Part shown: positions 1 through 64,000 of the stretch, one piece after another
Layout: every line of letters begins with the position of its first letter
Numbering within the stretch: the stretch's first letter is position 1
DNA from: Candidatus Hydrogenedentota bacterium
GTDB lineage: Bacteria > Hydrogenedentota > Hydrogenedentia > Hydrogenedentales > JAGMZX01
DNA: 64,000 nt
NCBI GenBank assembly: GCA_029556545.1
Contig: JAKQEQ010000084.1
Span: 1 to 64,000, forward strand
Direction of reading: 5' to 3'
Translations under genes and position numbers: made by a program
The notes under the pieces: model-generated
The model's database searches: none
What the model saw: the letters and a program-made list of their open reading frames with translations, nothing else
What the model was told of the DNA's origin: nothing

Positions 1-85
1 CGCTTTGGAGTGCTGGAGCTTGCTCCAGCTTTCCCGTCCAGCAAGCTAGCTTGCCGGACAAGAGCGCAAGCAAGCTTGCGCAGTC
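1..85. repeat. Cluster of three perfect palindromes
   Basis: Three perfect hairpin-forming palindromes are packed together. GCTGGAGC at 12-19 pairs with GCTCCAGC at 22-29. GCAAGCTAGCTTGC at 41-54 is self-complementary. GCGCAAGC at 64-71 pairs with GCTTGCGC at 74-81. No gene overlaps them. They resemble REP-type intergenic elements. A role as terminator of a gene to the left of the window is possible, but there is no T-tract. Confidence 0.6.
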
Positions 86-185
86 CACATGCGTCGCGCA
101 CTTTCATCCTCTGCGGGAGAAACCGCAGGTTTCATGACAACTCGTAATCGTAATCGATCCCCTTTCCCCGACGCCGAGGGTCACG

Positions 186-340
186 CGCATTCCGCATTCC
201 GCATTCCGCATTCCACATTCCGCATTCTGCATTCTGCATTCTGCATTCTGCATTCTGCATTCCGCATTCCACATTCCGCATTCCGCATTCTGCATTCCGC
301 ATTCCACATTCCACATTCCGCATTCCGCATTCCGCATTCC
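186..340. repeat. Heptanucleotide satellite (ATTCCGC-type units)
   Basis: About 22 head-to-tail 7-bp units of the form ATTCYRC (ATTCCGC, ATTCTGC, ATTCCAC) run without interruption. The array stays open in several frames and would encode Arg-Asn-Ala-Glu-Cys-like peptides, which are artefacts of the satellite. It ends 20 bp before a consensus promoter at 360-388, so unit-number changes by slippage would alter DNA just upstream of that promoter. Confidence 0.9.
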
Positions 341-359
341 CCTCCCCCTTTTTGCGATA

Positions 360-388
360 TTGACAGCATCACCGCCTCGTGCTAGTAT
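360..388 (+). promoter_or_regulatory. Sigma-70-type promoter for the giant surface-protein gene
   Basis: TTGACA at 360-365 and TAGTAT at 383-388 are separated by exactly 17 bp. Transcription would start near 395, leaving a leader of roughly 245 nt before the ATG at 640. The leader contains a perfect 7-bp stem, CGCGGCA at 461-467 with TGCCGCG at 476-482. No known riboswitch was recognised in it. Confidence 0.6.
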
Positions 389-639
389 CAATTCGAGCAG
401 TAGGGAAGACTCCGAGGCAGACCCATTGTCACCTTGACGAATGCGGTCAGGGCATCCAGCCGCGGCAGTGGCGCTTGCCGCGATTAAAGAGGCAACGCAC
501 GAGGCGTGGGGGGTGAAGGCGTGATTCCCGCCGGCGCAGCCCGCCCAACGGGGGCTCGGTCGGCGATTGTCAGGTGTATGAGCGTTATGGTCCCGGGGCC
601 AAAAACCATGTTCCGCTTATGGCGATAGAGGGTACCCCT

Positions 640-3600
640 ATGCGACTCCTTTGCACTCCTTCCCCCATCATTTCCCGCTTCTCGTACTGCGTTTACCTCA
701 CACTCTTCCTCACAGTGTTCGGCGTCTTGCCCGCCCAAGCCGCCCAGATTACCGGTGTCACCATTCACAGCTTCTCCAGCGAACTCCCCGGCGCCGTTCA
801 GCCCTGCTGCAACCGCCGCGCAAGCTACCTCCTTACCGACCTCGGCCTCAACGTCAACGGCCCCGGCACCATGACCACCGCGCCCGACCCCCCGGGCGAC
901 CAATCCCAACCCGGATACATGTGGCTCAGCGACCAGAATCTCGACATCGCGTCTCAATACGTCACCTTCGACCTCGGGGCCGTCTACGACCTCGACGGGA
1001 CCCGTATCTGGAACTACAACGAGGTCAATCTGCTCATCCGCGGCGTCTACGAACTGCGAATTCTTGTCTCGAAGGACAACGTCACCTATCGCGACATCGG
1101 AACCTACACCCTCGCCATGGCCCCGAGCCCCGCGAGCGCCTACCGCGATTTCTCCCAATACGTCCCCCTACTCGCCTCCGATGTCCGATACGTCACCTTC
1201 GATGTCCGCTCCAGTTGGGGCGATACGATCCACGTCGGCCTCAGCAAGGTCCGTTTCTACTCCGCGCCCAAGGCCACGGCCCCTGTCACCTCCGGCCTCA
1301 TCATGCACCTCGACGCCGCCGACGCCAACGCCGACGGCAGCATCGCGACCGAGCCGGCCAACGGTTCGGTGCTCTCGACCTGGGCCGACAAGAGCGGCCT
1401 CGGCAACCACGCCACCCTCCTCGGCGGCGCGCCCACCTACCTGAAGGGGCGCGTGCACGGTCATCCCGCGGTCCGTTTCGACGGCGACGACGCCTATAAC
1501 CTGCCCAACTTCGCCGGCCTCACCGCCGGCGAAATCTACATCGTGGTCCGCACCGACATGTACCCGCCGGATGCATCCGTGCGCACCGGCTTATGGGACG
1601 CCGGAGCATGGCTCACGTTGCGTTGTCAATTAGCCGCCGGATGCATCCGTGCGCACCGGCTTATGGGACCTCGGCACGGCCTCAGCCCAGACGCACTACT
1701 CCTGGTACGCAAACGACCTTATCTACGACGCTTTCGGAACCAACGTCCGAAACGACCTCATCGAACCCAAATATCCCCTTGACCAATGGAACGTCTACAA
1801 TGCGCGGTCCGCGCCGGGCGCGTGGAACTGCTGGCTTAATGGCCTATCGTTGTATAGCCGCGCCACGAATACGGTGGCCTTCTCCCCAGCGCCCGTCCTC
1901 GGGCGCAGCTTCGGCGGCGTCTTCCTCGTGGGCGACATCGCCGAAGTGGTGATGTACAACCGAAGCCTCAGCGCCGCGGAACGCGCCCAGGTAACCGAGT
2001 ACCTCCAGCGTAAGTACAGGCTTCGCGACAATTACAACGACCGCACGAACGCGCCGCCCGAACTCCAAGGCATAAGGATTCATCTCGATGCGAAGACGAT
2101 GGGCCAATACGGCAACGGCGCGGTAGTGCCTCGGTGGCAGGACCGCTCCGGGAACGCCTATCGCGGCACGGCCATCAACGACCCGAGGTGGGCCCAGTTG
2201 AGCATGGGCGGCAACGCCGCCATGCGCTTCAACGGCAACAGCGAGTACCAACTTGGCAATCTCGCGGGCGCGTTTCCCACGGGGGCCACGGTATTCGTGG
2301 TCACCTCGTTCAACGATGCGGCCTACAACCTTTTCGACACGTTGAACAATGACCCGTGGTGGCGCTGGAACGGAAACGGAAACTCGTACATGGGCGTCTT
2401 CCGCAATCCCCGCCTGGAGAGTTACGTCGCCATGCCGGCCTCCGGCCAGTATGTGTATGCGGTCGAGAGCACCCCGGCGTTTTGGCAAATGTATCAGGAC
2501 AATGTGGCGCGCGGCAGCGTCGGCGCGGCCTATCATGCCGGCAACGACTATCGCGTCAGCGGGGCCTATGGAGCAGCGGCAAAGTACCTTAGCGGCGATA
2601 TTGCCGAAGTGATCGTGTATGACCGCGCCCTTTCCGCCGAGAAACAGGGGCAGGTGGGCGCGTATCTCCGCGAGAAATACCGGGTGAATACGACGCACTC
2701 GGATGTGCCCGTAACGCGGAATCGGGTTTTCCATATTGCCGCGGACGCCATTCCCGACGCGGTCGACGGCGGCGTAATCGGCGCGTGGCCCGATATCTCC
2801 GGCAGCGGCTACAACCTCGCACAGGTCGTCGGCAACCCCACGTATCATCACAACCGCGTCAACGGCAAGCCCGTCGTGCGGCTGGACGGCGGCTCCGACG
2901 GCAGCGGCGACTCCCTGCGTTTCAACGCTCCCACCAACCAGCAGATGACCATATTCGCCGTCGCGCGGGGAACAAGCTATCACTCCCTGGTCCGTTGGCA
3001 GCCCGGCAACTGGCTGGTCTATCCCTGGGCCAACGGCGACCTCATCCAGACACAGAACGGCAGCACGGGCGGCGGGATCAACGCCGGCTACGTCGTCGAC
3101 GAGTGGAACGTGGGGACGGCAGTGATCGCGACGGGCGTCACGAACGGGACGCGCACCTATCGTAACGGTCAGCTTCGCGGCCAGATGACCTATAGCGTGG
3201 GCTGGGACACGCTCACGCCGGTCTGGATCGGCAGTTACCTCGGCAGCAGCGAATGGTCCGCCGCGGACATCGCGGAGATTATCATCTATCATCGGGCCCT
3301 CAGCGACACGGAGCGGCGGCTGGTCGAGCGCTACCTCATGAAGAAGTACGGCCTCGACGGCGCGGGTCCCGGCGGGCTGCACACCGCGGACCTCGAAGTC
3401 TGGCTGCGCGCCGACAAGGACGTGAAGACCGACGCGAGCGGCTTCGTCAACGAATGGGGCGACCAGAGCGGGTTCAATCGATACATATATCAAAGTACCT
3501 TGTCCCAACGACCGGATTGGATACCTGGTGTCGTGAACAGCCTGTCCGTCGTGCGGTTCAACCCCAACAGCGGCGAACCGAGCACGGTCGAGTATCTCAA

Positions 3601-6600
3601 TTCCGATACGTATTGGCCGAGCGGCACTTTGGGCGCAAGTGTCTTTGTCACTGCCAAGAGCAACGTCAACGACACCTTCGGCTACCAATCTATCGTGCGG
3701 TATCAGTCGGCCTATTGGTTGATCTATCCCTGGTACAACAGCTTCATTATCAATCCCGACAGCGGCACTTCGGGAGTGCCAACCGGCCTGGACCCGCTGA
3801 TTTGGAACATCGGTGAGGGACTCTATCGAGCGAACACGACCAACGGGTTTCAGACCTTCAAGAACAGCGCGCTGGTAAGTCAGAAGACCAGCGCCGACAT
3901 TCAATTGCAGTCGGCGCATCTGTTGATCGGCGCCTGTTGCGACGCCGGTGCGGTAAACGGGGAATCCCCCAATGCCGACGTGGGCGAGATCGTCGTGTAC
4001 AGCTCCCGGGTCAACGAAGCGAAGCGCATACTGGTCGAAAACTACCTCAGCGCCCGCTTCAATAAGCCGCTGGCCGCCAACGACGTCTATATCGGCGACG
4101 AGCCCGCCCAAGGCAACTACGACTGGGCCGTGGCGGGTATCGGCCGTCTGGGCAACCCAGTGGACTTCGGCGACGGCCCGAACCCGTTCGGGGCGGGCGT
4201 AAACCTGATCGGGCGGTCCGAGGGGCTCATCATCGAGGAATCGAGCTTCCTCCAGGACAGCGGGGATTTCCTCGTGGCGGGGCACAACGGCCTGCCCAAC
4301 CAACTCACGAACGCCGATCTCGTCGGCACGGGCGCGCAGAACCGTTGGAGCCGCATCTGGTACGTCCAGAAGTCGGACGTGAACGGCAACGGCGGGCAGG
4401 TCCTCCTGCATTTCAATTACACCGAGGGCCAAGTCGCGGGCGCGCAGAGCGGCGACATGCTGCTGCTGCGCCGCGCGGGGACGTCGGGCAATTTCACGAC
4501 CATCGCCACGTCGTCCGCGCCCTTCGGCGATCAGTATACCTTCACCCTTAACACAGCCTCCTTGGCCAACGGCTATTTCACCGTCGCGGAACGCGACACC
4601 ATCCCGCCGGTCATCACACTGGTCGGCGGCGACATGGTCATCGAGTGCGGCGGCGGCTACGCCGATCCCGGCTACTCCGCCACCGACAACTCGGACGGCG
4701 ACATCACGGCAAATGTCGTGGTTTCCGGCGCGGCAGTCAACCCGAACGTCCGAGGCACGTACGTGGTGCGGTACAACGTCTCCGACACGGCAGGCAACGC
4801 CGCCGTCGAGCGCACCCGCACCGTAACCGTCGTCGATACGACGAACCCGGTGATTACTCTGCTAGGCAGCAACCCCGCGTTCGCGGAATGCAGCGTCCCT
4901 TACAATGACGCCGGCGCAACCGCGTCCGACACGTGCGCAGGCGACCTGAGCAGCGCGATATTGGTCTCGGGCCTGCCCATCAACACAAGCGCCACCGGGT
5001 CTCACACCGTCACCTACAACGTCACAGACCCGGCGGGGAACGTTGCCACGCCCGTAACCCGCTCGGTCAACGTGGTAGACACCACGCCGCCGGTCCTTAC
5101 CGTCTACGGCGGCGACATGCTGCTCGAATGCGGCGTCGACACCTTCACCGACCCCGGCGCCGACGCCGTTGACGCCTGCGTGGGTCCCGTCCCCGTGATG
5201 GTCGGCGGCGCCGTCGTGGATGTGAACAACACCGGCGTCTATGTCATCACGTACAACGCGACCGACGGCGTCAACCCCGCGCCGCAGCAAACCCGGACCG
5301 TCACCGTATCCGACACGCGCGGCCCCGTCATCACGCTTAACGGTTCCGCCAACATGACCGTCTTGCGCTTCACGTCCTTCGTCGATCCCGGCGCCGTGGC
5401 CATCGACGACTGCGAAGGCGACGTTTCCGGTTCCCTGATCGTGACCGGGACCGTCGACACCAGCGTCCTCGGGCCCCATGTGCTCACCTACAATGCGAGC
5501 GACGGCGGCGGCCGCCCCGCCGCGCCCATTACGCGCACCGTCACCGTCGTCGCGGGCAATGCGCCGGTGATCACGCTCATCGGCGACCCGGTGGTCACCA
5601 TCGAGTGCGGCAGCGGCCCATACACCGACGCGGGCGCCACCGCTACCGACGTGGAAGACGACGACGCACTGCTGACCGCCGCCATTGTCGTCGGCGGGCT
5701 GCCCATCGACACCAACGCGCCCGGAACCTACACCGTCACCTACAACGTCACCGACTCCAACGGCAACCCCGCCACCGAAGTCACCCGCACCGTCATTGTC
5801 GAGGATACGCAACCGCCGCAACTCGCCCTCATCGGCAACCCCATCGAAACCGTCGCCTGCGGCGGCATCTATAATGACGCGGGCGCCACAGCGACCGACA
5901 CCTGCGACGACGACGTGCTCCTCACGAGTCAGATTCAGGTCACCGGCCTGCCTGTCGACACCGGCAACCCTGGCAGCTACACCATTACCTACCGCGTTTC
6001 CGACGGCTCGGGCAACCAGGCCGCGCCCATAACCCGCACCGTCAACGTGGTCGACGTCATCCCGCCCATTATCACCCTGCTCGGCAATCCTTACGAAATA
6101 GTTCCCTGCGGCGGACTCTACACCGACGCCGGGGCGATTGCGAGCGATGTCTGTGACGACGACGCAGCCCTCACCAGCAGCATCGTCGTCACCGGTCTCC
6201 CCATCGACACCGGCGTTCCGGGCGTCTACACCGTCACCTACAACGTCTCCGACGTTTCGGGCAACCCCGCGATACCCGTGTCGCGCACGGTCGAGGTGGC
6301 CGACAACGAACCGCCCGTTATCACCCTTAACGGCCCCCCCGTCGTCCAGGTCATCGTCAACGGGACCTACACCGAACTCGGCGCATCCGCCCTCGACGCC
6401 TGTGAAGGCGACCTCCCCGTCATTATCGGCGGTCCCATCGTCAACACCGTGCTTCCGGGCACCTATATCGTAACGTATAACGCCATGGATTCCTCAGGCA
6501 ACGCCGCCATCGAGGTCACGCGCGAAGTTGTCGTGACCGCGGGCGCGGCCCCGTATATCGTCGAGCACCCCCTCGACGCCACCGCCGCCTATGGCGACCC

Positions 6601-8044
6601 CGCGCAATTCTTCGTCAGGGCCATCGGCCTGGACGTGCTCACCTACCGCTGGCTCCGCGACGGCGTGCCCCTCGCCAACGACGCCAAGCACCAAGGCGTC
6701 TTCACCGACACGCTCAGCGTGCTCGCCGCCGAGAACGCCGACGAGGCCGCCTACCGATGCCGCGTCACCAGCGCCGGCGCGTCGACCGACTCCCTCGCCG
6801 CATGGCTCACCGTCAACGACCCCGGCATCCTCGTCCATCCCGTCGGCATAGCCGTGGCGCCCGGCGCCACCGCCCAATTCACCGTCACCGCCGCCGGCAG
6901 CGGAGCGCTCACCTATGCGTGGTACTTCAGAAACACGCCGCTGACCAACGGCGGCAACATCTCCGGCGCCGACACCCCAACCCTCACCATTGCCAACGCC
7001 CAGAGAAGCGTGGACGACGGCGAATACTACGTCGTCGTCTCCGGCGCGGACGGCCCCATCGAGTCCGAACGGGCGACACTGACAGTGGGCAACCCCATCG
7101 TGGTGAAACACCCCGAGTCCGTCGTCGCGCCGCGTAACAGTAACGTTACCTTCCAGATCGAGGCCGTGGGTGTGCCCCCGCTCCTCTACCGCTGGCGCAA
7201 GAACGGCGTCAACCTCGTCAACGGCGGTCGCGTCTCCGGCGTCGATACGCCCACGTTGTTGATTACCGGCGTGCTCGAAGCGGACGAGGCCGACTACTCC
7301 TGCCGCGTCGTCGGCCAGAACATCGTCGAGTCCAACCCCGCCTCCCTCACCGTCCTCGGGCCGCCCATCATCGCGGGCGTGCGGCAACTGCCCGAGAACG
7401 GCATCGTGCCCGTACAGGGACCGGCGGCCATCACCGTCCTCGTCTCCGGAGGCGCGGAACCCTTCTCCTACCAGTGGCGCAAAGATGGTCAGCCCCTCGC
7501 CAACACCGGCCGTATCACCGGGGCCACCGCGGCCACGCTGAACATCGCCACCGCCGTCCGCGAAGACGCCGGACTCTACGACTGCGTCGTCACCAACCCC
7601 GTCGACAGCACGGTGTCGCCCGCCGTCCGATTCCGCATCGGGCTGACCTTCACCCGCAACCTCCTGCCCCGCACCATCGAGGAGACAGATCGTCTTGATT
7701 GGGAAGTCCACGTGAACGGTGCGTTCGGCGACTTCGGGTTCCAGTGGTTCCGCGAGCAACCCGGAGACAAGGCCCTCGTGCCCCTCGTCGATGGCGGCGC
7801 CATCTCCGGAACCACAACAAACACCCTTGTTATCGATCCGGTGGCCATGGACGATGCGGGAGTCTACATGGTTGTCTGTTCCGACGAACTTGAAAGTATC
7901 ACCTCCGATCAGGCCCAACTGACCGTGGTCGAGCACCTGTCGGCTGTAAACCTGGTCGGCTTGCTCGTGCTGCTCGGGCTGTTCTCCGCCCTGCTCGGCG
8001 CATTTGCCTGGCGCGGCACAACACAACGGGAGAGCCGCATATAG
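640..8044 (+). pseudogene. Giant LamG / DUF5011 / Ig-like surface protein, frameshifted by a 70-bp duplication
   Basis: The gene encodes a secreted, probably cell-surface adhesin or carbohydrate-binding protein. The ATG at 640 follows GAGGG and opens a signal peptide of about 33 residues. Next comes an F5/8 (discoidin)-like domain and four LamG/concanavalin-like modules, each ending in a motif like AEVVMYNRSLSAAERAQV. Eight HYR/DUF5011-type modules run from about 4602 to 6540, with a recurrent TYTVTYNVTD motif. Five Ig-like modules lie at about 6547-7930. The C-terminus has one hydrophobic segment and a basic tail, which suggests membrane anchoring. A 39-bp direct repeat offset by 70 bp (1561-1599 and 1631-1669) shifts the frame: the first part stops at 1782 and the rest is open from 1649 to 8044. 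Removing 70 bp restores one frame of 2,444 codons. This could be a genuine mutation or an assembly error. Confidence 0.85.
1561..1669 (+). repeat. 39-bp direct repeat, 70-bp offset, causing the frameshift
   Basis: The 39-bp segment 1561-1599 recurs at 1631-1669 with one difference (C1563 versus G1633). The two copies are separated by 31 bp of unrelated sequence. The 70-bp offset is not a multiple of three and accounts exactly for the +1 frame change between the two halves of the host gene. Confidence 0.95.
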
Positions 8045-8133
8045 GGTCAACGGACTACGCAGTAGCAAGTGCAAGAAGCAAGGCGCGATTGCCACGAAAT
8101 GCATGTAAGTGGTTGTCGTAGAGTAGGTTATGG

Positions 8134-8154
8134 GGTCTTGCCCTCGCCAAGACC
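8134..8154. terminator. Hairpin 90 bp downstream of the giant gene
   Basis: GGTCTTG (8134-8140) pairs perfectly with CAAGACC (8148-8154) around a 7-nt loop. There is no T-run after it, so it may be a transcript-end stabiliser or a weak terminator rather than a classic intrinsic terminator. Confidence 0.35.
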
Positions 8155-8188
8155 ATCGAGACGCAACGGGTTGGCGAGAAGAAAAGAC

Positions 8189-8217
8189 TTGACAATTTTC
8201 CTACTTTAAGGTACATA
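8189..8217 (+). promoter_or_regulatory. Consensus promoter upstream of the prepilin-like gene
   Basis: TTGACA at 8189-8194 and TACATA at 8212-8217 are separated by 17 bp. The surrounding sequence is noticeably more AT-rich than the rest of the window. The next start codon in the same direction is about 450 bp away at 8669, which implies a long leader or a separate small RNA. Confidence 0.65.
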
Positions 8218-8223
8218 GACTAT

Positions 8224-8626
8224 AAAGGAACCTTGATAACGGCCGAGTGTTTGGCGAAAGCCGCAGGTGCGTGTCCAGACCCCGACCGGGTGGGGAAGAT
8301 GGTTGTACGTCTCGAGAGGCGAGACTGGAGGCAACACCAGAGGCGGCGGTGGGAGCATAGCGATTCGTGGCGCCCCGTTGGCAGAGGAAACTGAAGTCTG
8401 CGTGGGGTTCTTCGGGGGCTAAAGCGAAGCGGGGCCTTTAGTGTTCCGCCAAAGGAAGGCCACGCAGGAATTGTGAGGCAAGACATGCAATGGGACAACG
8501 GGCGAGGCAGGGCTGCCGCATTTTCATCGAAACCCGCTCGCGACGCATGCAAGACACTTGGAGACCGCCCGGAAGAATCCTGACTGCGAGGTAGTGACGC
8601 GCGGCTTAACCGCGTGAGCATTCATA
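8224..8626 (+). ncRNA. Candidate structured leader or small RNA of unknown class
   Basis: About 400 nt between a consensus promoter and the prepilin-like gene contain no convincing gene but several stems. GTCTCG pairs with CGAGAC (8309-8325), and CTGG pairs with CCAG (8325-8340). A closing stem CTGCGTGG (8398-8405) with CCACGCAG (8460-8467) encloses CTAAAG (8419-8424) with CTTTAG (8436-8441). It lacks the conserved core sequences of RNase P RNA, tmRNA, SRP RNA and the GEMM riboswitch as far as can be judged by eye. A 6S-like RNA cannot be excluded. Confidence 0.35.
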
Positions 8627-8668
8627 ATGAAAACGATGTATACTGTATTGAAGGAGGACTCAAGAGCC

Positions 8669-9646
<978 letters not shown>

Positions 9647-9681
9647 GGACAACCTGAGATAACCGCGTGTGTCTGCTTATG

Positions 9682-9718
9682 CCGCGCCCGGACACATACC
9701 CCGGGCGCGGCTTCTTGC
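9682..9718. terminator. Strong hairpin terminator between convergent genes
   Basis: GCCGCGCCCGG (9682-9692) pairs perfectly with CCGGGCGCGGC (9702-9712) around a 9-nt loop, followed by TTCTTG. It lies between the prepilin-like gene (plus) and the rhodanese gene (minus) and could serve both strands. Confidence 0.7.
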
Positions 9719-9746
9719 ATTCTCCCGAACACCCGGCTCCGCACGC

Positions 9747-10607
9747 CTACTTCGGGCCTTCTCCCGCCACGTTCAGACCCGGATGGCGCCCCCACTCCGC
9801 CATGGACCCGTCATAGACCGCCACGCGCTCGAAACCGGCCAGACGATAGACAAAATAGCCCACCGACGCATCGCGCCCCGAGTTGCAGTACGTAATCACC
9901 GGCTTCGCGGGCGATCCTTCGACGGCGGCCCTCAAGTTCGCCTTGGGTCGCAGCGCATAGTACGCCGTACCCTCATCCCCCGACTTCGCGACGAAATCCG
10001 TCGCGGGGAGATTGCACGCCCCCGGTATGTGGCCGGCGCGCGCCACGAAGTCCTCCTTCGCGAGCCCGGCGTATTCCTCCGGCGGCCGCATATCGACCAG
10101 TGTCCTGCCTGACCCCGGCGTGATCGCCTCCAGAACCTCGTCCCGCGTCGCCAGCAGTTCCGGCCTCGGCCGCAACGACAGCACCCGCCCCTCGCCCGAC
10201 GGCCCCCGCGGCTCGCCCGTTTCTATCGGACGCCCCTCCGCGCGCCATTTCGCGAATCCGCCATCGAGCACCGAGACCCGAGGAAACCCCACGTACTCCA
10301 GAATCCAGAACAACCGCGTCGCGTGTTTGAGGTCGTCCGGAGCTTCCATGGCCCCGTAAACCACCACGTGACGCGCCGGGTCCAGACCCGCCCACGACAA
10401 CAGCGCCGCCACTTCCTCCACCGGCTTCAGAAGCCCATTAACGCCGTCCCGATCCTCCGACAGCGTGGCCGAGTCCAGATGCAGCGCGCCGGGAATGTGC
10501 CCCGCCACATAGGCGTCCCGCCCACGCACGTCCACGATCTGCACGTCCTGCAACTGCATCAACTGGTCCGTCGAGACCAACAACATAAGAAACGCTACCG
10601 TACTCAT
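9747..10607 (-). CDS. Two-domain rhodanese / thiosulfate sulfurtransferase
   Basis: The 286-aa protein has tandem rhodanese domains, with characteristic IVDVRGRDAYVAGHIPGA in the N-terminal half and TLVDMRPPEEY plus RAGHIPGA in the C-terminal half. Only the second domain has an active-site cysteine loop (CNSGRDAS, around residue 240). The corresponding loop in the first domain (VVVYGAMEAPD) lacks cysteine, as in thiosulfate/3-mercaptopyruvate sulfurtransferases. It should transfer sulfane sulfur from thiosulfate or mercaptopyruvate to a thiophilic acceptor. GAGGAGG lies 8 nt before the ATG at 10607. No clear signal peptide is present, so it is probably cytoplasmic. It stands apart from its neighbours, with 46 bp to the end of the next gene upstream. 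Substrate preference cannot be decided from sequence. Confidence 0.88.
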   Translation of the reverse strand: MSTVAFLMLLVSTDQLMQLQDVQIVDVRGRDAYVAGHIPGALHLDSATLSEDRDGVNGLLKPVEEVAALLSWAGLDPARHVVVYGAMEAPDDLKHATRLFWILEYVGFPRVSVLDGGFAKWRAEGRPIETGEPRGPSGEGRVLSLRPRPELLATRDEVLEAITPGSGRTLVDMRPPEEYAGLAKEDFVARAGHIPGACNLPATDFVAKSGDEGTAYYALRPKANLRAAVEGSPAKPVITYCNSGRDASVGYFVYRLAGFERVAVYDGSMAEWGRHPGLNVAGEGPK

Positions 10608-10653
10608 TTCACATGCCTCCTCTCGATACCCGCGTTCTCATTGTCGCAAACAA

Positions 10654-11922
10654 CTAATCTCCGGTCCCGATTTCCGCGAACGAAAACCGGATCAGCCGGT
10701 CGAACAGCGGCGTCTTTCGCACCCGCCCTATCTTTTCTCTGTCCCCCCAGTCCGGAACGTACTCGAACTCCAACAATCCAAATCCTTCTAGAGGGTTGAC
10801 GATTCTCGTTACCGTGACGAGTTCGGCGAGAAACAGGCGGTCGGCCGCCACCAGCGTGTCATAGAGCATGGGCAAGAGCACGCGGCGCGGCACGTCGTCC
10901 TTGTCGACCCAGTCATTCAGTCCCTTGTGAATCGCGTAGAGCGAGTAATTGACGCCGTCCTGAACGTCATCCTCGACCGCGCACCGATCAAGATACGCCA
11001 AGGAAAACTTCGAGAAAAACGTGCGAAAGAGAAGCAGATACAACTCGACCGCGGCCGTGTCGGCCATCAACCGCTGGCCTTTCTTAGTAACCGAGAAGTG
11101 GCCCCGTTGCAGGCGAATGAGTCCCGCCAACTCCAGGACGACGCGGACGATATGGGCGGGACGCACCTCGAATTCGTTGATAACCTTGCAGAATTTCCGC
11201 AGGTCCTCGATATAGCCCTCGCGGTACGCCAGCGCATCTATCAGTTCCGCCACAAAGGCCCGGTTCAGGTTCTTGGAGGTGGTCGCTTTCACCCGTTCGC
11301 GCGAGTCGATTAGACGCAGCATGCGCCGCGCGTTCTCGGCAAACACCGCGTTCGACACTTCATGCGGTTCGAGATCGGCATTGATCCTGATGATCCCCTC
11401 CGGACCGTCGATAGACGTCGACATCAGCGCAAAGAACTGCATCCGAGACAGCCCCGCCAGTTCATCTATCGGCGCCTGCGCCGCGGCGGCCAATTCCTCC
11501 CTCGCGGGCAGTCTCCTCTCCCGCCTCGCTCGTCCGGTCCGCTCAACCACTTCGTCCCGCCAAGGATGGCCCACAGAGCCGGGTTCGACCTCCGCGCCCT
11601 CCTCGATGTCCCCCTCCCCCTCCTCCTCGACGAGCCCGTCGCGCCGCAAATTCTCTTCCAGTATCCGAAGACTCCTCGCCACCAGTCCCCCGAAGTGCTT
11701 CCGCTGGTTCGCGCCCGGCGCGGTCTCCGACAGCGTGAAGAAACAATCCACCAGTTCCGCCGCGTCGTCAGGCGTCAGCCGGCATACAAGCACCCCGTCC
11801 TTGATCAACCCAAAACGCATGTTTTCCCGCAGTTCCGGTGACGGGGAGGCGTGCTTGAGGACGTAATCGCGGTCCGCCACCGTAATCTTCAGTAGTATCA
11901 CCCGATCATCCAAGACGCGCAT
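10654..11922 (-). CDS. Uncharacterised 422-aa protein with a winged-helix-like C-terminal half
   Basis: I do not recognise this protein as a named family. The N-terminal 80 residues are a mixed region. Residues about 95-145 are low-complexity, acidic then basic. The C-terminal half is helical and contains a winged-helix-like stretch (VRVVLELAGLIRLQRG, then FSVTKKGQRLM), followed by LLFRTFFSKFSLAYLDR. Such helical modules are, from memory, sometimes fused to pRiA4b ORF-3-like domains; that resemblance is tentative. No signal peptide or membrane segment is visible. GGAGG directly abuts the ATG at 11922, which is too close for good initiation. The TTG at codon 4 (11913) has ideal spacing and may be the real start. 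A DNA-binding or adaptor role is possible but unproven. Confidence 0.6.
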   Translation of the reverse strand: MRVLDDRVILLKITVADRDYVLKHASPSPELRENMRFGLIKDGVLVCRLTPDDAAELVDCFFTLSETAPGANQRKHFGGLVARSLRILEENLRRDGLVEEEGEGDIEEGAEVEPGSVGHPWRDEVVERTGRARRERRLPAREELAAAAQAPIDELAGLSRMQFFALMSTSIDGPEGIIRINADLEPHEVSNAVFAENARRMLRLIDSRERVKATTSKNLNRAFVAELIDALAYREGYIEDLRKFCKVINEFEVRPAHIVRVVLELAGLIRLQRGHFSVTKKGQRLMADTAAVELYLLLFRTFFSKFSLAYLDRCAVEDDVQDGVNYSLYAIHKGLNDWVDKDDVPRRVLLPMLYDTLVAADRLFLAELVTVTRIVNPLEGFGLLEFEYVPDWGDREKIGRVRKTPLFDRLIRFSFAEIGTGD

Positions 11923-12020
11923 CCTCCATTCACAAGACCCTTCGTGCGGGCAGCGCGCGGGAACTCCCGCCTGCGCGGAGACGCCGCCGTGCCTGAGCGG
12001 CGTGCGCGCCGACCGTCGCG

Positions 12021-14000
12021 TCAGCCCTCCGGCGTTGCCCGTCCCTGGTCCTTATATTGCAGCTCGTAAAGGGTGCGATACAACCCGCCGATCGCAAGAA
12101 GTTCCTGGTGCGTGCCCATCTCGCGGATCCGTCCGTGATGCATCACCACGATTCGATCGCAATGCTGGATCGTGCTGAGACGATGCGCGACGACAATCGA
12201 GGTGCGGCCCGCCAGAAGCTTGTTGATGGCGTCCTGAATCAACGCCTCCGTTTCCGGGTCCACGTTCGAGGTCGCCTCATCGAGGACCAGCACGCGCGGG
12301 GCGTGGGCGAGCGTCCGAGCAAAGGCGAGCAGTTGCCGCTGGCCCGTCGAGAGATTGCACCCCCGCTCCCCCACGCTGTAGTTGTAGCCGCCGGGTAGCC
12401 GCTCGATAAAGCGCGCGGCGTTCACATGGGCCGCACACCGCCTCACGATCGCGTCGTCCATGTCCCGATCGCCCAACCGGATATTGTCCGCAATCGTGCC
12501 CGAGAAGAGGAACACGTCCTGGAGCACGAGGCCGATGTTGCGCCGTAGCGAAGCCTGCTCGTAGTCGCGCACGTCCACGCCGTCAACGCGGATCGCGCCC
12601 TGGGTCACGTCATAGAACCGGACCAGCAGACTGATCAACGTGCTCTTGCCCGCGCCCGTGTGGCCGACGACGGCGACCCGCTCACCGGGGGCGATGTGGA
12701 GGTCGATGTCATCAAGAACCAGTCGGTCCGAATCGTAGGCGAAGGAAACGTGGTCGAAATCGACCTGGCCCAGCAACGGACTCGTTGCCGCCGGTCTCCC
12801 CATTGTTGTGGCCGGTCTCCGGACCGAGCCACCATCCCGACCGCAGGTCTCCAACATCTGCTCCTCGACGGGCGTGGGAATGGAAAGCCGGGCCGCGCCG
12901 GGGCGATCCTGGATGTCCGGCGGGGTATCGATGAGCTGAAAGACGCGCTCGGAGGAGGCCATCGCTTCGAGCAGCATGTTGTACCGGTCCGCCAGCGCGC
13001 GAATGGGCCCGAAAAAGCGCTCGGCCCAGAACACGTAACTGAAGAGCGTACCCACCGAGGCGACCCCGGAAACCGCAGCGCCGGTGCGCAGGAATTGAAC
13101 GCCGCAGTAGAGAATGATTAGAGAGACGGAAAGGGCGCTGAGGAAATCCACCGCGGGAAAGTAAAGTGCGAAATTGCGCACCTGCCGAAACCATTCGTCG
13201 CGATGGTCCGCGTTCTTCTCATCGAACGCCTCGAAACAGGCAGGCTCGCGGCGGAAAAGTTGCACAACCCGCATGCCGCTGATCGTTTCCTGCATGTAGG
13301 CGCTGAACCGCGCCACTTTCCGGCGAATCTCGAGAAACGAGCGCTGCGCGTACTTCCGGAACACGGCGCTGGTCGCGAGAATAAGCGGCACCGGGCTGAG
13401 CGCGATCAAGGCGAGTTGCCAATTGATGGCGAACATGAAACAGAGAATGGCAAGAAGCGTGAGCAAATCGCTCGCGACGTCCACAACGCCCGATACAATG
13501 GTCTGCTGGATGCGCTCAACGTCATTGGTCACGCGCGACATGAGCCGCCCCACGGGATGGCGGTCGAGAAAACTGAGGGACATCTCTTGCAGATGTTCAA
13601 ACAGGCCCACGCGCATATCGAGCATCGTGCGCTGTCCCACGTAGGACACGATGACCAACTGGATATACCGGAGCACGGCCTCGATAACCACGAGCGCCGC
13701 CAGGATAAGCGTCAATTGAAACAGCCTGTCCATGCTTGCGGACGCCCCCGCGTCCGAGACGTCGACACCCTCTAGAACACCGCCTACGTCGCCCTTGGGC
13801 GCACCCGCAATGTAGCGGTCGACGGACCACATGATGAGCAAGGGCGTGATGTTGCTGATGACCGCGACCACACAGAGCAGCGCGACGGCGAACAGCATCC
13901 ACCGGCGATACGGCCGGATATAGCGCAGAAGGCGGCGCATGAGCCGAGCGTCATAGGCGCGCTGCGGCGCATCGTCTTCAAGATGGTAGCCTTCGCTCAC
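12021..14000 (-). CDS. ABC exporter half-transporter, canonical-Walker-B subunit
   Basis: This is a 659-aa fused membrane domain plus ATPase of the multidrug/lipid exporter type. The N-terminal part carries about six membrane segments. The C-terminal ATPase has Walker A VGHTGAGKST, signature LSTGQRQLL, Walker B VLVLDEATSNVD with the catalytic Glu, and switch VAHRLS. The non-canonical LSTGQ signature combined with an intact Glu is the pattern of one subunit of heterodimeric exporters such as TM287/288 or YheI/YheH. The partner is the adjacent gene. The start is the GTG at 14000, overlapping the upstream stop by 4 nt (GTGA). An apparent upstream extension to 14279 is antisense-like and rejected. 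The linker between membrane and ATPase domains contains an in-frame copy of a dispersed repeat (12803-12852). Confidence 0.92.
   Translation of the reverse strand: MSEGYHLEDDAPQRAYDARLMRRLLRYIRPYRRWMLFAVALLCVVAVISNITPLLIMWSVDRYIAGAPKGDVGGVLEGVDVSDAGASASMDRLFQLTLILAALVVIEAVLRYIQLVIVSYVGQRTMLDMRVGLFEHLQEMSLSFLDRHPVGRLMSRVTNDVERIQQTIVSGVVDVASDLLTLLAILCFMFAINWQLALIALSPVPLILATSAVFRKYAQRSFLEIRRKVARFSAYMQETISGMRVVQLFRREPACFEAFDEKNADHRDEWFRQVRNFALYFPAVDFLSALSVSLIILYCGVQFLRTGAAVSGVASVGTLFSYVFWAERFFGPIRALADRYNMLLEAMASSERVFQLIDTPPDIQDRPGAARLSIPTPVEEQMLETCGRDGGSVRRPATTMGRPAATSPLLGQVDFDHVSFAYDSDRLVLDDIDLHIAPGERVAVVGHTGAGKSTLISLLVRFYDVTQGAIRVDGVDVRDYEQASLRRNIGLVLQDVFLFSGTIADNIRLGDRDMDDAIVRRCAAHVNAARFIERLPGGYNYSVGERGCNLSTGQRQLLAFARTLAHAPRVLVLDEATSNVDPETEALIQDAINKLLAGRTSIVVAHRLSTIQHCDRIVVMHHGRIREMGTHQELLAIGGLYRTLYELQYKDQGRATPEG
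12803..12852 (+). repeat. Dispersed repeat family 1, copy inside a coding sequence
   Basis: This copy begins TTGTTGTGGCCGGTCTCC and contains the hairpin CGGTC-TCCG-GACCG. Related copies lie intergenically at 31814-31852 and 44663-44710. Here it is read in frame within the ABC subunit and encodes a Gly/Arg/Pro-rich insertion in the domain linker, a position that tolerates extra residues. Adjacent CCGGTCTCCCC at 12791-12801 may be a partial second unit. Confidence 0.75.
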
Positions 14001-15778
14001 GCTTCTTCTTCCAGGGCTTTTTCGAGCAGTTGCCGGCGGTACATGGCCGCGTAGAGACCCGCGCGCGCCACAAGCGCGGCGTGATCCCCTGTCTCCGCGA
14101 CCTGGCCGTCCTCGAGGACCACGATGAGGTCCGCGTCCCGCACCGCCGAAATCCGGTGCGAAATGATGATGCTGGTGCGAGTCGCCATGACCGCGCGCAA
14201 ACCGTGCAGTATGCGTTCCTCGGTTTGCGTATCGACGCTCGACAACGCGTCGTCGAGAACAAGAATGCACGGCTTGCACAAGATCGCGCGCGCCAGGGCA
14301 AGCCGCTGCTTCTGGCCTCCCGAGAGGTTGATGCCCCGTTCGCCCAGGAGCGTGTCGTAACCCCGCGGCATCTCCGCCACGTCGGCCGCGAACTGCGCGA
14401 TTTCACAAGCCTGACGCATCTCGTCTTCAGTGGCATCCGGCCTGCCGAGCAGCAGGTTGTGCCGGATGCTGTCGGAAAAGATGAACGTGTCCTGCGGCAC
14501 ACAGCCGATCGCCTCGCGCAGCACCGCCAGCGGAATTTCACGCAGGTCCGTTCCGTCGATACGAATGCGGCCCGCGGTCGGGTCGTACTCGCGCGTGATC
14601 AGCGCCACCATCGTGCTCTTTCCAGAACCCGTGGGGCCCACTATCGCGACCGTGGCGCCGGGCGCCACATCCACCGAGACGTTATCGAGCACAGCCGCGC
14701 CGTCGTAGGCGAATGAAACGTTTTCGAAGCGAATCGCGCCCCGTGCGATGCGCGCATCCCGACGGACTCCCGCCTCGTCCCGGATATCGGGCGTGGCCGC
14801 AAGCACCTCGCTGATCCGGTTCATCCCGACGGCGCCGCGCTGATACAGCGTCAGTACCCAGCCGAACTGCGCGAGCGGCAACGCGAGCATGATGACGCAA
14901 ACCAGAAACGCGGTCAGGTCGGCAAGCCGCAACGACCCCTCGAGCACGAAGCCGCCGCCGCGCCAGATAATGAGCAGAATCGCGCCGCCGAGGAGGATTC
15001 CGATGAGCGGCCATGCAAAGGACGTCACCGCCACCAGGCGCAGGTTGTCGCGCATGTATTTCTCGGCTTCCTCACGAAACCGGGCCACCTCGCGATCGGC
15101 GATGCCGTGCGCCTTCACGACGCGCGCGCCCGCCAGATTCTCCTGCACACGGGCGGTAATCGCGCTGAATTGCTCCTGCACGACCCGGGACTGGCGCTGC
15201 ATGTAACGCACGAGAAAATAGACCGCCACCGATAGAAACGGCAACGGAATCATGGCGATCAACGTCAGCTTCGCGCTGAGATAGATCATCATGCCCAGAC
15301 TCACCGGCACGCGCAGCATGTCGATGGTGTACATGACGCCCGGCCCGATGAAGTCGCGCACGAAATTGATGTCGTTCGTCGCGCGCGCCATGATGTCGCC
15401 CGTGCTCGTCCGGTTAAAGAACGCGCGGGACAACGTCAGCACCCGGCGGTAGTAGTCGTTGCGGAGGTCGTACTCGAACTTGCGCGAGGCGTTGATCATC
15501 AACGTGCGTTGAAAATACCGACCCACCCCCGCAATCACGAACACGCCCACGAGCCCCCCCACAAGCCCGCCTAACCGTCCATAGGTTATCGCGCCGGACT
15601 CGAAGGCCCCCACAACGCCGCGCACCACAAGCGGCATGACCGCGCCAAGCGCGGCATGGAGCAAGGAAAGCGCGGCCCCGCCCGCATACTCGTTCCAATA
15701 GGGCCGATTGTAGCGCAGCAGTGATAGGAACGGCTTCCCCGGCGCGGCTGCGGACGATAGGGCGGCGTGCGGCTTCAC
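13997..15778 (-). CDS. ABC exporter half-transporter, degenerate-Walker-B subunit
   Basis: This is a 593-aa fused permease/ATPase with the canonical exporter layout. The first membrane segment begins around residue 25 (GGAALSLLHAALGAVMPLVV). The ATPase domain has Walker A VGPTGSGKST, signature LSGGQKQRLALARA, and Walker B LVLDDALSSVD, in which Asp replaces the catalytic Glu, then the switch IISHRIS. Asp at this place is typical of the degenerate site of heterodimeric exporters and complements the neighbour, which has Glu but an altered signature. The GTG start at 15778 overlaps the stop of the kinase gene by 4 nt (GTGA), and its own stop overlaps the next gene in the same way. The three genes should therefore be translationally coupled. 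The transported substrate is unknown. Confidence 0.92.
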   Translation of the reverse strand: MKPHAALSSAAAPGKPFLSLLRYNRPYWNEYAGGAALSLLHAALGAVMPLVVRGVVGAFESGAITYGRLGGLVGGLVGVFVIAGVGRYFQRTLMINASRKFEYDLRNDYYRRVLTLSRAFFNRTSTGDIMARATNDINFVRDFIGPGVMYTIDMLRVPVSLGMMIYLSAKLTLIAMIPLPFLSVAVYFLVRYMQRQSRVVQEQFSAITARVQENLAGARVVKAHGIADREVARFREEAEKYMRDNLRLVAVTSFAWPLIGILLGGAILLIIWRGGGFVLEGSLRLADLTAFLVCVIMLALPLAQFGWVLTLYQRGAVGMNRISEVLAATPDIRDEAGVRRDARIARGAIRFENVSFAYDGAAVLDNVSVDVAPGATVAIVGPTGSGKSTMVALITREYDPTAGRIRIDGTDLREIPLAVLREAIGCVPQDTFIFSDSIRHNLLLGRPDATEDEMRQACEIAQFAADVAEMPRGYDTLLGERGINLSGGQKQRLALARAILCKPCILVLDDALSSVDTQTEERILHGLRAVMATRTSIIISHRISAVRDADLIVVLEDGQVAETGDHAALVARAGLYAAMYRRQLLEKALEEEA

Positions 15779-18700
15779 GGCTGCGACTTCGCGCCCTCCG
15801 ACGTCTCGAAGCCCTGTACCAGCGCCACCAGGTCTTCGCTCTTGAACGGCTTCAACAAGTAGCCGTCCGCCCCGGACTCCTGGATCTGCTCCAACGTCTG
15901 ATCCACCGCCTTCGCCGTTACCAGGTACACCTTCACGCCGGCCAGCGCGCGGTCCCCCTTGATCCGCGCGCACGTATGCCATCCGTCAAGACCCGGCATC
16001 GCGATATCCAGCAATACGAGCCAGTACTCCCCCGTGGCCACCAACGCGAGCGCTTCCTCCCCGCTCGAGCACTGGTCGACAACGTACCCCTCCGGTTCCA
16101 GACATCGCCGGATGAACATGCATATTTCCTGATCGTCATCCACCGTCAATATCTTGTATCCCAACTGCTCTCCGGCCGCCACGCCTTTGCTCAGCGCATA
16201 ATGGATGCCGCTCAGCAGCGTGCTCCGCCGGAAGCCGCGCTTGATGCGTCCGGCCACGGCATGACGATACCGCGCATAAAGCTGGTCGTCATTGGTGATC
16301 AGAATCACCGGAATGTCCGCCGCGGACGGGTCGGAAAGGATGTCTTCGAGCACGACGCTGCCCAGCGGACCCGCCTGCGTGTCGACCACCATGCAATCCG
16401 GACTGTACCGGTTCACCAGCGTCACCGCGGCCGCGGGATATGCCGCGTGAATGATGTCCATCCGTTCGGACAGCAGCATGTTGCGCACCTGCGCGCTCAA
16501 CGCCCGGTCCTGCGTGACAAGACACACCAGCAAGTGCGTCTCCGTCGGCAGCGGCAGCGCCGCCCCTTCGACCGGCGCCGCGGCGCGCCCTGTCCCGCTC
16601 AACGGCAGCGTGAAATGGAACACGCTGCCCTTCCCTTCCTCGCTTTGCGCCATGATGCGGCTTCCGTGCAGCCGCATAATGTCCTGGCTGATGGACAACC
16701 CGATCCCCGTGCCGCCGTACTTCCGGGTCGAAGAGGCGTCATACTGATAGAAGCGCGTGAATATCTTGTCCAGGGCCTCCTTCGGAATACCGATGCCCGT
16801 ATCGCTCACCAAGGTCTCGACATTGTCCCCCCGCACACGGATGTCCACGGACACCTGCCCCGCCGGCTTGTTGAATTTCACCGCGTTCGACAACAGGTTG
16901 TTGAACACCTGCCCGAGCTTCCCCTTGTCTCCCTCGACGAGCACCGGTTCCGCAGGCGCGTTCAATTGCATCGTGATGCCCCGACTGTCCGCCACCGGCT
17001 GGACTATCTGAATGCTCGTCAGCGCGCAGTCGACCAGATCGAAGGTGTCGAAAACGAGTTCCTCCTGACCGCGATGCAGGCGCGAGAAGTCCAGAAGATT
17101 CTCGATCAACGTCACGAGTTTCTCGACGTTGCGCAAGCTGATCCCGAGATACTCCCGCTGCGTATCGTTGACCGGGCCCGCCTTCCCATTGAGGATCATG
17201 TCGGTATAGCCCATAACCGCCACCAACGGCGTGCGCAACTCATGCGACACGTTTGACAGCAGGTTCGTCTTCATCTCGTCGAGCGTCTTGAGTTCCTCGT
17301 TCACGCGGTGCAGTTCCTCCCGCGCGCGCGTCACCTCGTCAAGCGAATGCTGGAGATTCTCGAGAAGAACGGCGTTGCGGATCGCCACGGCGACGTGCGG
17401 CGCCATTTGCTCCATGACCTCGATATCGTGCGTCGTAAACGCGCTCACCTGCTCCGCACCGAGGTTGAGCGAACCGATGATGCGCTCGTTCGCGTGCAGC
17501 GGCGTGCACAGGCAACTCGACACGCCCGGCGGAAACTGCTCCACAAACGCCGGGCGTTCGGACGCCAGTTCGTTCACGATCAGCGTGCGGCCCTTCCGCG
17601 CGACCCAGTCGGCGCACGAGTCGCCCTCTTCGCGACGGACAACTGCGGCCCCGTCGTGCGGCTCGGGCCACAGTTGGCGCGTCTCGAATCCGTCGTGGTC
17701 GTCTCGGCGCAACGACACCGACGCATAGTCGAATCGCACAACCTTGCGCAACTCGCCGACGATGCTCTCGTAGACGCGCCCAGCCTCGAGGCTCGAGTTA
17801 ATGACATTCGCAATCTGGTTGATCGCGCTGATGCGTTCGGATCGCTCCCGCGCCTCCTGTTCGAGCCGGACGCTGCGCGTAACGTCGCGAAAAGCGCCCT
17901 CCATACCCAGAATCGTTCCGTCCTGGCTTTCGATCCGATTGGACGTGATTTCAACGCAAATCGCCTGGTCGTCCCGGCGGCGCATCCACACGCGCGTCCG
18001 CTCGATATATCCGCGCCGCGCCAGCTCGCGCGTAGCGCGGGCGAAGTCGCCTTCTTCAACAAAGAATTCCTTAAGGTGCCTGCTCATCACCTCATCGACC
18101 GATCGAAAACCCAGAATCTCGACGCCCGCCGGATTCATGAAGAGAATGCACCCGGCGGGATCGGTCTGGTAGATGCCGTCGCGCATCGAGTTGATCAGGC
18201 TGCGATACTTCTCTTCCGAGTCCTCGAGCTGCTTGATGTTGCGGCGCAATGCCGACGCCATCTCGTTGAACGAATTCGCGAGTTGCTCGATCTCGTCCCC
18301 CGTGCCGATCTTGAGTTTCAGCTCATAATCGCCCTGCTTGATGATTTGCGCGCCCTCGTTCAGAAGGGACACGGCGCGGATGATGTTGTTGTGAACGTTG
18401 CGATAGGCCACGATGCAGAACAGCGCAATCACGATCACGCTGACGACGAAACTGATGACGGCGGCGAGGTTGATATTGGCGAACACCGCCATGCGCGGAC
18501 GGTAGACCACAATGAAGATGTCTCTGTTGGGCATGAGCCGGTGGTACGCCATGAGCGCGTGCGTGGTTCCGCCCCGGGATCGATAATTCCAGATAGTGAA
18601 GGAATCGGAGTCCTTCTCATCGTTTCCCAGCCGCTCCGCAAGCTTACTGTCCACCGATCCGTCCACGATCGGCGTCACCTTGGCGTTGGGGTCGCTGGGG

Positions 18701-19404
18701 TCCACCCCCGCGTCGAGATACGCCGTCGCGGAGTACAGGTCGCTCAAGTACACTACTTCATAAATGTCCGAACTCCCGACGAGCGTCTCCTCGTGAGCGC
18801 CCTGGCGCAGCACGAACCGCAGCAGATCTTCCACGCTCTGGTCGTCGGCGATGAACCCTATCGTCGCGCCGCCGGGTGCAGAAACAGGGGACACGATACG
18901 CGCCTTGTATCCTGTTTCGCTTGGGGTCGCAAACAGATTCTTGAACTCGATTCCCGAGATTTCACCCACCCACTCAGGATGCTGCGCGTCCAGCGGGGAT
19001 ATTTCGGTGGTGCCGACGATGTGGCGGCCGGACGCGTCAAACAAGTGGAACTCGGACTTGAGGTCGACGGCCCCGGCAACCTCGTCCAGGAGTCGGCTGA
19101 GCACCGCGTCCCGGTCAACGGGATCGCCGCGCCGGGCCCTTTCCAGCGTCTCGAGGACCACCGGATCCCGCGACAGCCGCACCACGCCCCGCTGGCGCCC
19201 TTTAACGGCCAACTGGACGCCTTGCGCGGTCTTCGTCGCAGCGGTCATCAGATTCTGTTGAACCGCGATCCGCTGGCCCTCATGGGCCACGAAATACCCG
19301 AGCACCAGGGCGATGGCCATGGGGATGACCCCCACCCAGAGGATGGAAGTCAGAATGCGGCGTTCGATGCTGCGCCGGGCCATCTTCTTGCGCGCGGTTT
19401 TCAT
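15775..19404 (-). CDS. Hybrid sensor histidine kinase (sensor-HAMP-PAS-GAF-HisKA-HATPase-REC-REC)
   Basis: The 1,209-aa membrane kinase has a first membrane segment at about residues 17-38, an extracytoplasmic sensor to about 310, and a second membrane segment at 312-336. HAMP (to about 390), PAS (395-515) and GAF (535-690) follow. The HisKA box NVSHELRTP carries His721. HATPase has FNNLLSNAVKF, DTGIGIP and GGTGIGLS. Two receiver domains end the protein. The first (about 955-1065) is partly degenerate, with Asp1008 present but only one obvious acidic residue at the phosphorylation pocket. The second (about 1083-1200) is complete, with VDDD, LLDIAMP (Asp1133) and Lys1185 region LLKPF. ATG at 19404 is used; an ATG at 19383 is an alternative. 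It is coupled to an ABC exporter pair, so it may sense the exported compound or its effect. Confidence 0.92.
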   Translation of the reverse strand: MKTARKKMARRSIERRILTSILWVGVIPMAIALVLGYFVAHEGQRIAVQQNLMTAATKTAQGVQLAVKGRQRGVVRLSRDPVVLETLERARRGDPVDRDAVLSRLLDEVAGAVDLKSEFHLFDASGRHIVGTTEISPLDAQHPEWVGEISGIEFKNLFATPSETGYKARIVSPVSAPGGATIGFIADDQSVEDLLRFVLRQGAHEETLVGSSDIYEVVYLSDLYSATAYLDAGVDPSDPNAKVTPIVDGSVDSKLAERLGNDEKDSDSFTIWNYRSRGGTTHALMAYHRLMPNRDIFIVVYRPRMAVFANINLAAVISFVVSVIVIALFCIVAYRNVHNNIIRAVSLLNEGAQIIKQGDYELKLKIGTGDEIEQLANSFNEMASALRRNIKQLEDSEEKYRSLINSMRDGIYQTDPAGCILFMNPAGVEILGFRSVDEVMSRHLKEFFVEEGDFARATRELARRGYIERTRVWMRRRDDQAICVEITSNRIESQDGTILGMEGAFRDVTRSVRLEQEARERSERISAINQIANVINSSLEAGRVYESIVGELRKVVRFDYASVSLRRDDHDGFETRQLWPEPHDGAAVVRREEGDSCADWVARKGRTLIVNELASERPAFVEQFPPGVSSCLCTPLHANERIIGSLNLGAEQVSAFTTHDIEVMEQMAPHVAVAIRNAVLLENLQHSLDEVTRAREELHRVNEELKTLDEMKTNLLSNVSHELRTPLVAVMGYTDMILNGKAGPVNDTQREYLGISLRNVEKLVTLIENLLDFSRLHRGQEELVFDTFDLVDCALTSIQIVQPVADSRGITMQLNAPAEPVLVEGDKGKLGQVFNNLLSNAVKFNKPAGQVSVDIRVRGDNVETLVSDTGIGIPKEALDKIFTRFYQYDASSTRKYGGTGIGLSISQDIMRLHGSRIMAQSEEGKGSVFHFTLPLSGTGRAAAPVEGAALPLPTETHLLVCLVTQDRALSAQVRNMLLSERMDIIHAAYPAAAVTLVNRYSPDCMVVDTQAGPLGSVVLEDILSDPSAADIPVILITNDDQLYARYRHAVAGRIKRGFRRSTLLSGIHYALSKGVAAGEQLGYKILTVDDDQEICMFIRRCLEPEGYVVDQCSSGEEALALVATGEYWLVLLDIAMPGLDGWHTCARIKGDRALAGVKVYLVTAKAVDQTLEQIQESGADGYLLKPFKSEDLVALVQGFETSEGAKSQP

Positions 19405-19690
19405 CCTACGGACTCGTCTCTGGCGGCTGCCCCTCGTGCTCCCGACCCCGGGCCGGCACAACCGAGCGGGGCGACAGCGAACAGAAGTCTTGGCTGTCCG
19501 CCCGTCCCTCACTCAGTATAGCGTGGAATGGCCACAGCGCACCAATCCGCTTTTCGTGACCCGCTTCGCCACCGACAAAGCCCGACGCCCGTCCCGGCTT
19601 GCCTGTGAAGCCCGCATCCTGTCAGGATCAGGCGCTCCTTTATCCCCGGGAGCGGTCCCGAGGGATTGGCGCGGAAGGCAGCGGGTCGGC

Positions 19691-22267
19691 ATGCCGGGAC
19701 AAACACCGAAAAACGAACTTCGTGGCGAGACCGCGTTGCGGCGGATTACGCCCGACGCCGTCGAGCACATGCGCGAGGCCATCGCGGAAACAGGCGGTCG
19801 CGAAGTGTTCTTCGCGGGGACCCTGGACCCGACGGGGCGCGTGTTTGAGGTGCGGGTCTGCGCGCGCGGCACCGAGGCCGCGGTCCCGGCGCTATTCGAG
19901 GGACTCCGCGTGCGCGACGTGGTCCTGCACAACCACCCGTCCGGGGGACTCGAACCAAGCGACGCGGACCTCGAACTGGCCTCGGTATACAGCGCGCACG
20001 GGCACGGCGTCTTCATCGTGGACAACGCGGTAAGCCGCGTCTACGTGGTGGTCGAGCCCTTCCTGGCCCAAGACGCCGAGCCGTTGGACCCCAAAGAACT
20101 GGCGCGGTTCTTCCGGCCAGACGGAAAACTCGCGCGGACGCTGCCCCATTTCGAGGTGCGCCCGCAGCAGGCCGAGATGATGGACGCCGTCGCCCAGGCG
20201 TTCAACCATGACGGCATCGCGGCGATCGAGGCGCCCACAGGGGTCGGGAAGACCGTGGCCTATCTGCTGCCCGCGGCGCTCTGGGCGGTGCGCAACAAGG
20301 AGCGCGTGGTCGTCTCGACCCGGACCATCAACCTCCAGGAGCAGATCGTCCACAAGGACATCCCGCTGCTTCAGCGATGCCTGAAGGAGAAGTTCACCAG
20401 TTGTCTCGTGAAAGGCCGGGGCAACTACCTCTGTCTGCGCAAGCTGGAACGACTGCTCTCCGAGGCCTCGCTGTTTGACGACGCCGGTCTGCGCGCCCAA
20501 ATTCAGGCACTCGTGGAGTGGGCCGGGAACACGACGGAAGGCGACCGGGAGGACCTGCCCTTCGTCCCCGAACGCGACCTGTGGGACCGCGTGTGCTCCG
20601 AGTCCGACACCTGCGCGATGGGGCGCTGCCCCGACCAGCAGAAGTGTTTCGTAACCCGCGCGCGCCGCCAGATCGCGAAAGCGGACATTCTGGTGGTGAA
20701 CCATCACATGCTCTTCGCCGACCTCGCGATCAAGAAGGAACTCGGCGACTTCTCCGCCCTCTCCGTGCTCCCCTCCTATCAGCGCCTGGTCTTCGACGAG
20801 GCGCACAGCATCGAGGATTCCGCCACCGAGTACATGGGCGCGAACGCGACCCGCCTGGGCGCGCTGGCCACGCTCGGTCGGTTCCTCCGCGCCGAGCGCG
20901 GCCAGGAACGCGGCCTCATCCCGTTCCTGCGCCTGAAACTGGTCAAGGAATGCTCCCAACTTGGGATAGACCAGTTCGAGGTGATCCAGCGGATCATCGA
21001 GCAACAGATCCTGCCCGAATTGGCGCTTGTGCGCGAGACCTTGGGTGCGGTATTCGACGCTCTGCGCGCGCTCGCGGCGGCCAAATGCGGCCAGATCGGC
21101 CGCGAAATCAAGTGGCGGCTCACCCCGGAGATCTTGCGGGACCCCGAGGTGCGCGCCGTCCATGCGGAACAGGTCGCGCCCGCGGTCGAGGCCGTGTCAA
21201 AGCTGGTGCAGTCGTGTACGGCGCTGCTGCGGCGCTTGCAGGCGATCCCCCCCGACCCCGAAGCCAAAGCTTCGCCCATCGAACTCGAAATGCTCCAGTT
21301 GAGCGCCTACACAAAGCGGCTCGAACGCCTGGCGCTGGTCTTGGCCGAATCAACCAGCGAAGAACTCGCCGAGAACACGGTGCGCTGGATCGAAATTGAC
21401 GCGGAGAACGCGAATTTCGTGCGCGTCGCCCGGTGCCCGCTCGAAGTGGGCAAGCCCATGGCCGACTGGCTCTACGGCAACCTCAAGACGGTCGTTATGA
21501 CTTCCGCCACATTAACGGTGCGCCGCGAGTTTGATTACCTCTTCGGGCGGCTGGGACTTGACCTGGTCCCCCGCGACCGTGTGCAGGCCGCCTGCCTCGA
21601 TACGCCGTTCGACTTCGGCGATCAGGCGCTGCTCGGCATCATGACCGACTTGGTCTCCCCGAGTGAGAAGGGATTCCTGGAAGAGTCCGTCGGCGCGGTC
21701 CGCGAAGTCCTGCGCGCCACCCGGGGCCACGCCTTTGTCCTGTTCACCTCGTTCTACGCCCTCGACTTCACCTACCGGCGGCTGCACGAGGAACTGCGCG
21801 CGCAGGGTATTACGCCGCTAAAGCAAGGCGAGGCATCCCGCACCCAACTCCTCGATCGATTCCGGATCGACGCCGCAAGCGTCCTCTTCGCCACGGACAG
21901 CTTCTGGGAAGGCGTCGACGTTGCCGGCCGCGCGCTGCAGTGTGTTATACTCCCTCGGCTTCCGTTCCGGGTGCCCACCGAGCCCGTCCTCGAGGCCCGC
22001 GCCGAAGCCATCGACGCCCGCGGCGGCAACTCGTTCCTGAGCTATTCCGTTCCTCAGGCGGTCATCAAATTCCGGCAGGGCTTCGGACGGCTCATCCGCC
22101 GCCGTACGGACCGGGGGGCGGTGGTCGTGCTCGATTCGCGGATCGTGACCAAGTACTATGGCCGCATCTTCGTGGAATCACTCCCGCGCGCGCGGATTGT
22201 TCGGGGCGCGCGCAAGGAAGTGCTCCACGCTTTGAACCGATTCTTCGAATCGGTTCGAGAGGACTGA
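19691..22267 (+). CDS. DinG/XPD-type iron-sulfur helicase with N-terminal RadC-like JAB domain
   Basis: The 858-aa protein starts at ATG 19691. Residues 1-120 form a JAB/MPN-type domain with the RadC-type motif HNHPSGGLEPSDAD (His80, His82, Asp93), spaced identically to the motif in the separate RadC of this window. Residues 150-858 form a superfamily 2 helicase. It has Walker A APTGVGKT (Lys187) and DEAH at 369-372. Four cysteines at 248, 308, 313 and 319 have the C-X4-C-X5-C spacing of the DinG iron-sulfur cluster. C-terminal helicase motifs include FATDSFWEGVDVAG and FGRLIRRRTDRG. It probably unwinds DNA 5' to 3' with damaged or RNA-containing substrates. The JAB domain may be a metallohydrolase, but its substrate is unknown. 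The stop lies 5 bp before pgi. Confidence 0.9.
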   Translation: MPGQTPKNELRGETALRRITPDAVEHMREAIAETGGREVFFAGTLDPTGRVFEVRVCARGTEAAVPALFEGLRVRDVVLHNHPSGGLEPSDADLELASVYSAHGHGVFIVDNAVSRVYVVVEPFLAQDAEPLDPKELARFFRPDGKLARTLPHFEVRPQQAEMMDAVAQAFNHDGIAAIEAPTGVGKTVAYLLPAALWAVRNKERVVVSTRTINLQEQIVHKDIPLLQRCLKEKFTSCLVKGRGNYLCLRKLERLLSEASLFDDAGLRAQIQALVEWAGNTTEGDREDLPFVPERDLWDRVCSESDTCAMGRCPDQQKCFVTRARRQIAKADILVVNHHMLFADLAIKKELGDFSALSVLPSYQRLVFDEAHSIEDSATEYMGANATRLGALATLGRFLRAERGQERGLIPFLRLKLVKECSQLGIDQFEVIQRIIEQQILPELALVRETLGAVFDALRALAAAKCGQIGREIKWRLTPEILRDPEVRAVHAEQVAPAVEAVSKLVQSCTALLRRLQAIPPDPEAKASPIELEMLQLSAYTKRLERLALVLAESTSEELAENTVRWIEIDAENANFVRVARCPLEVGKPMADWLYGNLKTVVMTSATLTVRREFDYLFGRLGLDLVPRDRVQAACLDTPFDFGDQALLGIMTDLVSPSEKGFLEESVGAVREVLRATRGHAFVLFTSFYALDFTYRRLHEELRAQGITPLKQGEASRTQLLDRFRIDAASVLFATDSFWEGVDVAGRALQCVILPRLPFRVPTEPVLEARAEAIDARGGNSFLSYSVPQAVIKFRQGFGRLIRRRTDRGAVVVLDSRIVTKYYGRIFVESLPRARIVRGARKEVLHALNRFFESVRED

Positions 22268-22272
22268 GATTC

Positions 22273-23649
22273 ATGGACGATGCCATTCGTATCGACGCAA
22301 CCCGCGCGCTGTCGAGCGCCGTGGGCGAGGCACACGGGGTCGCCGAGGCGGAACTGGACGCCATCGCCCCGCGCGTGCGCCAATTGCACGGAATCCTCGC
22401 CGAAGAGCGCGCAACCGCGAAATACGGCTTCTACGACCTCTACAAAGACACCGACGTCATCGATCGCGTCAAGGCGGAGGCGGATCGGTTTCACGCGATG
22501 GGTTACGAGAACCTCGTGGTGCTCGGCATCGGCGGTTCCGCCCTCGGCTTGACCGCCCTCCACACCGCGCTCCACCCGCCGTACTACAACTTGCGCGACC
22601 CGAAGGCGCGCGACGGGCGGCCCCGGCTGTTCGTCATGGACAATATCGATCCGACGACCTTCGCACAGATGATGCGGCTGTGCCCGCCCGAGAAGACCCT
22701 GTATAACGCTATCTCGAAATCGGGCGAGACCGCCGAGACGATGCTGCAACTGCTCGTGATCATCGAACCGCTCGAACGCGCCATGGGCAAGGACGGCGTG
22801 AAGGATCACCTCGTCATCACCACGAGCCCGGACCGCGATCGGGTTCCCAATGCACCCATAAGTCTGCTACGACCGGTGGCGAAGAAATACGGCCTGACGG
22901 CCTTCGATATCCCCGTGAACGTCGGAGGACGCTTCTCCGTCTTCTCGCAGGTCGGGATGTTTCCCGCCGCCGTCCTCGGACTGGATATCGACGGCATGAT
23001 GGCCGGCTGCGCGGCCATGGACGCCCGGTGCGGCCAACCGGATTTGCACGCGAACCCCGCCTACTTGCGCGCCGCCCTGCATTATCTCCTCGATACCCGC
23101 AAGGGCAAGACGATATCGGTCATGATGCCTTACGCGGACGGCCTGCGCAGCGTCGCCGACTGGTACTGCCAACTCTGGGCTGAGAGTCTGGGCAAGCAGT
23201 ACGACCTGGACGGCAAGAACGTCTTTGCCGGTCAGACGCCGGTCAAGGCGCTGGGCGCCACCGACCAGCACTCCCAGGTCCAACTCTACCGCGAAGGCCC
23301 CAACAACAAGGTATTCAATATCGTCGAGGTCGCGGAGTTCAGCGAGACCCTGCCCGTGCCGAACACCCTGCAATGCGTGCCGGAACTCGAATACCTACGC
23401 GGCGCGACCATGAATAAGCTTATGGCCGCGGAGTTGCAGGGAACAGTGGACGCCCTTACGCTGAGCAAGCGGCCCGTCATCCGCGTCACGCTGCCGCGTC
23501 TCAACGCCGGTACCGTGGCGCAACTCCTTTACATGCTCGAAGTCGAGACCGCCATGGCCGGGCGCTTGTATCACGTCAATGCGTTCGATCAGCCCGGCGT
23601 CGAGGAAGGCAAGCGCATCGCGCGCGAACTCATGGGAGCCGACTGTTGA
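22273..23649 (+). CDS. pgi: Glucose-6-phosphate isomerase
   Basis: The 458-aa phosphoglucose isomerase interconverts glucose 6-phosphate and fructose 6-phosphate in glycolysis and gluconeogenesis. Visible family signatures include LGIGGSALGLTAL for phosphate binding, AISKSGETAET, the NVGGRFSVFSQVG signature, and an ATDQHSQVQLYREG stretch near the active site. The length fits the shorter bacterial type. ATG at 22273 lies 5 bp after the helicase stop. A longer in-frame extension upstream overlaps the helicase and is rejected. The last codons overlap the TTG of the following membrane-protein gene (TTGA), so the helicase, isomerase and membrane-protein genes probably share a transcript. The combination appears to be positional rather than functional. 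Confidence 0.95.
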   Translation: MDDAIRIDATRALSSAVGEAHGVAEAELDAIAPRVRQLHGILAEERATAKYGFYDLYKDTDVIDRVKAEADRFHAMGYENLVVLGIGGSALGLTALHTALHPPYYNLRDPKARDGRPRLFVMDNIDPTTFAQMMRLCPPEKTLYNAISKSGETAETMLQLLVIIEPLERAMGKDGVKDHLVITTSPDRDRVPNAPISLLRPVAKKYGLTAFDIPVNVGGRFSVFSQVGMFPAAVLGLDIDGMMAGCAAMDARCGQPDLHANPAYLRAALHYLLDTRKGKTISVMMPYADGLRSVADWYCQLWAESLGKQYDLDGKNVFAGQTPVKALGATDQHSQVQLYREGPNNKVFNIVEVAEFSETLPVPNTLQCVPELEYLRGATMNKLMAAELQGTVDALTLSKRPVIRVTLPRLNAGTVAQLLYMLEVETAMAGRLYHVNAFDQPGVEEGKRIARELMGADC

Positions 23650-25400
23650 GTCACCCCGAGATCGAGGAAGCATTACCCTCCGATCGGTCCGGAAAACCGG
23701 GGGACTCCATCGGCGCGCGCCGCATCCGGCACGCGTTCCGCTTCGCCGTACTGGCGTGCGTCGTCGCCACCCTCACGCTGTGGTTCGCCGAGAACTACCT
23801 CCGGTACCCGAAACCCGAGCGACTCTACCGCATGGCCCTCCTGCATGAGGATGACTCGGCGCGCGCGTTATTGCGCAACCTGGTTCCGAAGGACGACGAG
23901 ATTCCGCAAGACCCGCGATTCGGAACCTATCTGGCCGCACTCGCGTTCATCGAGGACGGCACATGGGAGCGGCAACGACAGGGCATCTACGAGTCCTACG
24001 CGGTCGACCCCCTGGTCATCGAGCGCTACGAACAGGCCCTCGGCGCGGACAAGGAAAACCCTTTCATCCTGACGTTGTTCGGCTGTGCGCTCTTTCTTGA
24101 CGGTCAGTACACACGCGCGCGCGACGTGTTTCGCGACGCACGCCGCTTCACCCCCGCGGAAGACGCGTTGCCCGCGTATCTCGAAGCGGCGGCGCGCGCG
24201 CACCTCGGTGAGATGGGCGAAGCCCTGAGCCTTATCCGGCAGACCAGCGGCAACCCCGCAATGCGCATTCACATACCCGAGCCCCTTTGGCACCCCAGTC
24301 TGCCCCGTCAAGGTATGTGGTACGCCCACGTCCAGCGCCGACTGACCGAGCGCGTCCTCGCGCCCCTCGTCGCGCTCAAGAACCTCGTCTGCTCGCGCGC
24401 GGGACGCCACGCCCCCGAGTCCCCCGCCCCGAACACACCCACGCAGGATGCCGGAGGAGGCGCGCAACCCGCCTTCGACAAGGAAGCATGGCTTCAGGAG
24501 GTGGAAACGCTGGGACGCCGCCTGCTGGCCGTCCCGCCCAGCGCGACCGGGGCGGGCGCGGCGCAGGTCGACGCGACGGTCGGCGAGAGCATCGCCCGGA
24601 CACTGACCACGCTGCAAGCCCGACTGAGCCTCACGTTCCAGCAGGAGGCCCTGCGCCTGCGCTTGCAGAGTGTCTCATTGCCCGCCGCGGACCGCGAAGC
24701 CGCCCGCCGCCGCCTGCAACTGATCGAGGACGCCCAGGCACAACTCCAGGCGTTCGACGAGACGCGATCCGAACGGGTACTGCAGCACGCCGTGGTCGTG
24801 AATCGGCCCGGAGTCCTCTGTTTCCAGACGCTCGCCGCGTGCCTCGCGGCCTACGCCCTGGCATACCTCCTCGGCAAGCTGCTCCACGCCGGACGCACAG
24901 CCTGGGCCGTGCCCCATCCCTCTTGGGTGCTCGCGAGTCTCGGCGCGGTCTTCCTCCTGCTGCTTCTCATCCTGCTGACCCTACTGCTCATCGGCAGCGT
25001 CACACGCCAGCCGGGCGCCTGGCTTGACGGCTGCTCCTACGCGTGGTACGGGCTCGTCGCGTCCCTCATGCTTGCCGGGCTCGCCTATCCGCGGCTGCTG
25101 CTGCGCCGCGCGACGACCGGCCCGTCGCCGTCCCACGACTCCGCGCCCGAGCCCCCATCGCGCACGGCATCCCCCGCCGTCCGCGGCGATACCCGCGCCT
25201 ATGCTGGCATGTTACGCCGCTATTACGGCATGCTTGCGGCCACTTTCCTCGTGTTCCTCTGCGTGTACGCCATCGCACACCGCCTGATCACCGGTTTGTA
25301 TCCGTTTATCCACGCAAAGCTTCTTATCTCCGGCCTCCAGCAGGAGGAACTTGACCTCGTGCTCCGCGTGCGGTTCCTGCTCGATGGCGCCATGTTCTAG
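23646..25400 (+). CDS. Uncharacterised membrane protein with a TPR-like N-terminal region
   Basis: I do not recognise this 584-aa protein as a named family. The TTG start at 23646 overlaps the pgi stop (TTGA), indicating coupling. One hydrophobic segment at about residues 34-53 is followed by a soluble region whose helical pattern around 100-210 (ALGADKENPFILTLFGCALF, then ARDVFRDARRF) is TPR-like. A Pro/Ala-rich linker and a helical, possibly coiled-coil stretch at about 280-385 come next. Four membrane segments fill the last 200 residues. The soluble domain's side of the membrane cannot be fixed. It could be a scaffold in the envelope. No catalytic motif was found. Confidence 0.75.
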   Translation: MSHPEIEEALPSDRSGKPGDSIGARRIRHAFRFAVLACVVATLTLWFAENYLRYPKPERLYRMALLHEDDSARALLRNLVPKDDEIPQDPRFGTYLAALAFIEDGTWERQRQGIYESYAVDPLVIERYEQALGADKENPFILTLFGCALFLDGQYTRARDVFRDARRFTPAEDALPAYLEAAARAHLGEMGEALSLIRQTSGNPAMRIHIPEPLWHPSLPRQGMWYAHVQRRLTERVLAPLVALKNLVCSRAGRHAPESPAPNTPTQDAGGGAQPAFDKEAWLQEVETLGRRLLAVPPSATGAGAAQVDATVGESIARTLTTLQARLSLTFQQEALRLRLQSVSLPAADREAARRRLQLIEDAQAQLQAFDETRSERVLQHAVVVNRPGVLCFQTLAACLAAYALAYLLGKLLHAGRTAWAVPHPSWVLASLGAVFLLLLLILLTLLLIGSVTRQPGAWLDGCSYAWYGLVASLMLAGLAYPRLLLRRATTGPSPSHDSAPEPPSRTASPAVRGDTRAYAGMLRRYYGMLAATFLVFLCVYAIAHRLITGLYPFIHAKLLISGLQQEELDLVLRVRFLLDGAMF

Positions 25401-25529
25401 TCGCGCAAGACCGGCAGCGCCCGGCGATGGTCACCAAATAATGGAGGCAGAACTCCGAAAATCCGCACGCGCCATCCCCGCACCACGTGCCTCTGAATAG
25501 CGAAAACCGAGATATTCGTCAGGAGAGAG

Positions 25530-25559
25530 TTGACAATAGGGCTGCGACTGCTGTACAAT
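25530..25559 (+). promoter_or_regulatory. Promoter for the HTH-receiver gene
   Basis: TTGACA at 25530-25535 and TACAAT at 25554-25559 are separated by 18 bp. Transcription would start near 25566 and leave a leader of about 110 nt before ATG 25675, which has AAGGAG at 25660-25665. The near-consensus boxes suggest strong constitutive expression. Confidence 0.65.
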
Positions 25560-25674
25560 ATTGGCAAACGGCGCAAAATGTGAATTCCTGCATCGCGCGC
25601 CACCCCACAAGACCGTTGTGCGTTAGAGATTGCGCTGTTAGGGGCCAGTAGTCACTACGAAGGAGAATGAGAAA

Positions 25675-26262
25675 ATGGCTGGAGACCGCGAACAAAAGGC
25701 GTTCACCACCTTCGAGGCAGCGAAGATTTGCCATGTCACGCACCACAGCATCAAGAACTGGATCAAGCAGGGCCTGATCAAAGCCTCCAGAACCCCCGGC
25801 GGCCATTACCGCATTCTCGAAGAAGACCTCGACCGCTTCCGCGAGAAGTACGACATGTTCCCCCGCGAAAAGGGTCCCGTCAAGCGCCGCATCATGATTG
25901 TCGATGACGACCCCGACGCCCTCGCCCTGATGGAGAAGATTCTCAACGACGAGGGATTCGAACTCGTCAAGGTCAGCAACGCCACCGAGGTCGGCCTCAA
26001 GGCCGCACAGCTCACGCCGGACCTCATCCTCCTCGACTTCCTCATGCCGGAGATCAACGGCTTCGAAGTCTGCAAGGCCCTGCGCGACAACGACATGACC
26101 CGCAGTATCCCCATCATGGCCGTCACCTGCCTCACCAAAGAACGCGACATCGAACGCATCTTCGCCTGCGGCGCCGACGAATACCTCGCCAAACCCTTCA
26201 AGGTCGACCAACTCCTCGACAAGGTCAAAGAACTCATCGGACGCGGCCGCGCCATCGATTGA
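25675..26262 (+). CDS. Excisionase/MerR-type HTH fused to a response-regulator receiver domain
   Basis: The 195-aa protein has an N-terminal winged HTH of the excisionase/BldC type (residues about 8-60, including FTTFEAAKICHVTHHSIKNW and RTPGGHYRI). A complete CheY-like receiver occupies about 70-190: IVDDDPDA acidic pocket, LILLDFLMPE phosphoacceptor, and YLAKPFK with the conserved Lys. The order is the reverse of most response regulators, in which the receiver comes first. A good ribosome site (AAGGAG, 9 nt spacing) and a consensus promoter precede it. No kinase gene is adjacent. The nearest is the hybrid kinase ending at 15775, and a link is only inference. It probably binds DNA in a phosphorylation-dependent way. 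Confidence 0.88.
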   Translation: MAGDREQKAFTTFEAAKICHVTHHSIKNWIKQGLIKASRTPGGHYRILEEDLDRFREKYDMFPREKGPVKRRIMIVDDDPDALALMEKILNDEGFELVKVSNATEVGLKAAQLTPDLILLDFLMPEINGFEVCKALRDNDMTRSIPIMAVTCLTKERDIERIFACGADEYLAKPFKVDQLLDKVKELIGRGRAID

Positions 26263-26340
26263 CCGCCCACGAGGCAACGAGAGTCAGGGGATTTGGAAGG
26301 CGACGATTCCTCTGTCCTGAGGGAAAGGCCTAGAGAGCAG

Positions 26341-26376
26341 ATCGCATAGGACGCATAGATCTCATAGGACACATAA
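26341..26376. repeat. Short direct repeats of CATAGGAC-type sequence
   Basis: CATAGGACGCATAG and CATAGGACACATAA lie next to each other after the HTH-receiver gene. They form a small AT-richer patch in the 188-bp space before the convergent aldo/keto reductase gene. No coding or promoter role is evident. Confidence 0.4.
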
Positions 26377-26450
26377 ACACCGGATCCCCCGCCGCATGAA
26401 CCAGACCAGAGCGGCAGGGACTCAACCGGTAACGTCGCCCCCCGCGCGGG

Positions 26451-27620
26451 TCAATCGCCTTCCTGAAGCCGTTTAACCTGCTCGCCTTTGAGCATTTCGT
26501 GTGCTTCGGCGAGGTAGCCGGGTATCCTGGCCGCATGGGGCGAACGCTTCAGGCAATCGCTGAGATCGTACTCGCGAACGCGGTCCGCCTTGTTCCCCGG
26601 AAACCAATTTCCGCCCTCGCCGAGCAGGTTGTAGCGCATCTTCGCGTATTCGAGCATGTCGAACGCCAGGACGAGATTGCGCAGGCGCAGTATCCACTCG
26701 ATGTTGACCTCGCCCGGCGCTTCGTGCCAACGCGGCAACCCCTGGTCCCACGTGGCGGCCCAGTCCTCCCCGAGTACCCGCGCCATCTCCTCGCGGAGGC
26801 GGCGCTCGATGGGCGCGACGGTCTCCCGGGCGCGCGGCAACAGCCGGACCGTCTCCATGTGAATGTCGAAGTCCTCGGGCCGCGCGACGCCGCAACTCAG
26901 CGTGTGGACCTCGGGGCGCGCAAGACAGAACAGCCCGTTGAACACCATCGGGTGCAGCGGCTCGCACAGCCGCAGCAGCTTCTCGCTGGGCCGGTAGAGC
27001 ATCCCCGCTTTGTCGTTCGGGCTGATGATGAACACGCCCATGTCGCGGCGGCGCGCTTCGAGAATGTTCTCCCAGTGGTCCTGGTAGATGAAGTACCAGT
27101 GCAGGTTAACGTGCTCGAACACGTCTTGCTCGATAGCCTTGCGGACGATTTCGACGCCGCCGTGGGTGCTGAACCCGATGTCGCGGATGCGGCCCTCCCG
27201 CTTCCATTGTTGCGCCGTGTCGAGACAGGCCAGCGTCGCTTCGAGCGTCGCCTCGTCGTTGATCCCGTGAAACGAAAACAAATCGATGTAGTCCAGGCGC
27301 AGCAGGCTCATCGACTTTTCGAACGTGTCGATAAATTCCTTCACTTCCTTTTTCGGGCCGACCTTCGTCTGCACGATGATCTGGTCGCGCGGCAGCGTCG
27401 GGAGAATCTTCCCCAGTTGCATTTCGCTCGTACCGTAACCGCGCGCCGTCTCGACGTGATTGATGCCGAGTTCGAGGGATCGACGCACGCACGCCTCGAC
27501 GTTCCGCTGGCTGTCCTCCGCTATCGGCTCGTCTTCTTTCCAACCCTGCTGGAACCGCATCCCGCCGCACGAAATCACCGGGATTTGAAGTTCCGTCTTG
27601 CCAAAACGGCGATACTCCAT
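26451..27620 (-). CDS. Aldo/keto reductase
   Basis: The 389-aa NADP-dependent oxidoreductase belongs to the aldo/keto reductase fold. The N-terminus MEYRRFGKTELQIPVISCGG is typical. The catalytic tetrad is visible: Asp/Glu region NHVETARGYGTSE with Tyr, Lys in VQTKVG, and His in LFSFHG. The family usually has about 320 residues. This one has a C-terminal extension (after about 280) with no recognised motif; it does not carry the four-cysteine ferredoxin cluster seen in some relatives. ATG 27620 was chosen over TTG 27626 because GGAAAGG lies 8 nt upstream of it. It is divergent from the GH127 gene, with 215 bp between them that could hold a shared control region. The substrate is probably a sugar or its ketone. 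Confidence 0.9.
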   Translation of the reverse strand: MEYRRFGKTELQIPVISCGGMRFQQGWKEDEPIAEDSQRNVEACVRRSLELGINHVETARGYGTSEMQLGKILPTLPRDQIIVQTKVGPKKEVKEFIDTFEKSMSLLRLDYIDLFSFHGINDEATLEATLACLDTAQQWKREGRIRDIGFSTHGGVEIVRKAIEQDVFEHVNLHWYFIYQDHWENILEARRRDMGVFIISPNDKAGMLYRPSEKLLRLCEPLHPMVFNGLFCLARPEVHTLSCGVARPEDFDIHMETVRLLPRARETVAPIERRLREEMARVLGEDWAATWDQGLPRWHEAPGEVNIEWILRLRNLVLAFDMLEYAKMRYNLLGEGGNWFPGNKADRVREYDLSDCLKRSPHAARIPGYLAEAHEMLKGEQVKRLQEGD

Positions 27621-27835
27621 GCTCAATGCCTTTCCGTCCGCTTATCGTTGGCTGGTCCCCATCCCGGACATCGCCAAGTCCCTTCGTCCCCGTGCGCCAG
27701 CATAGCACATCGTCAGGCGCGTCGCGTAGCCTTTGGCGGCATACGCGCCGGGCCGCCTTGCCCGGTTCTTTTTCTTGCGCGCCGCATGGTAGCATGACCG
27801 GCGACCGACGCGTTCAACCGAGGGAGAGGCGAACC

Positions 27836-30685
27836 ATGCGTTTCTTTGGGACAAGTCTGGCGCTTGTGACGGCGATAATCTGGACTGCGTGCGCGGGGGC
27901 GGACGCGAGGGGGCAAGTCGCCTCCCAGGAAGGAGGAAGCACGATGACCGAAATCCCGCAACCGGCGGTCGCTCCCGTGCTGCGGACGGCGCAGAACGCC
28001 GAACTCCGCATCGAAGGCTATTTACGCGGCCGCATCGACCGCGTTATACGGCGCTTCTTTCTCGAAACACCCGAATCGAGCCCCGCGATTCTCCAGGTCC
28101 TGCGCGACCGCGACCGCGATCCCGTCCGCGACCCGCTGGTCCCCTGGGCGGGCGAGTTCGCGGGCAAGTTCTTGACCGCCGCGCAACTCACGTGGCGTCT
28201 CACGCGGGACACGGCGCTGCGCGACATGATCGACGGGTTCGTCCGCGACCTGATCGCCTGTCAGGCGGACGACGGCTACCTCGGGCCGTTCCCGAAGGCG
28301 ACGCGGCTGACCGGCGGCAACTGGGACGTCTGGGGGCACTACCACTGCATGCTCGGCTTGATGCTGTACTACGAGGACACGCAATACGCGCCCGCGCTCG
28401 AAACGTGCAAGCGCGCCGCGGACCTGCTCTGCGCCACCTTCGGCCCCGGCGGACCGACGCTGACCAACGACGGCTCGGGCGGCGAGATGAACATGGCCGT
28501 ATGCCACGCGCTGGTCTTGCTGTACCGGAAGACAGGCACTCAGCGCTACCTCGATCTGGCCAAGTACATCGTCCACGAAGCCTGGAACGAGGACGGCGCG
28601 GGGCGCCACCTCGAATGCGCCCTCGCGGGCAAGCCGCTTATCGAGATGCCGCGGCACCGCTGGGAATCCATCCACGATTGGCAGGCCCTCGCCGAACTCT
28701 ACTGGCTCACCGGCGACGATCAGTATCGCCGGGCTTTCGAGCACCTCTGGCGCGACGGCCTGCGCGGCGACCGGCACAACACCGGCGGCGTCACCTCGGG
28801 CGAGGGCTTCCAGGGCACCCCGTACCACGAAGGCGCCATCGAGACCTGCTGCACCGTCGCGTGGATCGCCTTTTCCATCGACATGCTGCGCATGACCGGC
28901 GACGCGCGCGTGGCCGACGAAATCGAGTGGAGCACCCTCAACAGCGCGCTCGGCGCGATCCCTTACGGCGGGCGCGCCTGCGCATACAACGTCCCCATGG
29001 ACGGCACGCGGGCCTTCGGCATCGAGCTGCCGTGGCAGTCGCCCAAGGCCGGGCCCGACCTCAATTGTTGCAGCGTCAACGCGAACCGTCCCCTCGGCAT
29101 GATCGCGCAATGGGCGATCATGCAGGACGACGAAGGGCTCGTGCTCAACTTCTACGGCCCCGGAACCTATGCGGCGGCCTTGCCTTCGGGCAACCGTATC
29201 GCGCTGCGCCAGGCGACCGAGTATCCGAGGGACGGGAACGTCCGCATCGAGGTGACGGCGGCGCAGGCGGAATCCTTCGCGATCAAGCTGCGCATCCCGC
29301 AGTGGTCGCGCCGCACCACGGTGTCCGTCAACGGCGAGGCGCTCCCGACGCCGTGTCCCGGCGCGTACCTGCGCATCGCGCGCGAGTGGCGGACCGGCGA
29401 CACGGTGGAACTCGGGTTCGATTTCGCGCCGCGTTTCTGGGCGGGCGCGGAGGCGTATGCAAACAGGGCGTCCGTGTATCGCGGCCCGCTGCTGCTTGCG
29501 TATGACGCGCGTTACAACGCGCTCGACCCGGGAGAACTGCCGGAAATCCGTTGGCAATCCTTGTCGATCACGCAGCAACGTTGGGACGGCCCCCTCGACC
29601 CCTGGTTTCTCGCGACGCTTCGCGACGACGCCGGTGCGGAATTCGCCGTGTGCGACTTCTCGAGCGCGGGCCAGACCGGAAACCATTATCGGTCCTGGCT
29701 TCTGGCGTCGGACACGCCGGCCCTCGCCGCGCAAGGCCACGCCGGCGATCCGCGCGTCGAATTGCTCTCGCTGCGGAAAATCTGGGACGCCGCCCCGCAC
29801 AACGCCTTCACGGACCTCATCCGCTTTCAGGATGCCTGGTTCTGCACCTTCCGCGAAGGCGACGGCCACGTCAAGGGCGACGGGACAATCCGCGTGATTC
29901 GGTCCGATGACGGGGAGACCTGGGAATCCACCGCGCTGCTCGAAGAAGCCGGCATCGACCTTCGCGACCCGAAGTTCAGCACCACGCCCGACGGGCGGCT
30001 CATGATCGTCGCGGGCGGCTCGGTCTACCGCGACGGGCAGTTCATGGGGCGGCAGCCGCGCGCGGCCTTCTCGACGGACGGGCGCGAGTGGACCGCGCCG
30101 CAGCGCATACTCGAAGAGGGCGACTGGCTCTGGCGCGTGACGTGGCACACGGGCCGCGCCTACGGGATCACCTACAAGCTTTTCGACAAAAACCAGCCCG
30201 AGCGCATCCTCGAACTCATGGCGGGCGACGACGGCGTCCATTTCGAGCGCATCACGTTCTTGAACGTCCCCGACAAGCCGAACGAGACCACCTTGCGCTT
30301 CCTCGATGACGACCGCATGGTCGCGCTGGTCCGCCGCGAGGACGGCGACAAGGTCGGCTGGATCGGCGTCAGCCCGCCCCCGTACACCCAATGGGAATGG
30401 CGCCCGACGGCATACCGGCTCGGCGGACCGAACTTCATCCAGACGCCCGACGGCCGTTTCTGGGCGGGTACCCGCTACTACGGCAAAGACACCGGCGCCG
30501 TGCTCTGCCGCATGACCTTCGAGACCCTCGAACCCGCGCTGCTCCTGCCCAGCGGCGGCGATTGCAGCTACCCCGGCCTCGTCTGGCACGACGGCCTCCT
30601 GTGGATGAGCTACTACTCCTCCCACGAGGAAAAATCGAGCATCTACCTGGCAAAGATTCGCCTGCCGGAGATTGCACAGCGATGA
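27836..30685 (+). CDS. GH127-type glycosidase fused to a sialidase-like beta-propeller
   Basis: This is a 949-aa exported protein. The signal peptide includes LALVTAIIWTACAGA; a lipoprotein site at Cys19 is possible but imperfect. Residues about 40-620 match GH127 (beta-L-arabinofuranosidase, DUF1680). They keep the zinc-cysteine arrangement of that family: Glu323 as acid/base candidate, Glu336-Thr-Cys338, and Cys411-Cys412. Residues about 640-945 form a sialidase/BNR-like propeller with Asp-box-like SDDGETW and STDGREW and the motif DLRDPKFS. GH127 releases terminal beta-L-arabinofuranose. The propeller probably contributes a second hydrolase or a carbohydrate-binding function. ATG 27836 has AGGGAGAGG 6 nt upstream. 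The stop overlaps the next gene by 4 nt (ATGA). Confidence 0.88.
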   Translation: MRFFGTSLALVTAIIWTACAGADARGQVASQEGGSTMTEIPQPAVAPVLRTAQNAELRIEGYLRGRIDRVIRRFFLETPESSPAILQVLRDRDRDPVRDPLVPWAGEFAGKFLTAAQLTWRLTRDTALRDMIDGFVRDLIACQADDGYLGPFPKATRLTGGNWDVWGHYHCMLGLMLYYEDTQYAPALETCKRAADLLCATFGPGGPTLTNDGSGGEMNMAVCHALVLLYRKTGTQRYLDLAKYIVHEAWNEDGAGRHLECALAGKPLIEMPRHRWESIHDWQALAELYWLTGDDQYRRAFEHLWRDGLRGDRHNTGGVTSGEGFQGTPYHEGAIETCCTVAWIAFSIDMLRMTGDARVADEIEWSTLNSALGAIPYGGRACAYNVPMDGTRAFGIELPWQSPKAGPDLNCCSVNANRPLGMIAQWAIMQDDEGLVLNFYGPGTYAAALPSGNRIALRQATEYPRDGNVRIEVTAAQAESFAIKLRIPQWSRRTTVSVNGEALPTPCPGAYLRIAREWRTGDTVELGFDFAPRFWAGAEAYANRASVYRGPLLLAYDARYNALDPGELPEIRWQSLSITQQRWDGPLDPWFLATLRDDAGAEFAVCDFSSAGQTGNHYRSWLLASDTPALAAQGHAGDPRVELLSLRKIWDAAPHNAFTDLIRFQDAWFCTFREGDGHVKGDGTIRVIRSDDGETWESTALLEEAGIDLRDPKFSTTPDGRLMIVAGGSVYRDGQFMGRQPRAAFSTDGREWTAPQRILEEGDWLWRVTWHTGRAYGITYKLFDKNQPERILELMAGDDGVHFERITFLNVPDKPNETTLRFLDDDRMVALVRREDGDKVGWIGVSPPPYTQWEWRPTAYRLGGPNFIQTPDGRFWAGTRYYGKDTGAVLCRMTFETLEPALLLPSGGDCSYPGLVWHDGLLWMSYYSSHEEKSSIYLAKIRLPEIAQR

Positions 30686-31767
30686 TTACGATTAGTGCCA
30701 CTGGAAGACGAATACTGGGAAGAAGTATACGTTGTAGCGCCACGTTCACCATGATCAGTTGCCTCTTGGGAGTCGTTCAATGGGCTGCCGCACAGAACAA
30801 AACGACCAGCGAGCTATTTCCGGTCGTCCAAGGAGGAAAGTGGGGATTTATCGATGCGGTCGGGCAACTGCAAATCCCCTTCAAGTTCGATCGTGCTCGG
30901 CCATTCTCGGAAGGAGTGGCGGCTGTGGGTGTCCGCGCGAAATCCTCCTTCCTCAGCCGTCTATTTTGGGACGAAGCCGGATACCTGTGGGGTTACATTG
31001 GGGTCAATGGTGAGTACGTTGTTTCCCCTCGATTCGCGCAAGCTGGACCATTTTCAGAGGGTCTTGCTCCGGTGGAGCACACACTTAACACCGTTGTCCT
31101 GCAAGTGACGGATAAGTGGGGTTTCATCGACGTGTCCGGAAATTGGGTTATTCCACCACGCTTTGATTGGGCGGGTCCATTCTCCGAAGGGTTGGCGCAA
31201 GCGCAGGTTGAGGGAAAATGGGGGTTTGTTGCGCGCAGTGGTGACTTCGTAATTCCGCCGCAATATGCACAGGCCGGACCATTTTCCGACGGACTTGCGG
31301 CCGTATCTTTCTCCACAAGCGGCGCGAACGCTCTTTTTGGGTACATTGACAAGACCGGGAAAACGAGCATAGAACCAGTCTACACCGCGGCAAAGGAATT
31401 TGTGGAAGGCTTGGCGGCGGTGGAAGTTCGAACTTCAGGAAAACCGCGAGTCTGTGGCTTCATCAATAGGCAGGGCGAATGGGTGCTCCCTGCCATATAC
31501 GAGGTGGCTAGAACGTTCCACGACGGTATAGCACCCGTGATGCCAGTTGAAGGCCAGATACAAGGGTTTTGTTACATCGATAAGAGCGGTGCAAAGGTTC
31601 TTGAAGGTCCATACTACGAGGCTTTTCCATTTCAGGGGTCCTTGGGGCGTGTGGTGTATCTGCGCGGATTTGATGAAGAGTGGGCCTATATCACGCGGAG
31701 CGGCGTGAACGTATGGGCGACTAGTGAATCGCTGTTTTCCCCTTATCTCGGCGATGGCTATCCCTAG
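30682..31767 (+). CDS. Exported WG-repeat protein
   Basis: The 361-aa protein starts at the ATG overlapping the preceding stop (ATGA). A basic N-terminus and hydrophobic stretch (MISCLLGVVQWAAAQ) form a signal peptide. The rest consists of seven or eight WG repeats of about 35-45 residues, with recurrent KWGFID and GPFSEGLA motifs. WG repeats are thought to form beta-rich binding scaffolds; no enzymatic residues are seen. Base composition is clearly more AT-rich than the GH127 gene before it and the DUF4838 gene after it, as is the toxin-antitoxin region that follows. Either acquisition by transfer or relaxed selection could explain this. Confidence 0.88.
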   Translation: MITISATGRRILGRSIRCSATFTMISCLLGVVQWAAAQNKTTSELFPVVQGGKWGFIDAVGQLQIPFKFDRARPFSEGVAAVGVRAKSSFLSRLFWDEAGYLWGYIGVNGEYVVSPRFAQAGPFSEGLAPVEHTLNTVVLQVTDKWGFIDVSGNWVIPPRFDWAGPFSEGLAQAQVEGKWGFVARSGDFVIPPQYAQAGPFSDGLAAVSFSTSGANALFGYIDKTGKTSIEPVYTAAKEFVEGLAAVEVRTSGKPRVCGFINRQGEWVLPAIYEVARTFHDGIAPVMPVEGQIQGFCYIDKSGAKVLEGPYYEAFPFQGSLGRVVYLRGFDEEWAYITRSGVNVWATSESLFSPYLGDGYP

Positions 31768-31813
31768 GGCCAAGTTCGGCCATGCACAGAATCTGGGGAT
31801 AAGTTGGCGCCAC

Positions 31814-31852
31814 TTGTTGTGGCCGGTTTCCCGACCGCGCCACCGGCCCGAC
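31814..31852 (+). repeat. Dispersed repeat family 1, intergenic copy
   Basis: The sequence begins TTGTTGTGGCCGGTTTCC and ends in GCCACCGGCCCGAC. GGCCGGT pairs with ACCGGCC, and an inner CGGT/ACCG stem is also possible. It matches the copies at 12803 (inside an ABC gene) and 44663. A partial unit (CTTGCTGTGGCCGC) follows near 31875. The rest of the space between the WG gene and the antitoxin (31768-32163) holds only the doubtful small gene listed separately. Confidence 0.8.
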
Positions 31853-31893
31853 AGCAGTCGCCAACCGCAATCACTTGCTGTGGCCGCTCGTCG

Positions 31894-32046
31894 CTACTTG
31901 CCCCCTCGTCCGCCGCGATGTTTGGCCGGGCGCTTCGTTGTCCGGGCAAGTTCAAGGATTGCGCGCAACATGTCATTGACCGCCGCCGAGTTCGGGAACG
32001 CCGCCGCCACGTCCGGGTCGAGCACGGCCCACGTTGGCGCCTTCAT
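31894..32046 (-). CDS. Possible small antitoxin-like protein or remnant
   Basis: A 50-codon frame encodes a protein with VLDPDVAAAFPNSAAVND and MLRAILELARTTKRP, ending in a basic tail. The pattern resembles small antitoxin or ribbon-helix-helix-associated proteins seen beside toxins, but no family can be named. No ribosome-binding site precedes the ATG at 32046. The frame remains open to 32109. It lies divergently upstream of a genuine toxin-antitoxin pair. It may be a remnant or chance frame. Confidence 0.25.
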   Translation of the reverse strand: MKAPTWAVLDPDVAAAFPNSAAVNDMLRAILELARTTKRPAKHRGGRGGK

Positions 32047-32163
32047 CGAGTAGTCGGCGGAAATACTTGCCGCGCGTGGCCTTTGAACAGTCGACCAGAG
32101 AGCAGCCACAACAAGGGTAATCGTGATATACTAGTTTTCACAGGCTGATTGGAGGTTGAAGTC

Positions 32164-32397
32164 ATGACGCGTGCGCTTGCGGAGATTGAGCAGGATATTC
32201 GCGCTCTAGGAAGGGACGAGAAAGCCGCACTGCTTCGCGCGCTTATCACGGAGTTGGACGCGCCGGCGGACCCCAATGTCGAGCAAGCTTGGCTTGAAGC
32301 AGCGGAGCGGCGCTACAGAGAATTGACTGACGGCACGGTAGAGGGGGTTCCGGGGCCCTTGGTGTTCGAGCACTTGCGCTCGCGCCTCGAACAATGA
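32164..32397 (+). CDS. Type II antitoxin, addiction-module (unstable antitoxin) family
   Basis: The 77-aa acidic helical protein has the characteristic repressor/antitoxin pattern (residues 20-60, including RDEKAALLRALITEL and VEQAWLEAAERR) of the addiction-module component family. GGAGG at 32151-32155 lies 8 nt before the ATG, so the in-frame TTG at 32149 is not the start. The stop codon overlaps the ATG of the toxin gene by 4 nt (ATGA), the usual antitoxin-first order. It should bind and neutralise the toxin and repress the operon. The pair lies in an AT-richer interval, compatible with horizontal acquisition. Confidence 0.88.
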   Translation: MTRALAEIEQDIRALGRDEKAALLRALITELDAPADPNVEQAWLEAAERRYRELTDGTVEGVPGPLVFEHLRSRLEQ

Positions 32398-32690
32398 ACT
32401 ACACATTTCACCCGGAGGCGGAGGAGGAGTTTCTGGAATCCGCCGCACGCTATGAAGCGGCCGTTCCAGGATTAGGTGTGCGATTCGGCGCTGAGGTTGA
32501 ACGTGCGTTACAGCTGTTGCTCAAGCGTCCGAGGCTTGCGCCGCGGGTGGAGGGTGAACTGCGACAACTCGTGCTCAGGCAGTTTCCCTTTTCGATTGTC
32601 TACGCTGCTGCTCCGCGAACGTTATACATTCTGGCCATCGCGCATACCAGCCGCGAACCCCGTTACTGGCTGACCCGCGTGGTTCCGTAA
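32394..32690 (+). CDS. RelE/ParE-family toxin
   Basis: The 98-aa basic protein has the RelE/ParE fold signature: an N-terminal helix pair (FHPEAEEEFLESAARYEA), PRLAPRVEGELRQLVLRQFP, then the beta strands FSIVYAAAPRTLYILAIAHT and a terminal SREPRYWLTR. Such proteins either cleave mRNA on the ribosome or poison DNA gyrase. The sequence alone does not decide which. The conserved basic residues (Arg80s and the C-terminal RYW) are present, and no truncation is seen. It is translationally coupled to the antitoxin gene through a 4-nt overlap. Confidence 0.9.
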   Translation: MNYTFHPEAEEEFLESAARYEAAVPGLGVRFGAEVERALQLLLKRPRLAPRVEGELRQLVLRQFPFSIVYAAAPRTLYILAIAHTSREPRYWLTRVVP

Positions 32691-32789
32691 GAGCCAGTTG
32701 ATCCAAGAGATCGACTGGTGTACGGTCTACTGAGTCTGGATGATTGCAGCAAGACTGTCCGCCTTTCGCAAACATGGGGAGTAGATGCA

Positions 32790-35363
32790 ATGCGAATGTC
32801 AGTTCTTGGAATGATCTTTGTCGTCCTCTTCACAAGCGCCGCGGCGGCGTCGGAAATCCCCGTGTACCGCGACGAGCCCTCGGGGGCCCACTTCCGCGAT
32901 TGGCTGGTGCTCGGCCCGATACCGACGGCGGGGCCGCGGCCACAGGCGGGCGAGGTGTTTCATCTCGATGGCTTCCACACGGATTACCTCCAGACCCTCG
33001 GCGGCGAGGCGGAAGCCGCGCCGAAGCCAGGGGACGCGGTCGCGTTCGAGGGCGGCGAAGCGGTATGGAAACTTTGGCAATCGGACGCGGACTGCGTCTA
33101 TCTGGATGATGCCATCGGCAACCGCGAGAACGTGCTGGGCTATGCCTACGCCGAGGTCGAGTCGGCGAAGAGCCAGGCCGTCCTCTGCGCGCTCGGCACG
33201 AACGATGGCGGGCGGATGTGGGTGAACGGCAGGCAGGTGTGGGACTATCCCGGGCCGCGCGGCTTGCGCCCCGACGAGGAGCTTGTTCCGGTACTATTGG
33301 AGAAGGGCCGCAACCGCATTCTCCTCAAGATCGAAGAGCGCGGCAATATCTGGGGGCTCTGCTGCCGCTTCCTGCCGATAACGGGCGATTTGCTCGACGG
33401 GAGACTCCGCATGTTCAGCGTTACCTCGGGCGAGGGCGGGGCGCCGATACTTCGGTTCCTGCACGGAGAATCGCTGGCGAAAGCGCTGGTCGACAGCGCG
33501 CGGCTGCGCGTGACCGGCGTAGACGATCCCGATCGCGTCCTGTGGGAAGGCCCGTGGTCCGGGCGCTACAAGATGCCGCTGCCCATCGACGCCGCCGCGT
33601 ATGCCGAATATACGTTGCACGTAGACGCCACCCTCGTCGGCGGCGTGCGCCACGCCCTCACCTTGCCGTTCTCCGCCGGGGTCCCCGTCGACTACACGCT
33701 CTTCGAGAACGGCGCGAGCGCCTACGCCATCGTGGTCGGCGCGGAAGCGTCGGACTCCGAGCGCTGGGCCGCACAGGAACTGCAACATTGGCTGCGCGAG
33801 GTCAGCGGCGCGGAATTGCCCATGCGCGACGAAACCGCCGACGGACCCGCCGTCGTCATCGGATTCAACCGCCGCGCCGCGAAACTGCTCGGCAAGAAAT
33901 TCGCCGCGCCCGCCGACGCCGACGAATCGTTCACCTACCGCAACGTCGGCGAAGACATTGTCATTGTCGGCGGCAAAGACCGCGGCACGACGTACGGCGT
34001 CATGACGTTCCTCGAACGGGAACTCGGCGTGCGCTGGTACACCTCGCGCGTCACCGTCGTTCCCAAGAAGGACCGCTATCAATTCCGCGCGCTGCAGCGC
34101 GGCGAAAGGCCGGGCATCCGCGTGCGCAACGACTTCTACTTCGAGGCCTTCGAGCCCATCTGGGCCGCCCGAAACAAGGTCAACGGCGCCATGAGTTGGC
34201 GCGATCAGCCCGGCGGCGTCGAGGGCTACTGGTCGGTCCACACCTTCTTCCCGCTCATGCCGCCGTCCGAGTTCTTCGACACGCATCCCGAGTATTACAG
34301 CCTCATCGACGGCGAGCGCATGGCCGACCGCGCCCAACTATGCCTGACCCATCCCGACGTGTTGCGCATCCTCACCGATCGTCTGCTCAAGGTGATGCGC
34401 GAACAGCCGCAGTACCTCATCTACTCCGTCTCGCAAAACGACTGGGCGAATCCGTGCCAATGCGACAACTGCCAGGCCATCGCGCAACGCGAGGAGAGCG
34501 AAGCGGGGCCGGTCGTGTGGTTCGTCAATCAGGTGGCCGAGGCCGTCGAGAAGGAGTTCCCGGACAAGTTTGTGGGTACCCTTGCGTATCAATACACACG
34601 CAAACCGCCGAAAACCGCCAAACCCAGACACAACGTCGTCATCCGACTCTGCAGCATCGAGTGCTGCTTCGCCCACGACTTCACCTCGTGCCCCGAGAAC
34701 GCATCCTTCATCGACGACCTGCGCGGCTGGGCCGCCATCGCGCCGCACCTGTACATCTGGGACTATGTCGTCAATTTCAGCCACTACGTCATGCCCTACC
34801 CGAACTTCCGCGTCTTGCAGTCGAACATCAAGAGCTTCCGGGACAACAAGGCCATCGGCATCATGGAGCAGGCGGCCTACCAGAGCCGGGGCGGCGAATT
34901 CGCCGAACTGCGCGCCTACGTCCTCGCGAAACTGTTGTGGGACCCCGAATGCGACGTCGGGGCCGTCATCGACGATTTCATGTACGGCTACTATGGCCGC
35001 GCCGGGCAATACGTCCGCGAATACTTCGACATGCTCCACAACCGGCTGACGCCGAACACGCACATCCATCTCGGGCTGCGCCCGGACGACCAGTTGTTCA
35101 GCGAGGAGTTCGTGCGTGAAGCCGAAAACATCTTCGCCCGCGCCGAAGCCGTGGCCGACAACGAGGAAATCCGGCAACGCGTCGAGATGGCGCGCCTGCC
35201 CGTCATGTACCTCAAGTGCAAGCGGACCCCCGTCCAGGCCCGCGTCGACGGGACCTACGCGCGCTTCTGCGAGATCGTCGACCGCGAGGGCATCACCCAC
35301 TACGCCGAAGCCGGCCAGGCGCACAAGGACGCCTTCCACCACGAGGTGGAAGAGACCCGATAA
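32790..35363 (+). CDS. Exported DUF4838 protein with GH67-N-like domain
   Basis: The 857-aa protein has a signal peptide (MRMSVLGMIFVVLFTSAAAA). The N-terminal 200 residues form a beta-rich binding region. Around residues 310-440 lies a domain resembling the N-terminal part of alpha-glucuronidases (AIVVGAEASDSERWAAQELQ, then GKDRGTTYGVMTFLERELGV). The rest matches the DUF4838 pattern, including SQNDWANPCQCDNCQAI with a Cys-X-Cys-X2-Cys cluster and KHNVV/RLCSIECCF-type motifs. The family is associated with polysaccharide utilisation, but its reaction is not established. ATG 32790 follows GGGGAG by 7 nt. A short space separates it from the toxin gene upstream and the Phd antitoxin downstream. 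Confidence 0.85.
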   Translation: MRMSVLGMIFVVLFTSAAAASEIPVYRDEPSGAHFRDWLVLGPIPTAGPRPQAGEVFHLDGFHTDYLQTLGGEAEAAPKPGDAVAFEGGEAVWKLWQSDADCVYLDDAIGNRENVLGYAYAEVESAKSQAVLCALGTNDGGRMWVNGRQVWDYPGPRGLRPDEELVPVLLEKGRNRILLKIEERGNIWGLCCRFLPITGDLLDGRLRMFSVTSGEGGAPILRFLHGESLAKALVDSARLRVTGVDDPDRVLWEGPWSGRYKMPLPIDAAAYAEYTLHVDATLVGGVRHALTLPFSAGVPVDYTLFENGASAYAIVVGAEASDSERWAAQELQHWLREVSGAELPMRDETADGPAVVIGFNRRAAKLLGKKFAAPADADESFTYRNVGEDIVIVGGKDRGTTYGVMTFLERELGVRWYTSRVTVVPKKDRYQFRALQRGERPGIRVRNDFYFEAFEPIWAARNKVNGAMSWRDQPGGVEGYWSVHTFFPLMPPSEFFDTHPEYYSLIDGERMADRAQLCLTHPDVLRILTDRLLKVMREQPQYLIYSVSQNDWANPCQCDNCQAIAQREESEAGPVVWFVNQVAEAVEKEFPDKFVGTLAYQYTRKPPKTAKPRHNVVIRLCSIECCFAHDFTSCPENASFIDDLRGWAAIAPHLYIWDYVVNFSHYVMPYPNFRVLQSNIKSFRDNKAIGIMEQAAYQSRGGEFAELRAYVLAKLLWDPECDVGAVIDDFMYGYYGRAGQYVREYFDMLHNRLTPNTHIHLGLRPDDQLFSEEFVREAENIFARAEAVADNEEIRQRVEMARLPVMYLKCKRTPVQARVDGTYARFCEIVDREGITHYAEAGQAHKDAFHHEVEETR

Positions 35364-35374
35364 GAGAGCGGCGC

Positions 35375-35632
35375 ATGAACACCATCGAAATCGGTGATGC
35401 CTCGAAGAGTCTCGGAGAGTATGCCGGGCGCGAAGACGCGCTTCCGCTTGTGGTGACGGAACATGGCCGCCCGATTGCCGCGCTGGTTCCGCTGCACGAC
35501 GCCGACATGGAAACCATCGCGCTGAGCACAGACCCGACGTTTATCCGGTTGATCGAGCACTCGCGGGAAAGGCGAAACAAGGAAGGCGGCATTTCGGCGG
35601 CGGAAATGCGCCGCAGACCCGGAACGTCTTAG
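35375..35632 (+). CDS. Phd/YefM-type antitoxin without an adjacent toxin
   Basis: The 85-aa protein has the Phd/YefM layout: an N-terminal DNA-binding part (IEIGDASKSLGEYAGR), the signature LPLVVTEHGRPIAALVPL, and an acidic/helical C-terminal toxin-binding tail. It begins 12 bp after the DUF4838 stop. Antitoxins of this type normally have a RelE- or Doc/VapC-type toxin directly downstream. Here the next 370 bp contain only an inverted repeat and a promoter. It may be an orphan antitoxin, a remnant after toxin loss, or a transcriptional regulator. No strong ribosome site is seen. Confidence 0.8.
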   Translation: MNTIEIGDASKSLGEYAGREDALPLVVTEHGRPIAALVPLHDADMETIALSTDPTFIRLIEHSRERRNKEGGISAAEMRRRPGTS

Positions 35633-35637
35633 GGACG

Positions 35638-35699
35638 GACTACGAAACTCTTGCCTCGACGGCGCGAGACGAAGTACTGTAGCGAAAAGTTTCGTAGTC
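35638..35699. repeat. Long inverted repeat after the orphan antitoxin
   Basis: GACTACGAAACT (35638-35649) is perfectly complementary to AGTTTCGTAGTC (35688-35699), with a 38-bp spacer that contains a further CTCG/CGAG stem. It may terminate the upstream transcript or be a small non-autonomous palindromic element. It lies exactly where a toxin gene would be expected. Confidence 0.7.
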
Positions 35700-35818
35700 T
35701 CTTCCCAAAAACTCAAAGACTTTCAACTTTCAACAGCCCTCTGTGACGCCGCCCCTTGCCGGGTGCTTCGTCATATCTCCTTACACCACAATTACTTATA
35801 AGCAGCACACGTAAGGTC

Positions 35819-35848
35819 TTGACATTTGCGGGAGAATATGCTTTGATA
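35819..35848 (+). promoter_or_regulatory. Possible promoter for the exported-protein group
   Basis: TTGACA at 35819-35824 is followed after 18 bp by TTGATA (35843-35848), a mediocre -10 box. About 155 nt of leader would precede ATG 36007. The surrounding 35700-36000 region is AT-rich with no gene. Confidence 0.4.
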
Positions 35849-36006
35849 GAGATGGTGGCGGCGGGATGCTGACGACAGTTTAGGGATTGGAACATGCGGG
35901 GATCGAATCATACCGAAGAAGGCGGGGAACCTGATGCCGCTACAGGGGAGAGCGCTGTCTCGCTGGAGATTCCTTCTCCGTGCAACAACCATAAGGAGAC
36001 CTATCA

Positions 36007-36435
36007 ATGAGAAGGCAGACTGTTTACAAAGGGGTGAAGGCCACGCTATTGGCCGTGATCGCGGTGATGGTGGGAGTCGGACTCGGGTACGCGGCGGTTG
36101 ATACATACTTCGAGGCCACGGGCAGTACGACTTCCAGCGATACGCGGTCGCAACTGTTCCAGTATGAGCTCAATATGACCACGGACGCTGATGTCATTCG
36201 CATGAAGGGCGGCGACGATTTCGTCGGCCTGGGCTACGGCGAGGACTTGTTATCGTTCGGGTTCGACAGCGACACATTGGGCTTCTATGGGCGCGCTGTG
36301 GCTTCGGACATCGAGACAATCTCTTTCAAGGACCCAAGCACAAACGAGGACTCGCACATCAGGTACACAGCGGCTGATGACGGTATCGAGATCAAGTCGT
36401 ATTCGGGTGACGTGGTCATTCAACTCGGGAATTGA
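36007..36435 (+). CDS. Small exported or membrane-anchored protein, unknown
   Basis: The 142-aa protein has an N-terminal hydrophobic segment (residues 10-30, LLAVIAVMVGVGLGYAA) that is a signal peptide or anchor. It is followed by a Gly/Asp/Ser-rich, beta-prone domain without cysteine. AAGGAG at 35993-35998 lies 8 nt before the ATG, so expression is well supported. I do not recognise the family. It immediately precedes an exported subtilisin-like protease. It could be a substrate, propeptide-like partner or structural fibre protein. Codon use is less GC-rich than in the neighbouring carbohydrate genes. Confidence 0.7.
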   Translation: MRRQTVYKGVKATLLAVIAVMVGVGLGYAAVDTYFEATGSTTSSDTRSQLFQYELNMTTDADVIRMKGGDDFVGLGYGEDLLSFGFDSDTLGFYGRAVASDIETISFKDPSTNEDSHIRYTAADDGIEIKSYSGDVVIQLGN

Positions 36436-36512
36436 ACAAAAGGGCAGAGGACCGTAAATTGTTTAGGCACTGTTAAGGCACGAAAAATGAAAACACGACG
36501 GGGGAATGCAAC

Positions 36513-38921
36513 ATGAAAACCCTATTCACTACCTGCCACAGACAAGCGATTTCGCGCGTTGCGATTATCGCATGCACCTCTCTGCTATCGACGTTAGTAT
36601 CCGCTCAGAATCCGTTATCGGCGGCGGACGACGCCGATTTCTACAATTTCGTCGAACCTTGGGGGCCGATCCCGCTGACCCTATCGACGGACCGCATCTG
36701 GCTTCGATTCAATGACGACGTGTCTGTGAGTGCGCAAGATGCGGTACTCGCGGCGGAACCGGCGGTGGACCCGGCGCAGCCCGTAACGATAAGGGACAAC
36801 ACCGGGGCAATGCTGGTCCGATTACAAAGCGGCTTGGACAAGGCGGCGGTATACGGTTCCCTGGAACGACTATCAAAAGCAGCGGAAGTCTACTACGCAA
36901 CCCCGGTAGTACAATCAGTTCGAGGTCTTCACGCCGCGACGACGAACCGCTTCTACGTCAGTTTCGACGCGCCTGCGCCTGAGGAGGAACTGATGGCCTT
37001 GGGCGACGCATATGGCGTGGAACTCATCGGAAAACGCACCTATGAACCTATAGGCCGCGTCGGTTTCTGGTTGCGCACCGCCGTGGGATCGACGCTGAAC
37101 GCGCTTGCCATGTCCAACCTGTTCTACCACGAGCTCGGCCCGGCCGGCGCGGGGCCCAACTTCGTGGCGCTCTACGATACGCTGGCCGCCACGCCAAACG
37201 ATACCTACTTCAGCAGCCAGTGCACGCAGCCAGCCTACAAGTATCAGTGCAACTTGTCCGCAATCAACGTGCCAGCGGCATGGGACATCACGCGATGGGA
37301 CCCGGTTGGCCAACAGTACAAGTACGTGGCGCGCGGGAGCGAGCACATTGTCGTGGCCGTACTGGATACCGGCGTGGACCTCTACTATGGTCAGGGATAT
37401 CCCGGTCACGAGGACCTGAACGCCAACCAATGGTTCAATGAGAACGACCCGATAGGCGGTGGCGACGATGACGGAAACGGCCTCGTTGACGACTATTATG
37501 GTTGGGATTTCTGCGACGATGACAATGTGCCCTTTGATGAGAGTGTGGGAGGCCACGGCACCTCCAGTGCGGGCGTTGTCGCAGGCGTTACGAATAATAG
37601 CGCCGGGATCGCGGGCATCGCGGGCGGGTGGGCCCCGAATATCCCAGGGTGTCGAATCATGCCGATACGTGTAGTCTCCTTTCCATGTACGGCCACCAGT
37701 TTGGCGGATGTGGGAGCCGTTACGCAAGGGATCCTCTATGCAGCGGATATGGGAGCCCACGTATTGACAATGAGCCTCGGCGTTTATGACGCTACGCAGG
37801 ATCTAACGGACGCGGTACGGTATGCCCGCGCCTGTGGTTCTGTCTTGGTTGCGGCGGCGCACAATTTCGACAACTACGACGACATGGGGCCGGGTTATCC
37901 GGCACGTTACCCGGAAGTCATCTGTGTCGGCGCGCTAAACCGCCGGCAGGTCGCAAATGATACTGTGCAACGGAAGTTCGGCTCCGAGACCCAAGGGCCG
38001 TCTGAGTTCGGAGAAGACAATCGCGGCCCCGGCCAACGTTACGGGGGTGGACCGTGCATTGAGCAACACCCCGAAGACTGCAATGTGTGCTTGGACTACG
38101 TCGATGGCTGGGGCAGCAACTTCGGGCCGCAATTGGACATCATGGCCCCCGGCATGGAGATCTGGACGACGGATACATCAGGCGCTCTAGGTCACAATGA
38201 CAACCAGTATGCCAACTGGGACTATAACGCGAGCGAAAACCCTGAGTTCTGGTACAACAAGACCTCTTCCGCCACGCCCCAGGTGGCGGGCGTGGTCGCG
38301 TTGGTGTTGTCGGCCACGCTCGGGGTGGATGACAAGCCCACGCTTGCGCCGGAACAGGTCCAGGCCATTCTCCAGTTCACCGCGGACGATATGCACTACA
38401 ACCGCGATGATTACGAGATTGCCGGACCGGGACGAGACATCTATACGGGGTATGGCCGGGTAAACGCGGAAGCCGCCGTTCAACTCGCCATCGCCCCGCG
38501 TTTCGTCGTGCATCAGGAGGGCCAGCATGCGCTCTCCATTGATTCCGCGGGAAACCTCGTGCTTACCGGGGACCTGTGCGAGAGTGCGACGACTCAGCAG
38601 ATGACCCAAACGGGTGCCCGCGAGTTCCTTATAAAGGAAGGTGCGAACGTGATTCTCATCTTGAAGTCCGGGGCCGACTTGTACCTGAAGGGTAAATTGT
38701 ACGAGGCGGCGGATGTCGATCTGGATACGGCCTTGACGGAGCAGTCGTTCCGTGTCCGAAGCACTGACGGGGAAACGGTAGCGGCGGTAAACGGCAGTTC
38801 CTTCGTAAACACGACCTTGGAGCCCGAGGCGCCGTACACGGTGCCGGCGGGAAGCCTCATTCTCCGGGGCCGCGCGTTTCTGGCCACCGACCCCGACCGT
38901 GAATCGAGTCAAGGAATATAG
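36513..38921 (+). CDS. Secreted subtilisin-like serine protease (S8)
   Basis: The 802-aa exported protease has a signal peptide (to about residue 31) and an N-terminal propeptide-like region to about 230. The catalytic triad of the S8 family is visible: Asp285 in VVAVLDTGVD, His348 in GGHGTSSAGVVAG, and Ser585 in NKTSSATPQVAG. The usual GTSMAAP motif is altered to KTSSATP, but the serine is kept. A calcium-type acidic loop (GGGDDDGNGLVDDYYGWDF) lies before the histidine. After residue 650 comes a separate C-terminal domain of about 150 residues. It lacks a recognised anchor. The gene lies between a small exported protein and a Kelch/EF-hand protein, consistent with a surface-protein operon. 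Confidence 0.92.
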   Translation: MKTLFTTCHRQAISRVAIIACTSLLSTLVSAQNPLSAADDADFYNFVEPWGPIPLTLSTDRIWLRFNDDVSVSAQDAVLAAEPAVDPAQPVTIRDNTGAMLVRLQSGLDKAAVYGSLERLSKAAEVYYATPVVQSVRGLHAATTNRFYVSFDAPAPEEELMALGDAYGVELIGKRTYEPIGRVGFWLRTAVGSTLNALAMSNLFYHELGPAGAGPNFVALYDTLAATPNDTYFSSQCTQPAYKYQCNLSAINVPAAWDITRWDPVGQQYKYVARGSEHIVVAVLDTGVDLYYGQGYPGHEDLNANQWFNENDPIGGGDDDGNGLVDDYYGWDFCDDDNVPFDESVGGHGTSSAGVVAGVTNNSAGIAGIAGGWAPNIPGCRIMPIRVVSFPCTATSLADVGAVTQGILYAADMGAHVLTMSLGVYDATQDLTDAVRYARACGSVLVAAAHNFDNYDDMGPGYPARYPEVICVGALNRRQVANDTVQRKFGSETQGPSEFGEDNRGPGQRYGGGPCIEQHPEDCNVCLDYVDGWGSNFGPQLDIMAPGMEIWTTDTSGALGHNDNQYANWDYNASENPEFWYNKTSSATPQVAGVVALVLSATLGVDDKPTLAPEQVQAILQFTADDMHYNRDDYEIAGPGRDIYTGYGRVNAEAAVQLAIAPRFVVHQEGQHALSIDSAGNLVLTGDLCESATTQQMTQTGAREFLIKEGANVILILKSGADLYLKGKLYEAADVDLDTALTEQSFRVRSTDGETVAAVNGSSFVNTTLEPEAPYTVPAGSLILRGRAFLATDPDRESSQGI

Positions 38922-38962
38922 CCCAGCGAGCCGCGATTCGGCCATTGAAAGGAACCGCTGCA

Positions 38963-40351
<1,389 letters not shown>

Positions 40352-40603
40352 AGCCTCTCGCTTCCACTTCCTCCTCCTCCGACGCGGCGGCTGCTCCCCG
40401 GTCGCCGCGTCACTTTTCGCGGTCTGAGTCAACAAGGTCGGCCGTATGCTCCGCCGGGCGGAGTGCCCGCGCGTGATCAGGGCCGCTGCCGCGGCTACCC
40501 TCGATTGAACGAGCGGAATTGACGCCAGGGACTCGGGCATGCCTATCGTGCCCCGGCAAGGGGCATGCCGCAGGCGCGGCCAGAGGCGTCTATGTGCTAC
40601 CCG

Positions 40604-41935
40604 CTACCCGACGGTCTCGGTGCGTCGCGCGTAGGGCAGTGTCCACGGCGCGCGATACGGCTCGGCGACCATCGCGTCCGCCTTCGGGTTATCGAGCACG
40701 CGCTCGGCATCGGCGTCCCAGTGCACTTCCGCCTGCGATCGGAACGCGAGGTTCCCCAGATGCGCCACGGCCGACACGTGGTGGCTGACGTCGAGGTTCT
40801 GGATGGGCTGTTTGCGCGACTTGACGCAATCCAGGAAGTCGCGGACGTGGGCGGGCCGCCCGTCGTCGCCTGGGCCATGCGTCTCCGCTTCGATGGACTT
40901 CCGTTTCGGCTCCGGCTCGACGACCCAGCCGTCATAATCAATCGTGAGCGTGCCTTCCGTGCCGCTGAAGAGCATCCCGTGCGGTTTCTTGTTCGGGCCG
41001 ATGCCGCCCTGAATCTGGTGCTCGAAGATGAGCACATAGGACGGGAAATCGTAGATCGTGGCCTGCGTGTCCGGCGTCTCCGAGTCGTCGTCGAGGGCGC
41101 GCTTGCCGCCGACGGAACTGACGCGCAGCGGCGTCTCCATGCCCATGCCCCACAGGCAGATATTGAGCAGATGCACGCCCCAATCGGTCATGAGCCCGCC
41201 CGCGTAATCCCAGAACCACCGGAAATTGAAGTGGAACCGGTTCGGATTGAACGGGCGCTTCGGCGCGGGGCCGAGCCACATGTCGTAATCCACGCCCTTC
41301 GGCGGGTCGCAATCCGCCTGGTGGCCGATCCCGCCGAGCCAATCGAGATACGCCCACGCGCGCACCATGCGAACCTTCCCGAGCTTCCCCGAGTGCACGT
41401 AGTCAATCGCGGCGGTGTAGTGCGGCCCGCTGTGCCACTGCGTGCCCATCTGCACCACCCGCTCGTGTCGCTTCGCCCCTTCGAGCATGGCGCGCCCCTC
41501 GTCAATCGTTCGGCCCAAGGGCTTCTCGACGTACACGTCCTTGCCCGCCTGACACGCATAGACCGTCGGCAGCGCGTGCCAGTGGTCCGGCGTCGCCACG
41601 ATCACCACGTCGACGTCCTCGCGATCAATCACGCGCCGGAAATCCTTCACCGTCTCCGGCGCATGACCGCGCCGCCCCTCGACCAGTTCGACGGCTTTCG
41701 CGAGCATGGCGTCGTCCACGTCGCAGATAATCGGGCACTCGATCTCGGGGTTCTTGAAGAACGTTTCGAGGTCGCCCCGGCCCATGCCCCCGCAACCAAT
41801 CAATCCGACCCGCACCTTCTCGCTCGCCGGAACCGCCTGCGCGCGCGCGTGCCGCGCCAGACCGCCAAGTACCGACGCCCCCGCCACCGCTTTCGCCGAG
41901 TCGCCAAGAAAACTACGACGTGTCATCCCGCTCAT
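40604..41935 (-). CDS. Gfo/Idh/MocA-family oxidoreductase, Tat-exported
   Basis: The 443-aa NAD(P)-dependent dehydrogenase begins with a Tat signal (MTRRSFLGDSAKAVAGASVL). The nucleotide-binding motif is VRVGLIGCGGMGRGD. The sugar-oxidoreductase signature VYVEKPLG carries the conserved Lys. ATG 41935 is chosen because GGGAGGA lies 6 nt upstream; longer in-frame extensions lack this. Family members oxidise or epimerise sugars and sugar acids, sometimes as NAD-dependent glycosidases. The Tat signal suggests cofactor loading before export. It is the last gene of a minus-strand set with a beta-propeller protein, a second Gfo/Idh/MocA enzyme and a PmoA-like protein, suggesting joint processing of a carbohydrate. 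Confidence 0.92.
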   Translation of the reverse strand: MSGMTRRSFLGDSAKAVAGASVLGGLARHARAQAVPASEKVRVGLIGCGGMGRGDLETFFKNPEIECPIICDVDDAMLAKAVELVEGRRGHAPETVKDFRRVIDREDVDVVIVATPDHWHALPTVYACQAGKDVYVEKPLGRTIDEGRAMLEGAKRHERVVQMGTQWHSGPHYTAAIDYVHSGKLGKVRMVRAWAYLDWLGGIGHQADCDPPKGVDYDMWLGPAPKRPFNPNRFHFNFRWFWDYAGGLMTDWGVHLLNICLWGMGMETPLRVSSVGGKRALDDDSETPDTQATIYDFPSYVLIFEHQIQGGIGPNKKPHGMLFSGTEGTLTIDYDGWVVEPEPKRKSIEAETHGPGDDGRPAHVRDFLDCVKSRKQPIQNLDVSHHVSAVAHLGNLAFRSQAEVHWDADAERVLDNPKADAMVAEPYRAPWTLPYARRTETVG

Positions 41936-41994
41936 CGAAGTTCCTCCCTGAAACGCCCAGGGGCGTCTCTGTTCATGCGTCACATGGGCGTATC

Positions 41995-43272
41995 TTATTC
42001 CGATTCCGCCCCGCTTTCCAGCGGCAGCAAATCATTTACCGGCGGAAACGCGATCACCGTCTCGTAGATGTTGCAGCCGATGACCTGGCCCAGCGACCAC
42101 GGCCAGTCGCGGCCCGCGATGTCGGTACTGTAATAGACCATGTAGTAAGCGTTCTCGCCGATGGGCGCGAGAGCCGCATACGCCGTGTCGCCTTTGGACG
42201 GGAAATCGAGGATCGGGACCAGTTCCATGCCGTCGACATCGAGCCGGAACAGCGAGGTGCGCTTGCGCGTGAAGGCATAGCGGATGAGCTGGCTGCCCCG
42301 TCGCAACGCGCCGGGCAGGCGGTTCCAGCCCCGGTCATACGCGCCGGAAACGTTGCGCCGCGCCACGACGTAGAATGCGCCGCCGCGACGCAGCAGGAAC
42401 GGGCTGTCGTACTTGTGCGGCGTATAGCGGCATTCCCACGCGCCCAGGTCGTCCTTCGGCGCGCGGCAGACCATGCCGCCCTGCATTTCGAGGCGTACCA
42501 CGGCGACAAGGTTGCCCTCGGCGTCGAACGCGAAGTCCGCCTCTTCCGCGCCCTCGCCCGTAACCTGCGGCTTTTCGGAGACGGGCCGCCAGTCGTAGCC
42601 GTCGGTCGAAGCCAGCAGGCGCACCTCCCCCGCGGGCCGAAACAGGTTATACAGACCCTTGCCATAGTACACCGACATATAGGCGACGCCGTTGTGCGCC
42701 TTCGCCCGCCAGATGATGTACCCCGGCTCGAAGATCGCGCGCGACGGGGTCCAGCGGCCCGGCCCGACGCGCTCGATCGCGAAAATGCCTTGAGGCTCGA
42801 ACCAGTAGAACGTGTTCCCCGCCTCGATGAAGTAGAGGAAAAGCCTTCCCTGATAGACCAGGAACCGCGGCTCCCGCAGGTCGGCGTCGGGCTTCTCGAT
42901 TGTCGTGTCGAGTTCCCAGCGCGCGCGGTCCGTCGATCGCAGCACGATGATCCGCGCCTTCGGCGAGGCGTAATGGGTCGGTCCGGTGCGGAATGCCAGA
43001 TAGAACGCGCCCTCGAATTCGACCAGGTCGATGACGTTGTTGGACGCCTGAATTTCGAGGTCCGGTGGCAGCCCCGGACCGGGCACAACACATGCCGGCG
43101 GCGTATACGAAATCCCTCGCGCGGCCTCGACGTCGAATTGAACCGGTTCCTCGATAGGCGTCAACGCAACCAGGAGCACAACGCCCAGCAGGAACAACGT
43201 CAACGGCGGAAGCCCGATCAGCACAACGGCCCATCGAACCACACGCCGCCAACCCGCAACAGCGCCCCGCAT
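41995..43272 (-). CDS. Membrane-anchored sialidase-like beta-propeller protein
   Basis: The 425-aa protein has one N-terminal membrane segment (residues about 15-42, VVRWAVVLIGLPPLTLFLLG). The rest is a beta-propeller of the sialidase/BNR type, with Asp-box-like repeats (LRSTDRARWE, LASTDGYDWR) and the motif DLREPRFLVYQGRLFLYF. It resembles the C-terminal domain of the GH127 fusion at 27836 (DLRDPKF at the same place), so the module exists here both free and fused. The substrate is unknown; a glycan-related role fits the neighbours. ATG 43272 follows GGGGAG at 6 nt. Gaps to both flanking genes are 27-60 bp, consistent with an operon. Confidence 0.85.
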   Translation of the reverse strand: MRGAVAGWRRVVRWAVVLIGLPPLTLFLLGVVLLVALTPIEEPVQFDVEAARGISYTPPACVVPGPGLPPDLEIQASNNVIDLVEFEGAFYLAFRTGPTHYASPKARIIVLRSTDRARWELDTTIEKPDADLREPRFLVYQGRLFLYFIEAGNTFYWFEPQGIFAIERVGPGRWTPSRAIFEPGYIIWRAKAHNGVAYMSVYYGKGLYNLFRPAGEVRLLASTDGYDWRPVSEKPQVTGEGAEEADFAFDAEGNLVAVVRLEMQGGMVCRAPKDDLGAWECRYTPHKYDSPFLLRRGGAFYVVARRNVSGAYDRGWNRLPGALRRGSQLIRYAFTRKRTSLFRLDVDGMELVPILDFPSKGDTAYAALAPIGENAYYMVYYSTDIAGRDWPWSLGQVIGCNIYETVIAFPPVNDLLPLESGAESE

Positions 43273-43299
43273 CGCACGCTCCCCGCGCCAAGACGCTTC

Positions 43300-44574
43300 T
43301 TACAGCACGAGTTCCTCTTTCGCGGGATCGAACTTCACGACCTTGCTCTCCCGCAGCGAGAGATGCGCCATGATGATTGCGGTCTGCACGTGATACGCCA
43401 TGTCGACGGGGCTCCACGTGTCCTGCGAACCGTTCTGGCAGCACGCGATCCAGTTCTGGAAGTGGTGCAGCAGGTTTTCGCCCTCCTCGATGGGGAACCG
43501 CTGCTCCTTCTTCTCCGACCCGTGCGCCGGAATGAAGACGATCTCCTCCTCCTGGACCGTGAGGCTGCCGTCCCAACCGCGAACGATGGGGATGCGCTGG
43601 CCCGATCCGCGGTGGCCCGTGCCCTGGTAATCATTACCCTGCGTGCCGAGAATGGCGATGGTGAACTTCTCGGGATAATCGACGAGCATGTTGAACGTGT
43701 CGGGCACTTCCCGCTCCTCGTAGCGGAACTTGCCGCCCGTACCCACGGCGACGCTCGGAAACTTCGCGCCCATGATATGCACCACCGGCGTGAGGATGTG
43801 CGGGAAAAGGTCCGTGGACGGCCCCCCCGCGTAGTCCTCGTACATGCGCCAGCGGAAAAAGCGGCTCACGTCGAAGTCGCGCGGCGGCGAGTCGCCCAAG
43901 AACGCTTCCCAGTTCAGGTCCGGGCCAGGCTTCGCGTTCGGATCGTCGATGGGCATGCCGCGCTCGCCCCAGTCGCCCACCCGGAAGAATCCCGCCTCGG
44001 CGTGGATGGGCTGGCCGATGATGCCGTCCTTCACGAGCGCGCTCATCTGCCGCCACGCCGCGTCCGACATACCCTGCGTCCCGCACTGGAACGTCCGGCC
44101 GGACTGTTTCACTTCCCGCGCAAGCTGCTTCGTGAGTTCAAACTGCCGCCAGTGCGTCACCGGCTTCTCGCAGTACACGTCCTTGCCCGCGCGAACCGCG
44201 TCTATCGCCTGAAACCCGTGGTGGTGGTCCGGCGTGGCGATGCAGACGATATCCACGTTCGGGTCCGCGAGCAGTTCCCGGTGGTCCATGTAACCCTTCG
44301 CGTCATACGCCTTGGCTGCCTTCTCGAGCCGGGGACGATACACGTCGCATACGGCCGTAATCCGGACCGTGCCCTCCTTGTTCTGAATATGCTTCATCGC
44401 CTGCAAGTGGCTGTTGCCGCGACCGCCGACGCCGATGACGCCGACGCCCAAGCGCTCGCGCGCCGGGAAGGCGCGGCCACTATGTCCAACGACGCCGGCG
44501 GCCATCGCCGCGGCGGCGGTATTGCGCAGAAAGGCCCTGCGGTTCATCCGGGATGCTTGATGCTCGTGGTGCAT
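43300..44574 (-). CDS. Gfo/Idh/MocA-family oxidoreductase, Tat-exported (second)
   Basis: The 424-aa relative of the enzyme at 40604 has a Tat signal (MNRRAFLRNTAAAAMAAG) and the Rossmann motif GVGVIGVGGRGNSH. The signature DVYCEKPVTH carries the catalytic Lys, and HHHGFQAI follows ATPD. ATG 44574 was chosen because GAGAGG lies 9 nt upstream, giving a short segment before the Arg-Arg motif. C-terminal residues GENLLHHFQNWIACCQNGSQ fit the family. It is flanked by the propeller and PmoA-like genes. Two paralogous oxidoreductases in one unit could catalyse successive oxidation and reduction of a sugar or release of glycosides by an oxidative mechanism. Confidence 0.92.
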   Translation of the reverse strand: MHHEHQASRMNRRAFLRNTAAAAMAAGVVGHSGRAFPARERLGVGVIGVGGRGNSHLQAMKHIQNKEGTVRITAVCDVYRPRLEKAAKAYDAKGYMDHRELLADPNVDIVCIATPDHHHGFQAIDAVRAGKDVYCEKPVTHWRQFELTKQLAREVKQSGRTFQCGTQGMSDAAWRQMSALVKDGIIGQPIHAEAGFFRVGDWGERGMPIDDPNAKPGPDLNWEAFLGDSPPRDFDVSRFFRWRMYEDYAGGPSTDLFPHILTPVVHIMGAKFPSVAVGTGGKFRYEEREVPDTFNMLVDYPEKFTIAILGTQGNDYQGTGHRGSGQRIPIVRGWDGSLTVQEEEIVFIPAHGSEKKEQRFPIEEGENLLHHFQNWIACCQNGSQDTWSPVDMAYHVQTAIIMAHLSLRESKVVKFDPAKEELVL

Positions 44575-44662
44575 GACGTGTTTCCTCTCCTGGAAAATGG
44601 GTTGACCGATTCTAGCGCAGGAAGGCCAATGGCCGCCAGCGCCGTACAAACACGGACAAACC

Positions 44663-44710
44663 TTGTTGTGGCCGGTGTCCCCACCGCGCCACCGGCCCGA
44701 CCGAAGGTTT
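44663..44710 (+). repeat. Dispersed repeat family 1, intergenic copy
   Basis: The copy begins TTGTTGTGGCCGGTGTCC and ends with CCGACCGAAGGTTT. GGCCGGT pairs with ACCGGCC, and the inner stem CGGTG/CACCG is preserved with different bases from the other copies. It fills the space between the PmoA-like gene (stop 44714) and the following oxidoreductase. Confidence 0.8.
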
Positions 44711-44713
44711 CCG

Positions 44714-45658
44714 CTAATACCCCTCTCCCTCGGAGAAAGAGGCCAGCGCCCGCCAGCGCTGGTAGATCGCTTCGATCCGCTCGGTGGGCGTCTCGCCGTC
44801 CCAGATCGCCACGCCGTAACGGAACGTTACCGGCGACTCGCGGGTCACTTCCAGCGCTTCGCGCCACAGGTTCACCGTCGCGGACAGGTAGGAGAACGGG
44901 GTCTGCATCGTGAACCACAGAACGGGACGCGGGTTGCCCGGGTGATCGAACATGGCCGCCGTGACGGGCTTGCCGTCGATCCGCGCGGTGTACGCGCACC
45001 AGGGTCCCGGCGTGAGCCGCTCGTCGCCGCGCACCACTTCGCCTTCGCCCGGCGCGCCGAACCGAAACGCGCCGCCCTTGTCCATCGCCTCGACGAACCG
45101 CATGCCGAGCCCGTGGTAGTGGTGGCCCGTCAACGTGGCGGCGGCCTTCCCCGGCGGCAGTTCGATCCGCGAAGTCCACGTAAGCAAGGACGCGTCGATG
45201 TCCTCCGCGGTCAGCGTCTCGACGGTACGGTATTCGACTACCGCGACCGGCAAGTCCTTCGCGGGGACCCATTCCAAGCGCTCGGTGAACGCCGCGCGGC
45301 TGATCCCGTTCTCCGAAACGACGCGCACGTCCGACCAGCCCCGGTGGACCTGTTTCCCGCACGTGGGCGTCTCCGCCCAGAAATCGATGTCGTCCGCGAT
45401 AATGGCGAACATGAGCGCGTGGTGGTGCAGGTGGTCGTGGGGCGCGTCCCGCAGCGGATTCACGCCGGACGGCGTCACCCACGCGCGCACATACGGCTTG
45501 AACGGCACGCCGCGGTAGGCATACGTCAAGGTCGGCGTCCCGCTTTGAATGACGGTCATCTCCAGGTCGCCGAGGCGGAGTTCCGGCGCGGCTTGCGCCC
45601 CCGCGCGCGAGGCGAGCAACAACGATGTAACCAGGCAGCAATAGCAGATGAGTTTCAT
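44714..45658 (-). CDS. Exported PmoA-like (DUF6807) protein
   Basis: The 314-aa protein has a signal peptide (MKLICYCCLVTSLLLASRAG). The diagnostic motif of the PmoA-like DUF6807 family, DAPHDHLHHHALMFAI, lies near residue 70 and is rich in histidines suited to metal binding. Later motifs include TGHHYHGLGMRF and FDHPGNPRPVLWF. Despite the family name, it shows no resemblance to particulate methane monooxygenase. Members accompany Gfo/Idh/MocA enzymes in carbohydrate gene clusters of Planctomycetota-like bacteria, as here. A metal-dependent role on sugars is plausible, but the reaction is unknown. No strong ribosome site is visible before ATG 45658. Confidence 0.85.
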   Translation of the reverse strand: MKLICYCCLVTSLLLASRAGAQAAPELRLGDLEMTVIQSGTPTLTYAYRGVPFKPYVRAWVTPSGVNPLRDAPHDHLHHHALMFAIIADDIDFWAETPTCGKQVHRGWSDVRVVSENGISRAAFTERLEWVPAKDLPVAVVEYRTVETLTAEDIDASLLTWTSRIELPPGKAAATLTGHHYHGLGMRFVEAMDKGGAFRFGAPGEGEVVRGDERLTPGPWCAYTARIDGKPVTAAMFDHPGNPRPVLWFTMQTPFSYLSATVNLWREALEVTRESPVTFRYGVAIWDGETPTERIEAIYQRWRALASFSEGEGY

Positions 45659-45727
45659 CGGGCGGTGTCCTCTATATCACTTGACGGGCCGGAGCCCGCA
45701 CTACGTGCGATGGGGCTGAGGGCAGCG

Positions 45728-47278
45728 CTACTCCCGCGACTCTTCGCGCAGCCGCTGTTCGAGCGTCCGCCGCCGCAATTCCTCGTCCTGGATGCGCAGC
45801 ACCGCCTTCTTCTCGGAAGTGGACAGCGGAATGCCCGCCCGCTGCTTGTACTCGATGATCAGGTTCGACGCTTCCTCCCAGAACGCGCTGCTCTGCCAAC
45901 GGGCGTGTTCGAGCAACGCAATCGCTTCGAGGTATCGTCCCTCTTCCGCCAGCGTCAGCGCTTCGAGACGATACATGCGGCCAACGCCGAACGCCTCCTC
46001 CATTTCCCGGTAAATCGCCTTGGCCTTGTCGTAGGCGCGAAACGCCAGTTGCCGCTTCTCGCGGCGGGTTTCGGGGTCCTCGGCGGCACGGGCCTCGGCG
46101 AGCAACCGGTCCCCCTCCTGTTCTTCGAGCAGTCCCTCGTTCCGCTTGATGAATCGCGGCGCGACAATGTTGTCGGGGAAACGGCGCAGGTAGTCGCGCC
46201 AGCCGCGCAGCGCCTCCTGATATTGCCCGTTCAGTTCCAAACACTGGTAGAGTTGGCGCGGCACCCAGCGCTCATGCGGCAGCCGTGTCGCCTGGGTCAG
46301 GTACTTGATGGCGTTCGGATAGTCCCCGATCTTGTTCCGGTAATGGACGAACCCCTGCTCGAAATACAGCTTGTACTCGCGCGGATTGTTCCGAATCCCG
46401 TCGTCGAGGTAGTCGACGGCCAGATAGTAGAACTTCTCCTTTTCACCCACGAGCGCCCGATGCTTTGGCAGCCATTCCTTGTCCTGCGGCTTGGTCTCCC
46501 CCATGCCCGCGGTCAGGTTATACCCGAGGTGCCACGCGCCCACGAGATAGGCGTCCACGAATTTCGGGTCGAGCATCACCGTGGTTTTCATCAGCGGCAG
46601 CATACGGTGCGTCATGCCCATGTGCCAGTACTTGTCCACCTGCAGCCACACGAAATTCGCGGCGACCTTCCGGAAGCCGAAGAACACATTGAACAGATTC
46701 ACGCCGGAACTTTGGGCCTCGACAATATCGACGTCTCGCGCGAACGCCAGTTGCCGCGCGCGCAGGTAGCGGTGGAAATCGCCGCGCGCGCCGGCCAGTT
46801 CCGGACCCTTGGCCAGAGCCCACGCCCGCCCGTCCGGATCCCCTTCCCCAAGCAGGCGCACAATCTCCGCGTCGCCTTCGGGGGTATCAGGCGCGCCCCC
46901 GAGGGCCCGCTGCGTTGAGGCGACCACCTGCCGGAACAGTTCGCGATCCTTGGGCATCCCCGATTCGAGCGTCGGCCTGCTCAACGCCCCGATCGCCCCC
47001 GATCCCAATGCCGCGGCGACGCTCGCGGGCGTCGGCGGAACGGCGGCGCTCGCCAGGGCGTCCGCCGTGATCGACAGGGCTTGCGCGCTGAACCGACGAG
47101 CAATATCTCCCTGGTCTTCCTCGCCGGCAAGGTACACGTCCGCGGTAACGCTGTCCATCCACCGGTAAAACCGCTCGGACTCGCGCAGATGGCGCAGACG
47201 GCCCCCTTGCAGGGTCCCGATTGCGAGCAGGGCAAGCAATGCGAACAGCAGCGCTATGTTGACCGCGCGTTGCCGCAT
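45728..47278 (-). CDS. Membrane-anchored TPR-like protein of an ABC-2 transporter operon
   Basis: The 516-aa protein has one N-terminal hydrophobic segment (residues 5-22, AVNIALLFALLALLAIGT), so it is probably anchored with a large soluble part. The soluble part is helical, with TPR-like repeats (YFEQGFVHYRNKIGDYPNAI, YQCLELNGQYQEALRGWRDY) and an acidic/basic C-terminal coiled coil rich in Glu and Arg. ATG 47278 lies 4 nt after the stop of the ABC-2 permease gene. The order ATPase, permease, TPR protein suggests a scaffold or periplasmic partner of the transporter. I cannot name a specific family. Confidence 0.8.
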   Translation of the reverse strand: MRQRAVNIALLFALLALLAIGTLQGGRLRHLRESERFYRWMDSVTADVYLAGEEDQGDIARRFSAQALSITADALASAAVPPTPASVAAALGSGAIGALSRPTLESGMPKDRELFRQVVASTQRALGGAPDTPEGDAEIVRLLGEGDPDGRAWALAKGPELAGARGDFHRYLRARQLAFARDVDIVEAQSSGVNLFNVFFGFRKVAANFVWLQVDKYWHMGMTHRMLPLMKTTVMLDPKFVDAYLVGAWHLGYNLTAGMGETKPQDKEWLPKHRALVGEKEKFYYLAVDYLDDGIRNNPREYKLYFEQGFVHYRNKIGDYPNAIKYLTQATRLPHERWVPRQLYQCLELNGQYQEALRGWRDYLRRFPDNIVAPRFIKRNEGLLEEQEGDRLLAEARAAEDPETRREKRQLAFRAYDKAKAIYREMEEAFGVGRMYRLEALTLAEEGRYLEAIALLEHARWQSSAFWEEASNLIIEYKQRAGIPLSTSEKKAVLRIQDEELRRRTLEQRLREESRE

Positions 47279-47282
47279 GGCG

Positions 47283-48185
47283 TCAGATTTCCTTGCGGCG
47301 GTAGAAGAGATAGGCCAGGATGAAGCCCGACGCGGCGTATACCAGACCATAGATGATCAGTTGGGGAATCAGGTCGATGGTAGGCGGGTCGTTGGGCGGC
47401 TTGTCGAGTATCTGCATTTTCAGGTTGTATTCCTGGAGATTCGGCAGCACGCGGAACAGACTCTCCGCAAGCCCGCCCACCAGTTTCTCCACCGAGAAAT
47501 GCTCCATCAGATCGCTCGGCCCCTCGAAGCCGGCCCAGCCCTTCCACCCCGAGCGCACCCCCACGTCCTTCAGGTATTCGGTGAGGCTGCCCGTGATCCA
47601 GACAAACAGGCCGCCGATGGTCGGCAACACCGCCGACGTCGCCGTGCACGAGATCGCGAACGTGAACGCGGAGACGATGAGGAACTCGAAATAGGTGAAG
47701 AAAATGGACCACAGCAGCAAGGTCGGCATGACCCCTTGCCGGAAGTAGAGCAGGAGAAAGAACAGCGCGCCCATCAGGCCGAGATTCACCAGCACGATGA
47801 GTTGCACGCCCGCGAATTTGCCCAGGAGATACTGGAACCGCCGCACCGGCTTGGACAAGATCGTGTAGACGACCCGATTCTCCAGTTCGGTGGGCACCGC
47901 GGATGCCGATACGAAAATGGTGATGAGGATGCCAAAGATCGAGATCGAAGTAACGCAGATATCCTTGATCAGCTTCAGGTCGATGTCCTTCTCGACGTCC
48001 CCGACGGTCGTCGGGTTCAAGAACGCGCCCATGAAACTCGAACCGAAAATCACGAGGAGGCTCAGAATCAGAAAACCGACAAGGGTCTTCTTCCGGATGC
48101 CTTCGCGGTAGGTATACCACGCGATGGTCCAGGGGCCGCGCAGCGGCGTCAGGAGGCCGCCCGCGCTTACAGCGACGCTGCTCAT
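47283..48185 (-). CDS. ABC-2 type transporter permease
   Basis: The 300-aa integral membrane protein has six predicted hydrophobic segments in the ABC-2 arrangement. The N-terminal amphipathic stretch WYTYREGIRKKTLVGFLIL leads into the first segment, the typical loop VPTELENRVVYTILSKPVRR lies between segments, and a long soluble loop (about residues 210-265) precedes the last segment. It is the membrane partner of the ATPase encoded just upstream; the two genes overlap by 4 nt (ATGA at 48182-48185). The export substrate is unknown. Homologues with this ELENRV..SKPV loop often move polysaccharide, lipid or copper-related cargo. Confidence 0.9.
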   Translation of the reverse strand: MSSVAVSAGGLLTPLRGPWTIAWYTYREGIRKKTLVGFLILSLLVIFGSSFMGAFLNPTTVGDVEKDIDLKLIKDICVTSISIFGILITIFVSASAVPTELENRVVYTILSKPVRRFQYLLGKFAGVQLIVLVNLGLMGALFFLLLYFRQGVMPTLLLWSIFFTYFEFLIVSAFTFAISCTATSAVLPTIGGLFVWITGSLTEYLKDVGVRSGWKGWAGFEGPSDLMEHFSVEKLVGGLAESLFRVLPNLQEYNLKMQILDKPPNDPPTIDLIPQLIIYGLVYAASGFILAYLFYRRKEI

Positions 48186-49132
48186 ACTGCTGCCTTTCTC
48201 GCGGCCGCCTCGGCCGCGCCCACGACGCGCACGAAGAGTTCCTCGAGCGTCTCGCGCCGGGGCGCGACGCTCACGAGTTGCAGTCCCGCCGCCTTACAGC
48301 GCGCCAGCGCGTCGTAGACGTGGGTTTCGTCAGGGACACGCAGCTTGATGCGGTCGCCCACCGTATCCTCGACGGTAATGCCGGTCCCTTCGAGTTGCGC
48401 CGCCCCCTGCTCCGTGCCCGCGACCAGGATCGAGATTTCGCGGTCCGTGAGCAGTTCGTCGATGGCGCCCTGCGTCTGAAGCACGCCATACGAGAGGATG
48501 CCGATGCGGTTGCAGATCAACTCGACCTCGAGCAATTCATGGCTGCTGATGAGCAGCGTCTTGCCCTCGTCCCGGAGCCGCGCCAGGATGTCCCGGATTT
48601 CCTTGCGCGCGATCGGGTCCAAGCCCGTCGTGGGTTCGTCCAGGATGAGAATTTGCGGGTCGCTGATTAGCGCCTGCGCGAGGCCGATGCGCTGCCGCAT
48701 CCCCTTCGAGTAGCCGCGCAGGAGCCGCTTGCGCGCGTGGGTCATGCCCACCGTATCCATGACCGCGTCAATGCGCCGTTCGAGGTCCTTTCCGCCAAGT
48801 CCGTAGAGGCGTCCGTAGAACCGGAGAACCTCTTCGCCCTTCAGGAAATCCGGGTAATACGCGCCCTCGGGCAGGTAGCCGATATTCTGCCGCACCTTCC
48901 GCGCGGTGATGTTCTTTTCGCCGAGGATTTCGATCTCGCCCGAGGTCGGAAAGATAAGCGCGAGCAGCAGCTTGATCGTCGTCGTCTTGCCCGACCCGTT
49001 CGGACCAAGATAACCATAGATTTCGCCGCCGTGGACCACCAGGTCCAGGTCCTTCAGCGCGACGACGTCCTGGCTGCCGAAAGCGCCTTCGTAGGTCTTG
49101 CTCAGTTTCCTGGTCTCAATGATGACCGACAC
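48182..49132 (-). CDS. ABC transporter ATP-binding protein
   Basis: The 316-aa ATPase has Walker A GYLGPNGSGKTTT, signature YSKGMRQRIGLAQALI, Walker B ILILDEPTTGLD with the catalytic Glu, and switch SSHEL. It also has a C-terminal domain of about 90 residues (LTDREISILVAGTEQG onwards) typical of ABC-2 exporter ATPases. GTG at 49132 is the start, since GAGAGG lies 9 nt upstream; the ATG at 49198 has no ribosome site and an Arg-rich extension. It energises the permease encoded downstream. Confidence 0.92.
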   Translation of the reverse strand: MSVIIETRKLSKTYEGAFGSQDVVALKDLDLVVHGGEIYGYLGPNGSGKTTTIKLLLALIFPTSGEIEILGEKNITARKVRQNIGYLPEGAYYPDFLKGEEVLRFYGRLYGLGGKDLERRIDAVMDTVGMTHARKRLLRGYSKGMRQRIGLAQALISDPQILILDEPTTGLDPIARKEIRDILARLRDEGKTLLISSHELLEVELICNRIGILSYGVLQTQGAIDELLTDREISILVAGTEQGAAQLEGTGITVEDTVGDRIKLRVPDETHVYDALARCKAAGLQLVSVAPRRETLEELFVRVVGAAEAAARKAAV

Positions 49133-49266
49133 GGATACGCGCCTCTCGTTTCTTGCGGGATCGCGCCGGCAATCACGGGCGGGGCCCGGCGCCGTCATAC
49201 CCCGAAAACCACGTCGGGCCGCGAACGGCCCGCCAATCGCCGCGATGATAACAAGGCAAGCGCGGT

Positions 49267-50295
49267 CTATTCAAAGACCGGCGGCGCCTCAGCGGCCGGT
49301 TCCGCTCCCCCAGTTTCGCGCTCCAGCCACGCGATCAGGGCATCCGCCGCCGGCATTTCGTCGTCCCAGGAATGCACAGCGGTCCCGTCGCGCACGAGAG
49401 ACAGTCTCGGCGGTTCGCGACCGATGAATTTCACGAAGGTAAGGAAGTCGTTGCCCAGGTTGTAGCAAGGGAATGCCATGCCGGTCAGGATGCGGAATTC
49501 CTCGAGCGCGCCCGGCGACGGCTCGTAACACAATCCCACGAGCGGCGGCAGCACGTCCGGGCGCAGCAGGTACTCGTTGAGCGTGGGGACGCTGGCCATG
49601 CAGTGGTCGCACGTGGCGCTGAGCAGCGCCACAAGATAGGTTCCCCGCGAGAGATCGAAGCGCTCGCCGATTTCGCTCTCGATGACGTAGCGCGAGAACG
49701 GGCCGGGCGCGCGCGGCGCCGACGTTTCATCCGCGGCGGCGGTCTCATTGGTCTGCTCGGACGTGGCGGGCGATTTCTTGTACAGCTCGATGTACGAGGC
49801 GCCCAGCGCCACCCCGGCCACGGCCAGCGCCGCTGCCCACTTATCCACGATCCTCCCTGTTGTTTCGGGGGCGGGCTGCTGATGCCGGTAGCCCAACCAA
49901 CTCCACGCGACGCAGGCCATCATGACGAGATTCTTCAGGATCGAGACGCCGGGCCCCATCCGCACCTCGCCCATGCAGCCGCAGTCCTTGAGCCCGTGAA
50001 ACGTCCATGCGTACAGGATGAGCCCCGTGAAGAACACAAGCATCCCCTGCGCCACGACGAGGGTCAGCAATCGCGGCCGGAGATCCAAGAACAGGGCAAT
50101 GCCTAAGCCGATCTCGAGGGTTATGAAAAACAGGGCGGCGAACCCGAGAAGGTCCTTGTTCTGCAGCACGTGGTACTCGTATATCTGGACGGCGAACAGG
50201 CCTGGATGCTGCACCTTCAGCAGCGCCGCGAACACGAAGAACGCCCCGAGCAACAGTTCGACCGGCCGCGCCGTCACTTGCAGCAATCGCCTCAT
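49267..50295 (-). CDS. MauE/DoxX-like membrane protein with thioredoxin-like domain
   Basis: The 342-aa protein has an N-terminal membrane domain of four segments like MauE (methylamine utilisation) or DoxX proteins, including GAFFVFAALLKVQHPGLFAV and CGCMGEV. A fifth segment lies at about 155-175. The C-terminal soluble domain has the thioredoxin-like strand TYLVALLSATCDHCMASVP with a CDHC cysteine pair. The pair CGC in the membrane loop may shuttle electrons to it. The likely role is delivery of reducing or oxidising equivalents across the membrane, as in cytochrome or disulfide maturation. ATG 50295 follows GGAGAGG. It stands 142 bp from the DUF481 gene and 135 bp from the ABC ATPase. Confidence 0.82.
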   Translation of the reverse strand: MRRLLQVTARPVELLLGAFFVFAALLKVQHPGLFAVQIYEYHVLQNKDLLGFAALFFITLEIGLGIALFLDLRPRLLTLVVAQGMLVFFTGLILYAWTFHGLKDCGCMGEVRMGPGVSILKNLVMMACVAWSWLGYRHQQPAPETTGRIVDKWAAALAVAGVALGASYIELYKKSPATSEQTNETAAADETSAPRAPGPFSRYVIESEIGERFDLSRGTYLVALLSATCDHCMASVPTLNEYLLRPDVLPPLVGLCYEPSPGALEEFRILTGMAFPCYNLGNDFLTFVKFIGREPPRLSLVRDGTAVHSWDDEMPAADALIAWLERETGGAEPAAEAPPVFE

Positions 50296-50436
50296 ACCCC
50301 TGACCTCTCCTGAATTCCTGTACACGGCGGTCCATGACGGGACCCACACAAAATCAACGATACAACTTCAACAATGGAGAACAAAACGCCCTCGCCGCAT
50401 ATTTTCGTTAACTCGCTTTTCCCGCCGACCGGGCGC

Positions 50437-51510
50437 TTAGAAGTCCCACCGGAAACCGGCCCCGACAGAGGCGCCCCATTCATCGAGGCCCGAAAGACCG
50501 GGGTCGCTGTCATAGTCCAACCGCAGGTTCAGGCGCAGCTTCAACCTGGGCATCACCGGCAACGTGAACGCCGCCTCGGATCGCGCGCGGAAGTCGCCCA
50601 GGTCCGTGAGGCTCGGGTACACGACAATGTCGCCGTCGACCGCGCCGGTCTTAAGAATCGCGCGCGAATACCGCAGGCGCAGTTGCATGCTGAGTTCCCG
50701 GTCTGTCTCTTTGCTTTCGCCGCTCGGCGCGCGGAAGTGCTCGCGGTCCTCCAACGCCGTCGCGTCCCAATCCTCATACGCGGCCCCCAACCCGGCGAAA
50801 CCGTGGAGTATGCTTACGCCATTATCGAAGAGCCGGTCGTGAACGCCCAAGGTCAATTGCGCGCGCAGGTCCAGCGCCGCGCCGGTGTCACGCTCGATGT
50901 CCGCCCGCACAAAGGGCGCGGCGCGGTCCGTCCCCTCCCTGCGCCACTCGACGCCGCCCTCGACAAGGCTCGGGAAGTACCCCGGGTCGTCGCGGCCCAC
51001 GAGCACGTGGCCGCTCACGGCGCGGTCCTCGGTCGTGTGCTTGAGGTCTACCCTGCCGACGAGGTTCGTGCTCGTGCGCGAAGTGTCGCGCCATTGCAGC
51101 CCCGTCTCGACGCCCACATCGAGGTCTCCCGCGCTCACGGGCTCGGGAGGCGATTCCGCCGTCGCGGGGATCGGCATGGCCTCCGCAACTTCGGCTAGAA
51201 CCAGCGGCGCGGGCGGCCCGCCATCGAGCGGAACCACCTGCTGCCCTTCCGGCGTGTTCCTGAACTTGCCGTAAAGCACCTTGTCACCCGTCAGGGTGAT
51301 GACCATGTTCGCGTCCGTGGTCAGGCCGCGCAGCGTGTCCATGGGCGCCATGACCTGCCCGGCCAAAGACGTGCGGAAAACAAGCGTCCCCTCGACGATG
51401 CGCACGACGCTGCCCGTCAGGGTGTCCTGATCGTTCAGCTTCACGACATCCGCATCGACGATGGCCCCCGCCAGGAAGCCGGCGAATGCTATACAAAGGC
51501 TTCCGCGCAT
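50437..51510 (-). CDS. DUF481 outer-membrane protein
   Basis: The 357-aa exported protein has a short signal peptide (MRGSLCIAFAGFLAGAIVDA). An N-terminal SH3-like part (DQDTLTGSVVRIVEGTLVFR) precedes a DUF481 (YdiY-like) beta-barrel. The barrel shows alternating strand patterns and ends in Phe (GAGFRWDF), the usual outer-membrane insertion signal. This implies a diderm envelope. AGGAG lies 8 nt before ATG 51510, so the apparent TTG start one codon earlier is not used. DUF481 members respond to salt stress in some bacteria, but no function can be assigned here. Confidence 0.85.
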   Translation of the reverse strand: MRGSLCIAFAGFLAGAIVDADVVKLNDQDTLTGSVVRIVEGTLVFRTSLAGQVMAPMDTLRGLTTDANMVITLTGDKVLYGKFRNTPEGQQVVPLDGGPPAPLVLAEVAEAMPIPATAESPPEPVSAGDLDVGVETGLQWRDTSRTSTNLVGRVDLKHTTEDRAVSGHVLVGRDDPGYFPSLVEGGVEWRREGTDRAAPFVRADIERDTGAALDLRAQLTLGVHDRLFDNGVSILHGFAGLGAAYEDWDATALEDREHFRAPSGESKETDRELSMQLRLRYSRAILKTGAVDGDIVVYPSLTDLGDFRARSEAAFTLPVMPRLKLRLNLRLDYDSDPGLSGLDEWGASVGAGFRWDF

Positions 51511-51592
51511 CAATTACACTCCTGTACTGATCTTAATACGGAATTGGCCGGGATGCAAGGAGAAAACAGCGAAATCCGCCGCGAACCCGAGT

Positions 51593-51644
51593 GGGGACTG
51601 GCACAAGCGACCCCGCGCTTCGCGGGGGAGACGTGCCTGTCCCC
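51593..51644 (+). repeat. Dispersed repeat family 2, copy A
   Basis: A 52-bp element is bounded by GGGGACTGGCAC and GTGCCTGTCCCC, near-perfect inverted ends. Its centre holds the hairpin CCCCGCG-CTT-CGCGGGG. It lies between the pssA stop and the DUF481 start. Related copies are at 54157, 61390 and 63167. Confidence 0.85.
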
Positions 51645-51670
51645 AAGTCCGATTACGATCGCGACCACGA

Positions 51671-52573
51671 TCAGGAGGCGGGGCGCGATCCCGTGCCGCG
51701 GCCGCCGTGCAACGGCGCTTCGCGCGATGGTTCGCGCGCGTTCGCCGAGGCCGTCAGCCCGTCGCCCGAGGCTTCCTCTTGCTCCGTCTCGGCCTTGCCC
51801 GTAAAATAGGCATAGGCGGTGTCGCACACGCCGAAGAGGACATAGGTGCCGGTGAGCGGGAACAGCACGATGGCGGGCGAGATCGTAATCGCGTAGTGGA
51901 TGATGGCCATGGCGTAGGCGACGATGCCGAGGACCATGAACGCATGCCGCGGCGCGAGAATGAACGACTTCATGCGGTCCTTCGGATAACGCACGGTGCT
52001 CACCATCAGCCACGCCATCAACAGCGTTAACGCGCCCACCGCGTAGTAGTCGAAGTCCGACTTGATGAACCCGAAGAAGCGCAGGAAGAGCACGAACGCG
52101 GCCACGGTTGCCCCCGCGGCGGGCGACGGTAACCCGACGAAGGACTCGCGCCGGTCCGCCTGATAGACGTTGAACCGCGCCAGTCGCAACGCGGCGCAAA
52201 TGACATAGATGATCGCCACAAACGCGCCGGTCTTGCCGACGAATGAGCCCTCTTTCGGCGCGTGCTGCAAGTAAACCGCGAAGACGAGCACCGCCGGCGC
52301 GACGCCGAAGGATACGAGGTCGCACAGGCTGTCGAGTTGCTTGCCGAACTCGGAGACGCTGCGGGTGAGGCGGGCGACGGTCCCGTCGAGCATGTCGAAA
52401 ATGATCGCCCCCAAGATCAGGTAAGCCGCGCGCTCGTATTCGTTGCCGATGCTGGCGAAAATGCTGGCGGTGCCGAGGTAGAGGCTGAATGTGGTCATCG
52501 CGCTCGCCAGCACGTTAATCGGCCGGCGGCGTATCTTCAGCTTCCGCTTTGTCTTGCTTCGCAGGGTTCTCAT
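51671..52573 (-). CDS. pssA: CDP-diacylglycerol-serine O-phosphatidyltransferase
   Basis: The 300-aa integral membrane enzyme transfers phosphatidyl from CDP-diacylglycerol to serine, giving phosphatidylserine. The CDP-alcohol phosphatidyltransferase motif is clear: DMLDGTVARLTRS, then EFGKQLDSLCDLVSFG (DGxxAR-x8-GxxxDxxxD). About seven hydrophobic segments are present, plus a Glu/Ser-rich C-terminal tail. The start codon is ATG 52573, overlapping the psd stop by one nt (TGATG); a GTG at 52576 is also possible. The upstream gene encodes the decarboxylase that converts its product to phosphatidylethanolamine, so the two steps are co-expressed. Confidence 0.94.
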   Translation of the reverse strand: MRTLRSKTKRKLKIRRRPINVLASAMTTFSLYLGTASIFASIGNEYERAAYLILGAIIFDMLDGTVARLTRSVSEFGKQLDSLCDLVSFGVAPAVLVFAVYLQHAPKEGSFVGKTGAFVAIIYVICAALRLARFNVYQADRRESFVGLPSPAAGATVAAFVLFLRFFGFIKSDFDYYAVGALTLLMAWLMVSTVRYPKDRMKSFILAPRHAFMVLGIVAYAMAIIHYAITISPAIVLFPLTGTYVLFGVCDTAYAYFTGKAETEQEEASGDGLTASANAREPSREAPLHGGRGTGSRPAS

Positions 52574-53220
52574 CACACACGCGCCACCACGGTCAGGCCC
52601 GCGCGGACCTTCTCCCTTAGCTTAACACATATCCGCGCCTCGGGCGGCAGAAACAACTCCGTGCGCGACCCGAAACGGATCATGCCAAACTTCTCCCCTT
52701 TCGCCAGCGGCGCGCCCGGCGTTACGGAACACACAATCCGCCGCGCCACCGCGCCCGTGATCTGCCGCACCGTCATGGGCCCGGCCTCCGTGTCCAGGAA
52801 AATCGTATTGGCCTCGTTGTCGTCGCCCGCCGCGGCCTTCATCGCCAGGCGGAACTTGCCCGGCGCGTAGCGCATGTCGCGGACCATGCCGTCGTAGGGA
52901 GACCGGTTCACGTGTACGCTGAAAATAGAAAGAAAGATCGCGATGCGCTTGCAGGGCCCGTCGTAATGGGACGACGCCTCAAGCTCGTCGATGCCGACCA
53001 CCGTGCCGTCCGCAGGCGACACCACCTCCCCCTCCCCCGCCGTCACCGTGCGCGGAAAATCGCGGAAGAACAGCGTCATGGCCGCGCCAAGCCCCAGCAC
53101 CGCCGCGCCCGCCCACACGTAGGCCGTGGTCCACAACAACGCGGTCAATACCAGTCCCGCCGCCAGCACCGGCACGTAGAAGCGCGCGCCCTCGCGCCAA
53201 CCGCTGAATGGGCACCTCAC
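52573..53220 (-). CDS. psd: Phosphatidylserine decarboxylase proenzyme (short type)
   Basis: The 215-aa enzyme decarboxylates phosphatidylserine to phosphatidylethanolamine. The autocleavage motif FGSRTELF (Gly-Ser) creates the pyruvoyl group. VVSPADGTVVG and the catalytic His region FSVHVNRSPYDG are also present. Two hydrophobic segments at the N-terminus anchor it. Its length matches the short bacterial/archaeal-type enzyme. The GTG start at 53220 overlaps the radC stop (GTGA). A longer in-frame extension to 53379 lies antisense-like within radC and is rejected. Its coupling with radC is positional; coupling with pssA is functional. Confidence 0.94.
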   Translation of the reverse strand: MRCPFSGWREGARFYVPVLAAGLVLTALLWTTAYVWAGAAVLGLGAAMTLFFRDFPRTVTAGEGEVVSPADGTVVGIDELEASSHYDGPCKRIAIFLSIFSVHVNRSPYDGMVRDMRYAPGKFRLAMKAAAGDDNEANTIFLDTEAGPMTVRQITGAVARRIVCSVTPGAPLAKGEKFGMIRFGSRTELFLPPEARICVKLREKVRAGLTVVARV

Positions 53221-53912
53221 ATCAGGCCCCTTTCCTTCAGGCTCACGAAACGCCCGTCGCCGAAGACCACGTGGTCCAACAGCGGAATACCGAGGGTCGC
53301 GCCCGCGTCGCACAGCAGCCGCGTCAATTCGATGTCTGTGCGGCTCGGCTCGGGGTCCCCGCTCGGGTGGTTGTGGCACACGATGATCGCGCCGGCGTTC
53401 TCGCGCACCGCCTTCCGGAACACCTCCCGCGGCGCGGCGGGCGTGCCATCCAGCGCGCCGCTCGATATATCGACCACCTTCAGCACGTCATTGCGGATAT
53501 TCAGCAATATCGTCTTGAAGTGCTCCGTTTCGTACTCCTTGAACTGGAGCATTAACAAGTCCGCCACGTCCCGCGCACCGCGAATGCGCGTGGCCGCCGG
53601 GCGCGTATGCACCGCCAGCCGCTTCCCCAGTTCGAGGGCCGCCTTGATTTCCACCGCCTTGACCGCACCAATCCCCTTGACCTCCCGTATCTCCTCCAGC
53701 GACGCCTGCGCCAGCGCGCGCAAGTCGCCGAAATGCCGCAGCAGACGCTCCGCAAGCGCCACCGCGCCCACCTCGCGCGTCCCCGTGCGAAAAAGCACAC
53801 CGATCAGTTCCGCGTCGCGCAACGCCTCCGCACCCAGACGCGCCAGCCGCTCGCGGGGCCGGTCCTCCTCCGGCATATCACGTACCGCGGTGGGATACAC
53901 AAACTCGCTCAT
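53217..53912 (-). CDS. radC: RadC-family JAB-domain protein
   Basis: The 231-aa protein has an N-terminal helix-hairpin-helix-like region (VKGIGAVKAVEIKAALELG) and the JAB/MPN catalytic motif CHNHPSGDPEPSRTD. The leading EYETEHFKTILLN stretch carries the conserved Glu, and HVVFGDGRFVSLKERGLM ends the protein. RadC's biological reaction is still debated; the name derives from old DNA-repair genetics. It is the first gene of a set with psd and pssA. A second JAB domain with identical motif spacing is fused to the helicase at 19691. The start ATG at 53912 is preceded by GGGA-type ribosome sequence, and a 12-bp satellite lies just upstream. Confidence 0.92.
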   Translation of the reverse strand: MSEFVYPTAVRDMPEEDRPRERLARLGAEALRDAELIGVLFRTGTREVGAVALAERLLRHFGDLRALAQASLEEIREVKGIGAVKAVEIKAALELGKRLAVHTRPAATRIRGARDVADLLMLQFKEYETEHFKTILLNIRNDVLKVVDISSGALDGTPAAPREVFRKAVRENAGAIIVCHNHPSGDPEPSRTDIELTRLLCDAGATLGIPLLDHVVFGDGRFVSLKERGLM

Positions 53913-53934
53913 CTCATCCCGTCCCTCGCGCTCT

Positions 53935-53982
53935 TACTCGTGCTCGTAATCGTACTCGTAATCGTGCTCGTAATCGTGCTCG
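53935..53982. repeat. Tandem 12-bp satellite (TGCTCGTAATCG-type)
   Basis: TACTCG/TGCTCG alternates with TAATCG through four to five units of about 12 bp directly upstream of radC. A short related stretch (ACTCGTAATCGTAATCG) occurs at about 140-156, upstream of the 7-bp satellite. Confidence 0.85.
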
Positions 53983-54156
53983 CCCACCTTACCAAGCCAC
54001 GAGTGTAGCACAAGCGCGCGGCGCGTGTACCTGACAGCCCCCAAGCCCTTCCCCACGAAGCTCTCAAGAACGTGCAACAAGAGTCCTTGACAACGGGAAC
54101 CACCTATGCTTAACTGGAATCAGGTAGTCACGAGGGCCGCCAAAGTATAAGCGAAC

Positions 54157-54208
54157 GGGGACAGGCACGTCTCCCCCGCGCGGCGCGGGGTCGCTTGTGC
54201 CAGTCCCC
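54157..54208 (-). repeat. Dispersed repeat family 2, copy B (inverted)
   Basis: The 52-bp element runs from GGGGACAGGCAC to GTGCCAGTCCCC, the reverse of copy A. It has the central hairpin CCCCGCG-CGG-CGCGGGG. The loop differs from copy A (CGG versus CTT), but the stem is unchanged. Confidence 0.85.
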
Positions 54209-54323
54209 ATTTGCCTTGGGTCTTCTCGCTCGTGTTTTCGCGGTGGTGCGTGATGGCCGAATGAACGACGCCCGGCGCGAACATATCCGCCGCGAGCGGA
54301 GAAGAATGATTCCGACCGGTCCG

Positions 54324-55106
54324 TTACTCCCGCTCCGACGCGCCCCCGATGTTCGAGTCCGGCGCGGCATCGCCGAGTCCGCCGACGGGCAAGGGAAACA
54401 GCATCGGGGTGCGCCGCCGGTAGGCCTCGTACACCGCCCCCAACTCGCGGGACAGGGTGCGTTCCTCGAACTGAATGCCGATGAAGATGTACGCCGTCAT
54501 GCACGCGGCGAACAACAGATGCCCATACGTCATGACCGGCGTGGCCCAGACGGCGATGAAGAAGCCGAGCATCAGCGGGTTGCGGACCAGTTGATAAAGG
54601 GACACGACCTTCATGGGAACGGGCTTATAGGACTCGTTCTTGAAGTGCAGGAATACTTGCCGCAGCCCGAAAAGGTCGAAATGGTTGATGAGAAACGACG
54701 AATAGAACACCAGCGCCCATCCGAGAGCGAAAAGGGCGTAACACACGGCCCGGCCCGCCGTTCCCTCGACGGACCACACCACGCCGGAGATCGGCCGCCA
54801 TTGCCAGAACGTAATCAACAAGATCGCGCTCGCCACGAGCACGAAGGTGCTGCGCTCGATGGGTTTCGGCACGTATTGCGTCCACCAGCGCTTGAACGCC
54901 GGGCGCGCCATGATCGTGTGCTGCACGGCAAACGCGAGAATGAGCAGCACGTTCACCGCGACGGCCTGGGCCAACGGCGCGGGCTGCCCATCGTCAATCC
55001 CCTTGGGAACCAGCACGCCGCCGAGAAAGCCGATCATGTAAAGAATCGCCGCGAAAAACGCGAGGTAGGCTACTACGCCGTAACCGATCATGAAGTACTT
55101 TTTCAC
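54324..55106 (-). CDS. MddA/NnrU-like membrane methyltransferase
   Basis: The 260-aa polytopic membrane protein resembles methanethiol S-methyltransferase (MddA) and the wider NnrU/isoprenylcysteine carboxyl methyltransferase fold. Five or six hydrophobic segments are present. Conserved-looking motifs include AVQHTIMARPAFKRWWTQ, PKPIERSTFVL, FWQWRPI, LYQLVRNPLMLGF and FEERTLSRELGAVYEAYRRR near the C-terminus. MddA methylates methanethiol to dimethyl sulfide using S-adenosylmethionine. GTG at 55106 is the start, with GAGGAG 8 nt upstream. The gene stands alone, with long repeat-containing gaps on both sides. Substrate assignment is by family resemblance only. Confidence 0.82.
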   Translation of the reverse strand: MKKYFMIGYGVVAYLAFFAAILYMIGFLGGVLVPKGIDDGQPAPLAQAVAVNVLLILAFAVQHTIMARPAFKRWWTQYVPKPIERSTFVLVASAILLITFWQWRPISGVVWSVEGTAGRAVCYALFALGWALVFYSSFLINHFDLFGLRQVFLHFKNESYKPVPMKVVSLYQLVRNPLMLGFFIAVWATPVMTYGHLLFAACMTAYIFIGIQFEERTLSRELGAVYEAYRRRTPMLFPLPVGGLGDAAPDSNIGGASERE

Positions 55107-55307
55107 CGTTGCTTCTCCTCTCGCCCTGAACCATTCAAACCGCCCTGAAGTTTAGGATGCTTAACATAAGTTAGCATAAATAATCCCGCCCGTCAAGACC
55201 GGAAAATGCAGCCCCGAAAATGGACTTGGCGATTTGGCACAATGCGGCGGCGGGTAAGAACTGAGCGCGATTACCCCGCAATCGACTCCGAGTACGTGAA
55301 TCTGTTT
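55107..55307. other. Intergenic space, no gene seen
   Basis: About 200 bp upstream of the MddA-like gene are AT-richer near 55150-55190 and contain no recognisable gene, RNA or clear promoter. It leads directly into a palindrome-rich block. Confidence 0.5.
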
Positions 55308-55333
55308 AGCCCGCCTTGGCGGGCTCTTCTTTG
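55308..55333 (+). terminator. Hairpin with T-rich tail
   Basis: AGCCCGCC (55308-55315) pairs perfectly with GGCGGGCT (55318-55325) around a two-base loop, followed by CTTCTTTG. It has the form of an intrinsic terminator, but no plus-strand gene ends nearby. It may belong to the adjoining palindromic block. Confidence 0.4.
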
Positions 55334-55540
55334 CACCCGCATTTATGCGGGGTGATGCGAGAACCTGGTGTAAATACAAGCGCGCTTCAGCGCGGCTTTC
55401 TTAGCGGCTTCAGCATTGCTTCCACGCTGAAGCGGCTCGCCAAGCGGCGCTGAAGCGCCCTCTTCGCGAAAGTAACAGCCTCTTACACCCCGCGTGAACG
55501 CGGGTGCAAAGAGGAGCCGCGCTAAAGCGCGCTGACAAGT
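55329..55540. repeat. Compound inverted-repeat element with internal hairpins
   Basis: Outer arms at about 55329-55354 and 55486-55511 are complementary over 26 bp with three mismatches. Each arm contains its own hairpin: CCCGCAT-TT-ATGCGGG on the left and CCCGCG-TTCA-CGCGGG on the right. The base changes between the arms preserve pairing. Between them lie further stems (GCGC..GCGC around CTTCA and GGCGCTGAAGCGCC). The block has no coding frame. It looks like a non-autonomous mobile or REP-type element. Confidence 0.75.
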
Positions 55541-55687
55541 CGGGCACGCTCTTTGGGAAGAGACATGATGGATCATGGGCGCCTATTCGCGCGTTTCTTA
55601 GCCGGTCTCCGATTAAGTCGACAGACCTAAATGCATGCAAGCCCGCCCCGCGGCAGCGCAAACGCTTCACCCCTGTCGGCGGCAGCG

Positions 55688-58393
55688 TTACTGCTCCCGG
55701 GGCGCCTCGAAGGCGTAACGGCCGGATTGCGCCTCGAACACCGCGCGCCCCGCCTCGTCGCGCAGCAGCGCCAGCCCTTCCGATTGCGCGGCGGGCGCGC
55801 CGGACTCGGTCACGGCGTCGGCGTTCGCGGCGGGCACATGCACTTCCGCCACCGTGTTCACGGGCACGCGCACCCGCCAGTGGAACCGGCCTTCCTTGAT
55901 TTCCCACGCGCTCTCGATGACCCCGCGCACGGTGTCCTGCCGCGCCGTGACCCACGTCAAGTTGCCCGTGATTTCCGGCTTCAGCACGAAGCGCGCGAAG
56001 GCCGGCGTGTCCGGATCGAGCCGGATGCCCGCGAGCGCCTCGTAAAACCACACGCCGATGCCGTTGTAGCAGTTGTGAATGTGGGACCGCATCCCGTCCC
56101 AGTGCTCCCAGGTGGCGGTGGCGCCGTTTTTCAGCATGTAGCCCCAGCCGGGGAAGTCCTCCTGGTTCGTGTAGCGGAACACGAGATCGCTGCGCCCGCG
56201 TTCGAGCAACGCCGTCGTCAGCACGGGCACGCCCACGAGCCCGACGTCGAGGTGGCCCGCAAACTCGACCAGGATTTTCTCTTCCAGCCGTTTTTCGACC
56301 TGGCCTTCGAGCTCCGGCGGCGTCACGCCCACGAGCAGCGGATAGGCGAGGCCGAGTTGCGTGTCGTCCGCGTAGGTCCCGTCATGCCAGAACTCCGCGT
56401 GTACCTTGGCGCGCAACGCCTCCGCCGTTTTCGCGTAGCGGGCGGCGTCTTCCTGCTTGCCGAGCAACTCCGCGATACGCGCCATGCGCGCGTGGCACTG
56501 GATAATCACGCAGTTGTTCACGAGATGCGTCGAGCGCTCCGCCTCCCGCTCGTTGCGCTTCGGGCGGGCCCAGTCGCCGAGGTACCAGTTGCGGTATTCC
56601 TCGTCCGGCCAGCCGAAGATCAGGCCGTCCTCCCGGCTATGCTTGGCGACATAGCCGTCGAGCCACCGCTGCATCATGCCGTAGTTCTCTTCGAGGATTC
56701 GCACGTCGCCGTAGTGGCGGTACATCTCCCACGGCGCGGCGATCGAGAACGCGCACCAATACGGTCCGCCGCCCGCGCTGTACGGGTTGGGCGCCGTGTG
56801 CGGCAAGCCGCCGTCCGGGCGCTGGCAGTCCCGCCAATGGGCCATCCACGCGGTGTAGAGCGGCCCCATGCCGAACAGCGACAACGCGGTGGCCGTGCTT
56901 GCCTGGCCGTCGCCGCCATAGCCCAGCCGCTCGATGTGCGGGCAATCGACGAGATAACCGCCGAGGCTCAGGCACTCGAAGGTGTAGTGCACCATGTCGT
57001 GGATATCGGTCAGGAGCGGGTTCGAGCAGGCAAACGAAGCGTAGACCGGGAAATCCGTGCGGATAAGCAGCGCGGCCAGGTCTTCCGGCGCGGGCGGCGC
57101 GTCCAATCCCTTGATCAGCACATAGCGAAAGGCGTGATAGTGAAAGCGGTTGCGGAACGTCTCCGAATCGCCGCCGCGGGCGACGTATATGGACCGCTGA
57201 TTGAAGTTCTTCATCTCGGGCGAGAGCAAGTCGATGAAATCCATCGTCACCCGGTTGCCCGGCGCCTGACTGCGCAGGGTCATCTCGAACCAGCCCGTGA
57301 GGTTCACGCCGAAGTCCACAACCCAGGCGTCGCCGCCGTAATGCTTGACCGTGCGCGGCACAAACCGGCGCACGACGCGGTTGGTCTCGCACGGCTGGTC
57401 CGAGACCGTGTGCGCGGGCACGGCCACCACCGCCGCATTGGGCCAGTCCCCGTCGTCAAAGCCCTGGGCCGCCCAATCGTCCACCGCCGCCTGCGCGTCC
57501 ACGTGCTCGCCGCCGTAGCGCCCCGAGAGCCACTCGCCGATACGCCGGTAATGGCTCGGGTGGGCCTTCCAGTCGGCCCCGGTAGGCACGGTGACCGTGC
57601 TGCCGTCCGCGCAGGCAACCTCGATCACGGCGCGCACCAGCGGGCCCGCATACGCCACGCCCGGCAGTTCCTTCGCGTACCAGCCGCGCCCAAGCCAGAA
57701 GGCAGCCGTGTTGTCGCCCGCGGCAAGCAGCGGCGTAATGTCGTAAACGATGCGCCACGATCGCCGGTCGAACTGGGACACGGCGGGTGTCAACACATCA
57801 TCCCCCGCCTTTCTGCCGTTGATGTACAGTTCGGCGTAGCCCAGCGGATTCACGTAAGCCCGCGCGCGCACCGGGGCCGCGGGAAGCCGAAAGCCCTTGC
57901 GCAGCCAGGGAAACTCGACGTTGCCGTCGTCCTCGCGCAACCCGATGTATTCCCCCGCCCACGCGCCGTCGAGAAAACCCGTCTCGAACATCGCGGGTGC
58001 GCTCCACGGCGAGGCCGCTCCCCGTTCGTCCCAAACGCGCACCTTCCAGAAAACAGTCTGCTTCGCCTGCAACGGCATGCCGCCCCAAGGCACGAGCACG
58101 CTCTCCCCCGACGCCACGCGGCCCGATTCCCACAGGCCACCCCGGTCCGCGGCCAACTCCTCCGCGCGTCCGGCGGCGATCACCTGCCACGCGGTCTGCC
58201 GCGCGCCGCGCCGCCCGCTCTCGATGATCCAGCTCAGCCGCGGCGCCGCCGTGCCGACGCCGATGGGGTCCTCAAGGTACTCGCAACGCAGTCGCGCCGC
58301 CCGCACGTCGCTTTCCTCGGCGCGCGCCGCCGCGCCGACGGCGCACGCCGCGATCATCGCCAGCCCGGCCAAGAATCCGCTTCCATACTGCAT
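55688..58393 (-). CDS. Alpha-L-rhamnosidase, GH78
   Basis: The 901-aa exported enzyme has a signal peptide (MQYGSGFLAGLAMIAACAVG). The N-terminal beta-domains carry the rhamnosidase pattern YLEDPIGVGTAAPRLSW. A carbohydrate-binding region follows (about 190-330), and the catalytic helical barrel holds the GH78 signature DCPHIERLGYGGDGQ around residue 500. C-terminal WEHWDGMRSHIHNCYN and FKPEITGNLTWV-like motifs also fit. GH78 releases terminal L-rhamnose from glycosides and pectic polysaccharides. GGGAGGG lies 8 nt before ATG 58393. It follows the GH172 gene by 55 bp on the same strand, so they are probably co-transcribed. Confidence 0.93.
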   Translation of the reverse strand: MQYGSGFLAGLAMIAACAVGAAARAEESDVRAARLRCEYLEDPIGVGTAAPRLSWIIESGRRGARQTAWQVIAAGRAEELAADRGGLWESGRVASGESVLVPWGGMPLQAKQTVFWKVRVWDERGAASPWSAPAMFETGFLDGAWAGEYIGLREDDGNVEFPWLRKGFRLPAAPVRARAYVNPLGYAELYINGRKAGDDVLTPAVSQFDRRSWRIVYDITPLLAAGDNTAAFWLGRGWYAKELPGVAYAGPLVRAVIEVACADGSTVTVPTGADWKAHPSHYRRIGEWLSGRYGGEHVDAQAAVDDWAAQGFDDGDWPNAAVVAVPAHTVSDQPCETNRVVRRFVPRTVKHYGGDAWVVDFGVNLTGWFEMTLRSQAPGNRVTMDFIDLLSPEMKNFNQRSIYVARGGDSETFRNRFHYHAFRYVLIKGLDAPPAPEDLAALLIRTDFPVYASFACSNPLLTDIHDMVHYTFECLSLGGYLVDCPHIERLGYGGDGQASTATALSLFGMGPLYTAWMAHWRDCQRPDGGLPHTAPNPYSAGGGPYWCAFSIAAPWEMYRHYGDVRILEENYGMMQRWLDGYVAKHSREDGLIFGWPDEEYRNWYLGDWARPKRNEREAERSTHLVNNCVIIQCHARMARIAELLGKQEDAARYAKTAEALRAKVHAEFWHDGTYADDTQLGLAYPLLVGVTPPELEGQVEKRLEEKILVEFAGHLDVGLVGVPVLTTALLERGRSDLVFRYTNQEDFPGWGYMLKNGATATWEHWDGMRSHIHNCYNGIGVWFYEALAGIRLDPDTPAFARFVLKPEITGNLTWVTARQDTVRGVIESAWEIKEGRFHWRVRVPVNTVAEVHVPAANADAVTESGAPAAQSEGLALLRDEAGRAVFEAQSGRYAFEAPREQ

Positions 58394-58448
58394 TGTCGCC
58401 GCCCTCCCACGTCGCTAAGAATCGTAGTATACGTCGCGCCGCGCGATG

Positions 58449-59591
58449 TCAATCCGTGATGATCAGCTTCTCTTTCGACGGCAGGGACGGGAACGGATGG
58501 TGCGGTTCGAGTTGGTACCAATACGCGACCGCCGCGAGATCGTCCTCCAGCGGCAGGTACCGCCCTTCACTCTGCCAGCCGAGGCTCTGAATGGTCACGC
58601 GCAGGTCCTGATCGAAACGCACGGGATCCGTAATATGCCAGCGGTATTGGCCGATCCGCCGCTGCGCGCCGTCGTGGGGCACGTGGTGGAAGCCGGTGTA
58701 CGGGCTGCTGAAAGACTCATACGAATACTTGCCGTCCTCCTTGCGTTCACCATAGCCGTAGGACCCGCAAAAGTAGTCTTCCTCGCCCGTTCCGCAGATC
58801 GTCGGGAAAGCATCGTCGCCGTCGATGTAGAACTTGATCTCGCCCTCGCCCCACCAGCCTTCGCTGTTCGCGCCATGAGCTAGATAAGTCCCAACGTAGT
58901 GACCCCGGCCCCGGATGCCGTCCACGATGGTAAAAACCTCTTTGTACGGCAGCGGATTCACCCGGCGGAACTGCGCGTGGAAGTACGGCGTGTCCTCAGA
59001 CACCGCTTCGAGCGAGTAATCGATCTGGTAATAGACCGTCGCATGCTTCGCCCCCAGGTTCTCCATGGTAACCCGGCACCCCTTCCGGAAGGGCATCTGC
59101 CAGTAGGAATTGAAGCCGCTCCGCGGATTCACGCAAATCGCCAGCGACGATATCCGCGGTTCTTTGCCCATGCCCCAGCCCGCGGCGAAGAAGTCGCCCA
59201 CGGGAACCTCGACCGACGGCTGTTCCTCGCCGTCCCAGTAGAAACGCAGGATCATGAGGCGATAGTCTCCCGCCGGGGTCATCCAGATGTGATTGATGAC
59301 GCCGGACCCCTCAATCGCGCCCAACGTGAAGGTCGTGCCCGGCTCGATGTGCACATACGGGTTCACCTTCCAGCCCTGGCCGAGTTCGCGGGCCGCGTGG
59401 GCCGCGCTCCCTTCCTCCAACGTGGCCATGCCGCCCTTCCCCTTCTCGCCGGTGAAGTTCTCCGGACTGATCGATCGCGTCTTCGCGTCATTCAATTGGC
59501 AAAGCCGGTCCAGTCCCGCGGCCTGCCCATGCGCCAAAGGCGCGCACACGACCAGTAGACCCACCGTCAGACACAGAATGCTCGCGTTCAT
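58449..59591 (-). CDS. GH172 (DUF2961) family glycoside hydrolase
   Basis: The 380-aa exported protein has a signal peptide (MNASILCLTVGLLVVCAPLAH). It is a DUF2961 protein, now classified as GH172, a family including fructofuranosidase- and arabinofuranosidase-type activities. Motifs include GVINHIWMTPAGDYR, VEVPVGDFFA, WWGEGEIKFYIDGDD and CGTGEEDYFCGSYG. Acidic residues in the last two are the catalytic Glu candidates. ATG 59591 follows GGAGGG by 7 nt. With GH78 and GH127 in the same window, this suggests degradation of arabinose/rhamnose-rich plant or algal glycans. Confidence 0.9.
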   Translation of the reverse strand: MNASILCLTVGLLVVCAPLAHGQAAGLDRLCQLNDAKTRSISPENFTGEKGKGGMATLEEGSAAHAARELGQGWKVNPYVHIEPGTTFTLGAIEGSGVINHIWMTPAGDYRLMILRFYWDGEEQPSVEVPVGDFFAAGWGMGKEPRISSLAICVNPRSGFNSYWQMPFRKGCRVTMENLGAKHATVYYQIDYSLEAVSEDTPYFHAQFRRVNPLPYKEVFTIVDGIRGRGHYVGTYLAHGANSEGWWGEGEIKFYIDGDDAFPTICGTGEEDYFCGSYGYGERKEDGKYSYESFSSPYTGFHHVPHDGAQRRIGQYRWHITDPVRFDQDLRVTIQSLGWQSEGRYLPLEDDLAAVAYWYQLEPHHPFPSLPSKEKLIITD

Positions 59592-59709
59592 TTCTCATCC
59601 CTCCGTTAATACAGCGTTGAAAAAACCGTTGTTGATCGCGCACAGGAACGAGAACGACTGTAGCGCGCGGACCCGTGGACGTTCAATGCGCGCGGTGGAT
59701 CGTGCGTCT

Positions 59710-61083
59710 TCAGCCGATCCAGCCGATCGCCACGGCGGTGGTGGCGAGGCTCAGGACAAGGAGGAACCCGCACATGTCGGTAAGCGTCGTGAGTATGGGC
59801 GGCGCGCCGAGCGCGGGGTCCATGCCGAGCCGGCGAAGGACCATCGGGATAAGCCCGCCAAGCGATACGGCTACGAGCGTGTTCAATGCAAACGCCGCGC
59901 CGATAACCATCCCCAGCACCGGCGTATCGTGCCAGAACACGTAGGCGATCACGCCCAGGAGTCCGCCGAGGACAACCCCGTTGAGAAGGCCGACCGCCAC
60001 CTCCTTGGCCCACACGAGGACGTAGTCGCCGGGCCGGATGAGGCCGAGCGCCAACTCGCGGATACTCACCGCCACCGCCTGGTTCCCGCTGCACCCGGAC
60101 ATGTTGCAGATGACGGGCATGAAGAACACCAGGGCGAACAGGCGGCCGACGGTCCCTTCAAACAGCAGAATGACGCTCGCCGCCGTGATGCTCAGGGCCA
60201 TATTCAGCACCAGCCAGACCAACCGCCGCGAAGCGCGTTCGCGCAGAGGCATCGATCGGAGTTCCTCGCCCGTGATAATGCCGCTGTAGCGCAGGAACGC
60301 TTTCTCTTGCTCTTCGTAAAGCGCTTCCTCGACCGCCGCCCGGCGCACCACGCCGATCACCTTGCCGTCGTCGTCCGTAACCGGCACGTTCCAGAAGGTC
60401 CACCGCTCGAAGAAGTCGTCCAGTTCCTCGAGCGGCGTGTCCGCCAGCACGTAGATCGGGTTGACGATCATAATCTGGCGCAGTTCCTTCTCCGGCCGCG
60501 CGAGCAACAAGTCCCGCATGCGCACGACCCCCACCAATCGCCCGTGCTCCGACGCGACGTAAACGTAGTGGAGCCCGTAGTCCGAGTAGCGTTCGCTGTT
60601 CTCCCGGATGTCCCCCACCACGTCCGCCACGCGCATATCCTGCGGATACACCACGAAGTCCGTCGTCATGATGCCGCCCGCCGTGTCCTCGGGATACGTC
60701 AGCAGGTGGCGCGCGTCCGCCGCTTCCTCCGGCTCCATCTCGCGGAGAATCGCCTCGGCGTCCTCCTCGTGCATCTCCCCCAGGACGTCCGCGCGGCGGT
60801 CGCTCTCCATCTCCTCGACGATGTCCGCCGCGTGCTCGATCGGCAGGTCTTCGATGAGGTCGGCGGCTTGCGCGTCCGCCAACTCCTCCATCAGGTCCGC
60901 GGCCGTTTCCGGCCCCAGCGCCGAAAAGAGGACGGACCGTTCGTCCTCGTCCAGACGCGACAACACCCGCGCCACCTCGCCGGGGCTCAACCGCGAGAAC
61001 AGCGCCGTCAGCCCGGCGCTGTCCTGCCGCTGCAGGAGTTCGTCCAGGTCCTTCCAGGGCTCTTCCAGATCGGTTTCGGGCAT
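59710..61083 (-). CDS. mgtE: Magnesium transporter MgtE
   Basis: This is a 457-aa magnesium channel/transporter with classic layout. The N-terminal superhelical domain (to about residue 130) is rich in Asp/Glu (LMEELADAQAADLIEDLP). Two CBS domains span about 140-255 (TYPEDTAGGIMTTDFVV, VVRMRDLLLA). Five membrane segments lie in the C-terminal part, beginning near residue 285, with the pore-related sequence MSGCSGNQAVAVS (family consensus GNxG-type). Mg2+ binding at the cytoplasmic domains normally closes the pore. No M-box riboswitch is visible in the 61084-61482 region. The ATG at 61083 lacks an obvious ribosome site. Confidence 0.93.
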   Translation of the reverse strand: MPETDLEEPWKDLDELLQRQDSAGLTALFSRLSPGEVARVLSRLDEDERSVLFSALGPETAADLMEELADAQAADLIEDLPIEHAADIVEEMESDRRADVLGEMHEEDAEAILREMEPEEAADARHLLTYPEDTAGGIMTTDFVVYPQDMRVADVVGDIRENSERYSDYGLHYVYVASEHGRLVGVVRMRDLLLARPEKELRQIMIVNPIYVLADTPLEELDDFFERWTFWNVPVTDDDGKVIGVVRRAAVEEALYEEQEKAFLRYSGIITGEELRSMPLRERASRRLVWLVLNMALSITAASVILLFEGTVGRLFALVFFMPVICNMSGCSGNQAVAVSIRELALGLIRPGDYVLVWAKEVAVGLLNGVVLGGLLGVIAYVFWHDTPVLGMVIGAAFALNTLVAVSLGGLIPMVLRRLGMDPALGAPPILTTLTDMCGFLLVLSLATTAVAIGWIG

Positions 61084-61482
61084 ATACGGCCCCGTTGCCG
61101 CCGCAAGCGCGGCGCGGTTGCTCTTCCGAGGACCCCGCGCGCCTCAAGGTCGTGTCACAAAACGAGAGACCAGGCTGCGCGGCTGATCGGGGAAGCGCCG
61201 GAAGAGACACTGCCTATTATCCGACGCGGCGCGTAGTATACCCTAGAGCACAGCGCCCGCGCACCCGCGGAGCGCGACGCGGTATACTATGCAGTTATGG
61301 TTGGGAACGCACGGAAAACCAGGGATGCTCAGACGACAATACATCGCCCCGGTTGGGAACCCTATTGATATGTCAGGCGCGGGACCGACGGGGACTGGCA
61401 CAAGCGAGCGAGTCTTCGAGCAAGACGTGCCTGTCCCCGATCCCCCGAGGGCGAGGACGAGGAGCGACGGAGGACAGGCGTA
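61084..61482. other. Intergenic space between mgtE and the small membrane gene
   Basis: About 400 bp between divergent genes hold copy C of dispersed repeat family 2 (61390-61438) and two short GGTTGGGAAC repeats (near 61299 and 61349). No riboswitch or RNA gene was recognised. Confidence 0.5.
61390..61438 (+). repeat. Dispersed repeat family 2, copy C
   Basis: The 49-bp element has the same ends as copy A (GGGGACTGGCAC, GTGCCTGTCCCC). Its core is shorter, with GTCTT pairing with AAGAC. It matches copy D except for about 60 bp present only in D. Confidence 0.85.
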
Positions 61483-61677
61483 ATGAGTGACTCCGATACC
61501 GCGCATGCTCCGTCCGGCACGCGATCCTGGCGGTCCTTGGCGGGCTCCGCGGGTCGCGCCCTTATCGCGCTCTGGACCTTCGGGTGCGCGGCTTTCTTCT
61601 TCGTGCGCTTCTCGTTTCTGGTTCACCATGCGAATCAAGACGCCCTGCGCCAATTCATCGAGCGGTGGCTGAAATGA
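61483..61677 (+). CDS. Small predicted membrane protein
   Basis: The 64-aa frame begins at ATG 61483 with GAGGACAGG-type ribosome sequence upstream. A basic N-terminal third (SGTRSWRSLAGSAGRA) precedes one hydrophobic helix (LIALWTFGCAAFFFVRFSFL). The C-terminus is amphipathic and ends in RWLK. I do not recognise the family. It lies 161 bp upstream of the Crp/Fnr gene on the same strand. The organised topology supports a real gene, but its small size makes this uncertain. Confidence 0.5.
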   Translation: MSDSDTAHAPSGTRSWRSLAGSAGRALIALWTFGCAAFFFVRFSFLVHHANQDALRQFIERWLK

Positions 61678-61722
61678 ATTCCCACGGGCGTCACGAAAGC
61701 GACCGCGATTCTTCTCTCCGTC

Positions 61723-61742
61723 ATTCCCGCGAAAGCGGGAAT
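61723..61742. repeat. dRS3-like palindrome
   Basis: ATTCCCGCGAAAGCGGGAAT is an ATTCCC-N8-GGGAAT palindrome. The same pattern is known from Neisseria dRS3 elements and from many bacterial genomes. It is a single copy in this window. Confidence 0.8.
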
Positions 61743-61837
61743 CCAGTAGAATTCGCGCACATGCAAAAACGTGGACAGCAGAGACCTGAAAATGCTTCTT
61801 CCAAGCGTCTGAAGCGAACACGAAGCGACCGCACGCC

Positions 61838-62533
61838 ATGACCATGATGCGTCCATTCGCGCGCGTCCCCTTCTCGCTCAAGGAAGTGGCGTTCTTTCAA
61901 GACCTGGACGCGACCGTGCTCGCGCGGGTCGGCGAGTTCGTCTATCACCGTGAATATGGAACGCGCCAGATCGTGTTCTTCCCCGACGATCCCTGCGATT
62001 TCGTCTATTGGGTGCGCAAGGGCCGCGTCCGGATAACCCGCGTCTCGGACGACGGACGCGAGCTTTCGTTCCGCCACGCCGCGCCCGGAGACATGTTCGG
62101 CGAGGAGTGCCTCGTGAACCGAGGACGACGCGAAAACTACGCCGAGGCGCTCCGCGCGGGCGTCCTGTGCCTTATGCGCGCCGTCGATTTCCGGAAATGC
62201 GTGCGGGAAGAGGGCGCATTCGCCTGCCAGGTGGCGCACTACCTGTGCGAACGCGGACTCGAAACCGAGCAGACCCTGAGCGAAATGGTCTTCTGTTCCG
62301 TCCGTCGGCGCCTGGCCTCCGGCCTGCTCCGCTTGTTGCGGCGCGAAGGCGGCCAGCCGGGCGCGACCCTCCAAGTGACGCACCAGGAACTCGCGAACCT
62401 CATCGGTTCGACCCGCGAAACGACCACCGCCACGCTACACGGACTGCGCACCGAAGGCATCGTCGCGCTCGCGAATCGCTCCATTGTCATTCGCGACCCC
62501 GCGGCGCTCGAACACGTGGCAAGGAGCGGATAA
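61838..62533 (+). CDS. Crp/Fnr-family transcriptional regulator
   Basis: The 231-aa regulator has a cyclic-nucleotide-binding-type beta-barrel at about residues 25-130 (VYWVRKGRVRITRV, HAAPGDMFGEE) and a long dimerisation helix. The C-terminal winged HTH has VTHQELANLIGSTRETTTATL as recognition helix. The barrel lacks the N-terminal cysteine set of Fnr iron-sulfur proteins. Whether it binds cAMP, another ligand or none cannot be told. Start ATG 61838 has no clear ribosome site; ATGs at 61844 and 61847 are alternatives. Its stop overlaps the cyclase-family gene by one nt (TAATG), which suggests that it controls or is co-expressed with that hydrolase. Confidence 0.9.
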   Translation: MTMMRPFARVPFSLKEVAFFQDLDATVLARVGEFVYHREYGTRQIVFFPDDPCDFVYWVRKGRVRITRVSDDGRELSFRHAAPGDMFGEECLVNRGRRENYAEALRAGVLCLMRAVDFRKCVREEGAFACQVAHYLCERGLETEQTLSEMVFCSVRRRLASGLLRLLRREGGQPGATLQVTHQELANLIGSTRETTTATLHGLRTEGIVALANRSIVIRDPAALEHVARSG

Positions 62534-63159
62534 TGACGATTACATGGCATGACGTTTCGATTCCCCTGCGGGAAGGCATGACCGTCTGGCCCGGCGACCC
62601 GCCCTTCGAATTGCGGCCCGACCGCCGCATCGCAGCCGGCGCCACCGCCAACACCTCGCTCCTGAGGCTCTCGACCCACACCGGAACCCACGTGGACGCG
62701 CCGTGGCATTTCGAAGACAAAGGCAAACGACTCGACGCCGTGGACCCGGCCGTCTTCTTCGGAGACGCGCTGTTGCTTGACCTGTCCGACGTGAACCTTG
62801 TCCGCGCGGATCACCTGCCCCCGGAACGGCTGCCCGAGCGGGTCCTGTTCAAGACGCGCAACTCGAACGTCCCCGTGGACGCGCCCTTCCAGCGGGATTA
62901 CGTCGCGCTCGACGCGGACGCCGCGCAACGCCTCGTGGCGGACGGCGTCCGCCTCGTGGGCGTGGATTACCTGTCCGTGGCCCCCTACAAGCAGCCGGGA
63001 CAGCCCACGCACCACATCCTTCTCCAACACGACGTACTCGTGGTCGAGGGTCTGCTCCTGCGCGGCTTCACGCAAGGGGTGTACCCGTTCATACTGCTTC
63101 CCTTGCCCCTCGCCGACGCCGACGGCGCGCCCTGCCGCGCATTTCTCGGCGTCCCCTGA
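62533..63159 (+). CDS. Cyclase-family metal-dependent hydrolase (kynurenine formamidase-like)
   Basis: The 208-aa protein has the cyclase-family signature STHTGTHVDAPWHF (metal-binding His/Asp set) near residue 50 and begins with ITWHDVSIPLREGMTVWPGD. Family members include kynurenine formamidase and isatin hydrolase. The substrate is undetermined, and no tryptophan-degradation gene is nearby. ATG 62533 overlaps the regulator's stop (TAATG), with AAGGAG at 62521-62526 inside the preceding gene, so translation is coupled. No signal peptide is seen. Its length fits the family. Confidence 0.9.
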   Translation: MTITWHDVSIPLREGMTVWPGDPPFELRPDRRIAAGATANTSLLRLSTHTGTHVDAPWHFEDKGKRLDAVDPAVFFGDALLLDLSDVNLVRADHLPPERLPERVLFKTRNSNVPVDAPFQRDYVALDADAAQRLVADGVRLVGVDYLSVAPYKQPGQPTHHILLQHDVLVVEGLLLRGFTQGVYPFILLPLPLADADGAPCRAFLGVP

Positions 63160-63166
63160 TCCCCCA

Positions 63167-63275
63167 GGGGACTGGCACAAGCGAGCGAGTCTTCGAGCCT
63201 GTCCTCCGACGTGTCGTCCATAGCTTTAGCGGCGGAGGAAGCCTTGGCGAAGGAGGGCGAGACGTGCCTGTCCCC
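63167..63275 (+). repeat. Dispersed repeat family 2, copy D with nested insertion
   Basis: The ends match copies A to C. After the shared core GCGAGCGAGTCTTCGAGC, about 60 extra bp appear, containing CCTCCG, CATAGCTTTAGCGGCGGAGG and CCTTGGCGAAGGAGG. The normal right end (AGACGTGCCTGTCCCC) then resumes. Short GATCCTGTCC direct repeats follow to about 63299. Confidence 0.85.
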
Positions 63276-63353
63276 GATCCTGTCCGATCCTGTCCCCGAC
63301 CCTTGTGCGCACGCGCGCGGGACGGGTATGCTCGATAGCGGGAGATTTCACGG

Positions 63354-64000
63354 GTGAAGACCAAGGGTGCAGCATCGAGCGCATGGCCGTTCCACGGCGG
63401 GACCGCGTTCGTTCGCGAGGTCCTTCCCAACGCAGCGACGGCGACGGCCATCGCGGCGGTGGTGGTATTCGCGGGCGCGTGGCTAGCGCCAAGACTTGGA
63501 GTCGCCGAGTACGACTACCTCGTGGGCGCGGGCCTGGTTGTCGGAGCCGCGGGCGCGGCGTTCCTCGTCTTCGGCCCTTCCTGGATCATCATTTCCCTCT
63601 TCCTTGCCAAGATGATCCTCGGCCATCTATTCCTTTCCATGTACATATTCCCCTTCGCGGGCGTCGAATGGCACCCCCGCGAATTCTGGCTCTTCCTGCT
63701 GCTGGCCCACGGCGCCGTCAAGCTGATCACGGGCCGCGCCGCCATACGCCCCGACCTCACCCACTACTTCTTCTACCTGTACTGCTTCTATTTCGTGTTC
63801 ATCGCGGCGGTGGGCCTCTGGCGGCAGCCGAACATGACCGAAATCATCAAGGAATGCCGCTTTCCTATTTTTCTATCTACATACCTGGTTTTCGCGACCT
63901 GCGTCAAGGACCGCCGCGAACTCCGGCGGTACGCCCGCGCCCTCCTGGCGCTCACCACGCTCATCGCCCTCGGCGCGTGCGCCTTCTTCGCGTACACCTT
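63354..64000 (+). CDS. Polytopic membrane protein, O-antigen-ligase-like (N-terminal part, cut by window end)
   Basis: An open frame without stop runs from GTG 63354 to the window end (215 complete codons). GGAG at 63341-63344 lies 9 nt before the GTG. The protein has six or more hydrophobic segments, including ATAIAAVVVFAGAWLA, YLVGAGLVVGAAGAAFLVFG, FYLYCFYFVFIAAVGLW and LTTLIALGACAFFAYT, with the cytoplasmic-type loop VKDRRELRRYARALL. The distribution resembles the N-terminal half of O-antigen ligase/polymerase (Wzy/WaaL-like) proteins. A signature loop would lie beyond the window, so the assignment is tentative. Confidence 0.65.
   Translation, partial: MKTKGAASSAWPFHGGTAFVREVLPNAATATAIAAVVVFAGAWLAPRLGVAEYDYLVGAGLVVGAAGAAFLVFGPSWIIISLFLAKMILGHLFLSMYIFPFAGVEWHPREFWLFLLLAHGAVKLITGRAAIRPDLTHYFFYLYCFYFVFIAAVGLWRQPNMTEIIKECRFPIFLSTYLVFATCVKDRRELRRYARALLALTTLIALGACAFFAYT

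Follow-up and report, generated by a model that had tools for sequence, protein, structure and literature searches.

Three genes coding for a hybrid histidine kinase and two ABC half-exporters (ABC1 and ABC2) probably form the distal part of an autoregulated two-component operon, which extends through the phylum Candidatus Hydrogenedentota and consists of a response regulator, a dCache hybrid kinase and, optionally, a TmrAB-like exporter. We put the probability of this reading at about two in three. The genes lie in the window, a stretch of 64,000 nucleotides from a Candidatus Hydrogenedentota genome (G000). An earlier, sequence-only reading of this DNA had described them as a self-contained sensing and export unit without a DNA-binding regulator. 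Comparison with relatives showed that the linkage between kinase and exporter is real and old, but also that a regulator with a helix-turn-helix and a receiver domain (HTH-REC) is encoded next to the kinase in nearly all of them. This corrects the tempting assumption of a kinase wired straight to the exporter, the transcription-factor partner having moved only in the genus of the window. In its manner of working the system resembles a two-component system that has a transporter encoded alongside. It gives this uncultured phylum a sensing system which is nearly universal and single copy, and which comes with a precise predicted operator.

Table 1. Features of the locus (positions in the window)
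Feature	Position	Strand	Remarks
ABC half-exporter 2 (ABC2), TmrA/YheH-like	12021..14000	-	GTG at 14000, stop ends at 12021; 659 aa
ABC1/ABC2 GTGA overlap	13997..14000	-	4 nt
ABC half-exporter 1 (ABC1), TmrB/YheI-like	13997..15778	-	GTG at 15778; 593 aa
Kinase/ABC1 GTGA overlap	15775..15778	-	4 nt
Hybrid histidine kinase	15775..19404	-	ATG at 19404, stop TGA 15777-15775; 1209 aa
Terminal receiver of kinase (REC2)	15778..16167	-	D1089, D1090, D1133, T1163, K1185
Degenerate receiver of kinase (REC1) and linker	16171..16593	-	REC1 at residues ~960-1070; residue alignment, hhalign
Periplasmic dCache sensor domain of kinase	18490..19290	-	AlphaFold model, PDB matches, Pfam in orthologues
DinG-like helicase, glucose-6-phosphate-isomerase-like (PGI) and TPR-like genes	19685..25400	+	moved with the regulator as a single inverted block
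Promoter of regulator gene	25530..25559	+	TTGACA-N18-TACAAT; 11/12 matches; no better promoter match in this region
Predicted operator, 9-bp tandem direct repeats	25566..25589	+	conserved across the phylum
Response regulator, probable cognate of the kinase	25675..26262	+	195 aa; N-terminal BldC/MerR-like HTH_17, C-terminal REC

Gene order of regulator and kinase

The comparison set consisted of 68 genomes of Candidatus Hydrogenedentota, 38 of them of high quality. At the thresholds used, the kinase was detected in 64 of the 68 genomes and in all 38 high-quality genomes; the regulator was present in 38/38 of the latter, and both were almost always single copy. Of the 54 genomes with regulator and kinase genes on one contig, 52 had the regulator immediately upstream of the kinase. 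(Among these, 51 were recognized automatically by distance; the other is G003, where only part of the kinase had been matched and the complete gene adjoins the regulator.) Gene order and single-copy co-occurrence suggest that the two proteins are a cognate pair. The only exceptions to the adjacency were the window genome and its congener G001.

In the window, the regulator gene is 6.3 kb from the kinase and on the opposite strand. In many relatives the DinG, PGI and TPR genes adjoin the operon on its upstream side, and here the block DinG-PGI-TPR-regulator is inverted relative to the kinase. The kinase, ABC1, ABC2 and the two next genes moved together; the gene order of G001 is related to that of the window but different. 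The apparent lack of a DNA-binding regulator was thus the result of a genus-level rearrangement. Because the regulator was moved and inverted, kinase and exporter of this genus would be on a different promoter and the regulator would act in trans. The sequences upstream of the kinase in G000 and G001 did not contain the regulator promoter element described below. Since synteny reaches the DinG, PGI and TPR genes in many families, adjacency alone is no proof of function.

The regulator and its promoter

The HTH occupies residues 10-58 of the regulator and the receiver residues 73-185, an order which differs from the N-terminal-receiver layout of the OmpR, NarL and NtrC types. Across families the protein was 76-91% identical to the window copy, most of residues 8-63 were invariant, and the receiver residue D121 was invariant in 17 sequences. 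Homologues with 29-43% identity occurred in Deltaproteobacteria, KSB1, Acidobacteria and others; the neighbourhoods of these distant homologues contained no matching ABC pair, and either a different kinase or no matching kinase. The HTH domain matched HTH_17 and, by phmmer, the BldC structures 6amk (E 0.0047) and 6ama (E 0.02). BldC is a MerR-like protein of Streptomyces whose protomers occupy 9-bp direct repeats in head-to-tail arrangement (PMC5859096).

Applied to the sequences that precede the regulator gene, expectation-maximization yielded one strong element (log-likelihood 350 versus 73-80 in shuffled sequence), situated approximately 10 nt after a TATAAT-like box. The element had a period of 9: in 20,000 column shuffles its score was never attained at this period, and at any period between 6 and 12 it was attained in 0.005% of them. 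The repeats of the predicted operator read AAnnTGnGc / AAAcTGcGA / ATTnTG. When the 68 genomes were searched with a model combining the box and the element, all 43 matches at E<=0.035 were upstream of the regulator gene. They included genomes outside the model (G052, G053, G061, G063, G066, G067 and G042), and in G061 the upstream region of a second regulator copy matched as well. The same search gave no other convincing regulon sites, matches at E>0.1 being mostly in AT-rich genomes; because the model includes the -10 box and its training set consisted of regulator promoters, weaker or differently placed sites could be missed.

Since the HTH resembles BldC, and BldC binds 9-bp direct repeats, head-to-tail binding of the regulator to the element is plausible as a prediction. 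The likeness comprises the BldC-like winged HTH, the tryptophan corresponding to Trp31 and the 9-bp tandem repeats of the predicted operator. There are also differences. BldC consists of the winged HTH alone, whereas here this domain is fused to a receiver; the BldC repeat AATTNNNNC differs from the repeat found here, and the BldC specificity residue Arg30 is Asn28 in the regulator. Among the interface residues of BldC only Trp31 was identical (W29), while Phe21, Leu43 and Arg30 corresponded to C19, P41 and N28, respectively, which counts against the two-component operon reading. The conserved element could also be bound by another factor, or have a role in the 5' leader RNA.

The kinase and the proposed signalling path

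The kinase is composed, in this order, of TM1, the periplasmic dCache domain, TM2, HAMP, PAS, GAF, HisKA (with H721), HATPase, the degenerate REC1 and the canonical REC2. Pfam recognized HAMP, PAS, GAF, HisKA, HATPase and the C-terminal receiver. Two hydrophobic segments lie on either side of residues ~39-305, leaving a periplasmic domain of ~267 aa. Modelled with AlphaFold (pLDDT 85), residues 1-400 matched dCache receptors in the PDB, e.g. DvhD (9rc2, TMt 0.72) and rpHK1S (3lif, 0.64), and dCache_1 was recognized by Pfam in 11 of 43 kinase orthologues. H721, N840, D868, G870 and G900 were invariant in 51/51 orthologues. The hallmarks of two-component systems are present: the HisKA histidine and the N and G boxes in the kinase, the receiver aspartate in the regulator, and adjacent genes.

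The sequence-only reading had spoken of a receiver at the end of the kinase and left REC1 unmentioned. This second receiver, placed between HATPase and the last receiver, was related to the REC domain of the regulator with 93% probability in an hhalign profile comparison; its acidic pair is replaced by T964/Q965, and the phosphoacceptor-equivalent D1008 is retained.

In the mechanism that we infer, the periplasmic dCache domain and the cytoplasmic PAS and GAF domains would set the activity of the kinase, which would govern the phosphorylation state of the HTH-REC regulator, most probably through direct transfer. A phosphorelay through an HPt protein was rejected: no stand-alone HPt was found in the window genome, where HPt domains occurred only in frames of 825-1099 aa. 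For this reason direct transfer from kinase to regulator is favoured, and REC1 and REC2 would be left as modulators. The regulator would bind, head-to-tail in the manner of BldC, to the 9-bp tandem repeats that closely follow the -10 box in its own promoter, and would thereby set the level of itself, of the kinase and, where present, of the exporter. The exporter, in turn, would remove a signal-related small molecule. The intact receiver at the end of the kinase counts against the two-component operon reading, as it is unneeded for simple transfer from a histidine kinase to a response regulator.

A more specific proposal is tentative, and we regard it as possible rather than probable: that these phylum-wide regulators, with a BldC-type domain before the receiver, are phosphorylated under control of the dCache kinase, that phosphorylation governs their head-to-tail assembly on the 9-bp repeats of their own promoter, and that the TmrAB-like exporter is an optional output. 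If the BldC-like regulator were controlled in this way, two-component signalling would be tied to BldC-type cooperative assembly on DNA. Neither this combination nor the kinase-regulator-exporter system was found described in a literature search which had most subscription journals outside its range.

The exporter pair and its linkage to the kinase

Each half-exporter carries ABC_membrane (PF00664) and ABC_tran (PF00005) in one chain. The ATPase sites are asymmetric, as the sequence-only reading had noticed. ABC1 has the Walker B motif VLDD, with Asp replacing the catalytic Glu, and a canonical LSGGQ signature, while ABC2 has VLDE and the altered signature LSTGQ. The split was maintained among orthologues, with LDD in ABC1 and LDE in ABC2; in the alignments LSGGQ was found in 36/36 complete ABC1 rows and LSTGQ in 19 of 22 ABC2 sequences. 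From these motifs, the degenerate ATP site is predicted to consist of the Asp Walker B of one half and the altered signature of its partner. The closest half-transporters of known structure were TmrB and then YheI (BmrC) for ABC1, and TmrA and then TM288 for ABC2; TmrA carries the canonical Walker B (review, PMC7756269).

The motif split and the nearest structures indicate that the pair fits the known heterodimeric exporters in which one of the ATP sites is degenerate; taken alone, the asymmetry is nothing unusual. The sequence features of that class were found: two distinct co-encoded halves, each with transmembrane and nucleotide-binding domains, one replaced Glu and an altered signature in the partner. 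As far as can be judged from the genes, ABC1 and ABC2 fit a TmrAB-like heterodimeric exporter which would assemble and export as such. TmrAB of Thermus thermophilus, BmrCD (YheI/YheH) and TM287/288 are likewise heterodimers with one degenerate site; in contrast to these, the pair described here sits behind a hybrid histidine kinase wherever both share a contig in the phylum.

At the thresholds used, ABC1 was present in 38 of the 68 genomes and in 20 of the 38 high-quality genomes. In the other 18 high-quality genomes, kinase and regulator were kept and the exporter was absent. The kinase therefore cannot serve the exporter only; the idea of a self-contained unit is not supported, and the lack of the exporter in nearly half of the high-quality genomes also counts against the two-component operon reading. 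As to synteny, the sequence-only reading was borne out: in all 34 genomes with kinase and ABC1 on one contig, representing most families of the phylum, the two genes were adjacent and on the same strand. They were on separate contigs in G005 and G016 (split by contig ends) and in G064. Homologues were mostly not scattered; only in G003 and G017 was the exporter pair unlinked to the kinase, and there it follows an IS-like remnant and a gene for an aldo/keto reductase. The ABC1 tree largely tracked taxonomic families, and exporter presence amounted to 9-13 changes on the kinase tree, a pattern which fits an ancestral exporter repeatedly lost. The exporter thus appears to be ancestral in the phylum.

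The repeated loss, the unlinked pairs of G003 and G017, and the synteny that the DinG and PGI neighbours also show in many families would agree as well with the exporter being a passenger. It would then be an ordinary exporter of the multidrug or lipid kind, functionally unconnected with the kinase and retained beside it through vertical inheritance and read-through. We consider this unlikely, as the linkage of kinase and exporter survived the rearrangement in the window genus, and as the order regulator-kinase-exporter is intact in a family with other upstream neighbours (f10; L078, L086).

The tight adjacency of kinase and exporter might also mean that the exporter is a transport sensor, read by the kinase, which then signals to the HTH-REC regulator. 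Sensing through a transporter has a precedent in BceRS-BceAB (PMC3023708), where a histidine kinase, a response regulator and an ABC transporter are likewise encoded together. However, Bce kinases are intramembrane-sensing and have no extracellular domain, whereas the kinase described here is a dCache hybrid with a large periplasmic domain of its own. The Bce transporter consists of a permease with an unusually large extracytoplasmic loop and a separate ATPase and is thus unlike the type IV half-exporters of the present system, whose membrane domain is of the PF00664 and not of the BceB type. The regulator differs as well, its HTH preceding the receiver. The dCache kinase and the different exporter class rule out membership in the Bce-type modules, and the persistence of kinase and regulator without the exporter makes such a role of the exporter quite improbable.

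Still less credit can be given to the idea behind the self-contained unit, namely that REC2, once phosphorylated, binds to the two ABC proteins and gates transport directly, transcription being unnecessary. It would account for the 34/34 adjacency and for the joint movement of kinase and exporter, without the regulator, in the window genus, but it is opposed by the existence of a dedicated DNA-binding regulator and by the retention of the kinase, its REC2 being intact in most cases, in 18 high-quality genomes that have no exporter. Acidic or phosphoacceptor residues of REC2 were altered in seven genomes, none with a detected exporter, as against D1089N in one genome with an exporter (p 0.04 by Fisher's test, with no correction for ancestry). 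In G049, one of the seven, the kinase lies at a contig end, and the association was gone when ancestry was respected (tree-aware pair sign test, median p 1). Because of this last result, REC2 decay in the absence of the exporter was not counted as evidence.

Gene junctions and flanking genes

The sequence-only reading had also stressed that kinase, ABC1 and ABC2 are joined by two identical GTGA overlaps. Both are present (Table 1), but only that between ABC1 and ABC2 was conserved, a 4-nt overlap being found in 29/34 genomes; at the kinase/ABC1 junction it occurred in just 10 of 34, and the spacing there ranged from overlap to about +190 nt. Since the latter junction varies in relatives, and short gene overlaps are frequent in the vicinity (e.g. 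23646-23649), the identity of the two overlaps is partly coincidence. The gene on the 3' side of ABC2 (10654-11922) matched no family in Pfam and NCBIfam and, among the loci compared, was present only in G000 and G001; the genes beyond ABC2 differed widely between relatives.

Receiver changes and the exporter

The terminal receiver of the kinase (residues 1089-1133) was altered in seven Hydrogenedentota genomes (G006, G027, G035, G038, G043, G044 and G049, the last with the kinase at a contig end), the changes being D1133E and/or D1090A/N/E. These changes were found only in genomes in which the exporter was not detected; the association was not significant after accounting for ancestry.

Regulator and neighbouring genes

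The promoter element of the regulator was divergent in the AT-rich family f6 (loci L049 of G006 and L051 of G013). In parts of family f10, at L185 of G047 among other loci, it was weak or not found.

Genes near the kinase, exporter and regulator
Feature	Position	Strand	Remark
422-aa protein	10654-11922	-	directly 3' of ABC2
DinG/YoaA-like helicase	19685-22267	+	RadC/JAB match in N-terminal stretch
584-aa protein	23646-25400	+	marginal TPR matches only

No Pfam family scored above the cut-off for the 584-aa protein, but its gene's place next to the regulator, on the upstream side, is conserved in many relatives. Among the loci compared, the 422-aa gene was limited to the window and G001, of the same genus, and its product had no match in Pfam or NCBIfam. 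The RadC/JAB match of the helicase (E 8.9e-6) exceeded the Pfam cut-off and, if real, would make this protein an unusual fusion.

Regulators of the Hydrogenedentota type (85-87% identical) were encoded on contigs titled Nitrospiraceae and Rhodothermaeota (L104, L130), assemblies that are likely mislabelled. At L144, L146 and L147 (KSB1, Tritonobacter) an HTH-REC regulator is directly followed by a different histidine kinase, with a 4-nt overlap in L146. This adjacency to other kinases suggests that HTH-first response regulators form a wider class extending beyond Hydrogenedentota.
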